Position numbers and translations under genes: made by a program. Of a DNA stretch of 47,386 nt, positions 1 to 47,386 are shown one piece after another. This stretch comes from Armatimonadota bacterium. GTDB lineage: Bacteria; Armatimonadota; Chthonomonadetes; Chthonomonadales; CAJBBX01. The DNA lies in the NCBI GenBank assembly GCA_026392115.1, contig JAPLCQ010000137.1, positions 1 through 47,386 on the forward strand, given 5' to 3'. Below the pieces are notes generated by a model. The model saw only the letters and a list, made by a program, of their open reading frames with translations. It did no database searches and was not told the origin of the DNA. Every line of letters begins with the position of its first letter. The stretch's first letter is position 1.

Positions 1-421
1 CAGCCGCATCCTCGGCCACGCCGGGCGCGGAACCCAGGAAGTAGATGCGCGTGCCACGCTCGGCGGAGGCTGCGCAGAGGCGCTCGGAGACCTCCACGCC
101 GGACGCCCTCTCGGTCAGCGGGATGCCCTTGCGCTTGGCCGCCCAAAGGACGCCGATGCTGTCCGGGGTGACCAGCTCCGCCTGCTGGACGATCCGCCTG
201 AGAACCAGGTCGCGCCGCGCCGCGACGCACATCGACGCGTCCAGCGTTACCACGTGCGACGGCGCGCCGCGGGCGATCAGGCCGTTCACCGCGTCCACGG
301 CGGCGTCCAGGTCCACCTCATGGACGCAGACGTCGAAGAGCGGCGACCTGCGCGGGGCCTCTGCGCCCATCTCGGCGGCTGTGTGCGTCGCCGTGGCAGT
401 CTCGTGCTCCAGCCGGCTCAT
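1..421 (-). CDS. WecG/TagA/CpsF-family glycosyltransferase, C-terminus beyond left edge
   Basis: The visible 140 residues match the N-terminal half of the WecG/TagA/CpsF family, which transfers N-acetylmannosamine-type sugars onto a lipid-linked (undecaprenyl-diphosphate) sugar at the inner membrane face. The family signature VTPDSIGVLWAAKRKG (usually VTPDGMGVVWA) lies near residues 85-100, followed by an ERASGVEV segment that matches the family's ERVxGxD stretch. The start ATG at 421 overlaps the TGA of the preceding HprK-like gene (ATGA), so the two are translationally coupled and belong to the same minus-strand operon. The gene is cut by the window edge, not truncated biologically as far as can be seen. 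The family is clear; the exact sugar is unknown. Confidence 0.85.
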   Translation of the reverse strand, partial: MSRLEHETATATHTAAEMGAEAPRRSPLFDVCVHEVDLDAAVDAVNGLIARGAPSHVVTLDASMCVAARRDLVLRRIVQQAELVTPDSIGVLWAAKRKGIPLTERASGVEVSERLCAASAERGTRIYFLGSAPGVAEDAA

Positions 422-1302
422 CGCAGACCCAGCCTTGCGCAGACCATCTCGGCGGCGGCGGCCTCGGGGAGGCAGCGCAGGCGGTAGACGGGCACGCCTT
501 GCAGGATGTTCAGCGCGGCGCCCATGGCCGCGCCCACCAGCGCCGCGTCCCAGTAGGGCAGGAATGAGCGCGCCAGCAGCATGGGCAGGGCCTCGGCGGC
601 CGTGAGCGGCGTCAGTTCGTTCTCCGTATGCTGCTCCAGCACGATGATGGCGGCCAGCGGCGCGCAGGCGTTGACGGCGATGCCGGCCGTGCCCGCCCAT
701 GGCGTGCCGTAGACGAGCCGGCGACCGGCGTCGGCCCGGATGGCCGCTCGGTCGTCGCAGAGCGGACGCGCGCCGACGGCCTCCTGCCAGAGCATGGCCT
801 GCGTGCTCTTTCCGGCGCCGCTGTGGCCCGTCAGGATCACGGCGGCGTCACCCACCTGCAGGGCGGCGCCATGCATCACCAGGCTATCGTGCAGCACCAG
901 ACGGGTCCTGATCAGTAGTTCGGCGGCGCCGGCGGTGATCACAGACTGCCAGAGGCCGGGCGAACGCTTCTCCGTCAAGACCGCGTTGCGCCACTTGGCG
1001 TCGATGGAAAGCAGGGCCGGAGGGCGCGGAGCGTCGTCTGGAGATGGATAGGTGATGACCGCGGTCCAGGAGCCGTCGGCTCCCGCGTACATGCTCCAGA
1101 TGTCCTCGGCGGTGTAGTCCGGCTTGCCCTCGGGGGCAACGGGCTCGCCGAAGCGGCAGACCACGCGGATGTCGGGCTCGCCGTCGCCGTCGGCAAGGAA
1201 GGCGCCGTACCGCTCGTCGACGCCCAGATCGGCGGGCGGGGCCTCGGTCTCAAGCGCCAGGCGAAGCCCGGCGATGCTCAGGTCGATTCGGTGCGTTGGC
1301 AT
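418..1302 (-). CDS. HprK-like P-loop protein (HPr-kinase/PEPCK-type fold)
   Basis: This 294-residue protein has a Walker A motif GHSGAGKST at residues 159-167, preceded by LVMHGAAL (about 142-149) and followed by LCDDRAAIR (about 181-189). That order is typical of HPr-kinase-like proteins found in exopolysaccharide and peptide-modification loci rather than true HPr kinases. The first 130 residues are a variable N-terminal region. The start chosen is the ATG at 1302, since the longer open frame upstream is Pro/Arg-rich and does not look like protein. Upstream is apbE with a 34-bp gap; downstream the stop overlaps the tagA-like start. The substrate is unknown: kinase function is inferred from the family, and the link to cell-surface glycan assembly is inferred from its neighbours. 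Confidence 0.75.
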   Translation of the reverse strand: MPTHRIDLSIAGLRLALETEAPPADLGVDERYGAFLADGDGEPDIRVVCRFGEPVAPEGKPDYTAEDIWSMYAGADGSWTAVITYPSPDDAPRPPALLSIDAKWRNAVLTEKRSPGLWQSVITAGAAELLIRTRLVLHDSLVMHGAALQVGDAAVILTGHSGAGKSTQAMLWQEAVGARPLCDDRAAIRADAGRRLVYGTPWAGTAGIAVNACAPLAAIIVLEQHTENELTPLTAAEALPMLLARSFLPYWDAALVGAAMGAALNILQGVPVYRLRCLPEAAAAEMVCARLGLR

Positions 1303-1336
1303 GTCGGCGGGCGGCCCCCAGGAGTGTCTGCAGATA

Positions 1337-2299
1337 TCATACCCGTCCGGCGTCGGGCGGCTCGGGAACGGAAAGCAGCGTGAAGCCGGGGCCAAGCGTG
1401 CGGGCGGCCCGTCCGCCGGCCGCCAGCCTGGGCGCCCAGAGCGCGGAGAGACCTTCCACATCGCTCAGGCGCCGGAGGCCCTCGCGGCCCAACACGAGCA
1501 GGGCGGTCGAGTAGGCATCGCCGGCCTCGGCCGAGGGGTGCGCCACCGCCGCGAGGAGGCTTGCGGCGGCGGGCTTGCCCGTGCGGGGGTCCATGACGTG
1601 GCCCAGGCCGCCGACGGTGCGACCGTGCGGCGCGGAGACGGACATGGCGCCCTCGGCAAGCTCCACCCGGGCCATGGGCCCTTCGGCTCCGGGGCCCGGG
1701 TCGCGGACCAGCGCCTGCCACGGCCCTCCGTCGGGCGTGGCGCCCATGGCCGCGGCTGTGCTTGTGCCGCCGTGGACCATGGCGCCCTTCAGGCCGCATT
1801 CGCGCAGCGCGTCCATGGCGGCGTCCACGGCATAGCCCTTGCCCACGGCTCCCAGGTCCAGCCGCACGGCGTCGGAGGCGAAGGCGACGGTTCCGGCGTC
1901 GAGGTCCAGCTCCAGCTTGTCCATGCCCGTGGCGGCCCTCGCCGAGGGCCAGTCGCCCGCGGGTTCGCCCCGGAAGCCCCAGGCCCGCATGAGCGGACCC
2001 ACGGTGACGTCGAAGGCGCCGCCGGTCTGCTCGGTGTACCGGGCGCAACGCTCGAGCAGCCGCAGCACGCGCCGATCGACGCGCAGCGGGCCTTGCGTCT
2101 CGCGGGCGTTGAGCTGGGCGATCTCGGCGGCCGGGTCGAAGGCGCTCAGGAGCCGCTCGGCGGCCTCGATCTCGCCCATGGCCTCGGTGGCGGCGGCCTG
2201 CAGCCTCTCGAAGGCGTCGCCCCACAGCACGATGTCGAACTGGGTGGCCATGGCGCGGCAGGAGAAGACGCTGCAGCCGGGCGGCGCGCCCCGGCTCAT
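1337..2299 (-). CDS. apbE: FAD:protein FMN transferase (ApbE family)
   Basis: The 320-residue product matches ApbE, which covalently attaches FMN to Ser/Thr in target flavoproteins such as RnfG/NqrC subunits. Visible landmarks are AMATQFDIVLWG near the N-terminus, DLGAVGKGYAVDAAM in the middle (FAD/Mg binding), and HVMDPRTGKPA and DAYSTALLVLG towards the C-terminus (Mg and substrate site). Its ATG at 2299 overlaps the TGA of the upstream membrane protein. There is no obvious lipobox: the N-terminus SRGAPPGCSVFSCRAMAT has Cys residues but no clear hydrophobic signal. The partner flavoprotein is not in the window. The upstream DUF6784/6785-like membrane protein is a possible client only by position. 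Confidence 0.9.
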   Translation of the reverse strand: MSRGAPPGCSVFSCRAMATQFDIVLWGDAFERLQAAATEAMGEIEAAERLLSAFDPAAEIAQLNARETQGPLRVDRRVLRLLERCARYTEQTGGAFDVTVGPLMRAWGFRGEPAGDWPSARAATGMDKLELDLDAGTVAFASDAVRLDLGAVGKGYAVDAAMDALRECGLKGAMVHGGTSTAAAMGATPDGGPWQALVRDPGPGAEGPMARVELAEGAMSVSAPHGRTVGGLGHVMDPRTGKPAAASLLAAVAHPSAEAGDAYSTALLVLGREGLRRLSDVEGLSALWAPRLAAGGRAARTLGPGFTLLSVPEPPDAGRV

Positions 2300-4197
2300 G
2301 GGAAAAACCCGTAGGTAACGTGGTCCGTCAGGGCGGCGTAGAGCGAAAGCCCGCCGCCGGCCAGGCATTCGCCCACCACGAGGCCGATGAAGAGCGGCGC
2401 GGCGGTTCGGTAGGCCTTCTGCCCGCCGTAGCGCATGAGCACGCCCTTGATCGCCCATCCGGCCATGACGGAGCCCCAGAGCCAGGACATGGTCCACGAG
2501 CCGGCCAGCGCGTAGCCCACCGGGTGGAACGGGAAGCCCACCACCCGCGCCCGCACGGCCAGCAGGGCCAGCGTGAGTCCCAGACCTGAGCCGAACTGCT
2601 GCCACACGGCGAAGTCCGGTCCGCGGTTCGTGGCGGTGAGCCACTGGTCCAGCCGCGTGTAGGACTCCTTGGCCAGCATGGTCCAGCCCGAGCCCGGCTG
2701 CGCCACGCGGACGATGGCGCCCCGGTCGTACATCACATGGGCGTAGGCCCAGAACCAGCAGACGAACGCCCACGCGCTGATCAGCAGGACCGCCCAGACA
2801 ACGCTCCGGGTCGAGAGCCCCGCCTCGCCGGCGAGCTTGTAGCTCTCCAACTGGTGCGGCATGGCGCTGCTCCGGTAGTCCCGCGTGAACCAGTGGAACT
2901 GCGACATGACGGTCATGTCCCGCGCGGCGAAGGCGCCCGGACCGGCGGCCGTGGTCATGATCCGTTCGGGACCGGAGAAGTAGAGGTCGTGCGTGGCCGG
3001 GCCGAGCTCCGCCCTCATGCGCGTGGCGGCGGTGACCAGCAGGAAGAAGAGCGCAAGGAAGAGCCCCGCCACCGCCGGGCTCAGTCCCATGGCGCGGGCG
3101 CAGGCCATGAGGCCCAGGAAGCCGCCGATGCCCCCGAACACCGCCGCACGGTAGGGGAGCGGCTCGTGGCCGTCGTCGATCCGCGAGCGGGGGCTGAATG
3201 CGTGCTGTAGGGCCCACAGGAGGTGCTTCCGGGCTCCCCAGAGGGCCACGAGCCCGATGCCGATCCAAGCGCCGGAGGACTGGTCGCCCATATAGGCGCC
3301 GCCCAGGGGCTCCATGCCCACGGCAGACCGGGCGATCATCTGCGCCTTCCAGACCCAGTAGAAGAACCATGAGGCGAAGGCCAGGTCCAGCGGCACGAAG
3401 TAGGTGAGGCCCACGGCGAATGGGTAGAGGCAGAGCGGGGTCCAGCCCATGTCGCTCCAGGGCCGCTGCGTCATGAACTGCTGCAACTCGTTCCGCAGCC
3501 GCATGGAGGGGAGCGCCGGCCAGACGGTGGCGGCGGCGTTCCAGAGGTCCAGCCCTGCCGCCAGCGCGAAGCCCGCCCAGAAGAGGCGCGATCCCAGAAG
3601 GCGGTCGGTGTGTACCAGCATCTCGGTGGGGATGCGCACCAGCGGGAACGAGAGGCGCTCATGCTCGGTCCACTGGCGGCGGAGAAGCGTGGTGAGGCAG
3701 GTCATGGTCCAGAGCAGCAGCATCATGAAGCCCAGCCAGACCGCCAGAGGCGCCGCCCAGGCGCGGAGTGCGGCCCACCGGTAGGGGTTGGCGCTGCCGA
3801 GCCAGACGGCCTTCAGCTCCGCAGGGTCGGTCACCACGAGCCATCGGGGCAGGTGCTGCCGAACCGCGTCCACCCACGCGCCCCCGCCCTCCATCTGGCG
3901 GTAGGGGTAGATCAGCATATTTGCCAGCACCTGCAGGAAGTCGTGCCCGTAGACGGCCGTGGCGGCGCTGAGGAGGATGTAGAGCCCCGCCAGTTCGGCT
4001 GTGCTCAACGCCAGTTTGGGCGCGCGCCGGCGCAGCCAGAGGTTGCCCAGGGTGACGAGGAAGAGCGTGGCCACCACGTTGAAAAAGACCGACAGCACGG
4101 AGGCGTGGACGAACGCCCAGACGACCTCCGACTTCACGATCCAGAGCGCGTGGATCGGCGCCAGAAGGAACGCGATGACCAGGACCCGGCGCGTCAT
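2296..4197 (-). CDS. Large multi-pass membrane protein (DUF6784/DUF6785-like)
   Basis: The 633-residue protein has about a dozen hydrophobic segments, starting with an N-terminal one at residues 5-25 and ending with several near residues 520-620. The arrangement, with the long loop WTEHERLSFPLVRIPTEML and the conserved stretches SAVGMEPLGGAYMGDQSS and RAELGPATHDLYF, fits the DUF6785/DUF6784 membrane family seen in Planctomycetota- and Armatimonadota-type genomes, with some likeness to OPT-type transporters. No function is established. A weak GAGG ribosome site precedes the ATG, 6 bp after the GT39 gene's stop, and the stop overlaps apbE, so it is mid-operon. Transport of an oligosaccharide or peptide is only a guess. 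Confidence 0.7.
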   Translation of the reverse strand: MTRRVLVIAFLLAPIHALWIVKSEVVWAFVHASVLSVFFNVVATLFLVTLGNLWLRRRAPKLALSTAELAGLYILLSAATAVYGHDFLQVLANMLIYPYRQMEGGGAWVDAVRQHLPRWLVVTDPAELKAVWLGSANPYRWAALRAWAAPLAVWLGFMMLLLWTMTCLTTLLRRQWTEHERLSFPLVRIPTEMLVHTDRLLGSRLFWAGFALAAGLDLWNAAATVWPALPSMRLRNELQQFMTQRPWSDMGWTPLCLYPFAVGLTYFVPLDLAFASWFFYWVWKAQMIARSAVGMEPLGGAYMGDQSSGAWIGIGLVALWGARKHLLWALQHAFSPRSRIDDGHEPLPYRAAVFGGIGGFLGLMACARAMGLSPAVAGLFLALFFLLVTAATRMRAELGPATHDLYFSGPERIMTTAAGPGAFAARDMTVMSQFHWFTRDYRSSAMPHQLESYKLAGEAGLSTRSVVWAVLLISAWAFVCWFWAYAHVMYDRGAIVRVAQPGSGWTMLAKESYTRLDQWLTATNRGPDFAVWQQFGSGLGLTLALLAVRARVVGFPFHPVGYALAGSWTMSWLWGSVMAGWAIKGVLMRYGGQKAYRTAAPLFIGLVVGECLAGGGLSLYAALTDHVTYGFFP

Positions 4198-4203
4198 GGC
4201 GCC

Positions 4204-5772
4204 TCAGCCTGACGTGGGCGTCTCATATCGCGGGTTAGGCCTGTATCCGTAGCATCGGTAGATGTAGAGCGTGTCCACGGGGTCCGGGTAGACGCCCTCG
4301 TATCGGACCCGAATGGGCTCGCGCACGGCGTCCACGCGGCGGAAGACGCGCTGCAGCTTCGGGTGGTTCGGGTCCCAGGAGGGCAGGCCGTCGAGGACGA
4401 CCGCATCGCCGCCGGGCCTCAGGCCGCCCTCGGCGTTCCAGTCGACGTAGGCGTTGATGCGCGTCCCGAGGAAGAGGCAGACCGTGCGCGGCTTGTCGGG
4501 CAGGTAGAAGGCGAGACGCGCCGCGGCGTCGTAGGTCGTGCCGGCCACCGCCACACGTCGTCCGCCGCGCTCCATCTCCCGGCGCACGGCCTGGACGGCG
4601 GCGGCGATCTGCGGGCCGCCCTGCATTTTGCGGGTCTGGTCCCACTTCCACGGGATGCGGATGCCCGCCTGCACGCGCTGACGGGGCAGGGCGATGAGCA
4701 GGCTCAACGCGCCGGCCATGGCGACCGCCGCGGCGGCGAAACCCCGAGCCCGGCCGCCGGATCGCACCACGAGAGCCGCGTAGGCCGGGGCCGGCGACAG
4801 CCAGGCGCAGAGCGGCCAGTTCGCCTGCACCTTGGAGCGCGCGGCCATGAGGATGAAGAAGGCCAGCACGGGCCACGAGGCGGCGGCCGCCAACGGCCAC
4901 GCGAAACCCCCGGCGGAGCGCCCCTTGCCGCCGGCGCGGACGGATGCCCAGAGCATGCCGAGGAAGAGCAGCGGCGTGATGACCCCCGCCTGGGAGCCCA
5001 GCAGATCGCCGATGCGCCGCACCGCGGTGGAGTCGGACACGGCGCCGGAAAGGTGCGCCAGATGCCGCAGCGTCGCCCAGTTGTGGCCCTGCTGCCACAC
5101 GAGGTTCGGCGCGTAGACCGCCAGGCCCAGGGCCAGCGCCAGATAGGGCTCCGGCCGCGTCAGCCATGAGCGGCCGGGACGCCACGACACCAGCGCTCCG
5201 AGCAGGCAGAGCGGATAGAGGGCCATGGTGTGCTTGCTCAGCATCCCGAGCCCAAAGCAGACACCCAGCGCGGCCCAATGGCGCCGCTGCCCGCCTTCCA
5301 CGGCCCGCATGGAGAACCAGACGCAGCCCAGCCAGCAGAGCGCCAGCGGCACATCGTAGGTCGCCATGAAGCCGCCCGCCATGGCCAGGGGCGTGGCCGA
5401 GAGCGTCAGCACGGCCAGACGGCCCGCGCCGGGCCCCGCCATGCGCCGAGCGATGGAGTAGACCAGCACGTTGGAGAGCGCCGCGGCGACGACGGAGGGC
5501 AAGCGCAGTCCCAGCGGCGTGTCGCCCAGCAGCGCGCGCCCGAGCCGGATCAGCCAGGCGATCATGGGCCCCTGATCGTAGTATCCCAGCGCGGGGCGTC
5601 GGCTCCACTCCCAGTAGTAGCATTCGTCGGGCGCCAGGGGTACGTGCGCCGCCAGCGCAAGGTGCGCGCATGCCAGCGCGAGGATCAGCAGCGCCGCCGG
5701 CACGTCGAAGCCTCCACTCCGTGCGGGAGCGGCAGGCGGGTCGGCTTCGGCTGGCTGGCTGCGGAATGTCAC
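4204..5772 (-). CDS. GT39/ArnT-like polytopic glycosyltransferase
   Basis: The 522-residue protein is an integral membrane GT-C glycosyltransferase of the PMT/ArnT (GT39) type, which uses polyprenyl-phosphate sugars on the outer face of the cytoplasmic membrane. The first periplasmic loop contains LAPDECYYWEWSRRP (about residues 46-60), where the family's catalytic acidic residues lie. GYYDQGPMIAWLIRLG and DTPLGLRLPSVVAA follow, both characteristic of the family. At least nine hydrophobic segments are visible. The soluble C-terminal tail (about 390-520) is predicted to be extracytoplasmic. The start is GTG at 5772 with a weak AAGG site. It is the first gene of the minus-strand operon running to the left edge. 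Confidence 0.82.
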   Translation of the reverse strand: MTFRSQPAEADPPAAPARSGGFDVPAALLILALACAHLALAAHVPLAPDECYYWEWSRRPALGYYDQGPMIAWLIRLGRALLGDTPLGLRLPSVVAAALSNVLVYSIARRMAGPGAGRLAVLTLSATPLAMAGGFMATYDVPLALCWLGCVWFSMRAVEGGQRRHWAALGVCFGLGMLSKHTMALYPLCLLGALVSWRPGRSWLTRPEPYLALALGLAVYAPNLVWQQGHNWATLRHLAHLSGAVSDSTAVRRIGDLLGSQAGVITPLLFLGMLWASVRAGGKGRSAGGFAWPLAAAASWPVLAFFILMAARSKVQANWPLCAWLSPAPAYAALVVRSGGRARGFAAAAVAMAGALSLLIALPRQRVQAGIRIPWKWDQTRKMQGGPQIAAAVQAVRREMERGGRRVAVAGTTYDAAARLAFYLPDKPRTVCLFLGTRINAYVDWNAEGGLRPGGDAVVLDGLPSWDPNHPKLQRVFRRVDAVREPIRVRYEGVYPDPVDTLYIYRCYGYRPNPRYETPTSG

Positions 5773-5836
5773 GCGGCGGCCTTTCGTAGATGGGCGCGGC
5801 TATCGGTAGGATACCGGATGGCGCACGCGGGAGCGG

Positions 5837-5913
5837 CACGGACGGACACGGACCTGCACGGACGAACACGGACGAACACGGACGGACACGGACGAACACG
5901 GACGAACACGGAC
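5837..5913. repeat. 10-bp imperfect tandem repeat (GAACACGGAC-type)
   Basis: Seven to eight head-to-tail copies of a 10-bp unit (consensus GAACACGGAC, with variants GGACACGGAC and CTGCACGGAC) lie between the divergent GT39 gene and the DUF4838 gene. The period is not a multiple of three, and no supported gene covers it. The whole 5773-6010 gap otherwise shows nothing recognisable except a good ribosome site (GGGAGG) just before 6011. Confidence 0.9.
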
Positions 5914-6010
5914 GCTGGTCCTCCTTGCTCCAACTCATGCAGGAGCCCTCGCCTCCGACGTCGAACTCTCACAGACCGTGCGCCGTGACCGCGCACTACG
6001 GGAGGCCGCC

Positions 6011-8251
6011 ATGACGCCATTCGCGCTGATCGCTGTTTCGCTCGCCACGCTGACCGGGGCGCCTGCCCCGCGGCCCGCGCATGCCCTTGTCGAGGGCGGC
6101 AAGGCCCGTATGGTCCTGGTGACGCCTGCGAAGCCGACGCCCGTCGAGGTGAGCGCGGCGGCTGAACTGCAGCGGTGCATCGAGAAGAGCTCCGGCGCCC
6201 GTCCGGCCATCGTGGCCGAAGGGACTGCCGGCAAGGTCGGCGCGGCGATCTACGTGGGCGCCACGCGCAAGGCGGCGGGCATCAAGCCGCGCATCGATGC
6301 CAAGGCCCTGGGCGCCGACGGCATCGTCCTCCGCACGGCGGGCCGCGATCTGATCGTCACCGGCGGCGCCCTGCGCGGGGTCTACTACGCGGCCTGCGAA
6401 CTGCTGGAGCGCGTCGTGGGCTGCCGCTGGTGGGCCGAGGACGGCGAGCTGATTCCAGCGGCGGCCACGATCACCTGCCCGACGATGGACGTCACCTATG
6501 CGCCCGCCATCGTCTGCCGGGAGCCGCACTTCTACCTGCCCAACCACGACGGCGGCTGGGATGCCCACAACCGCGTCAACGGTCACTTCAACCCGGTCCC
6601 GGCCCAACTGGGCGGCCATATGCAGATACTCGGCTGGTGCCACACCTTCTACCAACTGATCCCGCCGGACCGCTACGCCAAGGCGCACCCCGAGTGGTTC
6701 AGCCTCCGCGAGGGGAAGCGGACGTGGGACTACGCCCAGCTCTGCCTCACCAACCCCGAGCTGGTCGAGGAGATGGCCAAGAACGCGCTGGCTTGGATCC
6801 GCAAGGAGCCCGACGCGGGCTTCATCTCCATCGCGCAGAACGACTGGCTGGGCCGCTGCGAGTGCCCCAAGTGCCTGGCCATCGAGGCCGAGGACGGCTC
6901 GCCCAGCGGGCCGCTGGTGCGCTTCGTGAACGCCGTGGCCGAGCGGATCGAGAAGGAGTTCCCCGGCTTCCGCGTGGAGACGCTGGCGTACCAGTACACC
7001 CGCAAGGCGCCCAGGGCGACCCGGCCGCGCAAGAACGTGGTGATCCGCCTCTGCAGCATCGAGTGCGACTATGGCCTGCCCTTCACGCATGAGAAGAACC
7101 GGGGGTTCCTGGATGACCTGAAGGCCTGGTCGGCCATCTCGCCCGAGCTCTACATCTGGACCTACGTGGCCCGCTTCGGCGAGTACTGGTACCCGAACCC
7201 CTGCCTGCCGGTATACGGACCCAACATCCGCCTCTTCGCCGCCAACCACGCCGTGGGCGTCTTCGTGCAGGGCGACTCGTACAACGCCGCCTCCTGCTTC
7301 GCCCGGCTGCGGGCCTGGGTGACGGCTCGCCTGCTCTGGGACCCGTCGCGCAACCAGGCGCAGCTAGAGGGCGAGTTCCTGCACGGCTACTACGGCAAGG
7401 CGGCTCCCTACATGCAGGCCTACCTGCGGCTGGTCGAGGCCGCCTACGCCGTACGGAAGAACGATCGGTACATGACGCCCGACCATGTGCTGGAGGGCTA
7501 CCGCCTCTTCGCCGAGGGCGAGCGGGCCGTGGCGTCCGAGCCGGTCCTGGCGGCCCGCGTGCGGCGCGAGCGCTTCCCGCTGGACTACCTGTGGGCCACC
7601 GAGCATCGGGGCATGATGGCCGCCTGCGCCAAGCGCGGTATCGAGCCGCCCGCGCCGGCCTCCCGCGTCGAGGCCGTGCGCGCCCTGCGCGACGCGGCGA
7701 AGCGGTACGAGACCACCTTCCGCGCCGAGGGGCAGCCCGCCATGCAGTGGCTCGACACCTGGGTGGAGATGCTGACCGATCCGCCCGCCGCGCCGCCCGC
7801 GCTGGCCTCCGTGCCCGCCGACCGGCTGTTCGACCTGCAGGAAGGCGATATGCGCCTCTTCAACCTGGGTTCGTGGGTCGATGTGGTGGAGGACCCCGCA
7901 GCATCGAACCGCCGCGCCGCGCGCATGCGCACGGACCACAACCAGTGGGCGGTGCAGGCTGCCATCCCGGACGAGCTCGCCGGTCCGGTGCATGTCTACA
8001 TGGCCGTGCGGGCCGAAGGCGAGGGCGACGCCGAGACGGCGGTGACCCTGGGCGTCTACTCCTCAAGCGAGGCGAAGGGCGTCTCCAGTCGGAGCCTGAC
8101 TCTGGCCGAGGCCGGCGGCGCATCCTACCGGCTGGTCGATCTGGGCGTGGTGCAGGCGACGCCCGGGACCTATGTCTGGGCGTCGCCTGCGAACAACCCC
8201 GGCCGGATCAGAGGCGTCTGGATCGACCGGATCGTGCTGGTTCGGGAGTAG
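6011..8251 (+). CDS. Secreted DUF4838 domain protein (alpha-glucuronidase-like N-domain)
   Basis: The 746-residue product starts at ATG 6011 behind a GGGAGG site and has a short signal peptide (hydrophobic LIAVSLATLTG, then APAPRPAHA as cleavage region). Residues about 25-160 look like the alpha-glucuronidase/hexosaminidase N-terminal domain (AAAELQRCIEKSSGARP, GADGIVLRT, GGALRGVYYAACELLE). Residues about 190-470 match DUF4838 (VCREPHFYLPNH, SLREGKRTWDYAQLCLTNPE, SIAQNDWLGRCECPKC, IWTYVARFGEYWYPNP). The C-terminal 150 residues look like a beta-rich accessory domain. The family is common in polysaccharide-degrading Planctomycetota and Bacteroidota. Activity is not established; a glycoside hydrolase is likely. 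It converges on the next gene with a 3-bp gap. Confidence 0.85.
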   Translation: MTPFALIAVSLATLTGAPAPRPAHALVEGGKARMVLVTPAKPTPVEVSAAAELQRCIEKSSGARPAIVAEGTAGKVGAAIYVGATRKAAGIKPRIDAKALGADGIVLRTAGRDLIVTGGALRGVYYAACELLERVVGCRWWAEDGELIPAAATITCPTMDVTYAPAIVCREPHFYLPNHDGGWDAHNRVNGHFNPVPAQLGGHMQILGWCHTFYQLIPPDRYAKAHPEWFSLREGKRTWDYAQLCLTNPELVEEMAKNALAWIRKEPDAGFISIAQNDWLGRCECPKCLAIEAEDGSPSGPLVRFVNAVAERIEKEFPGFRVETLAYQYTRKAPRATRPRKNVVIRLCSIECDYGLPFTHEKNRGFLDDLKAWSAISPELYIWTYVARFGEYWYPNPCLPVYGPNIRLFAANHAVGVFVQGDSYNAASCFARLRAWVTARLLWDPSRNQAQLEGEFLHGYYGKAAPYMQAYLRLVEAAYAVRKNDRYMTPDHVLEGYRLFAEGERAVASEPVLAARVRRERFPLDYLWATEHRGMMAACAKRGIEPPAPASRVEAVRALRDAAKRYETTFRAEGQPAMQWLDTWVEMLTDPPAAPPALASVPADRLFDLQEGDMRLFNLGSWVDVVEDPAASNRRAARMRTDHNQWAVQAAIPDELAGPVHVYMAVRAEGEGDAETAVTLGVYSSSEAKGVSSRSLTLAEAGGASYRLVDLGVVQATPGTYVWASPANNPGRIRGVWIDRIVLVRE

Positions 8252-8254
8252 GGC

Positions 8255-10159
8255 CTACCGGGCCACGTCGGCGGCGGTGAGGGGTGCGGCGGTCCGCTTC
8301 AGCGACCCGCCGAGGAGCGGCGCCAGGCGGTCCAGCCAGTCGAGGCCCTCCGCGCCGCCCAGGGTCAGCTTGCCGGCGGAAGCCGCCACAGCCGCCGGTA
8401 GGCCGCCGATCTGCTCCAGGCAGGGCACGTAGGAGCCGCGCAGGGCGGAGGCGTAGCCGCCGTCGGCTCCTTGAAGGTCCGCCGCGCACTCGGCGATGTC
8501 CGGCGAAGCGGCGCGGGCCAGCAGCGCGGCGGGACCGGCCCCGTGCAACGCCACGACCCGCACGCGCTTGCCGGTGCGGGCGCGCAGGTCCGAGGCGGCC
8601 CGGATGATGCGGATTGCGGCCTCGGCGGCGGGCGTCCGGTTGTAGCAGAGCGAGTAGGCGCCCCAGAGGTCGGCTTCGGTGGCGGCCACGGCGGGCAGCT
8701 CCAGCAGCTCGGTGGCCGCGTTGCCGCGCTTGGCCCGGATGTCCGCCACGACGCCCGCGGCCTCGGCGGCCGAACCGGCCTCCGTCACCAGCAGCAACGC
8801 TCCTCCGGCTGTTCGGCCCGCCGAAGTCGAGGCGGGCTCAGGCAGCGAGAGCAGGCGCCGGAAGGCCGGAGCCATCCGCTTGCGGTAGGCGGCCAGCCCG
8901 GCCGCATCGGTGGGCGGGGCGGGGGCCAGGGCCTCCGAACGGTCAACGAGCGCCCGAAGCACGGCGGCGTTGCCCTGCGGCCCGCTCGTGGGCTTGGCCA
9001 CGCCGGATCGCCAGGTGCGCATGGCCGCGGTGTCGAAGCTGAGGGGCGCCTCGCGGAAGTGGTCGCGGTTCTCGTCGCCCAGGAGCCACTTGCCGAACCA
9101 GGCGTACATGGCCTCGCGGCTCTCGATGTTGTAGTTGTGGCCATAGTTGAACTGCGCGTACGCGGTGCGGTCGGCCGCGCCGTAAAGGGCGTAGACGCTC
9201 CGGAGGGCCGGCCACTCCTCGGTGGGCACGTTGGAGGTCCAGTCGCCCGTGCAGGCCACGAGCAGCTGCGGCTTTGGCGCGAAGAGCGCGGCGATCTCCA
9301 CGTTGTCCGTGCCGATGCGCAGCGCGGGGCCGTTCTCGCAGAGGCAGCCGCCCTGCATGTGCGCGCTCACCATGTTCACGGGCACGGAGACCTTGATGCG
9401 GTCGTCCAGCGCGGCCAGCAGGAAGGTCTGGGTCCCGCCGCCGGAGGCTCCGGTGGCGCCGATGCGCTCCTTGTCGACGTCGGGGAGGCTGCAGAGGTAG
9501 TCCACGGCCCGGAGGCTGTTCCAGGTCTGCAGGCCCAGCAGGCTGACGCCTCGGAGCCAGGCCTCAGGCGAACCGGCAAGCTTGTGGTCCGATTGGTTGG
9601 TGTCGTTGTAGCCCACCATGTCGTACGCGAAGACCACGAAGCCCCGGCAGGCCAGGTTCGCGCCGATGGCGGGCAGGTTGGCCTTGCCCTGACCCTGTGC
9701 GCCGGGCGCGGGAGGCGCCTTGGGCACGTCGGGCTCTACCTGCAGGCGTCCGTTGGGCCAGTGGCCGTGCGGGTTGGCGATGGCGGGGAAGGGGCCCTTG
9801 CGTCCGCGAGGCCGATAGAGGCTGCCGCAGAGCCGGAAGCCGGGGAAGGTCTCGATGGCCACGCTCTCCACCGTGTATCCGTCGCCCTCGATGTGGCCTG
9901 TGACGACGGGCTTCAAGGGCGTCCGCTTCGGCTCGGGCCAGAGGCCCGTACCCAGCATGAGCTGGTCGCGCAGCTCCTTGCGCCGGGACTTCCATTGGGT
10001 CTGGGAGGCGGGCGGCGTGAAGAGGCGGTGGGTATCGACGTCGCGCCTGGCGGCGTGGTCGCTCTGCTGCACGGGCGTCTCCCTCATGGCGGAGGCGCGG
10101 CCCCCCGCGAGCGTTGTCGCCAAGGCGCACCCGGCGATCCAACGGGCTTGTGAACGCAA
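8255..10159 (-). CDS. Secreted alpha/beta-hydrolase, acetyl-xylan-esterase-like
   Basis: The protein of about 634 residues has a signal-like N-terminus (RWIAGCALATTLAGGRASA) and a catalytic alpha/beta-hydrolase domain (about 60-390). The nucleophile elbow is GATGASGGGTQ. A probable Asp lies in LVACTGDWTSNVP and the His in FNYGHNYNIESRE. The domain is followed by about 200 residues that look like a second, degenerate hydrolase-type domain. I favour the TTG at 10159 because GGAGGAGG sits 5 nt before it. An in-frame ATG at 10174 lies inside that ribosome site and has none of its own. A paralogous catalytic domain occurs at 39083-41020. The likely role is deacylation of a polysaccharide. A terminator-like hairpin sits directly upstream. 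Confidence 0.78.
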   Translation of the reverse strand: MRSQARWIAGCALATTLAGGRASAMRETPVQQSDHAARRDVDTHRLFTPPASQTQWKSRRKELRDQLMLGTGLWPEPKRTPLKPVVTGHIEGDGYTVESVAIETFPGFRLCGSLYRPRGRKGPFPAIANPHGHWPNGRLQVEPDVPKAPPAPGAQGQGKANLPAIGANLACRGFVVFAYDMVGYNDTNQSDHKLAGSPEAWLRGVSLLGLQTWNSLRAVDYLCSLPDVDKERIGATGASGGGTQTFLLAALDDRIKVSVPVNMVSAHMQGGCLCENGPALRIGTDNVEIAALFAPKPQLLVACTGDWTSNVPTEEWPALRSVYALYGAADRTAYAQFNYGHNYNIESREAMYAWFGKWLLGDENRDHFREAPLSFDTAAMRTWRSGVAKPTSGPQGNAAVLRALVDRSEALAPAPPTDAAGLAAYRKRMAPAFRRLLSLPEPASTSAGRTAGGALLLVTEAGSAAEAAGVVADIRAKRGNAATELLELPAVAATEADLWGAYSLCYNRTPAAEAAIRIIRAASDLRARTGKRVRVVALHGAGPAALLARAASPDIAECAADLQGADGGYASALRGSYVPCLEQIGGLPAAVAASAGKLTLGGAEGLDWLDRLAPLLGGSLKRTAAPLTAADVAR

Positions 10160-10176
10160 CGAGGCCTCCTCCATAG

Positions 10177-10213
10177 CAGAAAGCCCAGAACCGGCGCGGG
10201 GCCGGTCCTGGGC
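10177..10213 (-). terminator. Strong hairpin with short U-tract between YHS-like gene and esterase
   Basis: Read on the minus strand, GCCCAG-G-ACCGGC pairs with GCCGGT-T-CTGGGC around a CCCGC loop (12 pairs, one mismatch) and is followed by TTTCT. It lies 30 bp past the stop of the small Cys-rich gene and ends just before the esterase start region, so it could act as that gene's terminator or as an attenuator for the esterase. Confidence 0.6.
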
Positions 10214-10242
10214 GATGGCGTCGGGCTGGAGCGGCTGACGGC

Positions 10243-10689
10243 CTAGTTGGCGGCCTTGGAGCCGACCTTCGCGGTCTTCACCACGAAGCCGGTGTGGCGT
10301 GCGGCGTACCCGGCGGGGTTAGCCTTGAAGTCCTTGGCGCAGTGGTCGCAAGCCCAGTAGAAGCGCTTGCCCTTGTAGTCTGCGTACTTGCCCTCGGCGG
10401 TGAGCTTGGCGATATCGATCTTCTTGGAGCCTTCACCGCACTTCACGGAAGTGAGCTTGCCGCCGCCGACGGGGCAGGATCCGGCGGAATCGGACGGGCA
10501 GTCGGAGCACGCGGCCTTGGCGGCGGCCTCGGCGGGGCACTTCGCGCAGTTGTCGGCCTTCTTGGCGGCCGCGGCCGACGGGCAGGAGCCGCAAGCGTCC
10601 TTGGCGGCCTTGGACTTGGTGGTGGGACCCGCGTAAGCGGCAGTGCAGATGGCGCCGAAGGCCAACAGCGCCGCAAGCGTCTTCATCAT
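10243..10689 (-). CDS. Small secreted cysteine-rich protein with YHS-like C-terminus
   Basis: The 148-residue protein starts at ATG 10689 (AGGAG 10 nt upstream; a second ATG follows directly) with a clear signal peptide ending in AAYAG. The middle (residues 28-75) is an Ala/Lys spacer carrying repeated CxxC-type pairs (CGSCPS, CAKCPAE, CSDCPS, CPVGGG). The C-terminus (about 95-135), YADYKGKRFYWACDHC followed by AKDFKANPAGY, resembles the metal-binding YHS domain. I infer periplasmic metal binding or metal sensing; no family assignment for the whole protein. It is flanked by its own promoter and a terminator, so it is probably monocistronic. Confidence 0.75.
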   Translation of the reverse strand: MMKTLAALLAFGAICTAAYAGPTTKSKAAKDACGSCPSAAAAKKADNCAKCPAEAAAKAACSDCPSDSAGSCPVGGGKLTSVKCGEGSKKIDIAKLTAEGKYADYKGKRFYWACDHCAKDFKANPAGYAARHTGFVVKTAKVGSKAAN

Positions 10690-10762
10690 TGGGCTGACAC
10701 TCCTGTAGGGATGTGTGGCCGATCCGAGCCGCAGGCGGCCCGCAACGGTCGGCAGTAGCTCC

Positions 10763-10796
10763 ATTATATACGCAACGCCCGGTAGAGCGCGTTGCG
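10763..10796 (-). promoter_or_regulatory. Probable promoter with dyad operator for the Cys-rich gene
   Basis: On the minus strand a perfect TATAAT (10763-10768) lies 74 nt before the gene start. The expected -35 region has no good match but is covered by a perfect 8-bp inverted repeat, CGCAACGC (10771-10778) and GCGTTGCG (10789-10796), with a 10-nt centre. A dyad in place of a -35 suggests a regulator-dependent promoter. Confidence 0.5.
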
Positions 10797-10827
10797 GCAT
10801 GGCGGCGCCGAGGTCTCGATGTCGGCA

Positions 10828-10856
10828 TTGACAGTCCTCGGGCCTGCCGCTATACT
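10828..10856 (+). promoter_or_regulatory. Consensus sigma70 promoter for the tRNA (and perhaps trp genes)
   Basis: TTGACA at 10828-10833 and TATACT at 10851-10856 are separated by exactly 17 nt. Transcription would start near 10863, about 26 nt before the tRNA. No terminator is visible between the tRNA and trpE, so read-through into the trp operon is plausible. Confidence 0.8.
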
Positions 10857-10888
10857 ACCGCACCCTGGCGGCGAGCGCCGACGCCCAC

Positions 10889-10961
10889 GCCCTGGTAGCC
10901 CAACGGCAGAGGCAAGCGACTTAAAATCGCTCTAGTGTGGGTTCGAATCCCACCCAGGGCA
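10889..10961 (+). tRNA. tRNA with anticodon UAA (Leu codon UUA) but class I short variable loop
   Basis: A 73-nt cloverleaf can be drawn. The acceptor pairs GCCCTGG with CCAGGGC, with discriminator A. The D arm has stem GCC/GGC and the GG pair in its loop. The anticodon stem AGCGA/TCGCT closes loop CTTAAAA, giving anticodon TAA. The variable region is only 5 nt (CTAGT). The T arm is GTGGG/CCCAC with loop TTCGAAT. CCA is not encoded. Anticodon UAA reads the leucine codon UUA, yet bacterial tRNA-Leu normally has a long variable arm (class II), so the identity deserves care. It sits between a consensus promoter and trpE. Confidence 0.85.
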
Positions 10962-11025
10962 CTCAGCATGGTGGATCGGCGCCGGGTTCGGCCCAGCCGT
11001 TCCGCGCCCTCAGGAGCAGCCCGGC

Positions 11026-12504
11026 ATGGTGTCGCCCTCCAGAACCGAATTCGTCCGCCGCACTCCCCCCGGATGCATGTCGCCCGTTTGGCGGGAGATA
11101 CTGGCCGACCGCCTGACGCCGGTCTCCGCCTACGAGCGCATCGCCTCCACGGGGCCGTCCTTCCTGCTGGAGAGCGTCGAGGGCGGCGAGCGCATGGCCC
11201 GCTACTCCTTCATCGGCTGCTCGCCGTCGGCCCTCTTCCGGAGCCGCGGAGGCCGGGTCACCATCGAGCGGCAGGGCGAGGCGCAGGAGGCGGAGCTCGG
11301 GCCGGGCGCCGATCCGCTCACCGTGCTGCGCGATCTGCTGGCCTCGCACCGGTACGTGGCCGATCCGGGCCTGCCCCGCTTCTGCGGCGGCGCCGTGGGA
11401 TATCTCGCCTACGACCTGGTGCGCCACTTCGAGGAGCTGCCCGGCACGCCGCGCGACGACCTGGGCGTGGACGACGCCTGCCTCATGCTGGCCGATACGG
11501 TGCTCGTCTTCGACCATGTGCGCCACCGCCTCCGCGTGGTCTGCAACACGCGCGTCGACGCCGACGCCGACGCCGCCTACGACGAGGCCGTGCGGCACGT
11601 CGACCGCATCGTCGCCATGCTCCGCGCCTCCCACGAGGATGCCGCGCCCTCCGGCTCCGGCGCGCGCCCCGAGGTGGCCTCCAGCATGACGCAGTGGGAC
11701 TACGAGGCCGCAGTGGACCGCGCCAAGGAGTACATCGCCGCCGGCGACGCCTTCCAGGTGGTGCCCTCGGTGCGCTTCACGGCCACCGTCTCGGCCACCC
11801 CGTTCGAGCTCTACCGGTCGCTGCGCTCCATCAACCCGTCGCCCTACATGTACTTCCTGGACTTCGGCGAGAGGCAGGTGGTGGGTTCGTCGCCGGAAAT
11901 CCTGGTCACCGTGGAGGACGGCCGCGTCACGGTGCGCCCCATCGCCGGAACCCGCCCGCGCGGCGCAGCGCCCGACGAGGACGCCGCCGCCGAGACCGAG
12001 CTGCTGCAGGACGCCAAGGAGCGCGCCGAGCATATCATGCTGGTCGACCTCGGCCGCAACGATATCGGCCGCGTCTGCGAGTACGGCACCGTGGCCGTGG
12101 ATGAGCTGATGGTCGTGGAGCGCTACTCGCACGTCATGCACATCGTCAGCGGCGTCTCCGGGCGGCTGGCCGCCGGGTGCGACATGTACGACGCCGTGCG
12201 GGCCTGCTTCCCGGCGGGCACGCTGACCGGCGCGCCCAAGATCAGGGCCATGGAGATCATCGATGAGCTGGAGCCCACCCGCCGGGGCCTCTACGGCGGC
12301 GCCGTGGGCTACTTCAGCTATCGGGGCGACGCCGACCTGGCCATCGCCATCCGCACGATGCTGGTGCAGGGGGGCAAGGCCTACATCCAGGCAGGCGCCG
12401 GGGTGGTGGCGGACAGCGACCCCTCGCGCGAGTATCAGGAGTGCGTCAACAAGGCCCGTGCGCTCATGAAGGCCGTCGAAATGGCCGAGATGGGCCTGGA
12501 GTAA
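11026..12504 (+). CDS. trpE: Anthranilate synthase component I
   Basis: The 492-residue protein is the aminating subunit that converts chorismate to anthranilate, using ammonia from TrpG. The N-terminal half has the feedback-inhibition motif LLES (in [18 protein letters not shown]). The C-terminal chorismate-binding half has [56 protein letters not shown] and GGAVGYFS. An AGGAG site lies 9 nt before ATG 11026. It begins the trp gene run, 64 nt after the tRNA and 5 nt before trpG. No leader peptide with Trp codons fits the 64-nt gap. Length and motifs are normal. Confidence 0.97.
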
Positions 12505-12509
12505 CCGCA

Positions 12510-13073
12510 ATGGTCCTGGTGCTCGACAACTACGACAGCTTCACCTACAACCTCGTGCAGTACCTGGGCGAGATGGGCCTGGAGATCGCCGTCCACCGCA
12601 ACGACCGCATCACGCTTGACGGCGTGGCCGAGCTGGCGCCGTCGCACATCGTGATCTCGCCCGGCCCCTGCACCCCCGCCGAGGCGGGCGTCTCCGTGCC
12701 GCTGATCCAGCGCTTCGCCGGCGTCATTCCCATCCTGGGCGTCTGCCTGGGCCACCAGAGCATCGGCGCGGCGTTCGGCGGGCAGGTCATCCGCAACTGG
12801 CGCGTCCTCCACGGCAAGACCAGCCTGGTGAAGCACGACGGCCAGGGGGTCTTCCGAGGCGTGGACAACCCCGTGGAGGTGACGCGCTACCACTCGCTGG
12901 TGATCAAGCGCGAGACCCTTCCCGACTGCCTCGTGGTGACCGCCGAGACCGACGAGGGCGAGATCATGGGCGTCCGCCACCGCGAGCGCCGGGTAGAGGG
13001 GGTCCAGTTCCACCCCGAGTCGGTCATGACCCGGTCCGGCAAGAAGATGCTGCGCAACTTCATCGCGGGTTAG
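12510..13073 (+). CDS. trpG: Anthranilate synthase component II (glutamine amidotransferase)
   Basis: The 187-residue class I glutamine amidotransferase supplies ammonia to Trp[11 protein letters not shown] opens the protein. The nucleophile C79 is in GVCLGHQ, and the catalytic pair H168/E170 is in QFHPES. ATG 12510 follows the trpE stop by 5 nt, so the two are co-translated. It could also serve PabB as in many bacteria, but the position points to tryptophan synthesis. It is followed by a 365-bp gap that interrupts the operon with repeats. Confidence 0.96.
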
Positions 13074-13186
13074 CCATGGCAGACGCGGCCTTGAGCCGGA
13101 CGTACGCAATCACTTAAGCAACATGATAACGGACTAAGTCGCGCAGATTGCCCCGTGTCTCAGTTTGGGGGGACACCCCACGGGTA

Positions 13187-13344
13187 GGGCTCAAGGTGGA
13201 CACTTTCCCACGTCAGAGAAGTGTCCATCTTGACGGGTCGGGGCTCAAGATGGACACTTTCCCACGTCAGAGAAGTGTCCATCTTGACGGGTCGGGGCTC
13301 AAGGTGGACACTTTCCCACGTCAGAGAAGTGTCCATCTTGACGG
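13187..13344. repeat. Three tandem 54-bp units, each a near-perfect 15-bp inverted repeat
   Basis: Units start at 13187, 13241 and 13295. Each contains TCAAG(A/G)TGGACACTT, a 13-nt centre TCCCACGTCAGAG, and AAGTGTCCATCTTGA. In the middle unit the arms pair perfectly over 15 bp; in the outer units one A becomes G, giving a G-U pair in RNA. The units are contiguous with no unique spacers. They lie inside the trp operon between trpG and the M24 peptidase. The upstream part of this gap (13074-13186) holds only a weak GC hairpin near 13153-13184. Confidence 0.95.
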
Positions 13345-13355
13345 CCTTGCCGTGG

Positions 13356-13417
13356 CACCCCTTCACCCCTTCACCCCCTCACCCCCTCACCCCCTCACCC
13401 TCTCACCCCCTCACCCG
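13356..13417. repeat. 8-bp microsatellite (CACCCCCT)n
   Basis: About seven to eight copies of CACCCCCT-type octamers (variants CACCCCTT and CACCCTCT) run almost up to the M24 peptidase start at 13439. The strand is extremely pyrimidine-biased, so it is prone to slippage and could change expression of the downstream genes. No coding role is apparent. Confidence 0.9.
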
Positions 13418-13438
13418 GTGGGGTACCATGTTCGGGCT

Positions 13439-14530
13439 ATGGAACCGTACCTCTCCCGCCTGGCCGCGCTGCGCGCGCAGATGGCCTCCTGCGGCCTGGC
13501 CGCCGCCCTGCTTGCCCCTACCGACCACATGCGGTACCTCGTGGGATGGGCCGAGTCCGGGCATGAGCGGCTGCTGGCTCTGGTCGTGACGGCTGACGCC
13601 GCCCGCATCGTCGCGCCCGCCCTGAATGCCGCCGACGCCTCCTCCAACGCCCGCTCCCTGTCCTCCGTCATCCCATGGACCGACGCCGACGGATGGGCCG
13701 CGGCCATGGCCCAGGCGCTGGGCGCCGCCGCCGACGGGTGCGTGGGCATCGACGACGAGCTGCACGCCGGGCACCTGCTGCGTTTGCAGGAGCGCTTCCC
13801 GCAGGCGCGCTTCCGCAGCGTTTCGGGCGCCATGTCGGCCCTGCGCGCGGTGAAGGGCTCCGATGAGCTGGAGCTGCTCGAGCGATCGGCGGCGATCACG
13901 GACGACGTCTGCGACCTGGCCCTCGGCTCGCTTCGCGAGGGCATGACGGAGCTGGAGCTGCAGGAGGTCATCGCCGCGGCCTACCGTGAGCGCGGCGTCG
14001 GCATGACGTTCTGCATCGTCGGCTTCGGGCCGAACTCCGCCATGCCGCACCACGCCACGGACGATACCCGGCTCCGGCGCGGCGACGTGGTGATCGTCGA
14101 CATCGGCTGCGGACTGCGGGGCTACCAGTCGGACATCACGCGCACCGTGGCCTTTGGGCAACCCGACCCCGAGGCGGCGGCGGTCTACCGCATCGTCCGG
14201 CGCGCCCACGAGGCCGTCTACGGCGCCTGCCGCCCCGGCGTGGCCGCCTGCGAACTGGACCGCGCCGCCCGCCGCGTCATCGAGGAGGCCGGCTACGGGC
14301 CGCGCTTCTTCCACCGGCTGGGCCACGGCATCGGCCTCTCCGGGCATGAGCACCCCTACATCACCGAGGGCAACTCCGAGCCGCTGGCCGCGGGCAACTG
14401 CTTCAGCAACGAGCCGGGCGTCTACCTCGACGGCCGCTTCGGCGTTCGGATCGAGAACTGCATGGCCGTCACCGAGCAGGGCGGCCGCTCGCTGAACCGC
14501 AACGCCCCGCCGGAACTGCCTATCCTATGA
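13439..14530 (+). CDS. M24 metallopeptidase, Xaa-Pro dipeptidase/aminopeptidase type
   Basis: The 363-residue protein has the creatinase-like N-domain (1-130) and the pita-bread catalytic domain. All five metal ligands are present: D221 (VIVDIGCG), D232 (SDITRT), H296 (GHGIGL), E325 (NEPGVYL) and E339 (VRIEN). It would cleave N-terminal Xaa-Pro bonds in short peptides in the cytoplasm. The open frame extends upstream through the two repeats, but that stretch is repeat-derived and I reject it; ATG 13439 gives the usual family length. There is no good ribosome site. Its stop overlaps trpD (ATGA), so it is embedded in the trp run. Confidence 0.9.
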   Translation: MEPYLSRLAALRAQMASCGLAAALLAPTDHMRYLVGWAESGHERLLALVVTADAARIVAPALNAADASSNARSLSSVIPWTDADGWAAAMAQALGAAADGCVGIDDELHAGHLLRLQERFPQARFRSVSGAMSALRAVKGSDELELLERSAAITDDVCDLALGSLREGMTELELQEVIAAAYRERGVGMTFCIVGFGPNSAMPHHATDDTRLRRGDVVIVDIGCGLRGYQSDITRTVAFGQPDPEAAAVYRIVRRAHEAVYGACRPGVAACELDRAARRVIEEAGYGPRFFHRLGHGIGLSGHEHPYITEGNSEPLAAGNCFSNEPGVYLDGRFGVRIENCMAVTEQGGRSLNRNAPPELPIL

Positions 14531-15564
14531 TCGGCGACGCGAGCCTGGAACTGCTGCGCGAGGCCTGGAGCGGCTCCCCGCTGAGCTACGACCGGGCCGC
14601 CGACGCCATGTCGGCCATCCTGGACGGCTCGCTGGCTTCGGTGCGGTTGGCGGCCTTCCTGGCGGCGTTGCGGATGCGCGGCGAGACGGCCGACGAGGTC
14701 GCTGGCATGGCTTCGGTCCTGCGCGACCGCTGCGTCCGGGTGTCGCCCGGCTCGCGGCGCCTGCTGGACACCTGCGGCACCGGCGGCGACGGCTCGCGCT
14801 CGCTGAACGTCTCCACGGCCGTTGGCTTCGTCCTGGCGGGGGCCGGCGTTCCGGTGGCCAAGCACGGCAACCGGGCGATCTCGGGCCACTGCGGCAGCGC
14901 CGACGTGCTGGAGGCCCTGGGCGTGGCCATCGACCTGCAGCCGGAGCAGATCGCCCGGTGCGTGGACGAGGCCGGCATCGGCTTCATGTTCGCGCCGCGC
15001 CACCATCCGGCCATGGCGGCGGTTGGTCCGCTTCGCCGGGAACTTGGCGTGCGCACGGTCTTCAATATACTGGGGCCGCTGGCCAACCCGGCCCTCGCGG
15101 AGCGGCAGGTGATGGGCGTCTTCGATCCCGCCCTCTGCCGCGTGGTCGCCGGCGCGCTGCAGCGCCTGGGCGTGCGCGAGGCGATGGTGGTCAGCGGCCT
15201 CGACGGCATGGACGAGGTATCGCTCACTTCGCCCACCCTGGTGGTCCGCGTCAGCGGCGCCGAGGCGACCGAGGACGAGGTGACGCCGGAGCGGCTCGGG
15301 CTGCCCGCCTGCTCGCACGATGACCTGATCGGAGGCGTCGACGCCGCCGGGGCGGCCGCGATCCTGCGGTCCGTGCTGGCCGGCGAACCCGGTCCGCGGC
15401 TGGACATCGTGCTGGCGAACGCCTCGGCGGCGCTGCAGGTGTGCGGCCTGGCCGACGGATGGATGCAGGGCGTCACGGCGGCTCGCCGCGTGATCGAGGA
15501 CGGCAGGGCGATCGGCGCGTTGAACCGGCTGACGACCCTCTGCGGGGAGTTACGCAAGACATGA
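14527..15564 (+). CDS. trpD: Anthranilate phosphoribosyltransferase
   Basis: The 345-residue enzyme joins anthranilate to PRPP, the second step of the tryptophan branch. The PRPP-binding CGTGGDGSRSLNVST, KHGNRAISGHCGSADVLEALG and anthranilate-site FMFAPRHHPAM are intact, as is RTVFNILGPLANP. ATG 14527 overlaps the previous stop, and its own TGA overlaps trpC. The length is typical. Confidence 0.97.
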   Translation: MIGDASLELLREAWSGSPLSYDRAADAMSAILDGSLASVRLAAFLAALRMRGETADEVAGMASVLRDRCVRVSPGSRRLLDTCGTGGDGSRSLNVSTAVGFVLAGAGVPVAKHGNRAISGHCGSADVLEALGVAIDLQPEQIARCVDEAGIGFMFAPRHHPAMAAVGPLRRELGVRTVFNILGPLANPALAERQVMGVFDPALCRVVAGALQRLGVREAMVVSGLDGMDEVSLTSPTLVVRVSGAEATEDEVTPERLGLPACSHDDLIGGVDAAGAAAILRSVLAGEPGPRLDIVLANASAALQVCGLADGWMQGVTAARRVIEDGRAIGALNRLTTLCGELRKT

Positions 15565-16349
15565 GCGTTCTATCGGAAATACTGGCGGACAAGCGCACCG
15601 AGGTGGAGATGGCCAAGCGGCGCGTCCCGATCGGCGAGCTTCAGCGCCGCGTGCGCGACGTGGCCCGGCCGCGCGACTTCGTCAAGGCCATCGCCGATGC
15701 GCCGAGGCCCGCGCTGATCTGCGAGATCAAGAAGGCTTCGCCCTCCAAGGGCATCATCCGGTACGACTTCGACCCCGTCGAGATCGCGAAGACCTACGAG
15801 GCCAACGGCGCCACATGCCTCTCGGTGCTCACCGACGAGCGGCACTTCCACGGCAACCTGACCTACCTCGCCGACGTCCGGGCCGCGGTGGGGCTGCCGC
15901 TGCTGCGCAAGGACTTCATCATCGACGAGTACCAGCTCATCGAGGCCCGCGTGGCGGGCGCAGACGCCGTGCTGCTCATCATGGCCGCCCTGGGCCACGC
16001 CGCGCTGTTGGACATGATCGCCGGCTGCCGGGCCCTGGGCATGGCCGCCATCGTCGAGGTCCACGACGGATCCGAGCTGGAGGACGCCGTCCGGACGCCC
16101 GCCAACATCATCGGCATCAACAACCGCGACCTGCACCTCTTCCGCACGACGCTGCAGACCACGCTGGACCTGATGCCCGCCGTTCCGAGCGACCGGATGG
16201 TGGTGAGCGAGAGCGGCATCAACACCCGCACCGACGTGGTGAAGCTGGCCCGGGCCGGCGTGGCCGCCGTGCTGGTGGGCGAGGCCTTCATGCGGGCCGA
16301 CGACATCGGAGCCAAGGTCCGCGAGCTGGCGGGCCGTGGCGTGAGCTAG
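15561..16349 (+). CDS. trpC: Indole-3-glycerol phosphate synthase
   Basis: The 262-residue TIM-barrel enzyme closes the indole ring from CdRP. Visible are ICEIKKASPSKG (catalytic lysine), LSVLTDERHFHG, LLRKDFIIDEYQ (catalytic lysine), IGINNRDL, and VSESGI. It is separate from trpF, unlike the E. coli fusion. The start ATG 15561 overlaps the trpD stop and has no room for an independent promoter. Confidence 0.97.
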   Translation: MSVLSEILADKRTEVEMAKRRVPIGELQRRVRDVARPRDFVKAIADAPRPALICEIKKASPSKGIIRYDFDPVEIAKTYEANGATCLSVLTDERHFHGNLTYLADVRAAVGLPLLRKDFIIDEYQLIEARVAGADAVLLIMAALGHAALLDMIAGCRALGMAAIVEVHDGSELEDAVRTPANIIGINNRDLHLFRTTLQTTLDLMPAVPSDRMVVSESGINTRTDVVKLARAGVAAVLVGEAFMRADDIGAKVRELAGRGVS

Positions 16350-16367
16350 CCCGTCCCCGGAGGCGCC

Positions 16368-17003
16368 ATGACGCGCATCAAGGTCTGCGGCATCACCCGC
16401 GCCGAGGACGCGGCCATGGCGTCCCATGCGGGCGCCGACGCGCTGGGCTTCATCTTCGTCGCCGGCACGCCGCGTTGCGTGGCCGACCGGCGGCCGGAGG
16501 AGCTGCTCATGGGCGCGGCGCCCTGTGCGCTTCGGGTGGGCGTGGCGCTGCGGGCCGAGGATGTGCCCCCGGCCTGGCGCGGCGCGCTGGACGCCGTGCA
16601 GGTCTACGAGCCCGTGCCGGACGGCGCGTGGGCGCCGCCTCGGGTCTTCCGCGCCATCCGCGTCAAGGACCGCGAGAGCCTCGCCGCGGGCATGGCCGGG
16701 GCCGGCAGGAGAGACGCCTTCGTGCTGGATGCGTATAGCGAGTCGGGACTGGGCGGATCGGGCGTCACGTTCGACTGGGCGCTGGCCGTGGAGGCCGTGC
16801 GGATCGCGGGCGCTCCGGCGCTGCTGGCAGGCGGACTGACGCCGGCGAATGTCGAGGAAGCCGTCCGCCGCGTCCGTCCCTACGGCGTCGATGTCTCGTC
16901 CGGGGTCGAGGAGTGCAAGGGCGTGAAGAGCGCCGCCGCCGTCCGCGACTTCATCGCGGCGGTGCGCCGGGCCGACGGCCTGTGCGCCTCGGGGCCCGGG
17001 TAG
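16368..17003 (+). CDS. trpF: Phosphoribosylanthranilate isomerase
   Basis: The 211-residue protein matches TrpF: KVCGITRAEDA at the N-terminus with the catalytic Cys, DALGFIFVAGTPRCV, a catalytic Asp in FVLDAYSESGLGGSG, LLAGGLTPANV and GVDVSSGVEECKGVKS at the C-terminus. It isomerises PRA to CdRP. A GGAGG site lies 5 nt before ATG 16368, 18 nt after trpC. Length is normal. Confidence 0.96.
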   Translation: MTRIKVCGITRAEDAAMASHAGADALGFIFVAGTPRCVADRRPEELLMGAAPCALRVGVALRAEDVPPAWRGALDAVQVYEPVPDGAWAPPRVFRAIRVKDRESLAAGMAGAGRRDAFVLDAYSESGLGGSGVTFDWALAVEAVRIAGAPALLAGGLTPANVEEAVRRVRPYGVDVSSGVEECKGVKSAAAVRDFIAAVRRADGLCASGPG

Positions 17004-17016
17004 CAGGAGGGAAGAG

Positions 17017-17502
17017 ATGGCTCCAATGGCGCGGATAGGCGCGGGCGCGGTTCTGGTGATCGTGGCCGCCTACCTGATGTGGTTCTACGTGCCCGGCGGC
17101 CAGTCCGAACTGAAGCGGCTGGGCGCGCAGACCGAGGGCTCCGTGCAGTACAAGGATTCGCCGCCCGGAACGGATGGCCGGCCGATCCTGCAGGTGGCCT
17201 TCATGTTCCAGGACGGCGCCCGCATGAACCGCATCGTCACGCGGACCGTCTACGACGCCGCCGTCTGGCAGACGCTGCAGCCCGGCTCCAAGCTCCGGGT
17301 CTTCTACCTGCCGGACAAGCCCGAGACCGCCAGCTTCGAGGGCGCCGAGGGCATGGCCTCGCCTCGATCGGCCGCCCTGAGGTTCCTCAGCGTGAGCATG
17401 ATCATCGCCGGCCTCGCCATCGCCGCGCTGGGCGGCAAGGCCTGGATGCAGCAGCAGACGCCCGCCGCCCGCCCGCCCGCGGGGCCGCGGCCCGCCAGGT
17501 GA
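17017..17502 (+). CDS. Small membrane protein, DUF3592-like
   Basis: The 161-residue protein has two hydrophobic segments (about residues 8-24 and 128-147) enclosing a roughly 95-residue soluble part with beta-strand character ([30 protein letters not shown]). The [11 protein letters not shown] pattern is typical of DUF3592. A strong AGGAGGG site precedes ATG 17017, 13 nt after trpF, so it is expressed with the trp genes, but nothing ties it to tryptophan. Function unknown. Confidence 0.7.
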
Positions 17503-17527
17503 GTTCGCCGGTTCAGGAGACGACGCA

Positions 17528-18738
<1,211 letters not shown>

Positions 18739-18742
<4 letters not shown>

Positions 18743-19542
18743 TGACGAGGCTCATGCGCTCCCTTGAGGCCCTCCGCTCCAGGGGTGACCGGGCGCTGAT
18801 CTGCTACCTCATGGGCGGCGATCCCACGCCCGCCCGCGCCGCCGAGATCGTCGTCGCCGTGGCCGAGGCGGGCGCCGACGTCATCGAGCTGGGCATCCCG
18901 TTCAGCGATCCGCTGGCCGACGGGCCCAGCATCCAGGCCGCGGGCCAGCGCGCCCTCAACGCCGGGACCACCGTGCCGGTCTGCCTCGACATCGTCCGAC
19001 AGGTGCGCCGAACGGTCGCGACGCCCATCGTGCTGATGACCTACTTGAACCCGATCCTCTCCTACGGCCTCCAGCGCTTCGCCGCCGACGCGGCCCAGGC
19101 CGGGGCCGACGGGGCCATCCTCGTCGACCTGACCCCGGACGAGGCCCGGGAGTGGCAGGAGGCCGCCGCCGCGGCGGGGTTGGGCACCGTCTTCCTGCTG
19201 GCGCCCACGAGCACCCCGGAGCGCATCCGGCTGGTGGGACGCCTCTGCACGGGGTTCGTCTACTGCGTGGCTCGTACGGGCGTCACCGGCGCGCGCGTCG
19301 ACCTGCCGCCGGACCTGCCCGAGCTGCTCGCCCGCGTGCGAGCCGAGACCGACAAGCCCGTGGGCGTGGGCTTCGGCATCTCCACTGCCGAGCAGGTTCG
19401 GACCGTGGCCGAGCTGGCCGACGGCGTCATCGTGGGGAGCGCGCTGGTCAACGTCGTGGCCGAGGCCGGCGACAGCCCCGACGCGGCTCCGGCCGCCGCC
19501 GAACTGGTCCGGTCCCTGAAGGCCGGTACGCGGCGGGCCTGA
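18739..19542 (+). CDS. trpA: Tryptophan synthase alpha chain
   Basis: The 267-residue TIM barrel cleaves indole-3-glycerol phosphate and feeds indole to TrpB. Catalytic Glu and Asp are in [16 protein letters not shown]. They are E50 and D61 from the first Met; counting from the second Met at 18742 gives 49 and 60, the classical numbering. [12 protein letters not shown] and [11 protein letters not shown] are intact. GGAGG at 18731 serves the start. The overlap with trpB supports coupled synthesis of the two subunits. Confidence 0.97.
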
Positions 19543-19547
19543 GCTTC

Positions 19548-20312
19548 GTGCCCGCCTACGCCGCGACGGGCGTCGTCCTCAGGCGCATCAGCCTGGGCGA
19601 GACCGATCGCATCATCACCCTCCTCACTCGTGAGCAGGGGAAGTTGCACGCAGTGGCCAAGGGCGCGCGGAAGCCCGGTTCCCGCTCCGGCGGGGCCACG
19701 GAGCTCTTCACGCTGACGCGCTTCATGCTGGCGTCGGGGAAGTCGCTCGAGATCGTCTCCCAGTGCGAGGTCCAGGAGAGCTTTCCCGCGTTGCGGGCCG
19801 ATCTGGGGCTGCTTGCCCGTGCGACGTACCTGTGCGAGCTGGCCGACCGCCTCACCGAGGACCACGAACCCAGCCCGGACATGTTCGATTCCCTCGTCTC
19901 GGCGCTCTACCTGCTGCGCCGCAGGGCCGACGAGCCCGACATGGTGCTCCATGCCTTCGAGCTGCAGCTGCTCTCCGAGCGGGGCTATGCTCCGGGCCTG
20001 GGGCAGTGCGTCACGTGCGGCGGCGACCCCGGCGCCCAGAGCCTCAGCTTCAGCCCGACGCTCGGCGGCGTCCTCTGCGGTCGCTGCCGCAGGCCCATGG
20101 ACGCCATCCCGCTTCCGGTCACCGCACTGGACCTGATGCGCCGCATGGCCTGCGCCGACGCCGACGGTATCGTGGCCCTGCGGGGCGCGGCCTCCGACCT
20201 GCGGGTCGTGGGCCGATGCATGAAGTGGACCATCCGGTACCGCATCGATCGCGACATCAAGAGCGCGGAGTTCCTCGACTCCCTGCGCCCACAAGGAGCG
20301 GGCCCGGCGTGA
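19548..20312 (+). CDS. recO: DNA repair protein RecO
   Basis: The 254-residue protein begins at GTG 19548, 5 nt after trpA, with the OB-fold N-domain signature GVVLRRISLGETDRIITLLTR and KLHAVAKGARKPGSR. The C-terminal zinc site is CVTCGGD plus CGRC. RecO works with RecFR to load RecA on SSB-coated DNA. No clear ribosome site is visible, consistent with coupling to trpA. Length is normal for the family. Confidence 0.93.
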   Translation: MPAYAATGVVLRRISLGETDRIITLLTREQGKLHAVAKGARKPGSRSGGATELFTLTRFMLASGKSLEIVSQCEVQESFPALRADLGLLARATYLCELADRLTEDHEPSPDMFDSLVSALYLLRRRADEPDMVLHAFELQLLSERGYAPGLGQCVTCGGDPGAQSLSFSPTLGGVLCGRCRRPMDAIPLPVTALDLMRRMACADADGIVALRGAASDLRVVGRCMKWTIRYRIDRDIKSAEFLDSLRPQGAGPA

Positions 20313-21217
20313 ACCTGCCCAAGATCGTCATCTTCTCCACGCCCCTCGTCTCCACCTGGGTCTTCGACGAGACGCACCGCGTCCTCTTCGATGCCGGCGA
20401 CGGGGTCACGGCCATGCTCGACAGCCGCATCCACAAGATCCGGCTGGCCGCCATCACGCACACGCATCGCGACCACTGCGCGGGCCTCATGCAGCTTCTG
20501 AACCTGCGCGGCGGGGCGGGCGACTTTACCGCCGTCTACCCGGCCGGGTCGGGTTCGGGACGGGCGCTGGCGGGCTTCCTCACCACCTTCGACTCCCGGT
20601 CCACGGGGAAGGTGCGCTGGAACCCCATGGACGCGGGCCAGGATGTGGCCATCGAGCCGCCTCGCCACGTCCTGCGCACGTTCGCCACGTCGCACTACCC
20701 GCCCACGGCCCCCACGCGGACCATGAGCGTCGGCTACCAGATCGTCCGCAGCGTGGACAAGGTCAAGCCCGAGCTCCGCGGCCTTCCGCAGCGCGAACTC
20801 GACGCCCTCCGCATGGAGCTGGGCAAGGAGCAGATCACCGAGACCCTGGAGGATGTCCTCCTCAGCATCACCGGCGACACCGTGCCGCTGGAACCCGCCA
20901 CCTTCGCCGGTTCGCGGGTGCTGCTGCACGAGTGTACGTTCCTCGACCTCCACGACACCGACGGCCACGGCGAGGGCGTCCACCCGCACTCCACTCTGCC
21001 CGACGTGCTGCGGTGCGCCGCAGAGGCAGGCGTGGGCCACCTCGGCCTCTACCACATCTCGCGGCGCTACGACGAGGGGCTCCTCATGGCCCGCATCCGC
21101 GAGCTATGCGCCGAGATGGCGATCCCGTTCCCGGTCAGCGCGGCTGTTCCGGGTCGCCAGTACGAGGACCTTCTGCGGCAGACGGTATGGCCGGGCCTGC
21201 CATGCCCGGCGCCGTGA
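20309..21217 (+). CDS. Metallo-beta-lactamase-fold hydrolase (RNase Z-like)
   Basis: The 302-residue protein has the HxHxDH metal motif as THTHRDH (H51, H53, D55, H56) and later candidate ligands H128 (TSHYPP), D180 (ITGDT), and H199 or H246. The ECTFLDLHD element followed by H-containing segments resembles RNase Z-type or related phosphodiesterases rather than lactamases. GTG 20309 overlaps the recO stop, with AAGGAG 10 nt upstream. Substrate not predictable; tRNA 3'-processing is one option, but the flexible-arm and PxKxRN hallmarks are not evident. Confidence 0.78.
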   Translation: MNLPKIVIFSTPLVSTWVFDETHRVLFDAGDGVTAMLDSRIHKIRLAAITHTHRDHCAGLMQLLNLRGGAGDFTAVYPAGSGSGRALAGFLTTFDSRSTGKVRWNPMDAGQDVAIEPPRHVLRTFATSHYPPTAPTRTMSVGYQIVRSVDKVKPELRGLPQRELDALRMELGKEQITETLEDVLLSITGDTVPLEPATFAGSRVLLHECTFLDLHDTDGHGEGVHPHSTLPDVLRCAAEAGVGHLGLYHISRRYDEGLLMARIRELCAEMAIPFPVSAAVPGRQYEDLLRQTVWPGLPCPAP

Positions 21218-21801
21218 ACCTCGCCGCCCTGGAGCCGCTGCCGGCCTCTGAGCTGGAGGGGCTCACCGAGGAGGTGGCCCGCCGCCTGCTGGGCTGCACG
21301 CTGGTCTCGCGACTGGGTGGCGCCGTCACGGCGGGCGTCATCGTGGAGACCGAGGCCTACGGTTCCGACGACCCGGCGTGCCACGCCTTCCGGGGACCGA
21401 CCGCCCGGAATGCCGCCATGTTCATGGCGGCGGGTACCTTGTACGTGTATCGTATCTACGGCGTCCACCACTGCGCCAACGTGGTGACCGGTCCGGCCGG
21501 AGTAGGGGAGGCGGTCCTCATCCGGGCGCTGGAGCCGGTGCGGGGGCACGACGCGATGCGCAGCCGTCGTGGCGTCGAGGAGGATCGGATGCTCTGCTCG
21601 GGGCCGGGCAGGCTCTGCGCCGCTATGGGCATCGATGTCGCCGCCAATGGTTCCGACCTGTTCACCGGTCCCGTGACGCTGCTGGAGGCGCCGGCCGCGC
21701 CGCGGGAGGTGCGGGTCGGTCCGCGCGTCGGCGTGACGAAGGCCGCGGACCGGCAATGGCGCTTCTGCGTGGCCGGTTCGCGATATGTTTCGAGGAAGTG
21801 A
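21202..21801 (+). CDS. 3-methyladenine DNA glycosylase (AAG/MPG family)
   Basis: The 199-residue protein matches the MPG family: VARRLLGCTLVSR, GVIVETEAYGSDDPACHAFRG with the catalytic Glu in VETEAY, YVYRIYGVHHCANVVTG, EAVLIRALEPV and GPGRLCAAMGI. It excises alkylated purines. Start choice is uncertain: in-frame ATGs occur at 21187 and 21202, and a GTG at 21214 would give the GTGA overlap with the upstream stop seen elsewhere in this run. None has a strong ribosome site. Confidence 0.92.
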   Translation: MPGAVNLAALEPLPASELEGLTEEVARRLLGCTLVSRLGGAVTAGVIVETEAYGSDDPACHAFRGPTARNAAMFMAAGTLYVYRIYGVHHCANVVTGPAGVGEAVLIRALEPVRGHDAMRSRRGVEEDRMLCSGPGRLCAAMGIDVAANGSDLFTGPVTLLEAPAAPREVRVGPRVGVTKAADRQWRFCVAGSRYVSRK

Positions 21802-21813
21802 CCCGAGGTTCGT

Positions 21814-22665
21814 ATGAGTGATCCAGCCGGGCTGATCGCCGCGGTCGTGGCCGCAGCCGCCGGTGCGGCGGGCGGGGCGGTCGTTCGGGCCCTCACCCTG
21901 CCCGGCGCCGCGGCGGCCTTCTGTGTGGGCGTCATGGTGTTCGGGCTGGGCGGCGCCGGGCACGCCGTGGCGCTCGTCAGCTTCTTCGTCTCCTCGTCGC
22001 TGCTCTCGGCGGCGGGCCTCCGCATCCGCCGCCGCCGTGGTTCACCCGTGTCCGCCGCACCGGCGCGCGATGCCTGGCAGGTGGCCGCGAACGGCCTGAT
22101 CCCCGCGCTCATCGCGCTGGCTTCCGCCCTGACCAACCCCGGCGGCACGCCCTCCAGCCGCGAGTGGCTCCTCCTCTCCGCCGCCGCGCTGGCCTCGATG
22201 AACGCGGACACATGGGCCACGGAGATCGGCGGCCTCGCCCGTGCGCGCCCCAGGATGATGGGCTCATGGAAACCCGTGGCCGCGGGCGAGTCGGGCGGCG
22301 TGACGCTGCTGGGCGTGGCTGCCGGACTGGCCGGATCGCTCTTCGTGGCGCTCATGGTGGCGGCCTGGTGGCCGGTGGGCGGCGCCGGGCTCATCTGGCG
22401 CCCCGACCTGGGCGAGGTCTTCGCGGTGACCTGGGCCGGCTTTCTGGCCATGCTGGCCGACAGCATCCTTGGCGCGGGCGTGCAGGCGCGCTTCCGGTGC
22501 CGCGTCTGCGGCTCCACGACGGAGGAGCGGAGCCACTGTTCGGTCGCCGCCGAGCGCGTCTCCGGCTGGGGCCCCATGGACAACAACGCGGTGAACCTCA
22601 CGGCTTCGGCCCTGGGCGTGGCCTTCGCGTGGATCCTGCTGCGATGGTTCGGGGGCGGCCTGTGA
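21814..22665 (+). CDS. DUF92 (TMEM19/VTE6-like) membrane protein
   Basis: The 283-residue protein has about six hydrophobic segments and DUF92 hallmarks: an N-terminal Ala-rich membrane segment followed by GAAAAFCVGVMVFGLGG, SMNADTWATEIGGLAR, GTLLG-type GESGGVTLLGVAAG, FLAMLADSILGAGVQARFRC, and the CRVCG...HC pair before NNAVNL. Plant VTE6 of this family phosphorylates phytyl-phosphate; bacterial members are thought to handle prenyl-phosphates (inference). GAGG precedes ATG 21814. It overlaps the methyltransferase. Confidence 0.88.
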   Translation: MSDPAGLIAAVVAAAAGAAGGAVVRALTLPGAAAAFCVGVMVFGLGGAGHAVALVSFFVSSSLLSAAGLRIRRRRGSPVSAAPARDAWQVAANGLIPALIALASALTNPGGTPSSREWLLLSAAALASMNADTWATEIGGLARARPRMMGSWKPVAAGESGGVTLLGVAAGLAGSLFVALMVAAWWPVGGAGLIWRPDLGEVFAVTWAGFLAMLADSILGAGVQARFRCRVCGSTTEERSHCSVAAERVSGWGPMDNNAVNLTASALGVAFAWILLRWFGGGL

Positions 22666-23465
22666 CCTCCGCCGCAACCGGTCGGCCCACCTCGTTCACC
22701 GACGTCGCCGAGTTCTACGACGAACTCATGCGCGGCGTGCCCTACCGCTCGTGGCTCCGGTACATCGAGCAGACGCTGCAGCGGCGGCTGATGATCCCTC
22801 GTGCGGCGCTCGATCTGGCCTGCGGCACCGGCGCCATGGCCGAGCTCATGGCCCGGAAGCGGTGGCCCGTCGTCGGCGTGGACCTCTCGGCCGATATGAT
22901 CGCCCATGCCCGCGCGAAGGCCCGCACCGCCGGCCTGCCCATCGAGTACCTCGTGCAGGATGCGGCGCGACTCGATCTGGGCGGGCGCACGGTGGACCTC
23001 TGCGTCTGCGTCTTCGACAGCCTCAACTACGTCACCGATCCTGCCGCGCTGCAGCGGGCCTTCCAGCGCGTGCTGGCGCACCTCGAACCGGGAGGGCTCT
23101 TCCTGTTCGACCTGAACTCGGAGTATGCCCTTCGCAACGGCTTCTTCGATCAGGATAATATCTCGACCGCTGATCGCTTGCAGTACCGCTGGCGCAGCGA
23201 GTACGACGCCGAGACGCGCCTCTGCACGGTGAACATGCGCTTCCAGTATATGGACGGCGACGGCGCGGTGCGGCCCTTCATCGAGACGCACACGCAGCGG
23301 GCCCATGGCCACGAGGAGGTGCTCGGCATGCTCGAGCGCGCCGGGTTCGTAGGCGTCGAGGCCTACCACGCCTATACATTCAGGCCCGTCAGGGCGACGT
23401 CGGACCGCATCTCGTACGTGGCTTGCGCGCCGCCGGAGCCGGACGGCGGGGGGGTAGAAGAGTGA
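22662..23465 (+). CDS. Class I SAM-dependent methyltransferase
   Basis: The 267-residue protein has the Rossmann SAM site ALDLACGTGAMAELMA, the acidic end of strand 2 in VGVDLSADMI, DAARLDLG (motif II region) and a methyltransferase-11/25-like C-terminal half (NSEYALRNGFFDQDNI). GTG 22662 overlaps the DUF92 stop; an ATG at 22644 is an alternative start. Coupling to cmk at the far end (GTGA) is again visible. The substrate is unknown; the FDSLNYV motif is common in small-molecule methyltransferases. Confidence 0.85.
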   Translation: MTSAATGRPTSFTDVAEFYDELMRGVPYRSWLRYIEQTLQRRLMIPRAALDLACGTGAMAELMARKRWPVVGVDLSADMIAHARAKARTAGLPIEYLVQDAARLDLGGRTVDLCVCVFDSLNYVTDPAALQRAFQRVLAHLEPGGLFLFDLNSEYALRNGFFDQDNISTADRLQYRWRSEYDAETRLCTVNMRFQYMDGDGAVRPFIETHTQRAHGHEEVLGMLERAGFVGVEAYHAYTFRPVRATSDRISYVACAPPEPDGGGVEE

Positions 23466-24148
23466 CCCGAAGGCCCATCGTCGCCATCGACGGCCCGGCC
23501 GGAGCCGGGAAGAGCACCGTGGCCCGCGGCGTGGCCGCGCGACTGGGCTTCACCTACGTGGATACCGGCGCCATGTACCGGGCCGCCGCCCTCCGCTGCG
23601 TCCAGAACGGCAACGACCCCGCGGATGCCGAGGCCTGCGGCGCGGCTGCCGCCGCCATGCGGCTGGAGTTCGCACCCGGCGCGGGAGGTGTCCAGCGCGT
23701 CCTGGCAGACGGCGAGGACATCACCGACGCCATCCGCACCCCGGAGATCAGCGCGCTCTCGTCGCCCGTCTCCAAGCACCCCGGAGTGCGCCGGGCGATG
23801 ACCGCCCTGCAACGCGAGATGGGCGCCCGCGGCGGCGTGGTGATGGAGGGGCGCGACATCGGTACCGTGGTCTATCCGGACGCCGAGGTGAAGGTCTTCC
23901 TCACGGCCTCGGCCGGGGAGCGCGCACGCCGCCGGGCCGCGGAGAGGGCCGCGGCGGGCGTCGAGGCCGACGTGGCGGCCATCCTGCGCGAGATCAACGA
24001 GCGCGACGAGCGGGACTCCACCCGCCTCGAGGCCCCCCTCCGCCAGGCCGACGACGCTCGCCTGCTGGTGACCGACGGGCTGACGCCGGAGCAGGTGATC
24101 GACGCCATCGTGGCCTGGGCCAACGAGGCGGGGGAGGGCGCGCCATGA
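23462..24148 (+). CDS. cmk: Cytidylate kinase
   Basis: The 228-residue NMP kinase phosphorylates CMP and dCMP. P-loop IDGPAGAGKST at residues 9-19, YVDTGAMYRAAAL, VVMEGRDIGTVVYPDAEVKVFLTAS, and the lid ERDERDSTR with Arg residues are all present. The start is GTG 23462, overlapping the methyltransferase stop. It is followed by plsC with an ATGA overlap, a pairing common across bacteria. Confidence 0.96.
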   Translation: MTRRPIVAIDGPAGAGKSTVARGVAARLGFTYVDTGAMYRAAALRCVQNGNDPADAEACGAAAAAMRLEFAPGAGGVQRVLADGEDITDAIRTPEISALSSPVSKHPGVRRAMTALQREMGARGGVVMEGRDIGTVVYPDAEVKVFLTASAGERARRRAAERAAAGVEADVAAILREINERDERDSTRLEAPLRQADDARLLVTDGLTPEQVIDAIVAWANEAGEGAP

Positions 24149-24765
24149 CCTTCGGCTACCGGATGTGCTGGGCCGCGTCAAAGGTCTTCTACAAGGTCGT
24201 CGGCCGCACACGGATCATCGGGCATTCCAACATCCCGACGACCGGCCCCTTCATCGTGGCGTCGAACCACGTGAGCTACCTCGACCCGCCGTTGGTGGGT
24301 TCCTGCATCAAGCGCGAGTGCGCCTACATGGCCCGGCACGACCTGTGGAAGTCGCCCGTACTGGGCTGGTTCATGGATCGCTGCCACGCCTTCCCCGTTC
24401 ATCGCGAAGCGGCCGACCGTGCCGCCATCCGGCAGGCGCTGGCCGTGCTGAAGACGCCGTGGGGCCTCGTCCTCTTCCCCGAGGGCACGCGTAGCCCGGA
24501 CGGCAACCTGCAGCCGGCCGAAGGCGGCCTGGCGCTCATCGTGCAGAAATCGGGCGCGCCGGTGGTGCCCTGCGCCCTCATCGGCCCCGAGGCCATGTGG
24601 CCTCCCGGCGCCAAGCGCCTGAAGCCCACGCGGATCACGGTCGCCTTCGGAGAGCCGCTCGTCTTTGGGCCGGAGACCAGCCGCGAGGAGATGATGGCCC
24701 GGGTGATGCAAGGCATCGCGGACCTGATGACCGCAAACGGCCGCCCCATGAAGCCCGCCGGGTAG
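24145..24765 (+). CDS. plsC: 1-acylglycerol-3-phosphate acyltransferase family protein
   Basis: The 206-residue protein has the acyltransferase motif NHVSYLD (N41-D47; HX4D) and FPEGTRS (residues 111-117), plus PVVPCALIG. It would acylate lysophosphatidate at the membrane. It closes the long plus-strand run that begins with the tRNA promoter. The gap to the convergent DUF2961 gene is 33 bp, with only a small hairpin (GCATG/CATGC, 24782-24794). Confidence 0.93.
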   Translation: MTFGYRMCWAASKVFYKVVGRTRIIGHSNIPTTGPFIVASNHVSYLDPPLVGSCIKRECAYMARHDLWKSPVLGWFMDRCHAFPVHREAADRAAIRQALAVLKTPWGLVLFPEGTRSPDGNLQPAEGGLALIVQKSGAPVVPCALIGPEAMWPPGAKRLKPTRITVAFGEPLVFGPETSREEMMARVMQGIADLMTANGRPMKPAG

Positions 24766-24798
24766 CGGGTCAGGGGCGGCCGCATGGCCCATGCCGGG

Positions 24799-26463
24799 TC
24801 AGCGCCGGGCGTCGAGGCCCTGCCAGTCGTGCGTCCAACCGCCCCGCTCGCTGACCACCTCGAACCGGTCGCCAAGCGGGTGCTGCACGAGCGTGTGGCC
24901 GTTCTCGTCTGCCAGGTAGCGCCGCTCCATGATGCCCAACTCCACCATGGCCTCCAGCGATGGCGGCAGCGCGCCGTAGGCCAGCCGGTAGGCGTAGAGG
25001 GCCCGTCCGATGCCCAGCCGGATGAAGTGCGCCTCGTTGTCGTTCTTCACTGCGCGCCCGGCTTCCGGCGGCAGGCAGAGCAGCCGCAGCAACTCCAGAG
25101 CGATGGGCCCCGCCGTGGCGCCCACTGCCTCGAAGGTGAGCAGGTGGATGCCCTCGTCCATCTTGTGGACGCCCAGCAGCAGATCCACGGACTCCGGCTC
25201 GACCGCGTTGAGGTCCAGCGTGACCGGCAGGCGCTCGCCGTCTATTTCCACGGCGTACTCACCGAACCCAGGAGCCTTCCATGTGGTGAGCCGGATGGCG
25301 TGCCGCCCGGCGCGGTCCACGCAGATGGGCGTCACGAGCCGCGCCCCCGGCTCCGTGTTGGGCCAGTGGAGCACGGGAGTGCCGCCGAAGAAGCCCAGCG
25401 TCCGCACCTGCGGCGAGGCGCTGCCCGTGGCCCGCGCCGACCGCAGCGAGGTGAGGAGATGAATCTCCTGCCACGGCACACGCCGCTCGGGCCAGCCCGG
25501 CAGCTCGGCGAAGCGCTTCGCCGGTCCCGCCTGGTACCAGAACGCCACGGAGGAGAGGAAGTCGGGTCGCTCGATAAAGAATCCGTCCTCCGACTCCGCG
25601 CAGTTGCCCTTGTGCTCAATGGTGAAGCGGAGCGACTCGCTGAAGCGCACCGGGTCCAGCACATGCCACCGGTAGCAGACGCCGCCGTCGCCGGCCGACC
25701 AGCCCTCCCAGCGCGGCTGCCCGAACCAAGCGCTGCAGCGCGGGCGGAAGCCCCAGGCGTCGTTGAAGTAGTCCTCGGACCCGGTGCCCTGGAGGCTCGG
25801 GACGGCCTCGCCGTCGATGTAGAAGAAGTCGTCGCCCTCGCCGAACCAGCCGTCCTGGGCCATGGTCACGGACATGACGGTGCCCACGTAGGCGCCCTCG
25901 CCCTCAAGGTCGGCGATCAGGTAATCGCCCGGCGTCGCGGGATGCTCCTGCCGGTACTGGGCGTGAAAGCGCATCGTCTCGGCCGGCAGCTCGGGCACCT
26001 CCATCCAGTCCACCTGCCAGTAGAGCCCGGTGGAGCGCTCCATGTTGTCGTTGCGGATCACGATCCGCGCCGACTCGCGGAAGGGCATGCGCCAGTAGCA
26101 GGTGAGGCTGCCGGTGGGGGAGACCTGCACGGGCACGCTCTCCACCGTCGCCGGGCGTCCGTGGCCCACCGCGAAGAAGTCGCCCAGCGGCGCCTCCACG
26201 GCGGGCGCCTCGTCGCCGTCCCAGTAGATGCGCAGGCTCAGGGCGTTCAGCTCGTTCACGCCGCCGGCGTGGCTGGTCATCCAGATATGCGTGATGACGC
26301 CCGGGCCCTTGAGCACTGGCATCTCGAAGGTCTCGCCCGGCGCCAGGCGCGTCATGTCGAAGTTGCCGTCCTGCCAGTTCGGTTGCTCGTTGCTGGAGAT
26401 GCGGCGGTTGCGGCCGGCCATCGGAAGGGCCAACTCGCCCAGAGGTCCGGATAGGCAGTTCAT
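24799..26463 (-). CDS. DUF2961 domain protein with pseudopilin-like C-terminal extension
   Basis: The 554-residue protein has no signal peptide. Residues about 25-360 match DUF2961 (GPGVITHIWMTSH, LRIYWDGDEAPAVEAPLGDFF, YWRMPFRESARIVIRND, GTGSEDYFNDAWGF), a jelly-roll family now known to include glycoside hydrolases (fructanases and arabinanases, GH172). The stretch GTGSEDYFNDAWGF carries the conserved acidic residues. Residues about 375-480 form a further beta domain. The last 80 residues (FIRLGIGRALYAYRLAYG, LPPSLEAMVELG) look like the soluble part of a type II secretion pseudopilin. AGGAG lies 7 nt before ATG 26463. Divergent from the GH2 gene across 157 bp, where I see no clear promoter. 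Confidence 0.83.
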   Translation of the reverse strand: MNCLSGPLGELALPMAGRNRRISSNEQPNWQDGNFDMTRLAPGETFEMPVLKGPGVITHIWMTSHAGGVNELNALSLRIYWDGDEAPAVEAPLGDFFAVGHGRPATVESVPVQVSPTGSLTCYWRMPFRESARIVIRNDNMERSTGLYWQVDWMEVPELPAETMRFHAQYRQEHPATPGDYLIADLEGEGAYVGTVMSVTMAQDGWFGEGDDFFYIDGEAVPSLQGTGSEDYFNDAWGFRPRCSAWFGQPRWEGWSAGDGGVCYRWHVLDPVRFSESLRFTIEHKGNCAESEDGFFIERPDFLSSVAFWYQAGPAKRFAELPGWPERRVPWQEIHLLTSLRSARATGSASPQVRTLGFFGGTPVLHWPNTEPGARLVTPICVDRAGRHAIRLTTWKAPGFGEYAVEIDGERLPVTLDLNAVEPESVDLLLGVHKMDEGIHLLTFEAVGATAGPIALELLRLLCLPPEAGRAVKNDNEAHFIRLGIGRALYAYRLAYGALPPSLEAMVELGIMERRYLADENGHTLVQHPLGDRFEVVSERGGWTHDWQGLDARR

Positions 26464-26620
26464 GCGATCGCTCCTGAGGCGCGGGCGGCTTGCGTCCCGC
26501 GCAGGATTGCTGGTTGGGGCCATATTCGCCCCGTTCGCCTCGTTGTCCTGTTTGGGCGCAGGAATCCCGGCCCGCCGCGGCCAAACACCCGGCGTACCGG
26601 CATGAGACCGACTGGGAGGG

Positions 26621-29140
26621 ATGATGAGCGGATCGATCTGTTTGGATGGGGTGTGGCAGGCCGTCTTCACCGAGGACGCGCCGGAGTACATGGCGGGCCC
26701 GAACCTGGAGGGCCAGTGCCCCCTGCCGGTGAGCGTTCCCGGCACGATCCATGCTTCGCTGGAGCGGTTGGGCCTCATCGACGATCCGCGCATCGGCCTC
26801 AACAGCCTGAGGGCCCGGTGGGTTGAGGAGCAGTTCTGGTCGCTGCGCCGAACCTTTGACCTGCCCGAGGAGGCGGTCGGGCAACCGGCGTGGCTCTGCT
26901 TCGAGACGCTCGAGGCGGTCGCGACCGTCTTCGTCAACGGCGCTCAGGTGGGGAGCCACGTCTCCGCCCACCGTTCGGCGCGGTTCGAGGTGACTCAGGC
27001 CCTGCGGCCCGGCGAGAACCAGGTGGTCGTGCTGGTCGAGACGGGCCTCCATGCGCTGAACGACAAGCCCGTCGCCGGGTACGGCGCCGATTGGCCCGCC
27101 CGCATGACGCGCCGCCCGCTGATCCGCAAGGCGCAGCATCAGTGCGGCTGGGACTGGCACCCGCGCCTCATGAACGTGGGCATCACCGGCAGCGTCCGGC
27201 TGGAGTATGCTGCCGCGCCGAAGGTCGAGCGATGCTGGGTGACCGCCGCCGCGTCGGCCGACCTGGACTCGGCCGAGGTAACGGCCCGCGTCTCCCTCCT
27301 CTGGACCGGCTCCGAGCCCGCCGAGGGCTTCCTGCGGTTGGAGATCGACGGCGCCCGGGCGGAGTCCGCCGTCACCGTGCAGCCCGGCGGCTCGGTGGCC
27401 CAGGTCGCACTGCGTCTGGATCAACCCCGCCTCTGGTGGCCGCGCGGACACGGCGAGCAGGCGCTCTACGACGCGCGGGTCACGTGGACCTCCGGCGGCG
27501 AGGAGGAGGCCCGCGTGCGGCGCTTCGGCGTCCGCAAGGTTGAGATCGACCAGTCGGCGCACCCGGTGACGGGTAGCTACTGCATCCTCCGCGTCAACGA
27601 TCGGCCAATCTTCTGCAAGGGCGGCAACTGGGTGCCCGCGGACCTGTACCACGATACGGTCAGCGGCGAGACCTACCGCGAGCTGGTCGCCCGCGCCGTG
27701 GGGGCCAACTTCAACACGCTCCGCGTCTGGGGCGGCGGCATCTACGCGCCCGAAGTGGTCTGCGAAGCCTGCGACGAGGCGGGCATCCTGATCTGGCACG
27801 ATCTCGGCTTCGCCTGCGCCCAGTATCCCGGCGACGATCCCGACTTCCTCCGCGAAGTCGAGGCCGAGGTCACCGAGGCCATGCGGGCGCGGATGCACCA
27901 TCCGAGCCTCGTCGTCTGGTGCGGCAGCAACGAGATCGAGTGGGGCGACCACGGCTGGGGCTATGCCGGCATGCGCCCCGCCCACCCGCACTACGCCATG
28001 TTCCACCTCTACCTGCCCCGGTTGGCGGCCCGCGAGGACCCCACCCGCGTCTACTGGATCAGCTCGCCCTACTCCCCGGACTACCGCGACCCGAACGACC
28101 CCGTCGTCGGCGACCAGCACCCGTGGGGCGTCTCCATCATGAAGCCGGGGCCTGCCGACTTCTGGCAGTACCGCGACTACGTGGACCGCTTCCCCAATGA
28201 GGGCGGCGTGCTGGGCGCCACGGGCCTTGCCACGCTCCGCGACTTCCTGCCCGAGGCCGACCGCCGTGTCTTGTCCCCCTCCTGGGCGCACCACGACAAC
28301 CCGCTGGCGATCCGCGCATCGCAGCCCGGCGAGCTGGGCCGCGCCTACCAGACGCTGCGGCTCTGGACCGGCCTCAACCACGACGCCATCCCCATGCCGG
28401 ACTACGCGCTCCTGAGCGGGATGCTGCAGGCCGAAGGACTGTCGGAGTACATTCGCAACTACCGCCGCCGCATGTTCAGCAGCGCCTCGGCCGTTTTCTG
28501 GATGTACAACGACTCCTGGCCCGTGACCCACGGATGGACGATCGTCGACTACTACCTGCGGCCCAAGCTGGCCTACCACCCGGTGCGCCGCGCCTTCGCG
28601 CCCGTCATCGTCGTCCTGGCGCACGAGGGCGACGAGGTGCAGGTCCACCTCGTCAACGAGACGCGGGAGACGTGGATCGGCGACGTGCGGTTCGGCGTCT
28701 TCGGCCTGGCAGGCGGCCTCCCGCTGGACGAGACGGTCCGGGCCACCGTGGCCCCGAACTCGGCCTCCCGCGTGGCGGCGCTGCCCGTCTCGGCCATGGA
28801 GGCCCAGGGTCTCACACGGTCCGGCGCCTTCGCGATGGCCGATGTGGGCGACGGGACCGCGGCGGTCGATCGCCTCTTCCTCGCCCGCTTCGGCGATCTG
28901 GAGTTCGCCGGTTCGGAGATCAAGGCGGACCTGGTCGGCGACCGGTTGGTCGTCACGTCGGACACCTTCGCCTGGGGCGTCTGCCTGCATCCCGAATGCG
29001 AGGCCTGGGCGACGGACGATGTCTTCGACGTGATCGCGGGCATTGGGTATACTCTGCCTTGGCGGCAGGCGGCGCCGGCGGCAGGCACCATCCAGTCCGC
29101 GTCACGGACGCTCGAGCGTAACCGAGTTGACCGCCCGTGA
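26621..29140 (+). CDS. GH2 family glycoside hydrolase, beta-mannosidase type
   Basis: The 839-residue protein has the GH2 order: sugar-binding domain (SVPGTIHASLERLGLIDDP, YGADWPARMTRRPLIRKAQ), immunoglobulin-like domains, TIM barrel and C-terminal beta domains. The acid/base is E438 in CGSNEIEW. The nucleophile is probably E527 in FPNEGGVLGAT. CGWDWHPRLMNVGITG is typical of mannosidases. There is no signal peptide, so it is probably cytoplasmic. ATG at 26621 or 26624 follows GGGAGGG very closely; the second is better spaced. The last 40 residues look low-complexity and not conserved, so the C-terminus may be altered. Confidence 0.9.
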   Translation: MMSGSICLDGVWQAVFTEDAPEYMAGPNLEGQCPLPVSVPGTIHASLERLGLIDDPRIGLNSLRARWVEEQFWSLRRTFDLPEEAVGQPAWLCFETLEAVATVFVNGAQVGSHVSAHRSARFEVTQALRPGENQVVVLVETGLHALNDKPVAGYGADWPARMTRRPLIRKAQHQCGWDWHPRLMNVGITGSVRLEYAAAPKVERCWVTAAASADLDSAEVTARVSLLWTGSEPAEGFLRLEIDGARAESAVTVQPGGSVAQVALRLDQPRLWWPRGHGEQALYDARVTWTSGGEEEARVRRFGVRKVEIDQSAHPVTGSYCILRVNDRPIFCKGGNWVPADLYHDTVSGETYRELVARAVGANFNTLRVWGGGIYAPEVVCEACDEAGILIWHDLGFACAQYPGDDPDFLREVEAEVTEAMRARMHHPSLVVWCGSNEIEWGDHGWGYAGMRPAHPHYAMFHLYLPRLAAREDPTRVYWISSPYSPDYRDPNDPVVGDQHPWGVSIMKPGPADFWQYRDYVDRFPNEGGVLGATGLATLRDFLPEADRRVLSPSWAHHDNPLAIRASQPGELGRAYQTLRLWTGLNHDAIPMPDYALLSGMLQAEGLSEYIRNYRRRMFSSASAVFWMYNDSWPVTHGWTIVDYYLRPKLAYHPVRRAFAPVIVVLAHEGDEVQVHLVNETRETWIGDVRFGVFGLAGGLPLDETVRATVAPNSASRVAALPVSAMEAQGLTRSGAFAMADVGDGTAAVDRLFLARFGDLEFAGSEIKADLVGDRLVVTSDTFAWGVCLHPECEAWATDDVFDVIAGIGYTLPWRQAAPAAGTIQSASRTLERNRVDRP

Positions 29141-29275
29141 ACCGGTTCGGTGCAGCTATCAGGGCGTATTCCGGCGATTCTCGCAGACCATGGAGGGAAT
29201 CCCGATTACGTGTGGAACTCTTAGCAGCCGGCAGTGCGCTCTGGCGAGGGCCACGGCCCGGGAGTTGCGGCAAGC

Positions 29276-29542
29276 ATGGCAAGGCGCATCAATGACGAAC
29301 GCTGCATCGTATGCGGCGTGTGCATATCGGAGTGTCCCAATGGCGGCATTACCGAAGTGGATGGCGCGGTAGTAATCGACTCAAGTATGTGCACGGAGTG
29401 TTTCGGTTTCAACGACGCATCGCGGTGCGCCGCGATTTGCCCGGTGGGGGCCGTGGAAACGGACCCCGACGTAGAGCAGGACGAGGACGTACTCATCGGG
29501 AGATCGGCCGATCTTCATCCGGATCGGTTCCCGAGAGGCTAG
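29276..29542 (+). CDS. YfhL-type ferredoxin
   Basis: The 88-residue protein has two 4Fe-4S motifs: CIVCGVCISECP and CTECFGFNDASRCAAICP. The second carries the loop insertion and Asp/Glu-rich tail typical of YfhL-like ferredoxins. ATG 29276 follows GGGAG at about 11 nt. It sits 42 nt before the corrinoid protein gene, so it may supply low-potential electrons for reactivating cob(II)alamin. That role is inferred; no RamA- or RACE-type activase is in the window. The preceding gap (29141-29275) has no recognised element. Confidence 0.88.
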   Translation: MARRINDERCIVCGVCISECPNGGITEVDGAVVIDSSMCTECFGFNDASRCAAICPVGAVETDPDVEQDEDVLIGRSADLHPDRFPRG

Positions 29543-29584
29543 GCCGGCGAGCCCAAATCACCAATCCATAAGGATGGCAATGCG

Positions 29585-30217
29585 ATGACAGACTTGCAAG
29601 AACTGTACACTGCCGTACTTGAAGGCGACGCACCGTCGGCCAAGTCCCTCGTGCAGACCGCACTCGATGGGGGCGCTGACCCGCAGGAGCTCCTCGCCAA
29701 GTACATGATCCCGGCTATGGACGAAGTGGGCCGCCTCTTCGAGGCCAACGAGTACTTCGTTCCCGAGCTCCTGATCGCCGCCCGCGCCATGAAGGGCGCT
29801 CTTGAGCTGATCCGACCCAAGCTCGTCGCCGCCGGCGCCAAGTCGGCCGGCAAGGTTGCCATCGGCACCGTCCGCGGCGACCTCCACGACATCGGCAAGA
29901 ACCTCGTCGCCGCCATGCTTGAGGGTGGTGGGTTCGATATCATCGATCTGGGCGTCGACGTCTCTCCGGAGAAGTTCGTCGAAGCCGCCCGTGAGAAGGG
30001 CGCCGACGTGATCGCCATGTCCGCCCTCCTGACGACCACCATGCCCGGCATGAAGACCACCGTGGACGCCATCGACCAGGCCGGTCTCAAGGGCAAGGTC
30101 AAGGTCATGATCGGCGGCGCGCCTGTGACCCAGCGCTTCGCCGATGAGATCGGGGCCGACGGGTTCAGCGACAACGCCAGCGGCGCGGTCCGTATCGCCC
30201 GACAGCTTCTAGCCTAG
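29585..30217 (+). CDS. Corrinoid protein (MtbC/MttC/MetH cobalamin-binding type)
   Basis: The 210-residue protein has the helical cap domain (residues 1-88) and the B12-binding Rossmann domain. The axial ligand is H101 in the DxHxxG motif (GDLHDIGKN). DLGVDVSPEKFVEAA, SALLTTTMPGMK and GGAPVTQRFADEIGADGF follow as expected. It carries methyl groups between a substrate-specific methyltransferase and an acceptor. AAGGA precedes ATG 29585. It is the central carrier for the flanking UroD-like and MetH-like methyltransferases. Confidence 0.96.
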   Translation: MTDLQELYTAVLEGDAPSAKSLVQTALDGGADPQELLAKYMIPAMDEVGRLFEANEYFVPELLIAARAMKGALELIRPKLVAAGAKSAGKVAIGTVRGDLHDIGKNLVAAMLEGGGFDIIDLGVDVSPEKFVEAAREKGADVIAMSALLTTTMPGMKTTVDAIDQAGLKGKVKVMIGGAPVTQRFADEIGADGFSDNASGAVRIARQLLA

Positions 30218-30252
30218 GTCGGGCTCAGGCCCATCCCATCATGTCGCGCCTG

Positions 30253-30326
30253 CCGACCGCGTCGTTCGCGTCGCGGTCGGTAGCGCCGATCCCTGCGCCG
30301 CGCCTCTCCGATCCGGGGCGCGGCGC
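30253..30326 (+). other. Two consecutive GC-rich hairpins downstream of the corrinoid gene
   Basis: CCGACCGCG (30253-30261) pairs with CGCGGTCGG (30272-30280), and GCGCCGCGCC (30295-30304) with GGCGCGGCGC (30317-30326). Neither has a U-tract, so they fit mRNA stabilisers or a partial processing site better than intrinsic terminators. They could raise the amount of the upstream corrinoid-protein message relative to the methyltransferases. Confidence 0.6.
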
Positions 30327-30358
30327 TCTGCTGTCGGCGCGAACCCACGGAGCCGCCC

Positions 30359-31435
30359 ATGGTGCCTGACACTCTGTTCAAGGCCGACGTCGAGGCGGCC
30401 AAGCGCGGCCTCCTCGCCTGGTGGCGCCGCGAGGGCCTCGCCCTCCATGTCACCGCTCCGCGAGACGCGCCCCTGTCCGGTTTCCCGGCGCCGCCGCCCG
30501 TTGGGCTGGACGAGCGCTGGCTCTCGCCGGGTTTTCGGGTCGCCCAACAGCTCCACCATATGGCCGCCACCTTCTACGGTGGCGTGGCGCTCCCCATCTT
30601 CTCCACCGACATCGGTCCCGGCAGCCTCGGCCTACTCATGGGCGGAGTGGGCCACTACGACGACGTCACGGTATGGTACGAGCCCAGCATCGCCGACGCC
30701 GACCTGGATCGCCCGCTCGCCCTTGATCGCTCGTGCGCCTGGTGGGAGCGCCACTTCGGTCACCTGCAGGCGGGGCTGGAGGCCAACCGGGGCCGCTACC
30801 TCGTGGGCATGCCCGACCTCATCGAGAATCTGGACACCCTCGCCCAGTTGCGCGGCAACGAGGAGGTCCTGTTCGACATGGCCGACCGGCCGGAGTGGGT
30901 CGAGCGGAGCATCGTGGCCATCAACGAGCTATGGTTCGAGGCCTTTGAGGCGATGCGCCCCTTTGTGGATGACGGCGCCGGCGGCAACGCCTGGGGCGCC
31001 TTCGCCATCTGGGGGCCCGGTCGCACCGCCAAGGTCCAGTGCGACCTCGCGTGCGCCCTGAGCCCCTCCGCCTTCCGGCGCTGCGTGCAGCCCGCCCTGG
31101 CGGACCAGTGTCGACGGCTCGACTACAGCCTGTTTCACCTCGACGGCACCAACGCCCTGCCGCAGCTGGACAACCTGCTCTCCATCGAGCATCTCGACGC
31201 CATCGAGTGGACTCCGCAGTCGGGCCGTCCCGGCGGCGGCTCGCCCGAGTGGTACGACCTCTACCGGCGCATCAAGGCCGGCGGCAAGGCCGTGCAGGTG
31301 GTGGGCGCCACCGTCGACGAAGTGGAGCCGCTCATCGATGCGGTCGGTCCCGAGGGCCTCTTCATCATGACCTGGGCGCGGGACGAGGAGCAGGCGCGCG
31401 GCCTGCTTGACCGTTGCGGTCGGCCGGAGGCATAG
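30359..31435 (+). CDS. UroD-like methyltransferase family protein (HLDG variant)
   Basis: The 358-residue protein belongs to the uroporphyrinogen-decarboxylase superfamily, whose MtaA/CmuA-type members move methyl groups to or from corrinoid proteins. Where the other two copies have H-x-C-G, this one has FHLDGTNALPQLDNLL, lacking the zinc-binding cysteine, and LDAIEWTPQSG follows. It therefore belongs to a distinct subfamily and may use a different metal site or not be a thiol methyltransferase. ATG 30359 has a CGGAG site. It lies 4 nt before the next UroD-like gene. Confidence 0.8.
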   Translation: MVPDTLFKADVEAAKRGLLAWWRREGLALHVTAPRDAPLSGFPAPPPVGLDERWLSPGFRVAQQLHHMAATFYGGVALPIFSTDIGPGSLGLLMGGVGHYDDVTVWYEPSIADADLDRPLALDRSCAWWERHFGHLQAGLEANRGRYLVGMPDLIENLDTLAQLRGNEEVLFDMADRPEWVERSIVAINELWFEAFEAMRPFVDDGAGGNAWGAFAIWGPGRTAKVQCDLACALSPSAFRRCVQPALADQCRRLDYSLFHLDGTNALPQLDNLLSIEHLDAIEWTPQSGRPGGGSPEWYDLYRRIKAGGKAVQVVGATVDEVEPLIDAVGPEGLFIMTWARDEEQARGLLDRCGRPEA

Positions 31436-31439
31436 GCCA

Positions 31440-32639
31440 ATGAGCACAGCGCTGCGCCCCGGCGACCGCCTCGCCGGCATGGACTTCGCCGCGCACAACG
31501 CCGAGGTGGCCGACCTCTGGCGCGGCTATTGGGAGGGGACTCCCAGCCGCACGCCGGTCATCTTCGGCATCGGCACGCGCTTCTTCCTGAAGGAGCCCGG
31601 CGCCAATCCGGACGGCGTCACCTTCCAGGAGTACAGCGAGGACCCGGACCTCATGTTCCGGATGCAGCTCGGCTTCCAGCGCTGGTTCAGGCACAACGTG
31701 GACCAGGACGCCGAGTTGGGCGCTCCGACGGCGTGGCCCGTCTACGTGGACTTCCAGAACTACTTCGAGGCCGCCTGGTTCGGCTGTCCAGTGGAGTTCC
31801 GTAGCGGCGAGGTGCCGGACGCCACGCCCGCCTTCGCCGACCGGCCCGAGGATCTGCTCGATCGAGGCATTCCGGACCCCTTCGGCGGCCTCATGGGCCG
31901 CGCCATCGAGTACCACGAGCGCTTCTGCGAGCTGGCCGCGGCGGAGCCCTACCTGGGCATCCCGGTGCAGCCGCCCTCCTACGCCTGCGGCATGGGCAGC
32001 GACGGCCCCTTTACGGTGGGCTGCAGCCTCTTCGGTCCCGATGTGCTGTGCACTCTCTTGGCCTCCGAGCCGGATCGTTTCCATGCCCTGATGGACTTCC
32101 TCACCACAGCGATCGGCGACCGGATGGAGGCCTGGCGCAGCCGCTTCGGCGTGCCCGTGCCGCAGGACAGCTTCGGCATGGCCGACGACAGCGTCGCGCT
32201 CATCTCAACGCGGATGTACCGAGAGCACGTCCTGCCGTACCACCGCCGCCTCTACAACCGCTTCGGCACGGACAAGATGCGCAGCATCCACCTCTGCGGC
32301 GATGCCACGCGCCACTTCGTGACGCTCCGCGACGAGCTGGGCATCCGGTCGTTCGATACCGGCTTCCCGGTCGATTTCGCCGCGATTCGGGCGCGGCTGG
32401 GTCCCGAAGTGCGCATCCAAGGCGGGCCGCACGTCGCCCTGCTGCGCCACGGTGCGCCGGCCGACGTGGAGGCCGAGGTGCGGCGGATCATGCAGTCCGG
32501 CGTCCGCGAGGGCGGCCTGTTCGTGCTCCGCGAGGGCAACAACATGGCCCCGGAGACGCCGCTTGAGAACCTGGAGGCCATGGTCCGCACAGGGCGGGCG
32601 ATGGGCTCACTGACACCCACCAACGGAGATACCGCATGA
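31440..32639 (+). CDS. UroD-like methyltransferase family protein
   Basis: The 399-residue UroD-superfamily protein has the probable zinc motif IHLCGDATRHF and the C-terminal QGGPHVALLRHG and GGLFVLREGNNMAPETP. It is longer than the usual 340-360 residues because of its N-terminal part (residues 15-110), rich in aromatic residues, likely a substrate-binding cap. GGAGG lies 9 nt before ATG 31440. Its stop overlaps the homocysteine-methyltransferase-like gene. Probable role: methyl transfer between a methylated substrate and the corrinoid protein. Confidence 0.85.
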   Translation: MSTALRPGDRLAGMDFAAHNAEVADLWRGYWEGTPSRTPVIFGIGTRFFLKEPGANPDGVTFQEYSEDPDLMFRMQLGFQRWFRHNVDQDAELGAPTAWPVYVDFQNYFEAAWFGCPVEFRSGEVPDATPAFADRPEDLLDRGIPDPFGGLMGRAIEYHERFCELAAAEPYLGIPVQPPSYACGMGSDGPFTVGCSLFGPDVLCTLLASEPDRFHALMDFLTTAIGDRMEAWRSRFGVPVPQDSFGMADDSVALISTRMYREHVLPYHRRLYNRFGTDKMRSIHLCGDATRHFVTLRDELGIRSFDTGFPVDFAAIRARLGPEVRIQGGPHVALLRHGAPADVEAEVRRIMQSGVREGGLFVLREGNNMAPETPLENLEAMVRTGRAMGSLTPTNGDTA

Positions 32640-33511
32640 CCAACATAGTGACCGAACTGAGCCTCGCCAAGCCGGTCATCACCGACGGCGCGTGGGGCAC
32701 CCAGCTGCAGATGCGCGGGCTCGCCGTGGGCGACGCCCCGGACCCGTGGAACCTGGACCACCCAGAGCTGGTGGAGGAGGTCGCCGCGGCCTACGTGGCG
32801 GCGGGCAGCCAGGTCATTCTAACCAACACCTTCGGCGCCAACCGTGTGCTGTTGGAGCGGCATGGGCTGGGCGACAAGGTGACCGCGATCAACGTGGCCG
32901 GCGTCGAGATCTCCCTCCGAGCCGCCGCGGCCACGGGAGCCCGTGTCTTCGCCTCCATGGGCCCTACCGGCAAGATGCTGGCGGTGGGCGAGATCAGCGC
33001 CGAGGAGGCCCGCGAGGTCTATCTGGAGCAGGCCGCGGCCCTCCGCGCCGGTGGCGCCGACGCCATCCTGGTGGAGACCATGAGCGACCTCGCCGAAGCC
33101 GCCGAGGCGGTCGCCGCCGGCGTGGCGGTGGGCCTGCCGGTGGTGGCCAGCATGACCTACCAGCGCGGGGCGCGGGGCTTCCGTACCCTCATGGGCGAGA
33201 CCGTCTCCGCCTGCGTCAAGCGGCTCACCGAGGCCGGCGCGTCGGCCGTGGGCGCCAACTGCGGCATGGGGCCCGAGCAGATGGTCGCCGTGGTGAACGA
33301 ATGCACAGCCGCCGGGTCGTTGCCCGTCTGGGCCAAGGCCAACGCGGGCATGCCGAGGCAGACCGCCGACGGCACGGTCTACGACGTCGGCGCCCAGGAG
33401 TTCGCCGTCCAGTCGTTGCTGCTGCGCGACGCCGGGGCGGCGTTCATCGGCGGATGCTGCGGCTCCACGCCGGAGGCCATCAAGGCGGTCGTCGCGGCGT
33501 TGCGGCCGTAG
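32636..33511 (+). CDS. Homocysteine S-methyltransferase-like protein (MetH N-domain type)
   Basis: The 291-residue barrel matches the homocysteine-binding domain of MetH and BHMT. The zinc-binding cysteines are C209 (GANCGMGPEQ) and C274/C275 (GGCCGSTPEAI). DGAWGTQLQMRGL at the N-terminus and ILTNTFGANRVLLERHG are typical. It could demethylate the methyl-corrinoid by passing the methyl group to homocysteine or another thiol. The ATGA overlap with the UroD-like gene supports a shared complex or pathway. Confidence 0.93.
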   Translation: MTNIVTELSLAKPVITDGAWGTQLQMRGLAVGDAPDPWNLDHPELVEEVAAAYVAAGSQVILTNTFGANRVLLERHGLGDKVTAINVAGVEISLRAAAATGARVFASMGPTGKMLAVGEISAEEAREVYLEQAAALRAGGADAILVETMSDLAEAAEAVAAGVAVGLPVVASMTYQRGARGFRTLMGETVSACVKRLTEAGASAVGANCGMGPEQMVAVVNECTAAGSLPVWAKANAGMPRQTADGTVYDVGAQEFAVQSLLLRDAGAAFIGGCCGSTPEAIKAVVAALRP

Positions 33512-33534
33512 GAGCGGGCGAGGAGAAGACTCAG

Positions 33535-34275
33535 GTGCGCCTCAAGCTCATCGCATGCGAAGTGCTGTTCCGCGAGCTCTGCCAGGCCCTGGCAGACACG
33601 CCCCATACCGTCGATGTCCAGTTCGCGCCCAAGGGCCTGCACGACATCGGCGCTCCCGGCATGCTGGCCCGGATGCAGCAGATGGTCGATGCTGTGGACG
33701 AGGCGCAGTACGACGCCGTCATGCTCGGATACGCGCTCTGCAACAACGGCATCGCCGGGCTGACGGCCCGAGGCATCCCGCTCGTCGTGCCCCGCGCCCA
33801 TGACTGCATCACGCTCTTCCTTGGCAGCAAGGAGAAGTACCACGACTTCTTCCACGCCAACCCGGGCGTCTACTTCCACACCGCCGGGTGGATTGAGCGC
33901 GGCACGGACGCCGGCGAGCTGCAGCAGCTCTCCGTGTCGCACCAAATGGGCATGGACAGCCAGTACAAGGACCTGGTCGAGAAGTACGGCGAGGACAACG
34001 CCAAGTACCTGTTCGATATGCTCTGCAACACCACGCGGAACTACTCCGGGATCGCGTACATCGCCATGGGACTGGGCAGCGATTCGGCTTTCGAGGAGCA
34101 GAGCCGCCGGGACGCCGCGGCCCGAGGCTGGAGCTTCACCCGGGTCGAGGGCGACATGCGTCTCTTTCGCGACCTGCTCGAGGGCCGGTGGGACGAGGCC
34201 GACTTTCTGGTCGTGCCGCCGGGGCAGTCCATCGCCGCCAGCCATGGCTCCGACGTGATCAGCATTACCGCGTAA
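33535..34275 (+). CDS. DUF1638 domain protein
   Basis: The 246-residue protein starts at GTG 33535 with AGGAG 9 nt upstream. It has DUF1638 features: LKLIACEVLFRELCQAL at the N-terminus, MLGYALCNNGIAGL, PLVVPRAHDCITLFLGSK and VPPGQSIAASHG near the end. DUF1638 genes recur beside corrinoid methyltransferases of the MtgB/MttB type. The biochemical role is not established; the conserved Cys residues (CEV, CNN, HDC) suggest metal or corrinoid handling (inference). Confidence 0.9.
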   Translation: MRLKLIACEVLFRELCQALADTPHTVDVQFAPKGLHDIGAPGMLARMQQMVDAVDEAQYDAVMLGYALCNNGIAGLTARGIPLVVPRAHDCITLFLGSKEKYHDFFHANPGVYFHTAGWIERGTDAGELQQLSVSHQMGMDSQYKDLVEKYGEDNAKYLFDMLCNTTRNYSGIAYIAMGLGSDSAFEEQSRRDAAARGWSFTRVEGDMRLFRDLLEGRWDEADFLVVPPGQSIAASHGSDVISITA

Positions 34276-34315
34276 CGCCCCCCAGTGGGCACAGACCCAA
34301 GCGAGGAGACGCCGA

Positions 34316-35059
34316 GTGGCAATCGAGCATCGTTCCAGCGATTGGACCGAGTACAAGATGGTCTACGACGACCCGCACCGCCAGGTAGAGCCTGCGGAAC
34401 GCGAGATCGCCACGGTGGACGACGCGCTGGCCGCGTTGCGGGAGCAGGGCATCATCGAGTCGGTGGGCTACGACCATGACCGCTTCCTGGCCCATCGCGC
34501 GGCTGTGGCGGCGGCGTTCGAGATCCCCTGGACGGCCATCACGCCGCGTATGCAGCGCCTCCTCTACGCCCTCAACGCGATCCGCAAGCCGTCGGTGATG
34601 GTGGCCGCAGGCGTCTTCTGCGGCAACACCTTCTTCTCCAACGCCGGAGCCGGCGCTGGGCCGGGCGCGTGCTACGACGCGAAGGAGCTGCTCGGCATCG
34701 AGATCAAGCCCGATGAGGCCGAGCGCGCCGAGCGCAACGTCCGCCGCGTCGATCCCACGGGCGTGGCAAGAATCATCGCCGCCGACGCCGTGGACGTGGC
34801 ACGCGACTACCCGGGCCCCATCGACCTCCTCTATCTCGACGCCGACGGCGACGCGGCGCGGGGCAAGGGCATCTACCTCGACATCCTCGAGGCCTGCTTC
34901 GACCGCCTCAGCCCCGGCGCGCTGGTTCTGGCCCACAACAGCATCAACTGCGCCGAGCGCCTCCGCCACTACCTGGCCTGGGTGCGCGACCCGGCCAACA
35001 TGAAGGCCAGCGTCAACGTGATGATCGACGGCGAAGGGCTCGAGGTCTCGGCCCGCTAG
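34316..35059 (+). CDS. Putative SAM-dependent O-methyltransferase-like protein
   Basis: The 247-residue protein starts at GTG 34316 with GAGGAG upstream. A Rossmann-type core is visible: SVMVAAGVFCGNTFFSNAG, LLGIEIKPDEAERAERNV, DLLYLDADGDAARGKGIY and PGALVLAHNSIN, like methyltransferases of the class I O-methyltransferase group. The helical N-terminal 90 residues are family-specific. It sits between DUF1638 and a UroD-like gene, so it probably acts with them; its substrate is unknown. Confidence 0.7.
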   Translation: MAIEHRSSDWTEYKMVYDDPHRQVEPAEREIATVDDALAALREQGIIESVGYDHDRFLAHRAAVAAAFEIPWTAITPRMQRLLYALNAIRKPSVMVAAGVFCGNTFFSNAGAGAGPGACYDAKELLGIEIKPDEAERAERNVRRVDPTGVARIIAADAVDVARDYPGPIDLLYLDADGDAARGKGIYLDILEACFDRLSPGALVLAHNSINCAERLRHYLAWVRDPANMKASVNVMIDGEGLEVSAR

Positions 35060-35079
35060 GCTGCCGCAAGGAGGGTGCC

Positions 35080-36153
35080 ATGTCCGCCAAGCTGACGTCC
35101 CGTGAGCGGTTTCGCCGCATGTACGACCACAAGGAAGCCGACCGGGTGCCGATCATCGATGGGCCCTGGGCCGCGACCATCGAGCGCTGGCAGGCCGAGG
35201 GAATGCCTGCGGATGTCAGCTATGTCGACTACTTCGACCTCGACAAGGTGGCGGGGATCGGCGTCGACATCAGCCCGCGCTACCCGGCCCATGTGGTCGA
35301 GGAGACCGACGAGTACGTCGTACACGTCTCCTCCTACGGCGCCAAGATGCGGAACTGGAAGCACGCCGGCGGCGTGCCGGAGTTCCTCGACTTCGTCATC
35401 AAGGACCCGGACAGCTGGCGCGAGGCCAAGGCCCGCATGACGCCCACGCCTGACCGGGTCCCCTGGGACCACCTGAAGGCCAACTACTCCCGCTGGCGCG
35501 AGGAGGGTTCCTGGATCCAGGCGGGCCTCTGGTTCGGCTTCGACATCACCCACTCCTGGACGGTGGGCACCGAGCGCGTCCTCATGGCCCTCGTCGAAGA
35601 GCCCGAGTGGATGCAGGACATGTTCAGCCACTTCCTCGAGGTGAACCTGGCGCTGCTCGACCAGGTTTGGGACGCCGGCTACCACTTCGACTGCGTCACC
35701 TGGCCCGACGACATGGGCTTCAAGAAGAACCAGTTTTTCTCGGTGGCCACCTACAGGCGGCTGCTCAAGCCCGTACACCAGCGTGCGGTTGAGTGGGCCC
35801 ACGCCCACGGCGCCGTGGCGCACCTCCACTCCTGCGGCGACATCAACCCGTTCCTTTCCGATCTTGTAGGCATCGGCATGGACGGCCTCAACCCGCTGGA
35901 GGTGAAGGCCGGCATGGACCCGGTGGCCATCAAGCAGAAGTGGGGCGACAAGCTGACCCTCCACGGCGGCATCAACGCGGTCCTGTGGGACGACCTTCCC
36001 GCCATCGAGGAGGAGATGCGCCGCGTCATGCCGCACCTCAAGAAGGACGGCGGCTACATCTTCTCGTCCGACCATTCGGTCCCGTCCAGCGTGAGCCTGG
36101 AGGGGTTCAGGCATATCATTGGGCTGGCCCGCGAGTTGGGCAGCTACGAGTAG
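35080..36153 (+). CDS. UroD-like corrinoid methyltransferase
   Basis: The 357-residue protein has the canonical MtaA-like features: RERFRRMYDHKEADRVPI at the N-terminus, the zinc-binding HSCGDI preceded by HGAVAHL, GMDGLNPLEVKAGMD, LTLHGGINAVLW and FSSDHSVPSSVSLE. Such proteins move methyl groups between methylated substrates, corrinoids and thiols. A strong AAGGAGGG site precedes ATG 35080, 20 nt after the methyltransferase. The most typical of the three copies here. Confidence 0.9.
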   Translation: MSAKLTSRERFRRMYDHKEADRVPIIDGPWAATIERWQAEGMPADVSYVDYFDLDKVAGIGVDISPRYPAHVVEETDEYVVHVSSYGAKMRNWKHAGGVPEFLDFVIKDPDSWREAKARMTPTPDRVPWDHLKANYSRWREEGSWIQAGLWFGFDITHSWTVGTERVLMALVEEPEWMQDMFSHFLEVNLALLDQVWDAGYHFDCVTWPDDMGFKKNQFFSVATYRRLLKPVHQRAVEWAHAHGAVAHLHSCGDINPFLSDLVGIGMDGLNPLEVKAGMDPVAIKQKWGDKLTLHGGINAVLWDDLPAIEEEMRRVMPHLKKDGGYIFSSDHSVPSSVSLEGFRHIIGLARELGSYE

Positions 36154-36177
36154 CCGCTAGAGCAGGGAGGGAGCGCC

Positions 36178-37278
36178 ATGCGAGAGATCAGGATCGGCAT
36201 CGTTGGTGTCGGGCAGATCGGCAAGCACCATCTGGAGCAGTACCGCAGCGTGCCCGGCGCCCGCGTGGTGGCCGCTTGCGACATCGATGCGCCCGAACTG
36301 GCGCGGGTCGCCGAGCGGTTCGGCATCGAGAGCGCCTACGCCGACTACAAGCAGCTCCTCCATCGCGACGACCTCGACTCGGTCGACGTCTGCCTCCACA
36401 ACAACCTCCACGCTCCGGTCACCATCGCCGCGCTGGAGTCCGGCAAACACGTCTACTGCTAGAAGCCCATGGCGGGCGCCTTCGCCGACGCCCAGGCCAT
36501 GATGGACGCCTCGGTCCGATGCGGCAAGATGCTCAGCATCCAGCTCGGGACCCTCTTCACGAACGAGAACCTGGCCGCGCTGGCGATCCGCGACGCGGGC
36601 ATGCTGGGCAAGCTCTATCACGCCCGCTCGGTGGGCTTCCGCCGCCGCGGTCGTCCGTTCGTCGACGGCTACGCGACCGACAACTTCGTCAAGAAGCATG
36701 TGGCCGCCGGCGGCGCACTCTATGATATGGGCGTCTATCACATAGCCCAGGTCCTCTTCCTGCTGGGCCTTCCGAAGGTGGAGCGCATCAGCGGGAAGGT
36801 CTACCAGGAGACCCCCATGGACGAAGCCCGGCGCGCGTCGTCGGGCTACGACGTGGAAGAGCTGGGGCTCGGGTTCGTGAAGTGCCACGACGGTCTGACC
36901 ATCGACATCGTCGAGGCCTGGGCCATGCACCTGGGCGGGCTCGACAGCAGCTGCATCCTCGGCTCGCAGGGCGGCCTCAAGTTGGACCCATTCGGCTACT
37001 TCACCACCACGGCCGACCTCGAGATGAATGGTTCGTTCGACTTGGGGGGCGTCTCCACGCGGCGCCACAGCCTCGACCCGAACCGCGAGTGCTACGACAG
37101 CGCCCAGCACCACTGGATCGGCGCCCAGCAGGGCCGCGTGCCGCTCTTGCCCACGGCTGAGACGGCGCTGAACACGATGCTCATCAGCGAGGGCATCTAC
37201 CTCTCCAACCGCCTGGGACGAGAGGTCACCGCCGACGAGGTGCGCCAGATGTCGGTTTCCACCGCGCTGAAGGTCTAG
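36178..37278 (+). pseudogene. Gfo/Idh/MocA-type oxidoreductase broken by an in-frame TAG
   Basis: Read through one stop codon, the gene gives a 366-residue MocA-family NAD(P)-dependent oxidoreductase. The dinucleotide site GIVGVGQIGKHHLEQY starts at residue 7, and the C-terminal domain is continuous to 37278. The single interruption is TAG at 36460-36462, exactly where the family motif GKHVYCEKPMA has Glu: here it reads VYC-stop-KPMA, a GAG to TAG change. The rest of the frame looks under selection (LYDMGVYHIAQVLFLLGLP). GGGAGGGAG precedes ATG 36178. A recent nonsense mutation, a sequencing error or recoding are possible. Confidence 0.88.
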
Positions 37279-37331
37279 CATAGGCGGCCGGGGCGGGCGC
37301 GCCGCCTTGGGCCAACAAGGGAGGCTGCGTC

Positions 37332-39079
37332 ATGATGGAACCAAGCCCCGCGTCCGGTACCCATACATTCGGCATCGAGGGCGGGCCGTTTGTGCTCGAC
37401 GGCCGGCCCTTCGTCATCCGCTCCGGCGAGATGCACTACCCGCGCGTCCCGAAGCCCTACTGGCGCCACCGGATGCGCTCCATGCGGGCCATGGGCCTCA
37501 ACACGCTCTGCACCTACGTCTTCTGGAATGCTCACGAGCCACGCCCGACATCCGGATTGCGGCCGAGGAGGGCCTCTGGACGCTGCTGAGGCCGGGCCCT
37601 TACATCTGCACCGAGTGGGACTTGGGCGGGCTGCCTGCGTGGCTCCTGAAGGAGCCGGACATGGTGATCCGAAGCCGCGACGCACGCTTCCTCGTTGCAG
37701 CCGATCGCTACCTGGCCGAGGTGGGCCGTCAGGTGTCGGGCATGGAGGTCGCCAAAGGCGGCTCCATCCTCATGACGCAGGTGGAGAACGAGTACGGCTC
37801 CTACGCCGCGGACCACGACTACATGGCTGCCATTCGCGACAGCATCCGCGGGGCGGGTTTCGACGGCCCCCTCTTCACCGCCGACGGCGCCTCCGACGAG
37901 ATGCTGGGCGGCGGGACGCTGCCGGATGTGCTACCCGCCATCAACTTCGGAGCCGGCGACCCCGAGTCCCAGTTCGCCAACCTGGCGCGGTTCAGGCAGG
38001 GCATCCCGCGGATGTGCGGCGAGTACTGGGGCGGCTGGTTCGACCATTGGCGCGATGAGCACCACCGTGTGAGCCCCGACGCCGTGGCCCAGGGCATCGA
38101 CTGGATGCTGGAGCGCGGCATCTCGTTCAGCCTCTACATGGCTCACGGCGGCACCACCTTCGGTTTCATGGCCGGCGCCAACTTCGGCGATGCCTACGAG
38201 CCCGACACGACCTCGTACGACACCGATGCGCCGCTGGACGAGTGCGGTCGGCCCACCGCCAAGTTCGACGCCGTCCGCGCCGCCATCGCGCGCCACACGC
38301 CCGGCTCCGAGGATTGGCCCTCGCTGCCGCAGGCGCCCGCCCTGGCCGCCACCGGGCAGGTCGCCTTCGACGGCGCCGCCGACCTCGCGGCCCTGGGTGT
38401 CCGGACGGAGACTGCCGCCGACCCGCTCGGCATGGAGACGCTCGACCAGGCCCACGGCTTCGTCCTCTACCGCCACGCCGCCACGGTCGCTGTGAGCGGC
38501 AGCCTGACGGGCGAACTGGTCCGCGACTACGCCCACGTCCGTGTGAACGGCCGCGCCGTCGGCGTCCTTGATCGTCGTCACGTGGCGGAGGGGATCGACG
38601 TCGCGCTGCAGCCGGGCGACGTGCTGGAGATTCTGGTCGAGAACCTGGGGCGCATTAACTTCGCCTCCAGGCTCCCAGGCGAGCGCAAGGGCATCCTCAC
38701 GCCCGTGGCCCTTGGCGGCGTCGATCTGGTGGGTTGGCAGTCTGTCTCAATCTCCTTGGCCGATCCGGCCTCCGCGAACTACGGCCCCCGCACGGGCGAT
38801 GGGCCCGTCATCTGGCGCGGGACGTTGCAGATCGGGGACCCGGCGGACACCTTCCTGGACATGGGCGCATGGCGCATGGGCCACGTCTGGATCAACGGTC
38901 GTCACCTGGGCCGCTACTGGTGCGAGGGGCCGCAGCAGTCCCTCTACTGCCCCGGCGTCTGGTTGCAGTCCGGGACTAACGAGGTGCTGGTGCTGGACCT
39001 GAGCGGCCAGGGCCCGTTCCCCATGGCGGGCGTCGCCGAGCCGATCTTCTTCACGCCGTCGGTGGTGGCCAAGGAGTAG
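37332..39079 (+). pseudogene. GH35 beta-galactosidase with an internal frame-breaking deletion
   Basis: The first frame gives GGPFVLDGRPFVIRSGEMHYPR and TLCTYVFWNAHEPRP. The family then continues in another frame with IRIAAEEGLW, LLRPGPYICTEWD and on to the end. Between HEP and RIAAEEG only 11 nt remain (near 37543-37553), whereas the family usually has about 17 residues, so roughly 40 nt were lost. Both catalytic glutamates survive in the downstream frame: E at 37790 (QVENEYGSY) and E at 38021 (CGEYWGGWF). The C-terminal beta domains (GHVWINGRHLGRYW) are complete. GGGAGG precedes ATG 37332. Probably a recently inactivated intracellular galactosidase. Confidence 0.87.
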
Positions 39080-39082
39080 TCC

Positions 39083-41020
39083 ATGACCCTCGAGCAGCTT
39101 GCCCAACTCTCGCCGGCCCAGTGGTTCTTCGACGTCCGCGACCAGTTGAAGAACCATGTATACGGTCGCTCCGAACGCGCGTTCGCCGCGGGTGACGCCG
39201 GCCGCGACGCCTTGGCGACGGCGGAGCAGGTGGCCGAGCGGCAGGCCTGCGTCCGTGAGCGGTTCGCCGCGTCGCTTGGAGGCCTGCCCTCGTCGGATAC
39301 GCCTATGGAGCCGGTCATCACCGGCGTCATACTGCGCGACGGCTTCCGCATCGAGAAGGTCATCTACCAGTCGCGCCCGCGCCACTACGTCACCGCCAAC
39401 CTCTACGTGCCGGATGGGCTGGAAGGGCCGACGGGCGCCGTGCTCTTCCTCTGCGGCCACGCCGAGGTCGCCAAGGCCTACCCGGAGTATCAGGCCGTCT
39501 GCCAGCGCCTGGCGCTCGCCGGGCTCGTCGTGCTGGCGCAGGACCCCATCGGTCAGGGCGAGCGGCTCAGCTACTGGGACGCCGCCGGCCGATCGGCCAC
39601 AGTAGGAGCCTGCTGCCCGGAGCATGACCACGCCGGGGCGCAATGCGTGCCGCTGGGCGACTTCCTGGCCAGGTACTTTGCCCACGACGCCATGCGCGGC
39701 CTGGACTACCTCTCCTCCCGGCCCGAGGTCGACCCCGCCCGCCTTGGCGTCACCGGCAACTCGGGCGGCGGCACGCAGTCGTCCCTGCTCATGCTTCTCG
39801 ACCCGCGTCTGGCCGCGGCGGCGCCGGGCACCTTCATCATGAACCGCGCCACCTACCAGCGGACGGGCGGCGCGCAGGACGCCGAGCAGATCTGGCCCGG
39901 CTTCACCGCCGCGGGCTGCGACCATGAGGATATCGTCATGGCCATGGCGCCCAAGCCGGTGCGCGTCCTGGCGGTGACCGATGATTTCTTCCCTATCGAG
40001 GGGACCCGCCGCACAGTCCAGCGGTGCAAGCGCATCTGGGGGCTCTTCGGCCGCGAGGAGTGCGTCGACCTGGTGGAGGATGTCTCCGGCCACGCCTACA
40101 CGCCGCCGCTGGCGCGAGCCGCCACGGCCTTCTTCACGCGCCACCTGCTGGGCCGCGAGGTGGTGGTGGACGAAGGGCGCGTTGCCCCGTTGGCCGCGTC
40201 GGACCTCTGGTGTACTCGCTCGGGGCAGGTGCAGGGCGAGGTCGCAGGCGCCGAGTTCGCCTTTGAGGCCAACCTGGGCCGCCTACAGGAAGTGACCGCG
40301 GCCCGTACCGCGGGGCTCTCCGCCGAAGCGGCCGATTGGCTCCGCGAGCAGGTGTTGCGTGACCGGACGCCGTGCGACCTCAACCCCCGCGTCTACCTCC
40401 GCACCGACTGGGAGGGGCTCCCCGTGGAGGCGCGCGTCTGGTGGTCGCAGGAGGGCCTGATGGGCCACTCGCTTCTCTTCCGCCCGGCCGAGGCGGCCGA
40501 CAACGCGCGGCTGACGCTGGCGGTCTGGGACGGCGGATGCTCTGCCGTGGCCTGTCGCGCCGAAGCCATCCGCAGCGCCTGCGCCGCCGGGCGGGCCGTA
40601 ATGGTGCTGGACGTGAGTGGCATGGGCGCACTGAAGCCATTCCCGCTGAACGATGCCTACCCAACCGATGGCTTCTACGGCGTCATCCACAAGCTCTCGG
40701 ACGATCTGATGTGGCTCGGCGACAGCCTCTGCGCGCTACGCGTCTACGACGTGCTGCGGGCGCTGGACCTCGCCGTCATCATTCCGGGGCTCGACGCAAG
40801 GCGCATCGACGTTCTGGCGGCGGGGAAGTGCGGCATCTACGGCCGCCTGGCCGCGGCGCTGGACGACCGGATCGCCTCCGTAGACCTGGCCGGCGGGCCT
40901 ACGTCCTGCGCCGCCTGGGTAGGGGAGCGCCTCTACGACAGCGACAACGTCAAGGCGCTGCTTCTGCCGGGGATGCTGCGCTGGTTCGATCTTGCGGACT
41001 TGCCGGCCGGCCCCAGATAG
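39083..41020 (+). CDS. Alpha/beta-hydrolase, acetyl-xylan-esterase-like (no signal peptide)
   Basis: The 645-residue protein has a hydrolase fold with nucleophile elbow GVTGNSGGGTQ, a candidate acid in VTDDFFPIEG, and the His in DVSGHAYTPPLARA. The C-terminal 250 residues (from about 395) resemble a second, inactive hydrolase lobe, as in the paralogue at 8255-10159. Unlike that one it has no signal peptide, so it acts inside the cell. AAGGAG precedes ATG 39083, 3 nt after the broken GH35 gene. Role: removing acyl groups from imported sugars (inference). Confidence 0.82.
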   Translation: MTLEQLAQLSPAQWFFDVRDQLKNHVYGRSERAFAAGDAGRDALATAEQVAERQACVRERFAASLGGLPSSDTPMEPVITGVILRDGFRIEKVIYQSRPRHYVTANLYVPDGLEGPTGAVLFLCGHAEVAKAYPEYQAVCQRLALAGLVVLAQDPIGQGERLSYWDAAGRSATVGACCPEHDHAGAQCVPLGDFLARYFAHDAMRGLDYLSSRPEVDPARLGVTGNSGGGTQSSLLMLLDPRLAAAAPGTFIMNRATYQRTGGAQDAEQIWPGFTAAGCDHEDIVMAMAPKPVRVLAVTDDFFPIEGTRRTVQRCKRIWGLFGREECVDLVEDVSGHAYTPPLARAATAFFTRHLLGREVVVDEGRVAPLAASDLWCTRSGQVQGEVAGAEFAFEANLGRLQEVTAARTAGLSAEAADWLREQVLRDRTPCDLNPRVYLRTDWEGLPVEARVWWSQEGLMGHSLLFRPAEAADNARLTLAVWDGGCSAVACRAEAIRSACAAGRAVMVLDVSGMGALKPFPLNDAYPTDGFYGVIHKLSDDLMWLGDSLCALRVYDVLRALDLAVIIPGLDARRIDVLAAGKCGIYGRLAAALDDRIASVDLAGGPTSCAAWVGERLYDSDNVKALLLPGMLRWFDLADLPAGPR

Positions 41021-41030
41021 ACACTAAGGG

Positions 41031-41052
41031 CCGCCCCAGAGTTCTGGAGCGG
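41031..41052. terminator. Short hairpin between convergent esterase and RT-1 genes
   Basis: CCGC-C-CCAG pairs with CTGG-A-GCGG around a 4-nt loop. There is no U-tract on either strand. Its location in the 42-bp gap between convergent genes suggests a weak bidirectional terminator. Confidence 0.35.
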
Positions 41053-41062
41053 ACCGCGCCGC

Positions 41063-42322
41063 CTACGCCTGTACGTGGGCCAGGGGGGTGTGGCAGCCGT
41101 TGCAGCCGGTGCAGACCGCCTGCTCGCCGCGCTGGGCCAGCCATGAGCGCACCTTGGCGCAACGGACGGGCGGCACGTCGGTCTTCAGGCCGGCCAGGCG
41201 GCCGCGGAACTTGGCCGCGTCGTGGCCCGGTGCGGCCGCCAGGGCGCGGGTGGCGAACGCCGCACCGGCGGAGCCCAGGCGGCCGGCGGCGTAGAGCAGG
41301 ATGCTCTTGTGCTCGCCGGACGGCTTGGCGCCCGAGGCGGCGGCGTCGGCGATGGCGCCCACCACGGCGCAACCGCCCACAAGCTGCTGCACGGGCGCGC
41401 CGTAGCGGCCGCTGAGAGCCTCCTGCACCGCCGGCGAGTCGCCGGCAGGCGTTAGGCCCAGGATGGGCGCGGGACGGCCGTCCGCGCCGAAGCGCGTCTT
41501 GAGGTAGGTGAAGCCCTCGCTTGCAGGGGTCACCGCGGTCTTGGCCTCGTTCACCGCCAGCCCCAGCTTGTCCAGGGCGCGGGCGAACGCCGCAAGGGCG
41601 TCGTAGGCCTCCTCCTGGGTGCGGCACGCCACGGCCATGTCGTCGCAGAAGCGGACGACGCCGGGGTAGCGGAGCTGCGCGCCGCGGTCGAAGCCCTTGA
41701 GGTACAGGTTGCTGAGCAGGTTGGAGACCGGCGCGCCCTGGCAGAGGCCGCGGGCCGGACCCGGCGACTGGGCCTCGACCTGGCGCATGACGGCGTCGAC
41801 CAACGCTGCATCGTCGGTCACGCGGGCCACGGTCTCGCGCATCAGGTCGTGCGGGATGCTGTCGAAGAAGCCGCGGACGTCGGTGCGCATGATCCACGGG
41901 CGGCCGGCGGCGATGGCGCGCGACAGGGCGTCGAGGGCCGTGGTCGAGCAGTGGCCCGGGCGGTAGGCGTGGTTGACCTGCGGGTTGCCGACCTCCACCG
42001 TCGGCCGGAGCGCCGCGCACATGGCGGCCTGCACCACGCGGTCGCGGACGCTCACCAGGCCGATGGTGCGCGCCTTGCCGTCGGGCTCGAGGAACGTCAC
42101 GCGCTTGGCAGGCAGGGGCTCGTAGGTGCCGGTGCGGAGGGCGATGCCGATCGCCTCCAGGTTCGCCTCGGCGTTGCGCGCGAACCCGCCCACGGTCTGG
42201 CCGTCGACGCCGGGGCAGCGGCGACGCTCGGCGACGCGGCCCCATGCGGTGGCCAGCGAACGGCCCTGGGCGATGCCCTCCAGGCTCGGGCGGGCGGTGG
42301 TGCGGCAGGCGGAGGTGTACAT
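41063..42322 (-). CDS. Reverse transcriptase RT-1 with C-terminal five-Cys (PriL-like) module
   Basis: The 419-residue protein starts at ATG 42322 behind GAGAGGGG. The RT palm is clear: RTIGLVSVRDRVVQAAM (motif 2 region), HAYRPGHC, the first catalytic Asp D148 in MRTDVRGFFD, GLCQGAPVSNLLSNLYL (motif 4/B), and FCDD at 225-228. The C-terminal 100 residues carry C318, C388, C404, C407 and C410. The core GRLG...PPVRCAKVRSWL...TPL aligns with the end of RT-2. No maturase X or endonuclease domain is present, so it is not a standard group II intron protein. It lies downstream of the unknown 42509-43138 gene in a minus-strand operon. Role: probably cDNA synthesis linked to spacer acquisition (inference). 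Confidence 0.88.
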   Translation of the reverse strand: MYTSACRTTARPSLEGIAQGRSLATAWGRVAERRRCPGVDGQTVGGFARNAEANLEAIGIALRTGTYEPLPAKRVTFLEPDGKARTIGLVSVRDRVVQAAMCAALRPTVEVGNPQVNHAYRPGHCSTTALDALSRAIAAGRPWIMRTDVRGFFDSIPHDLMRETVARVTDDAALVDAVMRQVEAQSPGPARGLCQGAPVSNLLSNLYLKGFDRGAQLRYPGVVRFCDDMAVACRTQEEAYDALAAFARALDKLGLAVNEAKTAVTPASEGFTYLKTRFGADGRPAPILGLTPAGDSPAVQEALSGRYGAPVQQLVGGCAVVGAIADAAASGAKPSGEHKSILLYAAGRLGSAGAAFATRALAAAPGHDAAKFRGRLAGLKTDVPPVRCAKVRSWLAQRGEQAVCTGCNGCHTPLAHVQA

Positions 42323-42390
42323 GGCGATGGCCCCTCTCCGATCGCAGCCGGGCCCTGATGCCGGACGCGCGCGCAACCGCGGCGAACGGC

Positions 42391-42482
42391 GCCCCGCATG
42401 GTGCGGGGGTCAGGCCAGGCGATCCGCCGCTTCCGCAGCAGACCGCGATCTTGTGGGCCCCGCAGGGAGGCCCAGGAGGGGC
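42391..42482 (-). promoter_or_regulatory. Structured leader element, copy A, upstream of RT-1
   Basis: This region shares with 43209-43310 a 25-nt block (42391-42415, 22 of 25 identical; plus-strand core GCCCCGCA, GGT, CGGGGGTC) and a 9-nt block CCGCGATCT (42443-42451). The 25-nt block folds as CCCCGC/GCGGGG. A second hairpin TGGGCC/GGCCCA lies at 42454-42474. On the minus strand the element ends about 69 nt before the RT-1 start. Confidence 0.65.
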
Positions 42483-42508
42483 GGCACGGGGCCGCCGGGT
42501 CGGGCTAT

Positions 42509-43138
42509 CTATCCGGCAACGGCTGCGGCTGATGGTCGGATCGGCGGCGCCCGTCTCGACCCGGCTTCCGGAGCCTCATCGTCAGCGATGAGGCCCAGTT
42601 CGCGAGCCGCCGCGTGGCCGTAGCGGCGGATGTCGCGGCAGTAGTTGGAGCGGAGGACCGCCGCCGTGGCCGTGAGGCCGAAGCGGCGATGCATGGCCTC
42701 CGCCACGTCATCCCAGTCGGTATCGTACGTCAGGCGCAGCCCCGCCGCGTAGGCCCGGTGGGTCGGCATGCCCACGGCGTCCAGCGCGCGGAGGAGGTCC
42801 CCCGCGGTGAGGCCCTGAGTGCGCTCCTCCGCCGGCATCTCGTCGCGCAGCTCCAGACGCATCTGGGCCAGCGGCGAGCGGGCAAGGGCGGCCAGGGTGC
42901 GGCGAACGCGGCTGTAGTAGGTATGCCGCGCCACGCGCATCTGGTCCTCGGCCGGCAGGTGGGACGCGCAGCGGCGGACCCACGCGGCGATGGCGTCGGC
43001 GACGTTGTAGACCGCGTCGATGCCGTCCGGGATGGACTGCACCGAGGCGCGGGCGGCCAGGCGGTCGGCGGCAAGGCGCAGCTGCAGCCAGACCTGCTCG
43101 TGGGTGCGGTCCTGCGGAGCGGCGGAGGATGCGGTCAT
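42509..43138 (-). CDS. Unknown protein encoded upstream of RT-1
   Basis: The 209-residue protein is predicted largely helical and soluble; I recognise no family. It starts at ATG 43138 with GAAGGGG about 10 nt upstream. The N-terminal third (THEQVWLQLRLAADRLAARAS, DAVYNVADAIAAWVRRC) is amphipathic helix. The last third, DWDDVAEAMHRRFGLTATAA followed by VLRSNYCRDIRRYGHAAARELG, has the look of a helix-turn-helix or sigma region 4-like segment. It has its own consensus promoter and a copy of the leader element upstream. It may regulate the locus or act as an RT partner; both are guesses. Confidence 0.7.
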   Translation of the reverse strand: MTASSAAPQDRTHEQVWLQLRLAADRLAARASVQSIPDGIDAVYNVADAIAAWVRRCASHLPAEDQMRVARHTYYSRVRRTLAALARSPLAQMRLELRDEMPAEERTQGLTAGDLLRALDAVGMPTHRAYAAGLRLTYDTDWDDVAEAMHRRFGLTATAAVLRSNYCRDIRRYGHAAARELGLIADDEAPEAGSRRAPPIRPSAAAVAG

Positions 43139-43208
43139 GGTTCGGAACCCCTTCCGACCGCGATGCCTCAACCCGCGCTACCCACCCGGAATCCGGGCGA
43201 CCAGTGCA

Positions 43209-43310
43209 GCCCCGCAAGGTACGGGGGTCGGGCGAGGGACCACCCGGAGGCGGTCCGCGATCTGGGGGTTCCCGAACGGAGGGGAACCGAAGCCGCACCG
43301 GGCAACCATC
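43209..43310 (-). promoter_or_regulatory. Structured leader element, copy B, upstream of the unknown gene
   Basis: Block 1 lies at 43209-43233 and block 2 (CCGCGATCT) at 43255-43263, 46 nt apart by start versus 52 in copy A. A 7-bp perfect hairpin GGTTCCC (43267-43273)/GGGAACC (43282-43288) follows, and GGACC/GGTCC lies between the blocks. The element is inside the transcribed leader of the promoter at 43328-43356 and ends about 70 nt before the start codon, matching copy A's position. Confidence 0.65.
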
Positions 43311-43327
43311 ACTCCGTGCGGATCGCC

Positions 43328-43356
43328 AGTATATAACCAACCCAGCCCGTTGTCAA
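43328..43356 (-). promoter_or_regulatory. Consensus sigma70 promoter for the unknown-gene/RT-1 operon
   Basis: On the minus strand TTGACA (43351-43356) and TATACT (43328-43333) are separated by exactly 17 nt. Transcription would begin near 43321, giving a leader of about 183 nt that contains element copy B. This is one of the few AT-rich stretches of the region. Confidence 0.8.
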
Positions 43357-43366
43357 CCCCTGACGC

Positions 43367-43384
43367 CAAATTCGAGCAAATTCG
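43367..43384. repeat. Direct repeat CAAATTCG x2, 10-bp period, in the divergent promoter region
   Basis: CAAATTCG occurs at 43367-43374 and 43377-43384, one helical turn apart, just outside the -35 of the minus-strand promoter. It lies between the two divergent arms, so it could bind a shared regulator. The rest of 43385-43477 shows only GC-rich sequence and the AAGGAG site of the next gene; no plus-strand promoter is clear. Confidence 0.4.
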
Positions 43385-43477
43385 CGCCGGCGCGCCGCAT
43401 CTCGACGGCCGTGCGCCTTGAGTCCATGGAGCGGCGCCGTCTGAGCGGTCGCGCCGCCAAACCAGAAGGAGATCCCG

Positions 43478-44344
43478 ATGCTCGAAGCCCTGTTCGGTAT
43501 AGGCAGCCTCATCATATCCACCATCGCCCGCGTCTTCCGCGATACCGTGAAGGCCATCGTGCTGGAGGCGGTCCGGGAGATCATCCAGCCGCGCCCCGGG
43601 ACGGCCGCCGCCTCGCCGCGCCACATGGCCGACGTGACGAGCGCCGACCACCAGATCGAGGACCTGGAGCGGAAGCTCAGCCGCGACGGATGCCTCTCGA
43701 CCCGCGACGCCGAGACGCTCGACGAGCTTCGCCGCAGACGCGATGCCGCCGCCTCCGCCTACCGGAAGGCCCGTGCCGGCGAGGTGGCCGCCGAGGCCGG
43801 GGGCAGCGATTATGTCTCCCCGATCCTCGACCCGCGCCACGCCAACGTCCTGCAGTACCACACCGGCACCCTGGTGTTGGAGAAGCGTTGCCCCGCCTGC
43901 GGGTGCCCCATGGCGCTCCAGCACCGGACCGTGCCCGATCCCGAGCTGGGCGACTTCTTCTGGGCCTGTACAGCGTTCTACGACGGCCGCAAGTGCAAGC
44001 CGATCCCATTCCGCCCGGCCGATGTGCAGATGATCCACAAGGCCGGCATACCGGAGATGGAGGTCGACCGCCACGACATTGCCATTATCGGCAGGCAGCC
44101 GGTGGTGCAGGAGTCGGTCCGCCGCCGCGTGGCCGAACATGTGGGCGAACCCGACGACCATGTCCTATGCCCGATGCACCACCGCCCTATGGTCCTGAGA
44201 CAGAAGAAGGAGCACGACGGCACCGTGCTCGACATGTACCACCTGCGCTGCGTCCACGACGGCTGCTCGCAGATGATGAAGCTCAAGACCCTGCCCCAGT
44301 TGGCCGCCTACCTGCGCCGATCCGAGGGGACGGGGATCGTGTAG
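43478..44344 (+). CDS. Zinc-ribbon protein with hydrophobic N-terminus, CRISPR/RT-associated
   Basis: The 288-residue protein begins with a hydrophobic then amphipathic helix (MLEALFGIGSLIISTIARVF), followed by a probable coiled coil (about 56-100: HQIEDLERKLSRD, LDELRRRRDAAASAYRKA). Two cysteine clusters follow. The first, CPACGCPMALQHRT with FFWACTAFYDGRKC, resembles the topoisomerase I C-terminal zinc ribbon that binds single-stranded DNA. The second is CPMHHRPMVLRQKK with LRCVHDGCSQMMK. AAGGAG precedes ATG 43478. It is 53 nt upstream of RT-2 in the same operon. I know no named family; nucleic-acid binding, perhaps at the membrane, is inferred. Confidence 0.75.
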   Translation: MLEALFGIGSLIISTIARVFRDTVKAIVLEAVREIIQPRPGTAAASPRHMADVTSADHQIEDLERKLSRDGCLSTRDAETLDELRRRRDAAASAYRKARAGEVAAEAGGSDYVSPILDPRHANVLQYHTGTLVLEKRCPACGCPMALQHRTVPDPELGDFFWACTAFYDGRKCKPIPFRPADVQMIHKAGIPEMEVDRHDIAIIGRQPVVQESVRRRVAEHVGEPDDHVLCPMHHRPMVLRQKKEHDGTVLDMYHLRCVHDGCSQMMKLKTLPQLAAYLRRSEGTGIV

Positions 44345-44397
44345 GACGCCCTGCGCCGCGATCGCCGACAACCCATGCTTCAAGGAGGAAGCAACCC

Positions 44398-45870
44398 ATG
44401 GAGACCTATGCAACCTACCAGAGCGCCACCACCACCAGCACGACGGGCCGATGGCTGCAGTCGCCTGTCGCCGCCATGCCCGCCCCGCGTCCCGCCGAGG
44501 CCCGGGGAGCCGCGCCCATGACGCCGTCGGGCCTCGACCTGGCCGACGTGGCGGACCGGGCCATGCTGCAGGAGGCCTGGGAGCGCGTCCGCACCCGCAG
44601 CGGCTTCCCCGGCCCCGACGGCGAGACCGTGCCGGAGTTCGCCCGCCGCGCCGGGGAGTCGCTGGCCATCATCTCACGGGCCCTGCTCGAGGGCAGGTAC
44701 GAGCCCGGACGCCCGGACCGCCGCGAGGTCGCCAAGCCCGGCGGCGGCCACAGGCTCTTCACGGTCTACAACGTCCGCGACCGGATCGTCCTGCAGGCCA
44801 TCCGCCTGGCGATGCGCCCCGCCGTCGAGCGGGCGCTGTCGCCGTGCAGCTTCGCCTACCGGCCGGGCCTCTGCGCCGCCGACGCCTCGCGCCGGGTCGA
44901 GAAGATCATGCTGCGCGCGACCTGGCTCGCCCGGGCCGACGTCGCCGGGTTCTTCGACCATGTCCGCCTGGACCTGCTCCTGCCCCGGATCGCCGAGCTC
45001 GGAACCGATGCCGGCTTGCTCAATCTGGTCCGCCGTGCGCTGGACGCCGGCGCCCTGCGGCCGGGCGTCGGACTGCCGCAGGGGTCGTCGCTCTCGCCCA
45101 TGTTCAGCAACCTCTATCTCGCGGCCGTGGACGCCGAGATGATCGCCGCCGGCGCCCGGTTCGTGCGGTACGGCGACGACATCATCTTCGCCTGCCGCAC
45201 CTCCTCCGAGGCCAATGCGGCCCTGCGCCGCGTCGCGGAGGCCGTGGGTCGGCTTGGCCTCTCGCTGAACCAGTCCAAGAGCGGCGTCCAGCCGCTGTCC
45301 GACGGCTTCTGCTTCCTGGGGGTCGACTACGGCTCTTCGGCCTGCGTCTCCACGCCTCCCGTGATGCCGGAGCTGCTCCCGTCGCCGGAGCCGGAGCCGC
45401 GCGAGCCCGAGCCGCCTCGCCCCGCTCCCGCCCGCTGGACCGGCGGCGTGGCGCAGCTGGCCCGTCAGTGCACCGTCCTGCCCGGCATCGAGGCCCGCGC
45501 GGCCCGCGAGCGGAACCTGCCGCACAACGAGCGCGTCATCGTGCTGTTCACTGCGGGCCGGCTGGGCGACGAGGGCGGGCGCTACCTGCATCAGGTCATG
45601 TCGCACTGCTCCGACTACAGCCGCTCCATCTGCGACCGGCGCCTGGCCGAGCTGGACCGCGAGCACCCGCCCATCACCTGCGGCAAGATCCGTGAATGGC
45701 TCGCTGCCATGGGCGACGCGGGGCTCTGCGCCTGCGGCCGGACCTGCCGGACGCCGCTGGACGGCCTGCTGGAGTCGCCGCGCGCCGTGGGCGGTCCGCC
45801 CACCCGCACCCGGGCCGCCGCCGGAGAGCCCTGGCGTCAGGTCTCGGCCGACATGTTCGACGACGAGTAG
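44398..45870 (+). CDS. Reverse transcriptase RT-2 with C-terminal five-Cys (PriL-like) module
   Basis: The 490-residue protein starts at ATG 44398 behind AAGGAGGAA. The RT domain (about 50-310) shows YNVRDRIVLQAIRLAM, FAYRPGLCAADA, D181 in ARADVAGFFD, GLPQGSSLSPMFSNLYL, and YGDD at 258-261. A Pro/Glu linker (about 322-345) leads to a module with C358, C428, C444, C446 and C450. The core is LFTAGRLGDEGG, then PPITCGKIREWL and CRTPL. The C358-C428 and C428-C444 spacings (70 and 16) equal those in RT-1. cas1 follows 11 nt downstream. It probably makes cDNA for Cas1-Cas2 integration, by analogy with RT-Cas1 systems; the C-terminal module may add a primase-like or structural role (inference). Confidence 0.92.
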   Translation: METYATYQSATTTSTTGRWLQSPVAAMPAPRPAEARGAAPMTPSGLDLADVADRAMLQEAWERVRTRSGFPGPDGETVPEFARRAGESLAIISRALLEGRYEPGRPDRREVAKPGGGHRLFTVYNVRDRIVLQAIRLAMRPAVERALSPCSFAYRPGLCAADASRRVEKIMLRATWLARADVAGFFDHVRLDLLLPRIAELGTDAGLLNLVRRALDAGALRPGVGLPQGSSLSPMFSNLYLAAVDAEMIAAGARFVRYGDDIIFACRTSSEANAALRRVAEAVGRLGLSLNQSKSGVQPLSDGFCFLGVDYGSSACVSTPPVMPELLPSPEPEPREPEPPRPAPARWTGGVAQLARQCTVLPGIEARAARERNLPHNERVIVLFTAGRLGDEGGRYLHQVMSHCSDYSRSICDRRLAELDREHPPITCGKIREWLAAMGDAGLCACGRTCRTPLDGLLESPRAVGGPPTRTRAAAGEPWRQVSADMFDDE

Positions 45871-45881
45871 GAGGTCAACCG

Positions 45882-46877
45882 GTGAGCGTACTCTACGTGC
45901 AGGAGCAGGGGGCGTGCATCCACAAGGCCGGGGGTCGCCTCCTGGTGAAGAAGCAGGGATCCACCCTCGGCTATGCCCACCTGCGGGACCTGGACCGGCT
46001 GGTGCTGGTGGGCGCCGTGGAGGTGAGCACCCCGGCCATGGCGGCCCTGCTGGACGGCGGCATCGACATGGTGCTCCTCTCGGCCGGGGGGCGCCTGCGG
46101 GGTCGGCTGGCCGCCCGCGAGAGCAAGAACGTCGACCTGCGGCACACGCAGTTCCAGCGGTACGAGGAGACCGGTTTCCGCCTGGCCATGGCCCGCACCA
46201 TCGTGGCCGGCAAGATCCGCAACGCCCGCTTCCTGGTGCAGCGGTTCGGGCGGAACCATGCCGAGGTCGACGTGGAGGCCGCCGTCGCCGCGCTGGACCG
46301 CTCGCGGCATCGGCTGGACGACCAGTCCGACGCGGCCGCCGTGCTGGGCGTGGAGGGCGACGCGGCGCGGGTCTACTTCGAGGCCTTCGGGCGGATGCTA
46401 CTGGGCGGGTTCACCTTCACGGTCCGCTCCCGCCGCCCGCCTCGCGACCCGGCCAACGCCCTGCTCAGCTTCGGCTACGCGGTGCTGGAGGGGGAGGTCA
46501 CGGCGGCGCTGGCCGGTGAGGGGCTCGACCCCACGGTGGGCATGCTGCATGAGCTCGACTACGGCCGCCCGTCTCTCTCGCTGGACCTGCTGGAGGAGTT
46601 CCGGCAGCCGGTGGTGGACCGCCTGGTGCTGAGCCTCGTCAACCGACGGGTCTTGCGCGAGGAGCACTTCGAGGCGGGTTCCGAGGGCGGTGTCCGGATG
46701 AACGACGCCGGGAGGCCGCTCTTCATCGAGTTCTACCACCGCGCCATGGCATCGGAGTTCGAGGACCGCACGGCCGGCGAACGGACGACCTTCACCGGGA
46801 TCATCCGGCGGCAGGCGCGGCGGATGCGCCTGGCGCTGGCCGACGGGTCGGCCTACGAGCCGTTCGGCCAGCGCTGA
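45882..46877 (+). CDS. cas1: CRISPR-associated integrase Cas1
   Basis: The 331-residue protein matches Cas1. The N-terminal beta domain is LYVQEQGACIHKAGGRLLVKK and DRLVLVGAVEVSTPAMAALL. The helical domain's metal ligands are E158 (GVEGDAARVYF), H223 (MLHELDYGRPSL) and E238 with D235 (LDLLEEFRQP). Together with Cas2 it integrates new spacers. The start is GTG 45882, with AGGAGG 7 nt upstream. It is not fused to an RT or Cas6, unlike the better-known type III RT-Cas1 proteins. All active-site positions look intact. Confidence 0.97.
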   Translation: MSVLYVQEQGACIHKAGGRLLVKKQGSTLGYAHLRDLDRLVLVGAVEVSTPAMAALLDGGIDMVLLSAGGRLRGRLAARESKNVDLRHTQFQRYEETGFRLAMARTIVAGKIRNARFLVQRFGRNHAEVDVEAAVAALDRSRHRLDDQSDAAAVLGVEGDAARVYFEAFGRMLLGGFTFTVRSRRPPRDPANALLSFGYAVLEGEVTAALAGEGLDPTVGMLHELDYGRPSLSLDLLEEFRQPVVDRLVLSLVNRRVLREEHFEAGSEGGVRMNDAGRPLFIEFYHRAMASEFEDRTAGERTTFTGIIRRQARRMRLALADGSAYEPFGQR

Positions 46878-46889
46878 GGAGGCGTGGAG

Positions 46890-47171
46890 ATGGTTCGAGC
46901 GCGCTACGTGATCGCCTACGATCTGGAGGCCGACAAGGGGCGCCGCAAGCTGGCCAAGTTGCTGGAGGGCTACGGCGAGCGGATGCAGTTCAGCCTCTTC
47001 GAGGCCGACCTGAGCAAGGACGAGCTGGCCGAGGTGCTGGCCAAGGCGTCGGAGTGGGTGAAGAGCAACGACAGCCTGCGCGCGTACCCGGTATGCGCCT
47101 CCTGCTGGGCCAAGGCGGAGACGCTGGGGCGCAGCCAGGAGGCGCCCCTGCCCGGCCTGAAGATCGTGTAG
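46890..47171 (+). CDS. cas2: CRISPR-associated protein Cas2
   Basis: The 93-residue protein has the Cas2 ferredoxin-like opening MVRARYVIAYDLEADKGRRKLAKLLEG's strand 1 with Asp in YVIAYDLE, then RMQFSLFEADLSKDEL. It bridges Cas1 dimers in the integration complex. AGGAGG lies 7 nt before ATG 46890; a GTG at 46884 is in frame but too close to that site. The tail has CASC (after RAYPV), a pair seen in some Cas2 proteins. It closes the visible cas operon. Confidence 0.95.
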   Translation: MVRARYVIAYDLEADKGRRKLAKLLEGYGERMQFSLFEADLSKDELAEVLAKASEWVKSNDSLRAYPVCASCWAKAETLGRSQEAPLPGLKIV

Positions 47172-47208
47172 CGGCGCGGGGTAGACTCGCCGAAGGGAGG
47201 AGTGAGCC

Positions 47209-47382
47209 ATGGGACCAGGTAGCCGTTTGCCGCTAACCTCCGCAGAGGCCCAAAACAGGGGGTGGTTAGCGGCAGGATTTGAGCGTGGGGGACTTGGCAA
47301 CAAGCCCGATTCCCGCTATACTGGGTGCAAGCGGGGGGCGGTTAGCGGCGCCAAGCTCGATTTTCGAGCGGAGTGGTCCTAA
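47209..47382 (+). CDS. Possible 57-residue ORF after cas2
   Basis: ATG 47209 follows GGGAGGAG by 7 nt, and the frame stays open for 57 codons to TAA 47380. The sequence is Gly/Arg-rich and matches no family I know. It contains both direct copies of the GGTTAGCGGC motif and a consensus promoter, so the region may instead be a non-coding leader. Only the ribosome site favours coding. Confidence 0.25.
   Translation: MGPGSRLPLTSAEAQNRGWLAAGFERGGLGNKPDSRYTGCKRGAVSGAKLDFRAEWS
47229..47349. repeat. Three copies of the 10-mer GGTTAGCGGC near the right edge
   Basis: One inverted copy (GCCGCTAACC, 47229-47238) and two direct copies (47264-47273 and 47340-47349). The direct copies are 76 nt apart, each preceded by a G-rich run (GGGTGGTTAGCGGC, GGGCGGTTAGCGGC), and diverge straight after. 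A GCTCGA/TCGAGC hairpin lies at 47355-47369. Possibly a CRISPR leader or an outward regulatory region; no array repeat can be defined. Confidence 0.5.
47294..47322 (+). promoter_or_regulatory. Sigma70 promoter pointing out of the window after cas2
   Basis: TTGGCA (47294-47299) and TATACT (47317-47322) are 17 nt apart. Transcription would start near 47329 and leave the window, as expected for a CRISPR leader or a downstream gene. Confidence 0.6.
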
Positions 47383-47386
47383 CGCC

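Follow-up and report, generated by a model that had tools for sequence, protein, structure and literature searches.

A CRISPR adaptation module with two reverse transcriptases (RTs), RT-1 and RT-2, is located at one end of the window, i.e. the whole stretch of 47,386 nucleotides from an Armatimonadota bacterium that was analysed here. Sequence comparison identifies the tails of both RTs as the C-terminal domain (CTD) of CRISPR-associated primase-polymerases (CAPPs), and the module differs from published CART-CAPPs (RT-PrimPol-CTD proteins) in its composition, namely two RTs that each carry a CAPP CTD but no primase catalytic domain. A layout of two CRISPR RTs with CAPP CTD minus PrimPol was not found described in the literature. 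It appears probable that this type III adaptation module of a Chthonomonas-like member of the Armatimonadota uses its two RTs, which are kin of CART-CAPPs, for the primer-independent synthesis of cDNA that is delivered to Cas1-Cas2.

Organization of the locus and its type III context

The RT-1 gene (41063..42322, minus strand) codes for 419 amino acids comprising a group II-like fingers-palm domain, with FCDD at residue 225, and a CAPP-type CTD. In line with it lies P0005 (42509..43138, minus strand, 209 aa), and both are faced by a sigma-70-like promoter match, TTGACA-17-TATACT (43328..43356, minus strand), in the divergent intergenic region, where one such match was found versus 0.1 expected. 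The plus strand encodes P0006 (43478..44344, 288 aa), which has Cys pairs resembling zinc ribbons and is, within the class, present only in the two dual-RT genomes, and RT-2 (44398..45870, 490 aa), composed of a group II-like RT domain with YGDD at residue 258, a Pro-rich linker, a CAPP-type CTD and the terminal sequence WRQVSADMF. Family and profile searches with P0005 and P0006 gave no family for either protein. On the 3' side of RT-2, cas1 (45882..46877, plus strand; PF01867, E=2.5e-90) and cas2 (46884..47171, plus strand; PF09827, E=1.4e-19) are adjacent. RT-2 and Cas1 are separate genes rather than an RT-Cas1 fusion, and neither RT is fused to Cas1 or Cas6, which is the arrangement of a stand-alone CART; a stand-alone CART has no additional domain, however, whereas the CAPP CTD is present here. 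An RT gene apart from cas1 is also found beside cas1-cas2 in Maridesulfovibrio zosterae (PMC10415136) and at locus L017 of genome G248, the latter representing a single RT without CTD in contrast to the two CTD-bearing RTs here. The earlier note had described two diverged RTs (FCDD versus YGDD) that share one C-terminal module beside cas1-cas2, and this description was borne out, since both ORFs are intact and the tails align. Its statement that known CRISPR RTs are either RT-Cas1 fusions or single RTs omits the published class with RT-PrimPol-CTD architecture (PMC10415136).

The leader of a CRISPR array (47172..47375) starts right after cas2 and contains three copies of GTTAGCGGC/GCCGCTAAC. 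The next 11 nt (47376..47386, plus strand) are the beginning of the CRISPR repeat GTCCTAACGCCGGGGCCATGCCATCAGGCGTTGAGAC, within which the contig ends. The same 11 nt begin the repeat of the array on contig G000:C165, where type III-D genes (Cas10d as well as Cas5 and Cas7 of III-D) were called by PADLOC. As reconstructed from these contigs, the adaptation module stands at the head of a type III-D array with its effector cluster, next to tRNA-Lys; the joins (window to C165) are based on repeat identity and synteny rather than on a continuous read. One congener (G002) has an empty site at the corresponding place, another one combines the same adaptation module with a type III-B effector, and a second, inverted copy of the leader exists on G003:C179. 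The RT pair is present in a congener having a type III effector and absent from a congener lacking the effector.

In line with the earlier note, the RT pair co-occurs in a further genome, but this is a congener with nearly identical sequence, and the pair was seen in these two genomes only. A scan of 84,980 species for the CTD pattern, which was of low sensitivity, yielded three loci, all from Armatimonadota. Two scans of viral contigs at likewise low sensitivity gave no relative with CTD tail and only a distant RT; neither a phage scan with the PrimPol-CTD of a relative as query nor two plasmid scans, all of low sensitivity, gave a relative with CTD tail.

The C-terminal domain and its kinship

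An ungapped alignment of the tails of RT-1 (aa 305-419; 41066..41410, minus strand) and RT-2 (aa 346-455; 45433..45762, plus strand) spans 109 aa with 32% identity (E=1e-14), so their likeness is not due to chance. The Cys positions C318/C388/C404/C407/C410 in RT-1 and C358/C428/C444/C446/C450 in RT-2, with spacings of 70 and 16 in each, were confirmed as previously given. The claim that all five are conserved had to be revised: among seven homologous tails C358, C428 and C444 (RT-2 numbering) are invariant, C446 occurs in six of the seven, and the fifth Cys (C410/C450) is confined to the two window proteins, leaving a 70-16-2 spacing across the four conserved Cys (C318/C388/C404/C407 in RT-1). 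All seven tails match the CAPP CTD family NF040561 of NCBIfam (E=1.2e-3 for RT-1, E=1.4e-16 for RT-2), and the RT-1 CTD retrieves the CTD of the CART-CAPP L032 by tblastn (E=1.7e-18). According to these profile and alignment matches, the tail of both RTs is the CTD of CAPPs and, in agreement with the earlier note, not an unrelated zinc-finger family. A Pfam search with the CTD yielded no family, and a CTD profile search of PDB sequences gave no match.

The Armatimonadota relatives encode RT-thumb-PrimPol-CTD proteins, in which the PrimPol part belongs to the AEP-TOTE family. In RT-1 and RT-2, neither a thumb nor a PrimPol is present between RT and CTD, and the maturase part (domain X) is absent as well. 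A PrimPol that could act in trans was found neither in the window nor in contigs C165 and C186, and a search for the NF040561 core across the genus detected no PrimPol core. The published CART-CAPPs (Caloramator australicus CCJ33120, Geobacillus lituanicus; Zabrady 2023, PMC10415136) share with the present locus the group II-like RT, the CAPP CTD, the gene position ahead of cas1-cas2 and the type III CRISPR context, whereas here two RT genes occur, both of the shortened form. Class A CAPPs such as the TPR-AEP-PriCT protein of Marinitoga piezophila (Zabrady 2021, PMC8211822; NF040561) possess a homologous CTD with conserved Cys but lack an RT and contain a TPR domain as well as an AEP that is active. 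The terminal motif W-x2-[VIL]-x2-D-[LM]-F (45832..45858, plus strand) is common to RT-2 and CART-CAPPs, and both RTs group with FHA-type CART-CAPPs in the RT tree (92/96). The Cas1 of the locus is 48-54% identical to the Cas1 of CART-CAPP loci, compared to 39% identity with the other Cas1 of the same genome (C143), its kinship being read from identities only, with a Cas1 tree that has no supported forks. On these comparisons, RT and Cas1 of the locus are kin of CART-CAPP modules.

When two separate CTD models (for RT-2 model m9e14cf91e77a) were compared with solved structures, the PriL Fe-S domain and PriX ranked at the top with weak scores (Foldseek E 1.6-4, Z 4.3-5.6). Structural re-alignment of both models again placed PriL Fe-S or PriX first and listed no other fold, and the hhalign comparison of the CTD with the PriL profile was borderline, because 11 of 200 shuffles reached the real score. 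The CTD probably has a PriL/PriX-type fold, as judged from these models. The Fe-S ligands of PriL are spaced 80-17-40; the spacing of the first three Cys is similar in the CTD, whereas its last Cys follows 2-3 residues past the third instead of about 40, no AEP partner was found here and an Fe-S cluster is putative. Besides the top-ranked helical fold and the spacing of the first three Cys, a further possible likeness to PriL Fe-S/PriX of the archaeo-eukaryotic primase and to PriCT (PMC5862659) is an Arg at the place where the initiation Arg would align. This residue of the primase large subunit (human R306, yeast R355) is essential for initiation (PMC5700102), and the aligned position is occupied by R in RT-2, L007, L014, L016 and L030, by N in L015 and by K in RT-1. 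The primase-like tail proposed in the earlier note is consistent with the CAPP CTD assignment, the AEP-TOTE PrimPol of the relatives and the top-ranked PriL Fe-S fold, but is tempered by the weak scores and the borderline profile.

It is also quite possible, though at less than even chances, that the CTD has no priming function and serves as a structural tail, binding zinc or mediating dimerisation, and that the RTs are ordinary stand-alone CRISPR RTs. The four Cys could hold zinc, the PriL likeness is weak in the profile comparison, CART-CAPP RT domains are active alone (PMC10415136) and CAPP CTDs self-associate in the yeast two-hybrid system (PMC8211822), while the re-alignment result for both models and the Arg at the R306/R355-like place in RT-2 and four CART-CAPP-type proteins (PMC5700102) argue against a purely structural tail.

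Features of the two reverse transcriptases

Both RTs match RVT_1 with E about 1e-24 and retain all catalytic Asp residues. Their scores with the group II RT profile (188 and 193 bits versus a cut-off of 300), weak matches to DRT profiles and the fact that DRT3 uses two RTs (PMC13174585) might suggest that they are remnants of a group II intron, or else a pair of defence RTs, merely neighbouring cas genes. This is very improbable given the sub-cut-off scores, the missing thumb and maturase parts, the CAPP-type CTD, the relatedness of both RT and Cas1 to CART-CAPP modules and the presence of the pair with, and absence without, a type III effector in congeners. Both readings were rejected on the profile scores, the weakness of the DRT matches and the RT grouping with CART-CAPPs. 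DRT3 is likewise an immune locus that encodes two dissimilar RTs; however, it has no CRISPR link and no CAPP CTD, and one of its RTs copies RNA while the other is protein-templated (PMC13174585).

RT-1 shows atypical motifs, i.e. FCDD, SN instead of SP in motif B and YLK instead of FLG, it has lost two more motifs, the HLRH-like one and the terminal WxxVxxDMF, and its branch is the longest in the RT tree (1.7). The unusual motifs and the long branch suggest that RT-1 may be altered or partly disabled. RT-2 alone could then be the working CRISPR RT, with RT-1 as a diverged duplicate of structural or regulatory function or in decay, an explanation to which the departures in motifs B, C and E and the lost motifs lend some credit but which we regard as rather unlikely, because RT-1 has kept every catalytic Asp, sits behind its own divergent promoter-like site and has an intact frame in two genomes (7 silent versus 7 replacement changes, ratio about 0.37, numbers too few for a firm test). 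For RT-2, the two genomes differ by 9 DNA and 4 protein changes.

A possible role in spacer acquisition and its implications

In the preferred reading, i.e. two RTs feeding Cas1-Cas2, RT-1 and RT-2 would descend from, or share a common source with, Armatimonadota CART-CAPPs, of which only fingers-palm and CAPP CTD were kept. By analogy, phage RNA or DNA would serve the RTs as template for short cDNA whose synthesis needs no primer, and the cDNA would be passed to Cas1-Cas2 and integrated at the leader beginning right after cas2. Primer-independent synthesis and hand-over to Cas1-Cas2 are likely in view of the tested homologues. CART-CAPP RT domains prime de novo in vitro, the PrimPol was inactive in the cases tested, and its retention was called unclear by the authors (PMC10415136). 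Since the RT domain by itself primed as well as the full-length protein (PMC10415136), a role of the CTD in priming is hypothetical, and the de novo start that the earlier note derived from the tail, an overstatement, does not require it. That the CTD was kept when the PrimPol was lost points to a joint function of CTD and RT. The CTD may hold the initiating nucleotide or the template. The CTDs may also join RT-1 to RT-2, because CTD-CTD association has been reported for a CAPP; Cas1 binding has been reported as well (PMC8211822), in the case of MpCAPP to the portion without CTD. A more elaborate version, in which RT-1 and RT-2 form a heterodimer via PriL-like tails that hold the initiating nucleotide and each RT starts one strand of a double-stranded prespacer for Cas1-Cas2, is considered unlikely.

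PriCT-type tails are reported to occur solely in the archaeo-eukaryotic primases that mobile elements encode (PMC5862659). If the heterodimer were real, such tails would have been handed from primases to reverse transcriptases, and if the fold reading holds, a primase-type tail would be present here on RTs without any primase. Finally, the lost PrimPol and the retained CTD in two RTs of one locus represent a natural deletion separating the CTD from the PrimPol, which makes the service of the CTD to the RT and the cooperation of two RTs in spacer making directly testable.

The paired reverse transcriptases and their common tail

The window takes up all of contig C36 in a draft genome of 5.7 Mb. 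The locus is arranged around a divergent intergenic region (43139-43477), with P0005, a protein without family assignment, and RT-1 (41063-42322, minus strand) on its left and P0006, likewise unassigned, RT-2 (44398-45870, plus strand), cas1 and cas2 on its right. Both RTs match RVT_1 in profile searches with E-values of about 1e-24 and clear profile matches were obtained for Cas1 and Cas2 downstream of RT-2; the paired RTs with a common tail next to cas1-cas2, as described in the earlier note, are real and were correctly seen. One strong match to a sigma-70-like promoter (TTGACA-17-TATACT, 43356-43328) faces the leftward pair P0005/RT-1. The DNA of P0006 (43478-44341) is identical in the window's genome and its dual-RT congener G003, with about 1% difference in the neighbouring genes.

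All Cys positions and spacings reported for the two tails were confirmed on recheck, and the tails match without gaps over 109 aa (identity 32%; pairwise E=1e-14). NF040561, the NCBIfam model for CRISPR-associated primase-polymerase type A1, hits the RT-2 tail with E=1.4e-16 and the RT-1 protein with E=1.2e-3, in both cases through model positions of about 366-474 out of 515. Moreover, the RT-1 tail aligns with the tail of the CART-CAPP, an RT-PrimPol-CTD protein, of the Armatimonadota genome G051 (E=1.7e-18). Because of these matches, the tail is the C-terminal domain (CTD) of CRISPR-associated primase-polymerases (CAPPs), which was named PriCT-like and has conserved cysteines (Zabrady 2021, PMC8211822). 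Hence, the initial guess of a primase tail was largely correct, but its five-Cys module was too wide: of the Cys, three never vary among the seven homologues, another occurs in 6/7, and the fifth is limited to the window pair.

PriCT domains are related to the Fe-S domain of PriL (Kazlauskas 2018, PMC5862659). AlphaFold2 gave good models, with pLDDT above 90 for the RT-2 CTD core and a mean of 93 for the G051 CTD. The PriL Fe-S domain was the top solved structure for both models in Foldseek, with weak E-values of 1.6 to 4, and filled ranks 1-4 for the G051 CTD, while VIA-align listed PriL Fe-S domains and PriX alone for both (Z 4.3-5.6). The alignment with human and yeast PriL by hhalign placed HLRH on HLRH and the second Cys on the second Cys, a score equally well reached by 11/200 shuffled profiles. 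Judged from these models and alignments, the CTD probably adopts a PriL/PriX-type fold, and any Fe-S cluster in it is putative. The arginine required for initiation by PriL (R306 in human, R355 in yeast; PMC5700102) is by motif count the final residue of HLRHGGR; RT-2 and four relatives have R at this position, RT-1 has K and G051 has N.

Relatives and the missing PrimPol

The CTD was found in 7/291 Armatimonadota genomes, i.e., the window's genome, its congener G003 and five others. Four of these five (G006, G049, G051, G208) encode a single RT-thumb-PrimPol-CTD protein, whereas G037 has these parts in separate frames adjoining cas1-cas2; the PrimPol of the Armatimonadota CART-CAPPs belongs to Pfam AEP-TOTE. 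RT-1 and RT-2 share the RT and CTD with these proteins, but in the alignment their sequences break off behind RT motif 7 and continue only from the CTD on, therefore thumb and PrimPol are absent. RT-2 still has the terminal W-x2-[VIL]-x2-D-[LM]-F motif known from CART-CAPPs. Searches of the window and the linked contigs revealed no PrimPol core, and NF040561 detected none across the genus (three genomes), its other matches there being confined to model positions 1-110.

In the RT tree, RT-1, RT-2 and a lone RT of genome G248 group with FHA-type CART-CAPPs (support 92/96) and are separated from both RT-Cas1 and group II introns; a sister relationship of RT-1 and RT-2 was not resolved. The window Cas1 shows 48-54% identity to Cas1 from CART-CAPP loci versus 39% to the genome's other Cas1. 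The latter accompanies a separate CRISPR array on contig C143 (L004:1-300, 774-3600), beside which the genes, by reading, look like type I-C.

The CART-CAPPs of three Armatimonadota (L032:5555-9567, L033:2139-6150, L031:450-4461) carry an N-terminal FHA domain and lie directly after a protein kinase gene and before cas1-cas2; a fourth locus (L030:661-3732) has a kinase with split RT and PrimPol-CTD. This gene arrangement suggests that spacer acquisition may be under phosphorylation control; a literature search found no report of it.

Array, effector and insertion site

The last bases of the window, GTCCTAACGCC, are the initial 11 nt of a 37-nt repeat, and the array with that repeat begins contig C165 of the same genome, followed by a CARF-RelE protein, type III-D Cas10d, Cas5 and Cas7, then tRNA-Lys(CTT) and chromosomal genes. 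A 700-aa protein between the type III-D genes and tRNA-Lys (L041:11916-14018) has no PADLOC match and is mostly common to G003 (99%). The congener G002, in which RT-1, RT-2 and Cas10 are all absent, has a counterpart of gene 39083-41020 directly before tRNA-Lys and the chromosomal genes of C165 (85-88% identity). G002 thus shows the site in its empty state, which favours the contig order C36 (the window's contig) to C165, the joins here and in G003 being made by repeat identity and synteny between draft genomes.

In G003, the dual-RT module (98.9% DNA identity for RT-1, 99.4% for RT-2) ends in 28 nt of another repeat, one that occurs on contigs carrying a type III-B effector; the right flank likewise reaches the tRNA-Lys side. 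Hence, modules about 99% identical differ in their partners: a III-D effector with one repeat for the window's genome (L041:1-14709), a III-B effector with a different repeat for G003 (L040:1-11464). A second leader and repeat copy lies inverted on the far side in G003, towards tRNA-Lys (L062:1-200), so that G003 seems to have a pair of arrays oriented towards one another.

Proposed primer-independent synthesis and class assignment

The RT domains of two CART-CAPPs begin DNA synthesis primer-free on RNA and DNA templates, while their PrimPol is inactive and its retention was left unexplained (Zabrady 2023, PMC10415136); a related Cas6-RT-Cas1 integrates products of primer-independent synthesis (PMC10415136). 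By homology, RT-2, probably with RT-1, would produce primer-independent cDNA, which Cas1-Cas2 would insert at the leader. The loss of PrimPol with retention of the CTD suggests that the CTD works with the RT, in initiation, in RT-1/RT-2 pairing, or in both. That CART-CAPP RT domains prime well on their own (PMC10415136) speaks against the CTD being required for priming. CAPPs self-associate partly via the CTD and bind Cas1 via the remainder of the protein (PMC8211822). The two RTs might divide the strands between them, for which DRT3 (PMC13174585) is a precedent.

The two dual-RT genomes are hardly independent, because they are congeners of nearly identical sequence, and each RT gene has just 9-14 DNA differences between them, too few to measure selection well. 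Searches beyond Armatimonadota were pattern scans. In the open-licence papers searched, no account came up of RT-CTD proteins lacking PrimPol or of a CRISPR adaptation locus with a pair of RTs, a scope outside which most subscription journals and supplementary tables fall. The locus is best filed within the existing CRISPR-associated RT-primase class, as a new variant.
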